Shown piece after piece: positions 1 to 10,182 of a DNA stretch of 10,182 nucleotides. Source of the DNA: an uncultured Methanosarcinales archaeon (lineage in GTDB: Archaea; Halobacteriota; Methanosarcinia; Methanotrichales; Methanotrichaceae). A program made the translations under genes and the position numbers. The notes beneath the pieces were generated by a model. That model was not told where the DNA came from, made no database searches, and was given only the letters and a program-made list of their open reading frames with translations. Position 1 is the stretch's first letter. Each line of letters starts with the position of its first letter. Location of the stretch: NCBI GenBank assembly GCA_937864385.1, contig CALMJN010000392.1, positions 1-10,182 of the forward strand, read 5' to 3'.

Positions 1-244
1 GAGTCCGGTCGGAGGCAATTTCCAGGTGAACACCTACACCACGAACAACCAAGGCTCACCCACGGTGGCAGCGGGCCTCTCGGGCGAATTCGTCGTGGCC
101 TGGGGCGAGTGGCACTTCCTCGACGGCAGGCCCGGAGTGGCAGCCGAGCTTTTCGATGCGGCACTGGGCAGCCCCGGGCTCAGCGGGCCGGTCGCCCGGG
201 ACCGCCTTCTCGACTGGTGGGCCCAATCCCTGGAGCGGCTGGCC
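1..244. other. Foreign or chimeric segment at the contig end (two joined bacterial-like fragments)
   Basis: Bases 61-240 are about 73% G+C, whereas the DNA from about 360 on is nearer 50-55%. The frame is open from base 2, so the GTG at 26 is not a real start. Translation gives first a stretch of about 35 residues containing FQVNTYTTNNQGSPTVA and FVVAWG, which resembles the repeat unit of large secreted bacterial repeat proteins. After about base 100-112 it switches to an alanine/leucine-rich stretch (AELFDAALGSP, DRLLDWWAQSLERLA) that resembles a bacterial tetratricopeptide-type helical protein. At about 245 it switches again to genuine CobQ sequence. Neither upstream piece belongs to the CobQ family. 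I infer a misassembly or chimeric read at the contig end; a natural fusion is much less likely. Confidence 0.7.
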
Positions 245-928
245 CGGGTCAGATATGTCGGCCTCTCCGAAAATTTAGGCCATCCTGACGCGGTGATCAT
301 CCCCGGGACCAAGAACACCGTCTCCGATCTGCGGGAGATGCAGGAGAAGGGCATGGACCGACAGATCAAATCCCTGGAAAGCACCCCTATTCTGGGCATA
401 TGCGGAGGCTACCAGATGCTGGGCCGGGAGATCATAGATTGCGGCATTGAGGACACAGTTGGTGCAGTGCCTGCCCTGGGTTTGCTGGATGCGACAACCC
501 GCTTCGACCTTTATGAAAAGAAGACGGTGCAGGTGGAGAAGACGGTTACCGGGGGTGGTCCTATTCTGGAGCCCATACGGGGGGAGAAGGTCAAGGGCTA
601 CGAGATTCATATGGGCCTTACCCGCCCCGCCGAAGAGGGCGCCTTCGAGGACGATGGGGCGGTCTCAAGCAGCGGAATTGTGATCGGCACCTACCTGCAC
701 GGCCTCTTCGATAACGAAAACTTCCGGGCAGCATTTCTCGATTTTCTTCGCCGCGGCAAGAGAGCGGGCAGTGAAATAAATGAACCCTGCCGGAGGGGGG
801 AAGATGAATGCGAGAGAGGAGTTGGAGAAGGATATGCCCTGGAATCGGACGGCTTTTCCCAGCTGGCAAGGGCAACTGCAGATCATCTGGATATGAAGAA
901 GATCTATCAAATGCTGGATCTGGATTGA
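26..928 (+). CDS. cobQ: Cobyric acid synthase, C-terminal glutaminase half only (5' end replaced by unrelated sequence)
   Basis: CobQ (CbiP) amidates side chains b, d, e and g of adenosylcobyrinic acid a,c-diamide using glutamine and ATP, in the cytoplasmic corrinoid pathway that methanogens need for methyltransferases. Counting from the GTG at 26, CobQ-like sequence begins at about residue 74 (VRYV) and runs to 300. Visible marks are PGTKNT (94-98), the nucleophile elbow GICGGYQMLG with Cys126, the family motif GYEIHMG (191-197), and GTYLHGLFDN with catalytic His225. The C-terminal helix ending DMKKIYQMLDLD is typical. Full CobQ is about 480-500 residues; the whole N-terminal dethiobiotin-synthetase-like ATPase domain (about 230-250 residues) is absent and the preceding 73 residues are unrelated. 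The true coding part is therefore about 245-928, partial at its 5' end. As it stands the product could not make cobyric acid. Confidence 0.85.
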   Translation: MNTYTTNNQGSPTVAAGLSGEFVVAWGEWHFLDGRPGVAAELFDAALGSPGLSGPVARDRLLDWWAQSLERLARVRYVGLSENLGHPDAVIIPGTKNTVSDLREMQEKGMDRQIKSLESTPILGICGGYQMLGREIIDCGIEDTVGAVPALGLLDATTRFDLYEKKTVQVEKTVTGGGPILEPIRGEKVKGYEIHMGLTRPAEEGAFEDDGAVSSSGIVIGTYLHGLFDNENFRAAFLDFLRRGKRAGSEINEPCRRGEDECERGVGEGYALESDGFSQLARATADHLDMKKIYQMLDLD

Positions 929-950
929 TCTGAAGACCGGGCCACAACAT

Positions 951-960
951 CTTTTTTATC
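951..960 (+). promoter_or_regulatory. Possible TATA box or T-rich terminator between cobQ and the Dph6 fusion
   Basis: CTTTTTTATC lies 24-33 bases before the ATG at 984. That is where an archaeal TATA box would sit for a leaderless or nearly leaderless transcript. The T6 run could equally act as a short archaeal terminator for cobQ. The two readings cannot be separated by eye. Confidence 0.35.
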
Positions 961-983
961 CCTGCTAACCTTCTTTAGGCAGG

Positions 984-2312
984 ATGAAACTCGGGGTTCT
1001 CTTTTCCGGGGGCAAGGACTCTGTCTTCGCCTGCCACCTGGCCAAGCAAAAAGATGAGGTCGCCTGCCTCATAACCATACGCTCTAACAATCCGGACAGC
1101 TACATGTTTCATACTCCGAACATCCGCTGCACGGACTTGCAGGCCAAGGCTATGAAAATTCCCATCCTCTCCTGGCCTACAGCGGGCCGGAAAGAAGAGG
1201 AGCTATATGATCTGGCGGCAGCCATATCCGCCGCTAGGGAGAGATACGGAGTCGAGGGAATAGTCACAGGGGCCATAGAGTCGGTCTACCAGGCATCCCG
1301 GGTGCAGAGGATCTGCCGCGACCTGGAACTATGGTGCTGCTCACCAATCTGGCAGGCCAATCAGATCGATTATCTCCGTCTTCTTCTCCGGGAAGGCTTT
1401 TCCGTCATAATCTCCGGGGTCTATGCCTATCCCTTTGATGCCTCCTGGCTGGGCCAGACTCTAAACGAGGAGCGCATCAGGATCCTGCAGTCTCTTCAGA
1501 GGAGATATAAGATCAATCCCTCCGGGGAAGGGGGAGAGCTGGAGACCCTGGTGGTCGACGGCCCCATCTTTTACCAGCGGATAGAGATCCTGGAGGCCTC
1601 TCAGGTCTATGCCCACCATCGGGGTCAGTTCATCATAGAAAAAGCCCGCCTGGCGGAAAAGAGGGGGCGGCAAGAAAATCCTGAGCCCTGCCATCCGCCT
1701 GCAGGCCACCATTGCCTCCTGCAAGCCTCAGAACGGGCAGAGAAAGGCAGCAGCAAGATTCTATTGGTCGATCTCTGCGCTCTGCCAAACAGCCTATTTG
1801 AATGCGAGTTCGTTTATCCCATCAGAGCAGCTCTTAAAGAATATGGATACCGCTCAGATATCCTGCACTATTCCATGCTCTCGCCCCGGGCCATCGATTC
1901 TTATGAAAAGATCATCCTCTGCGGAACCCCTCTCAAGGACGACGGCTATCTCTGCCATTTAGATCATCTTTCCTGGATCAGAGACTGTAGAAAGCCTCTG
2001 ATGGGAATCTGCGCCGGCATGCAGGCTATTTCCGCCCTCTATGGTGGCTGCATCCTCCCCTGTCCTGCTATAGGCCTGACGGAGATAGAGATCCAAAGGG
2101 AGAGCCTTCTCCTGGGAGAGCCCCGGTCCCTGGAGGTCTTCGAGCTTCATAATCATGCTGCCACTCTTCCTGAGGGATTCTCTCTTATTGCCGGCAGTAA
2201 TGATGCCGCTCTGGCCTTTCAGCACCCATCTCTTCCCACCTTCGGCCTATTATTTCATCCTGAGGTTAGATGTCGCTGGATACTGGAGCGCTTTGCAAAG
2301 CTCCCCGCATAG
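984..2312 (+). CDS. Diphthine-ammonia ligase (Dph6-type) fused to a class I glutamine amidotransferase domain
   Basis: Residues 1 to about 225 form a PP-loop ATPase of the Dph6 family, which activates diphthine on elongation factor 2 with ATP and amidates it to diphthamide. Visible marks are the PP-loop SGGKDS (8-13), GAIESVYQASRVQR (97-109) and the Dph6 signature GEGGELETLVVDGP (181-194). After a poorly conserved linker (about 226-256), residues 257-442 form a complete class I glutaminase domain: the elbow GICAGMQ with Cys343, and FHPEV with His425 and Glu427, giving the full Cys-His-Glu triad. ELHNHAATLPEGF (387-399) is also typical of GuaA-like glutaminases. Known Dph6 enzymes use free ammonium, so I infer that this domain makes ammonia from glutamine for the ligase. 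An in-frame TAA at 966 makes ATG 984 the first possible start; there is no clear ribosome binding site. Domain assignments are firm; the coupled reaction is inference. Confidence 0.88.
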   Translation: MKLGVLFSGGKDSVFACHLAKQKDEVACLITIRSNNPDSYMFHTPNIRCTDLQAKAMKIPILSWPTAGRKEEELYDLAAAISAARERYGVEGIVTGAIESVYQASRVQRICRDLELWCCSPIWQANQIDYLRLLLREGFSVIISGVYAYPFDASWLGQTLNEERIRILQSLQRRYKINPSGEGGELETLVVDGPIFYQRIEILEASQVYAHHRGQFIIEKARLAEKRGRQENPEPCHPPAGHHCLLQASERAEKGSSKILLVDLCALPNSLFECEFVYPIRAALKEYGYRSDILHYSMLSPRAIDSYEKIILCGTPLKDDGYLCHLDHLSWIRDCRKPLMGICAGMQAISALYGGCILPCPAIGLTEIEIQRESLLLGEPRSLEVFELHNHAATLPEGFSLIAGSNDAALAFQHPSLPTFGLLFHPEVRCRWILERFAKLPA

Positions 2313-2368
2313 ATTCTCCTCTTTGGGCAGGAATCTATACTGCCGGAAGAGAGATTCCTACGAAACCG

Positions 2369-2377
2369 ATTTATGTA
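2369..2377 (+). promoter_or_regulatory. Probable TATA box of the aksA-like gene
   Basis: ATTTATGTA lies 25-33 bases before the ATG at 2402, and the bases just before that ATG hold no Shine-Dalgarno-like sequence. Both facts fit a leaderless archaeal transcript starting at or near the ATG. The 89-base spacer also suggests separate transcription from the Dph6 fusion. Confidence 0.45.
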
Positions 2378-2401
2378 ATGAATCCTCACAATTAGAATGC
2401 T

Positions 2402-3586
2402 ATGCCTGACTACTCCCTCAATCAGTTCCTGGCCTCGGCCGGGACGCCTCCCCTGGACATTGAGATCTGCGATGTAACCCTTCGTGATGGCGAGCAGATG
2501 CCGGGAGTGGTCTTCAGGGCGGACGAGAAGCTGGATATCGCCTTGCGACTGGATGAGATCGGAGTAGAGGTCATAGAGGCCGGCTTTCCCGTGGTCTCCC
2601 CGGCGGAGATGAATGCAGTGCGGGAGGTCTGCAATCTGGGTCTGGATGCCAAGATCTCAGCTCTCTCCCGTTCGGTCAAGAAGGATGTCGATGCTGCTCT
2701 GCAATGCGGCGTGGATATGATCAGCGTATTTATTGCCACCTCCGATCTTCATTTAAAGCATAAGCTGCATATGAGCTGTCCCGAGGCCATATCCTGCGCC
2801 CTGCAGACGGTGGAGTATGCCAAGGATCACGGCCTGATTGTGCGCTTCTCAGCCGAGGATGCAACACGCACCGATTTTGAGATCCTGAAAAAGCTGTATA
2901 AGAAGGCAGAGGAGTATCATGCCGATTACATCAGCGTGGCCGACACCGTGGGCATCATGAACCCACGCACGACTTATTACATGATCAGCGAGCTGAAGAA
3001 AGCGGTCAAGATTCCCATATGCATGCACTGCCACGATGATCTGGGAATGGCTCTGGCCAATACCCTGGCCGGTGCCGAGGCCGGGGCCAAGCAGCTGCAT
3101 ACCACGGTCAACGGCATAGGCGAGCGCAGTGGAAATACGCCACTGGAGGAGCTGCTGGTAGCCTTAAGTATTCATTACGGCCTGGAGAGATATGATCTGA
3201 CCAAGATAAAGGATCTCTCCAAGCTGGTGGAGACCTACTCTGCCGTTCCCGTGGCCAGGAATAAGGCGGTGGTGGGGAGCAATGCCTTTGCCCACGAGTC
3301 GGGAATTCACGTAGCAGCCGTGCTGGAGGAGCCCAGAACCTATGAGCTGTATTCCCCGGAGATGGTGGGCGCGGCCAGGCACATCATCATTGGAAAGCAC
3401 ACCGGATCCAAGGCTCTCAAGTACATCACCCAGAGGATGGGCTATTATTTGAAGGACGAGGAGCTGGTGGACCTCTCCGAGAGGGTGAAGATGTGCAGCG
3501 AGTTCAAGCATGCTATAAACTGCGAGGAGCTGCGAAAGCTGATCCTCAACATGGAGAATATCGAGGTTATTTATCCCGGGCCTTGA
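2402..3586 (+). CDS. aksA: Homocitrate synthase of the isopropylmalate synthase family, probably AksA
   Basis: AksA condenses acetyl-CoA with 2-oxoglutarate and then with the longer 2-oxoacids, starting the chain-elongation route to 2-oxosuberate for coenzyme B. The TIM barrel is complete: DVTLRDGEQ (24-32, with Arg28 and metal ligand Asp24), EAGFP (59-63), FSAEDATRTD (149-158), HCHDD with metal ligands His209 and His211, and VNGIGERSGN (236-245). HESGIH (298-303) and GKHTGSKAL (331-339) mark the C-terminal communication subdomain. At 394 residues it lacks the leucine-sensing regulatory domain of LeuA (about 500 residues) and CimA, and is close to AksA length (about 400). NifV, the nitrogenase homocitrate synthase, has the same architecture and cannot be excluded, but no nif gene is nearby. 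The family is certain; the exact substrate is inferred. Confidence 0.85.
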   Translation: MPDYSLNQFLASAGTPPLDIEICDVTLRDGEQMPGVVFRADEKLDIALRLDEIGVEVIEAGFPVVSPAEMNAVREVCNLGLDAKISALSRSVKKDVDAALQCGVDMISVFIATSDLHLKHKLHMSCPEAISCALQTVEYAKDHGLIVRFSAEDATRTDFEILKKLYKKAEEYHADYISVADTVGIMNPRTTYYMISELKKAVKIPICMHCHDDLGMALANTLAGAEAGAKQLHTTVNGIGERSGNTPLEELLVALSIHYGLERYDLTKIKDLSKLVETYSAVPVARNKAVVGSNAFAHESGIHVAAVLEEPRTYELYSPEMVGAARHIIIGKHTGSKALKYITQRMGYYLKDEELVDLSERVKMCSEFKHAINCEELRKLILNMENIEVIYPGP

Positions 3587-3616
3587 TATATTTCGATTGA
3601 AAAAATGCTGATTGCC

Positions 3617-3656
3617 GGTTTGAGATTGTAGCGATGAAAGCGGCTATCTTCAAACC
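3617..3656 (-). terminator. Stem-loop between convergent genes, with U6 on the minus strand
   Basis: GGTTTGA (3617-3623) pairs with TCAAACC (3650-3656), and an inner GAT/ATC plus TAGC/GCTA extend the stem with small bulges. Read on the minus strand, the stem-loop is followed 11 bases later by TTTTTT (3605-3600). It is therefore placed to end the metallo-beta-lactamase transcript. It may also stop aksA read-through, although the plus side carries only TTTT. Confidence 0.6.
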
Positions 3657-3701
3657 ACTATTTTGCAGCAACTTCTTGCCGCAGAGCCCTTGTAGCAAAG
3701 C

Positions 3702-4445
3702 CTATAATGATAAGGTCATCAAATCCCAGCCGACGATGGCCGGGACCCCGGAAAGCTCAATGACCTGCTCCGCCATCTGATCCTCGCATCCGGCTGCCTG
3801 GGGGTAGAGATGGGTGAGGGCCACCCTCTTTATCCCGCAACCTCTGATCATGCTTCCCAATTTTTTAGGCGTGCTGTGATTGGTGACATCAAAGGGCTCG
3901 GGAAATGAACACTCATGCACCAGAAGATCGGCATCCTTGGCCAGGGCGGCAATCCGCGGGGAAGGCTCGGTGTCTCCGGAGTAGACCACCACCCGATCCT
4001 CCGCCTCCAGCCGGAAGGCCAGAGAGGGCAGGCTGTGCAGGGCCTCCTCGGCGAAGATATCAAAGTTCTTCAGGCTGAATGAGTCCATTGGATACAGTTC
4101 CCTAACCGCCACATCCATCTCCCATAAATTGGGGTAGAGCCGCCTGGCCGACTGGATGTAATCCTCTGTTCCCTCCGGGCCGAATACCTCCAGGCCGGGC
4201 ATATCAGCCAGATAGCGGGCGTTGGCCAGGGCCATCAGATCTGAGACATGATCCAGATGAAGATGGCTGAGCAATACTGTGTCTATGGCCTCTATACTGG
4301 CTCCGATCTGATCCAGCCGCAGAAGGGTGCCTGCCCCGCAGTCCAGGAGAAGCTGCTCTTCGGACTCCACCAGGATCGCCGCCTGGGAGCGGCCGGGCTG
4401 GGGTATGCCCGCCCCGGTTCCCAGCAATGTGACCTTCAGGCTCAT
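3702..4445 (-). CDS. Metallo-beta-lactamase-fold hydrolase, RNase Z-like
   Basis: This 247-residue protein has the complete zinc-site set of the RNase Z/arylsulfatase/phosphodiesterase branch: LLGTGAG (7-13) at the start, HLHLDH (61-66), His137, SGDTE with Asp158, HECS (177-180), NHST with His190, and THLYP with His212. These residues normally bind two zinc ions for phosphodiester or ester cleavage. True RNase Z (about 300 residues) carries an exosite arm that binds tRNA; between residues 140 and 190 I see no room for a long arm, so tRNA 3' processing is not assured. It may instead be a small-molecule or cyclic phosphate diesterase. The ATG at 4445 follows a weak AGAGG with only 3 bases spacing. 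It is convergent with aksA and not obviously in an operon. Confidence 0.85.
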   Translation of the reverse strand: MSLKVTLLGTGAGIPQPGRSQAAILVESEEQLLLDCGAGTLLRLDQIGASIEAIDTVLLSHLHLDHVSDLMALANARYLADMPGLEVFGPEGTEDYIQSARRLYPNLWEMDVAVRELYPMDSFSLKNFDIFAEEALHSLPSLAFRLEAEDRVVVYSGDTEPSPRIAALAKDADLLVHECSFPEPFDVTNHSTPKKLGSMIRGCGIKRVALTHLYPQAAGCEDQMAEQVIELSGVPAIVGWDLMTLSL

Positions 4446-4447
4446 GC

Positions 4448-4463
4448 GCCTCTTCTAAGAGGC
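4448..4463. repeat. Short perfect inverted repeat directly before the metallo-beta-lactamase start
   Basis: GCCTCTT and AAGAGGC (7-bp arms, 2-base centre) end two bases before the ATG of the minus-strand gene. On the minus strand the right-hand arm contains the only Shine-Dalgarno-like AAGAGG, so a hairpin or a bound protein could cover it. The loop is very short for RNA, so a DNA operator is equally possible. Confidence 0.4.
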
Positions 4464-4468
4464 CAATG

Positions 4469-4478
4469 GTAAATAACG
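4469..4478 (-). promoter_or_regulatory. Possible TATA box of the metallo-beta-lactamase gene
   Basis: Read on the minus strand, GTTATTTACC lies about 24-33 bases before the ATG at 4445. This spacing would give a very short or absent leader. Confidence 0.3.
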
Positions 4479-4605
4479 GTATCCTTCAATTGCTTTGAAT
4501 GATGTCTGAAGGCTAAAGAAGGGATGAAAAGGCGGGAGGTGCAACTCTGCTATGCCCAATTGTCCCCAGCCGGTTGCCTTAAAATCAGGCCATACCTCGC
4601 GCTAC

Positions 4606-5331
4606 TCACTCCTTTTTCATCCCTGCGCCTGGATTATATCGCAGCCCGCTTGCCTCGATGATCCTGTCAGCCAGTCTCGAAAGGGGCAGGCTCTGCAAAT
4701 AGACCCGCCCCGGCCCCTTTAATCGGGCCAGGAAGATGCCCTCTCCTCCCAGGAGGGCATTCTTGAAGCCGCCTAAAAATTGTATATCATAGTCCACGCT
4801 GCCGGAAAAAGCGGCCAGGCAGCCGGTATCCACTGCCAGAGCCTCTCCTGCCAGAAGTTCCCTCTCCAGAATGGTACCCCCGGCATGGATGAAGGCCATG
4901 CCGTCTCCCTCCAGCCTCTGCAGTATGAAGCCCTCTCCTCCGAAGAGCCCTGCCCCGAGCTTCTTTGTAAAGGCCACCTCGATCTCTATGCCCCGGGCGG
5001 CGCAGAGGAAGGAGTCCTTCTGGCAGATGATCTTGCCGCCGAATTGGGATAGGTCCAGAGCCAGGATCTTTCCCGGATATGGCGCAGCAAAGGCCAGCCT
5101 CTTCTTCTCCTTGGCCTGATTGAGAAAGGTGGTGATAAAGAAGCTCTCCCCAGCCACCATCCTCTTGAAGCCCTTGAACAGGCCGCCCCCGGTGGAGGTC
5201 TGCATCTCAATTCCCTGATCCATGTAGAGCATGGCCCCGGCCTCGGCCCGGACTGCTTCTCCGCCGTCGAGCTCAATCTCCACCGCCTGCATATCATCTC
5301 CGATTATGTTGTAGTCTATTGCATCAGTCAA
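4606..5331 (-). CDS. AIM24/TIGR00266-family protein
   Basis: The protein resembles the TIGR00266 (AIM24-like) family of widespread, cofactor-free beta-barrel proteins whose molecular role is unsettled; the yeast homologue AIM24 is mitochondrial. Visible marks are IDYNIIGDDMQAVEIEL (5-21), the family-typical AEAGAMLYM (29-37), GGGLFKGFKRMVAGESFF (48-65), GAGLFGGEGFILQRLEGDG (126-144), and a near-repeat GGEGIFLARLKGPG (195-208) reflecting the internal duplication of the fold. No signal peptide or membrane segment is evident. I prefer the TTG at 5331 (241 residues): GGAGTGAT lies four bases upstream, and the TATA box at 5364-5379 would place transcription start at about 5344. An upstream TTG at 5361 would add ten residues but lies too close to that TATA box. 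No operon partner is apparent. Confidence 0.82.
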   Translation of the reverse strand: MTDAIDYNIIGDDMQAVEIELDGGEAVRAEAGAMLYMDQGIEMQTSTGGGLFKGFKRMVAGESFFITTFLNQAKEKKRLAFAAPYPGKILALDLSQFGGKIICQKDSFLCAARGIEIEVAFTKKLGAGLFGGEGFILQRLEGDGMAFIHAGGTILERELLAGEALAVDTGCLAAFSGSVDYDIQFLGGFKNALLGGEGIFLARLKGPGRVYLQSLPLSRLADRIIEASGLRYNPGAGMKKE

Positions 5332-5335
5332 GCAG

Positions 5336-5343
5336 ATCACTCC
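5336..5343 (-). promoter_or_regulatory. Ribosome binding site that decides the AIM24-family start
   Basis: Read on the minus strand, GGAGTGAT matches the archaeal anti-Shine-Dalgarno complement GGAGGTGAT with one base missing, four bases before the TTG at 5331. It lies inside the coding sequence if the TTG at 5361 is used, which argues for the shorter protein. Confidence 0.55.
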
Positions 5344-5363
5344 GAGGAGATCTCTGTTCAATC

Positions 5364-5379
5364 ACATATAAAATTTTAT
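5364..5379. promoter_or_regulatory. Symmetric TATA element in the divergent spacer
   Basis: ATAAAATTTTAT (5368-5379) is a perfect 12-bp palindrome in a G+C-rich surrounding. On the minus strand it gives TTTTATATGTG about 26 bases before a predicted start near 5344, which fits the AIM24-family gene. On the plus strand it is too far (about 90 bases) from the 5470 start to be that gene's only promoter. Confidence 0.55.
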
Positions 5380-5437
5380 GGAGGATAATAGTGGCGTAGG
5401 TAGGCGGAAAAGGCAGGCCGATCCGGCATGGGTCAAG

Positions 5438-5446
5438 GATAAATAG
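5438..5446 (+). promoter_or_regulatory. Possible TATA box of the 81-residue protein gene
   Basis: GATAAATAG lies 24-32 bases before the ATG at 5470, the position expected for a leaderless archaeal transcript. No good Shine-Dalgarno sequence precedes that ATG. Confidence 0.35.
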
Positions 5447-5469
5447 CCTCTCTCTAAAACGGCAGAGAT

Positions 5470-5715
5470 ATGCATAGGCAGATAGAAGATGCTCTAGCCA
5501 ATCTGAATTCCTCTCCCCCACAAAAGCAGGAAAAGATCAAAGCCATTCTCTTCCGATATGCCCAGGGGGAGATGGGCCTGGATCAGGCCTACTATGAGCT
5601 CCTGGATGATGATCTGATTGCAATGCCACAGAGGTGCGCCGTCTTCGCCAAGGTCCCCCTGAACGAAGAGGATGAACTCAGGCTGAAAGAGAAGATCAGA
5701 GGCCTGATATCTTAA
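5470..5715 (+). CDS. Small protein of unknown function (81 residues)
   Basis: I do not recognise this protein. It is charged and predominantly helix-forming: an N-terminal helix (MHRQIEDALANL), a proline break (SSPPQKQ), a second helix through KIKAILFRYAQGEMGLDQAYYELLDDD, a short hydrophobic stretch (CAVFAKVPL, 56-64) and a final charged helix (EEDELRLKEKIRGLIS). It has no cysteine pairs, zinc motif, signal peptide or membrane segment. An in-frame TAA at 5455 leaves the ATG at 5470 as the first possible start. It is divergent from the AIM24-family gene and convergent with glmS. Its codon use looks like its neighbours, so it is probably native and translated. The compact helical, acidic character would suit a protein-binding partner, but that is speculation. 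Confidence 0.65.
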   Translation: MHRQIEDALANLNSSPPQKQEKIKAILFRYAQGEMGLDQAYYELLDDDLIAMPQRCAVFAKVPLNEEDELRLKEKIRGLIS

Positions 5716-5722
5716 AAAATAG

Positions 5723-5753
5723 ATGATGTGGTCGAGGCTTTGAGCCTCATCAT
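5723..5753 (-). terminator. Terminator stem-loop of the glmU-glmS operon
   Basis: GAGGCT (5734-5739) and AGCCTC (5743-5748) form a perfect 6-bp stem with loop TTG, and ATGAT (5723-5727) can pair with ATCAT (5749-5753) across a bulge. On the minus strand the stem-loop is followed by TTTTTT (5719-5714), giving a bacterial-style stem plus U-tract. It lies just after the glmS stop and just after the stop of the convergent 81-residue gene. Confidence 0.65.
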
Positions 5754-5761
5754 GACTTCGC

Positions 5762-7567
5762 TCATTCCACAGTCACGCACTTGGCCAGGTTTCTGGGCTT
5801 GTCTATGGGCAGGCCGAGCTTGTTGGCGGTATAATAGGCCAGAAGCTGCACCGCCACGGTGCAGAGCACTGCAGAGTATATCGGCCTTGTACCGGGAAGC
5901 TCGATAATCCGGCTGGCCACCTTGGCTATATCCGGATCCCCTTCCGTGGCCAGGGCCACCACATCAGCTCCCCTGGCCCGGACCTCCTTGATGTTGGACT
6001 GGATCTTCCTGCCGCAGGTGGCCAGGGCCACCACCGGCGTTTTCTCCGTGATCAGAGCCAGTGGTCCGTGCTTCAACTCTCCTCCGGCATAGCCTTCAGA
6101 TGGAATGTAGGCGATCTCCTTCATCTTCAGGGCTCCTTCCAGGGATATTGGATAAAGATAATCCCTGCCGATGAAGAAGTAGCATCCGGCGTGGGCATAG
6201 CTCTCAGCTATCTTTCTGATCTCCTCCCTCTTCTCCAGCACCCTCTGCACCAGGCCGGGCAGCTTGGTCAGCTCTATGAGCATCTTCCTGGCCTGATCGG
6301 GGGTGAGGTGCTCGCGGGCCCGCCCCAGTTTGATGGCCAGGAGGATGATAGCCACAAGCTGCGAGGTGAATGTCTTGGTGGCGGCAACACCGATCTCCGG
6401 GCCGCAGCGGGTGTAGATGGTCCCGTCTACAAGGCCGGTCACAGTGGAGCCCACCACATTGGTTATGGCCAGGCTCCGCCCGCCGCAGGTCTTGGCCTTT
6501 TTCAGAGCCAGCAGTGTGTCTGCTGTCTCCCCGGACTGGGTGATGCCCAGCAGGAGAGTCCTAGGCCGGATCTGGAGGTTGATGAATTCAGATGCCACCT
6601 CTACATCCACGGGCAGGCCTGCCGCCCGGGCGAAGAGGTTTTTGGCCAGCATCCCGGCATGGTAAGATGTGCCGCAGGCGATGATGGAAACCCTCTCCAG
6701 CCCCCTGATCTCCTCATCGCTCATTCCCAGATCCAGCCTCACCTCCCCATCGATCTCTGAGATTCGGCCGGCTATGGTTTCCCGGATGGCCCGAGGCTGC
6801 TCATGGATCTCCTTGAGCATGAAATGAGTGTAGCCGCCTTTCTCCGCTGCGTCCGCATCCCAGGTGATGCGCTCGATCTCTACGGCGCGGGGCATTCCTC
6901 CCGCATCCAGCATCTCCACCCGGTCGGCATAAACCCGGGCGATCTCCCCATCCTTCATGCGGATCACATCCCTGGTATAAGGAAGGAGGGCTGGAACATC
7001 AGAGGCTAAATAAAATGCGCTCTTGCCCTGGCCCAGCACCAGGGGGCTATCCTTCCTGGCACAAACCAGATAGGGCGAGCTGGCGGCCAGAACGGCCAGG
7101 GCATAAGAGCCCTCCACATGCTCCAGAGCTTTGATTGTCGCTTCCAGAAGATCTTTTTTATAATAAAAATGAATGAGATGAGCCAGTACCTCGCTGTCCG
7201 TCTCGGAAGAGAATTGGTAGCCCATCTCCGTGAGATGGTCTCTCAGCTCCAGATAGTTCTCGATGATGCCGTTATGAACAATGGCGATCTCCCCGGAGGT
7301 ATGGGGGTGGGCATTGATATCGCTGGGCCGGCCATGAGTAGCCCAGCGGGTATGGCCTATGCCCATGCTCTCTCCCGGGCTGCCTCGCATCTGGTAGATC
7401 TTTTCCAGATCGGCTATGCGGCCCGCCGACTTCAATACCTCTATATTCCCGTCAGACTTGACTGCCACTCCCGCCGAGTCGTAGCCCCTGTACTCCAGCC
7501 GCTTCAGGGTGTCAAAGAGTATAGGCCCGGGCCGCTGATCGCCGATATAGGCCACAATTCCGCACAT
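5762..7567 (-). CDS. glmS: Glutamine-fructose-6-phosphate aminotransferase (isomerizing)
   Basis: GlmS makes glucosamine-6-phosphate and glutamate from fructose-6-phosphate and glutamine, the first committed step to UDP-GlcNAc. The 601 residues match the usual length (E. coli 609). The class II glutaminase domain starts MCGIVAYIGD with Cys2 as N-terminal nucleophile after Met removal, then HTRWATHG (72-79), HNGIIEN (98-104) and SETDSE (121-126). The first sugar isomerase domain has CGTSYHAG (298-305) and TQSGETADT (343-351), and ATKTFTSQ (396-403) follows. The second has EGALKMKEI (477-485) and EGYAGGELKHGP (491-502). The end DKPRNLAKCVTVE is the canonical tail that forms the sugar site and ammonia channel. 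Every key residue I checked is present. Its ATG overlaps the stop of the upstream GlmU-like gene (TGATG), implying one transcript and translational coupling. Confidence 0.97.
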   Translation of the reverse strand: MCGIVAYIGDQRPGPILFDTLKRLEYRGYDSAGVAVKSDGNIEVLKSAGRIADLEKIYQMRGSPGESMGIGHTRWATHGRPSDINAHPHTSGEIAIVHNGIIENYLELRDHLTEMGYQFSSETDSEVLAHLIHFYYKKDLLEATIKALEHVEGSYALAVLAASSPYLVCARKDSPLVLGQGKSAFYLASDVPALLPYTRDVIRMKDGEIARVYADRVEMLDAGGMPRAVEIERITWDADAAEKGGYTHFMLKEIHEQPRAIRETIAGRISEIDGEVRLDLGMSDEEIRGLERVSIIACGTSYHAGMLAKNLFARAAGLPVDVEVASEFINLQIRPRTLLLGITQSGETADTLLALKKAKTCGGRSLAITNVVGSTVTGLVDGTIYTRCGPEIGVAATKTFTSQLVAIILLAIKLGRAREHLTPDQARKMLIELTKLPGLVQRVLEKREEIRKIAESYAHAGCYFFIGRDYLYPISLEGALKMKEIAYIPSEGYAGGELKHGPLALITEKTPVVALATCGRKIQSNIKEVRARGADVVALATEGDPDIAKVASRIIELPGTRPIYSAVLCTVAVQLLAYYTANKLGLPIDKPRNLAKCVTVE

Positions 7568-8775
7568 CAGCTCATCACCCTGCTCTCCCTCTCAATCTGG
7601 CCCCGGATAATGCAGCCTGAATCTATGCGCGCGCCGCTGCCCACCACAGTTCCGGCATGGGCCATCACTCTGGCTCCTGCCGTCACATTGTCGGACAGTA
7701 TGGCCCCGAATTCGGACCTTAAAAAGGTCTCCTCCACCTCAACCACACACGGCCCGCTTTCCACAACCATTTGATCCCCCAGGATGGAGCTTGCTCCCAC
7801 CACCGAGTCGGAGACTATGGCTCCCGAGCCGATGCGGGCATCGTTCATGATGATGCTGTTTCGAACCTCGGAATGCGGTCCGATGCGAGCCGAGTCGCCA
7901 ATTGATGTGGAGGGGAGAATGACCACGCCCGGGCCTATATCGCAGTCCTCTCCTATGGAGACCGGGCCCACCAGGTAGGAGCCGGAACGGATGATGCTCC
8001 CCTCTCCTACCTCAACCGGCCCTTTTATCTTTGCTCCCTCTTCCACTTCGCCCTCGATCTTCATATCTTTCAATCCCAGAGCCATGGCATTGGCATGGAG
8101 CAGATCCCAGGCAAATATGGCATCAGCCCATACTCCTTTGCCTATGAGGGGAACTATCTCTCTTCCCTCGGCAATCATCTGAGATATGGTCTCGGTCAGC
8201 TCGTAAGATCCGCGCTCGGACAGGGGCGTATTGTGGATATCCTGGAATATCTCCGGGCTGAATTTGTAGGCGCCGGTATTCAGTATTCCTGAGCAGGGCC
8301 TCCCAGGCTTTTCTACTATGGCCTTGACCCTCTCCTGCTCCACCATCAAGACACCATAGTCTCCGCTATGGCGGCGCAGAGCGGCCAGGATGACATTGTC
8401 TCCCCGGGCGGAGATCAGCTCTGACACCGCTCTGGAGTCTATGAGATTGTCACCGTTGACCACTAAAAATGGCTCATCTATGTAGTTCTCCGCCTTGCCC
8501 AGGGCATGAGCCGTGCCCAGAAGCTCATTCTGTTCCAGATAGGTGATATTAACCCCGAAATCAACGCCATCCTCAAAGTGGTCCATGACCCTCTCTTTCT
8601 GATAGCCGACCACGATATAGAGATCTTGAATGCCGTTTTCCGCCAGGGCGTTGATCACATGCTCCATGAATGGGCGGTTTCCCACCGGAAGCATGACCTT
8701 GGATCTGGTCTGGGTCAGAGGCCTGCATCTGCGGCCTTCTCCCGCCGCCAATATAACTGCTTTCAAATCTATCAC
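7567..8775 (-). CDS. glmU: Bifunctional sugar-1-phosphate nucleotidylyltransferase/acetyltransferase (archaeal GlmU-like)
   Basis: Archaeal proteins of this build acetylate glucosamine-1-phosphate and couple it to UTP, giving UDP-GlcNAc. Residues 1 to about 235 form the nucleotidyltransferase fold: LAAGEGRRCRPLTQTRSKVMLP (9-30), with the sugar-nucleotide loop and its lysine, GTAHAL (87-92), VNGDN (106-110, metal-binding Asp109) and VEKP (154-157). From about 237 to 395 there are left-handed parallel beta-helix hexapeptide repeats (such as EVGEGSIIRSG, SIGEDCDIGPG, RIGSGAIVSDS), the acyl-CoA-dependent acetyltransferase half. The length of 402 fits archaeal homologues (about 400), shorter than bacterial GlmU (about 456). 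The start is GTG at 8775, the first possible start after an in-frame TGA at 8841, with no clear ribosome binding site. It precedes glmS with a one-base overlap, which supports the amino-sugar role over a glucose-1-phosphate thymidylyl- or uridylyltransferase. Confidence 0.9.
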   Translation of the reverse strand: MIDLKAVILAAGEGRRCRPLTQTRSKVMLPVGNRPFMEHVINALAENGIQDLYIVVGYQKERVMDHFEDGVDFGVNITYLEQNELLGTAHALGKAENYIDEPFLVVNGDNLIDSRAVSELISARGDNVILAALRRHSGDYGVLMVEQERVKAIVEKPGRPCSGILNTGAYKFSPEIFQDIHNTPLSERGSYELTETISQMIAEGREIVPLIGKGVWADAIFAWDLLHANAMALGLKDMKIEGEVEEGAKIKGPVEVGEGSIIRSGSYLVGPVSIGEDCDIGPGVVILPSTSIGDSARIGPHSEVRNSIIMNDARIGSGAIVSDSVVGASSILGDQMVVESGPCVVEVEETFLRSEFGAILSDNVTAGARVMAHAGTVVGSGARIDSGCIIRGQIERESRVMS

Positions 8776-8782
8776 AGCCAGG

Positions 8783-8801
8783 ATGTCTCGAACTAAGACA
8801 T
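8783..8801 (-). promoter_or_regulatory. Stem-loop in the leader of the glmU-glmS operon
   Basis: ATGTCT (8783-8788) and AGACAT (8796-8801) form a perfect 6-bp stem with a 7-base loop, ending seven bases before the GTG start of the GlmU-like gene. No Shine-Dalgarno sequence lies between. If transcription starts near 8817, as the TATA element suggests, the stem-loop is in the untranslated leader and could affect translation. It could instead be a protein-binding palindrome in DNA. Confidence 0.4.
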
Positions 8802-8837
8802 GTTGCAGGGCTTGCTCTTGACCTTTTCGGTTAAGAT

Positions 8838-8854
8838 TTCATAAAATATATGAA
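8838..8854. promoter_or_regulatory. Palindromic TATA element in the glmU / glycosyltransferase spacer
   Basis: TTCATA (8838-8843) and TATGAA (8849-8854) flank AAATA, giving a symmetric A+T-rich element in the 172-base divergent spacer. On the minus strand it predicts transcription starting near 8817 and a leader of about 40 bases for glmU-glmS. On the plus strand it could initiate towards the glycosyltransferase, which has a closer TATA candidate of its own at 8891-8900. Confidence 0.5.
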
Positions 8855-8890
8855 GTGATGGGCTGCCAGACGGGCCGAGAAGAGACCACT

Positions 8891-8900
8891 CTTTTATAGG
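8891..8900 (+). promoter_or_regulatory. Probable TATA box of the glycosyltransferase gene
   Basis: CTTTTATAGG predicts a transcript starting near 8920, which would carry a purine-rich leader of about 28 bases including GGAGG (8938-8942) five bases before the ATG at 8948. This pairing of TATA box, leader and binding site is the clearest complete expression signal in the window. Confidence 0.5.
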
Positions 8901-8947
8901 AGCAGAATAGGAGTTGAGGCAGAAAGAGGACGAAGGCGGAGGATGAA

Positions 8948-10033
8948 ATGAGGATATTGGTGATTCCAACCACGGACTGGATCAGGCATCCCGTCCCCAA
9001 TAGGCTCAATTTCATCTTCGATACCCTGGCGGAAAAGCACGAGGTCTACGTCCTGCACTTCGGCCTGAAGAGGTTTTCAGGCCTCGAGCCGAGGCAGACC
9101 GGATGCACCCTCCTGCCGGCGGACTGGATCAGAGCTGAGGACCCCTCCTTATATTATATCCTTAACTTTCCCTATCACTTATGGAAGATCAGGCGAATTG
9201 CCAGCCGCCTGAAGATCGATGTCATCCTCTCCGCCAACATCCTGCCCTCCTTTGCCGCCAACTTTTCAGGCACGCCTGTGGTCTTCGATTATCTGGACCA
9301 TCTGGAGGAGTCGGCATCGGTCTATTATCCGGGATCGGCTTTGGGAGAGGTGGTCAAGCAGGTGGTAAGAAGAATAACCAGGTACAACCTCCGCCATGCC
9401 CGATCGGTGATCACCGTCACAAGAGAGCTGTCCGATTTCCTCTATGATCTGGGAGTCAAAGAGGTAACCGTAATCGCCAATGGCGTGGATACACAGGCTC
9501 TTCAGCCGCTGCCCAAGGAGGAGGCCAAGAGCAAGCTGGGCCTCTTGGGCCCGGTCTTGGGCTATGTGGGGTCGCTGGAGCACTGGGTGGACCTGGAGAG
9601 CGTGGTCTCAGCCCTGCCGAAAATCGATGCCACTTTGCTGGTGGTGGGGCCGGGTCTGTTCACCGATTATGGGGACAAGATAAAAAGAATGGCAGAAGAG
9701 CTGGGGGTAATGGACAGGGTTGTCTTTACCGGGGCGGTGAAGTATCAGGACCTGTCGCGATATATCTCCGCCATGGACATCGGCCTCAATCCCCTGAAGA
9801 TGATGAAGAAGAACGAGTATGCTGCCGGGGGCAAGGTCTTTAACTACCTATCCTGTGGCCGGCCGGTGCTCTCCAGCCGCATGGTCTCTCTGGAGAGGCT
9901 GCTGGGGGATGAGATATATTATTATGATGATGTGGAGAGCTTTGTCCGGCAGGTGAAGAGGATATTTAAAGCGCGAGATGGTGAGAGAAGATATAGATCT
10001 CTGGCTGAAAAATATGATTGGATTACCCGATAA
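8948..10033 (+). CDS. GT4-type (GT-B fold) glycosyltransferase
   Basis: The 361-residue protein has the two-domain layout of GT-B glycosyltransferases that move a sugar from a nucleotide donor onto a lipid carrier or growing glycan at the cytoplasmic membrane face. The N-terminal domain (1 to about 175) starts MRILVIP and has the hinge SVITVTREL followed by VIANGVDT (175-182). The C-terminal donor-binding domain has LGYVGSLEHWVDLES (204-218), LLVVGPG (230-236), RVVFTGAVKYQDLSRYISAMDIG (257-279) and GKVFNYLSCGRPVLSS (295-310). The usual acidic residue of the second motif (often FEY) appears as Asn in FNY. It stops at EKYDWITR, about 15 residues earlier than many relatives, which continue as a helix after YDW. 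The start ATG 8948 has GGAGG five bases upstream. It diverges from glmU-glmS, so a GlcNAc-type donor and a surface glycoprotein role are plausible but unproven. Confidence 0.88.
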   Translation: MRILVIPTTDWIRHPVPNRLNFIFDTLAEKHEVYVLHFGLKRFSGLEPRQTGCTLLPADWIRAEDPSLYYILNFPYHLWKIRRIASRLKIDVILSANILPSFAANFSGTPVVFDYLDHLEESASVYYPGSALGEVVKQVVRRITRYNLRHARSVITVTRELSDFLYDLGVKEVTVIANGVDTQALQPLPKEEAKSKLGLLGPVLGYVGSLEHWVDLESVVSALPKIDATLLVVGPGLFTDYGDKIKRMAEELGVMDRVVFTGAVKYQDLSRYISAMDIGLNPLKMMKKNEYAAGGKVFNYLSCGRPVLSSRMVSLERLLGDEIYYYDDVESFVRQVKRIFKARDGERRYRSLAEKYDWITR

Positions 10034-10051
10034 TTTTCATGGTGTAATCCA
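10019..10051 (+). terminator. Inverted repeat spanning the glycosyltransferase stop codon
   Basis: TGGATTAC (10019-10026) and GTAATCCA (10044-10051) are perfect 8-bp arms around a 17-base loop holding the stop codon TAA. It may be a stem-loop protecting or ending the transcript; no T-tract follows. Such a repeat could also mark the edge of a rearrangement. Confidence 0.35.
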
Positions 10052-10182
10052 GGATACAGCCTCTACAGCCACACTTACAGCTTTGTTAACGGCAAGAGAG
10101 AGACATACAAGGTACCAAATCAATGAACAGGGTTTTATGCACAACGATTTCCGGATATATTGTTCTACTGAAACCCATTCTT
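10034..10182. other. Tail without a convincing gene
   Basis: These 149 bases are more A+T-rich than the genes before them. An ATG at 10123 opens a frame running off the window end (MNRVLCTTISG...), and a minus-strand frame runs from the window end to a TGA at 10038-10040. Neither has a recognisable motif or a good ribosome binding site, so neither is called. I see no tRNA or other RNA gene here. Confidence 0.5.

What the first reader, a model, noticed from the sequence alone, without database searches (positions are those of the whole stretch)
984..2312. Dph6-type diphthamide ligase fused to its own glutaminase
One unbroken 442-codon frame joins a full Dph6-like PP-loop domain (SGGKDS; GEGGELETLVVDGP) to a full class I glutamine amidotransferase domain with an intact triad (Cys343, His425, Glu427). 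Characterised Dph6 uses free ammonium, and the yeast enzyme carries RidA-like extensions instead. The fusion predicts glutamine-dependent diphthamide synthesis with ammonia passed between domains. By Rosetta-stone logic it also predicts that stand-alone archaeal glutaminases resembling this C-terminal half partner Dph6. I do not know of a description of this arrangement.
Basis: partly seen in the sequence, partly recalled or inferred. Interest (0 to 1): 0.7.

Follow-up and report, generated by a model that had tools for sequence, protein, structure and literature searches.

The report
Diphthamide ligase fused to a glutaminase
In a group of methane-making archaea the enzyme that finishes the diphthamide modification of a translation factor is joined to a glutamine-splitting partner, and in many other archaea the same partner is encoded right behind it, which suggests a second, unnamed subunit of this enzyme.

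Summary
The 442-codon frame at 984-2312 is real. Residues 1-225 are an archaeal Dph6 (above the NCBIfam cut-off), 257-442 a class I glutamine amidotransferase (GAT) with Cys343, His425 and Glu427. It is no assembly artefact: 13 of 37 sampled genomes of its family carry the fusion (one with a broken frame); 18 more have the GAT as the next gene after dph6. Best explanation: a glutamine-dependent diphthine-ammonia ligase built on GMP-synthetase logic. Catalysis and an ammonia channel are inferred, not shown. The idea is not wholly new: Dph6 fused to a class II, AsnB-type glutaminase was published in 2012 (PMC3541065); the searches run found no description of the class I partner. A complication: the catalytic Cys is lost in three lineages (a Methanoculleus-type clade, one genus of the window's family, one single sequence); in the two clades the gene stays beside dph6 and evolves under purifying selection, so the subunit may also have a structural role.

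The parts
984..2312 (+). dph6-gat fusion gene, 442 codons plus stop
   Evidence: Pfam; recurrence
984..1658 (+). Dph6 domain, residues 1-225 (N-type PP-loop ATP pyrophosphatase)
1005..1022 (+). PP-loop motif SGGKDS, residues 8-13
   Evidence: sequence; that this is the PP-loop signature is recalled
1524..1544 (+). GEGGELE motif, residues 181-187; E182, E185 and E187 correspond to PF0828 E183, E186 and E188
   Evidence: on the alignment
1659..1751 (+). inter-domain linker, residues 226-256; low model confidence at about 231-250
   Evidence: AlphaFold block pLDDT 54-55 at residues 231-250
1752..2309 (+). class I glutamine amidotransferase domain, residues 257-442
2010..2012 (+). codon of the presumed nucleophile Cys343 (GICAGM)
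   Evidence: column conservation
2256..2264 (+). codons of His425, Pro426 and Glu427 (FHPEV)
   Evidence: column conservation

Best explanation
The gene encodes a one-chain, glutamine-dependent diphthine-ammonia ligase. The C-terminal class I GAT hydrolyses glutamine at Cys343. The ammonia is passed to the N-terminal PP-loop Dph6 domain, which adenylates the carboxylate of diphthine on EF-2 and replaces AMP by ammonia, giving diphthamide. This is the logic of GMP synthetase (class I GAT plus N-type PP-loop ATPase) with the domain order reversed. Most archaea found to have this GAT have the same enzyme as two subunits from adjacent, probably translationally coupled genes. The fusion arose once, within what is most likely Methanothrix. 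In some clades the GAT lost its nucleophile but stayed as a subunit; there Dph6 presumably uses free ammonium and the GAT stabilises or orients it. Shown: domain content, intact residues, recurrence, adjacency, phylogeny and a confident two-domain model. Inferred: every catalytic step and the channel.
For: Dph6 identity. Fusion in 13 of 37 family genomes, adjacent pair in 18 of 37. Set A: of the best 80 of 289 GAT relatives in genome contigs, 13 are fused to Dph6, 64 start within 150 nt downstream of it, 2 have it 2.5-3.4 kb upstream, 1 has none in the stretch; all 80 titles name archaea. Set B: 1 fused, 70 within 150 nt, 2 further, of 73 carriers in a 392-genome phylum sample. Dph2 in 8 of 8 distant carriers tested. 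cobQ and aksA, the window's neighbours, are found in 0 of 45 set A loci outside the Methanotrichaceae-type ones. Triad intact in 52 of 73 of set B. AlphaFold of the fusion: mean pLDDT 94.0, pTM 0.92, which implies a defined domain arrangement. Parallel case: in 5 Methanosarcinaceae-type loci examined an AsnB-type class II module is fused to Dph6 in 2, matches directly upstream in 2 and is not found in 1; PMC3541065 published such fusions.
Against: No biochemistry. Cys is absent in 19 of 73 of set B and in 27 of the 137 sequences of the tree, in three separate lineages, so glutaminase activity is not required everywhere. One genome of the genus (G011) keeps the gene order with dph6 but no GAT, and three of the family (G028, G034, G036) have a divergent Dph6 and no GAT hit beside it. 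Stand-alone Dph6 without this GAT is common: 319 of the 392 sampled genomes have no hit of 85 bits or more. No coordinates were available, so the channel was not measured.
Confidence: 0.8

Rival explanations
1. The GAT half is mainly a structural or regulatory subunit of Dph6 (it stabilises it, docks EF-2, or senses glutamine as a nitrogen signal), and free ammonium is the real nitrogen donor everywhere.
For: The catalytic Cys is replaced in three lineages while the gene stays next to dph6. Median GAT dN/dS in the two Cys-less clades is 0.28 and 0.24, so it is still under purifying selection, and the ratio of GAT to Dph6 divergence in the larger one (1.57) is like that of the fused group (1.58). 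Characterised Dph6 works with ammonium (PMC5354562).
Against: Triad intact in 52 of 73 sequences of set B and 31 of 32 loci of the family set. In the smaller Cys-less clade the GAT diverges faster relative to Dph6 (2.10 against 1.34-1.58 in Cys-bearing groups), as expected if a catalytic constraint was lost there; the larger Cys-less clade does not show this clearly.
Confidence: 0.13
2. The protein acts in cobamide metabolism (cobQ lies directly upstream, and some DUF71 proteins belong to a proposed B12-salvage subgroup) and amidates a corrinoid.
For: cobQ is the upstream neighbour in the window and is found in 19 of 35 Methanotrichaceae-type loci of set A. The DUF71-B12 subgroup is proposed in PMC3541065.
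Against: TIGR03679 Dph6 equivalog met, other DUF71 models far below cut-off. All nine residues of the modelled EF-2 interface kept. Only PF01902 hit in the assembly, which has Dph2 and Dph5. cobQ in 0 of 45 other loci of set A, 24 of which are stretches under 8 kb.
Confidence: 0.04
3. Assembly or frameshift artefact that joins two ordinary adjacent genes.
For: The window's contig seems to have chimeric ends, and unfused pairs surround the fused clade on the tree.
Against: Eleven other genomes carry an uninterrupted fusion at 60-79% identity; 13 fused sequences form one clade, support 0.98.
Confidence: 0.01

Closest known systems
AsnB-DUF71 fusion (class II GAT, Asn-synthetase PP-loop and Dph6), Methanohalophilus, Methanosalsum, Nanosalinarum; PMC3541065
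   Same: Dph6 joined to a glutaminase that could supply ammonia
   Different: Class II glutaminase, a different family from the class I GAT here (class II acting through an N-terminal nucleophile is recalled); at the N-terminus; brings a second PP-loop domain. Here class I, C-terminal, and also widespread as a separate adjacent gene.
Eukaryotic Dph6 with C-terminal RidA/YjgF domains (PMC3541065, PMC3585130)
   Same: Dph6 with a C-terminal extension proposed to supply ammonia
   Different: Unrelated domain and nitrogen source; essential in yeast Dph6 but absent from the human protein, which still complements (PMC3585130, passages).
GMP synthetase (archaeal GuaAa plus GuaAb, or one-chain GuaA)
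   Same: Class I GAT plus N-type PP-loop ATPase with an adenylated intermediate (mechanism recalled); the GAT half is closest to subunit A in sequence and fold
   Different: Reversed domain order; synthetase half is Dph6, substrate a protein; 58 bits against the GuaAa cut-off of 198. The genome has a true GuaAa elsewhere (255 bits).
Stand-alone archaeal Dph6 (PF0828, PH1257)
   Different: No GAT in the chain; nitrogen donor of the archaeal enzymes not seen in any call (ammonium is reported for Dph6 of yeast).

Membership tests
Archaeal Dph6 (diphthine-ammonia ligase, TIGR03679) | Score above the curated equivalog cut-off | tested here: met
   269.3 against 197.3 bits
Archaeal Dph6 (diphthine-ammonia ligase, TIGR03679) | PP-loop SGGKDS and the conserved EF-2-interface residues of PF0828 | tested here: met
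   9 of 9 residues; SGGKDS at 8-13
Archaeal Dph6 (diphthine-ammonia ligase, TIGR03679) | Diphthamide pathway in the genome (Dph2, Dph5) and no competing Dph6 | tested here: met
   Dph2, Dph5, single PF01902 hit; assembly 93% complete
Archaeal Dph6 (diphthine-ammonia ligase, TIGR03679) | ATP-dependent amidation of diphthine on EF-2 | not testable with these tools
   needs an assay
Class I (triad) glutamine amidotransferase | PF00117 above gathering score | tested here: met
   63.6 against 22.8 bits
Class I (triad) glutamine amidotransferase | Cys-His-Glu triad | tested here: met
   C343, H425, E427 in the window protein; 19 of 73 partners of set B lack the Cys
Class I (triad) glutamine amidotransferase | Glutaminase activity | not testable with these tools
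   needs an assay
GMP synthetase subunit A (GuaAa) | Score above NF001975 cut-off | tested here: not met
   window 58.0, four other partners 37-77, cut-off 198; the genome's own GuaAa 255.2 as positive control. Works like it, is not a member
AsnB-DUF71 class II fusion | N-terminal GATase_6/7 and Asn_synthase domains | tested here: not met
   window protein has only PF01902 and PF00117; those domains were found in L039 and L041
DUF71-B12 type subgroup | Match to a non-Dph6 DUF71 model | tested here: inconclusive
   NF052346 57.6 and NF052347 31.3 bits, both against cut-off 250; whether these models stand for the B12 subgroup of PMC3541065 was not established and no tree with its members was built

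The most novel reading that the evidence does not exclude
Archaeal diphthine-ammonia ligase is, in many lineages, a two-subunit enzyme whose dedicated class I GAT subunit has gone unnamed. The subunit is kept for a second, non-catalytic role (holding Dph6 on EF-2 or reporting glutamine status to translation), so that at least two clades, one of them Methanoculleus-type, could drop the nucleophile and use free ammonium while keeping the subunit as a pseudo-glutaminase.
Probability: 0.4. Interest if true: 0.75.

Novelty: new variant of a known kind. Interest (0 to 1): 0.6.

Why it matters
The nitrogen donor of diphthamide synthesis in archaea is an open point: the yeast enzyme is reported to use ammonium, and the fused extensions of eukaryotes (RidA) and some methanogens (AsnB) have only been proposed as donors. 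A dedicated glutaminase gene behind dph6 in Methanotrichaceae, Methanomicrobiales and, by record titles, several other archaeal groups gives a concrete, testable second subunit. With RidA and AsnB it makes three different ammonia-supplying modules attached to the same ligase. The natural Cys-less partners are ready-made controls for whether the glutaminase activity or the physical subunit matters. It would also tie maturation of a translation factor to glutamine supply.

Tried and rejected
Assembly error: rejected by 11 further uninterrupted fusions in separate assemblies. B12 role through cobQ: the linkage was seen only in Methanotrichaceae-type loci. GMP synthetase subunit A recruited unchanged: below the GuaAa cut-off, and the genome has a true GuaAa. 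The first AlphaFold job was run on the single sequence by mistake and gave pLDDT 33; not used. Two joint alignments were discarded because GAT rows slid onto the Dph6 half (A2; A3); A4, with 25 of the 62 Dph6 rows and 40 of the 65 GAT rows of A2, was checked before folding. A tunnel from Cys343 to the PP-loop was not measured: no model coordinates were in the Python box. A link between ammonia-rich habitats and loss of the Cys in Methanoculleus was only thought of; one search (listing only) showed titles pointing both ways (one has Methanosaeta abundant at high ammonia), so it is not claimed. VIA-align's 50 rows hold no chain of GMP synthetase aligned over both halves; that says nothing certain about domain orientation. 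L093 was searched for a missing Dph6 by tblastn; only the GAT part from residue 318 on was found. Paper searches gave mostly unrelated papers; PMC3655853 (passages) mentions Dph2 and a putative glutamine amidotransferase in a nanoarchaeon but links neither to Dph6.

Full report
Observation. The frame 984-2312 is open for 442 codons. Pfam finds Diphthami_syn_2 at residues 1-222 and class I GATase at 273-430, each above its gathering score. NCBIfam's archaeal Dph6 equivalog is met at 269.3 bits against 197.3; none of the GAT models reaches its cut-off, the best being GMP synthase subunit A with 58 against 198. Cys343, His425 and Glu427 are present. The nine positions that PMC3541065 names in PF0828 as conserved and at the modelled EF-2 interface are identical in the window protein (on the alignment). 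The assembly (93% complete) has Dph2, Dph5 and one PF01902 protein, this one. Its true GuaAa lies elsewhere (G000:C408, 255.2 bits against 198); four other partners tested (L017, L115, L122, L164) reach no NCBIfam cut-off either, so this library has no name for them.

Recurrence. Of 60 related genomes, 37 belong to the same family. Of these 37, 13 carry the fusion, counting the window's genome; 12 are uninterrupted and one (G017) is broken by a deletion of about 23 bases relative to the window, near position 1200 (a real lesion or an assembly fault, not decided). Eighteen carry the two halves as adjacent genes. Four have a Dph6 and no GAT beside it: G011, which keeps the cobQ-dph6-aksA order with the GAT missing, and G028, G034 and G036, whose Dph6 is divergent (33-36% identity) yet over the Dph6 cut-off. 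In two (G001, G010; 79% and 77% complete) no Dph6 over the cut-off was found. One genome (G019) has two fusions. A record title gives Methanosaeta sp. UBA80 for the contig whose length equals that of G017's, and the other close relatives are mostly titled Methanosaeta, Methanothrix or Methanotrichaceae, so the window is most likely from Methanothrix; this is inference.

Rosetta-stone test. A 27-row alignment of the GAT half (A1) was used in two searches that do not look at Dph6. Set A: the best 80 of 289 confirmed relatives in one genome for each of 84,980 bacterial and archaeal species; the other 209 were not shown. All 80 titles name archaea: Methanotrichaceae, Methanomicrobiales, Methanofastidiosia, Undinarchaeales, Woese-, Pace-, Aenigmat- and Nanohalarchaeota, Bathyarchaeota, Thermoplasmata and unplaced ones. 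In 13 the GAT is in one frame with Dph6 (one of them the broken G017 copy; these are the fusions again), in 64 it starts within 150 nt downstream on the same strand, in 2 (L128, L130) Dph6 is 2.5 and 3.4 kb upstream, in 1 (L093, a GAT fragment) none is in the stretch. Set B: in 392 genomes of the phylum, 73 have a hit of 85 bits or more; the next hits, 76.5 bits or less, match positions 17-182 only and are probably GuaA-type paralogues (one of them checked). All 73 were fetched: 1 fused, 70 within 150 nt, 2 further (163 and 1393 nt). The gap between the two domain matches is 5, 8 or 11 nt in 56 of the 64 adjacent pairs of set A, so the genes abut or overlap, which suggests translational coupling. 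The sets share genomes and are not independent. cobQ and aksA, the window's neighbours, are found in 19 and 18 of the 35 loci of set A that I class as Methanotrichaceae-type and in 0 of the other 45, of which 21 are stretches over 8 kb. Dph2 is present in 8 of 8 distant carriers tested.

Triad. Intact in 31 of 32 family loci, 71 of 80 of set A and 52 of 73 of set B. Set A is biased towards intact triads because its scan patterns hold the Cys and His motifs; set B is the fairer figure. In set B 19 lack the Cys, 1 lacks the His only and 1 is incomplete. For a tree I took 186 loci, dropped 39 with a Dph6 identical to one already taken, 8 with a short half and 2 lacking a half, and kept 137 Dph6-GAT pairs. 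On this FastTree tree, midpoint-rooted, the fusion needs one change (13 sequences, one clade, support 0.98) and the Cys state three: a clade of 21 (support 1.0) that includes records titled Methanoculleus (Ser in place of Cys; His kept in 20), a clade of 5 (support 1.0) from one genus of the window's family (Ser or Ala, and His replaced too), and one Methanomicrobiales sequence, L117 (Gly). Not every record titled Methanoculleus is in the Cys-less clade (L111 has the Cys).

Selection. Median dN/dS (crude NG86, close pairs only) of the GAT is 0.28 and 0.24 in the two Cys-less clades and 0.19, 0.19 and 0.19 in three Cys-bearing groups (150, 10, 30, 4 and 18 pairs); for Dph6 of the same groups it is 0.19, 0.09, 0.14, 0.16 and 0.13. 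The ratio of GAT to Dph6 protein divergence is 1.57, 2.10, 1.58, 1.34 and 1.36. So the Cys-less proteins are retained under purifying selection; relaxation relative to Dph6 is clear only in the clade of 5, because Dph6 too evolves with a higher dN/dS in the Methanoculleus-type clade.

Mechanism. GMP synthetase couples a class I GAT to an N-type PP-loop ATPase that adenylates its substrate (recalled); Dph6 is an N-type PP-loop ATPase thought to adenylate diphthine (PMC3585130). The fusion pairs two kinds of domain known to work together, in reversed order. The simplest reading is glutamine-dependent diphthamide synthesis. Shown: domain identity, residues, linkage, evolution. Inferred: glutamine hydrolysis, ammonia transfer, EF-2 amidation.

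What is known. PMC3541065 (2012; abstract, outline and passages seen) predicted Dph6 and already proposed that fused domains supply ammonia: an AsnB module with a class II GAT in Methanohalophilus, Methanosalsum and Nanosalinarum, and RidA domains in eukaryotes. Here Pfam confirms the AsnB module in the two long frames scanned, L039 and L041, 11 of the 21 genomes of that family (f3) have Dph6 in open frames of 708-769 aa. An AsnB match by tblastn lies directly upstream of an unfused dph6 in L043 and, from query residue 83 on, in L042; none was found in L040. PMC3585130 (passages) reports the RidA region as essential in yeast Dph6. PMC5354562 (passages) states that Dph6 uses ammonium. PMC11237513, a survey of archaeal fusions (passages), has no word beginning with diphth or Dph in its main text. 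Searches for Dph6 or diphthamide with glutamine amidotransferase, glutaminase or domain fusion listed no paper whose title, abstract start or read passages describe a class I partner. The library lacks most subscription papers and holds no bioRxiv preprints, and the protein database that shows existing names was not available.

Verdict. A real, recurrent fusion whose class I partner is a near-constant neighbour of Dph6 in the archaeal lineages found to have it. The kind (Dph6 with an attached ammonia source) is known; the class I partner, its spread as a separate gene and its repeated loss of the nucleophile appear new within the searches named.

Noticed in passing
window 1-227: The first 224-229 bases do not align with three relatives that are collinear from there on; GC of bases 1-200 is 0.69, elsewhere 0.48-0.63. 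The cobQ frame runs on into this stretch, so the contig end looks chimeric.
   Followed up: partly
window 9978-10181: The contig's right end encodes a fragment weakly matching a pyridoxal-dependent decarboxylase (E 2.8e-05, just below the gathering score), overlapping the end of the glycosyltransferase frame; possibly a second chimeric end.
   Followed up: partly
L144, L146, L148, L152, L156 (genus g5 of the same family): GAT partner without Cys and without His, still beside dph6.
   Followed up: partly
Methanoculleus-type loci such as L099, L109, L122, L157-L159: GISSGM in place of GICAGM, HPEV kept: a clade of 21 with Ser for the catalytic Cys.
   Followed up: partly
G011 (L019) and G028, G034, G036: G011 lacks the GAT in an otherwise conserved gene order; the other three have a divergent Dph6 and no GAT beside it, perhaps a replacement.
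   Followed up: partly
L043 and, in part, L042: An AsnB match lies directly upstream of an unfused dph6, an unfused counterpart of the published class II fusion.
   Followed up: no
window 230-7567: Besides the fusion, the contig encodes two other proteins with glutamine amidotransferase domains: a CobQ-type GATase_3 protein and a GATase_6/7 plus SIS protein, GlmS-like.
   Followed up: no
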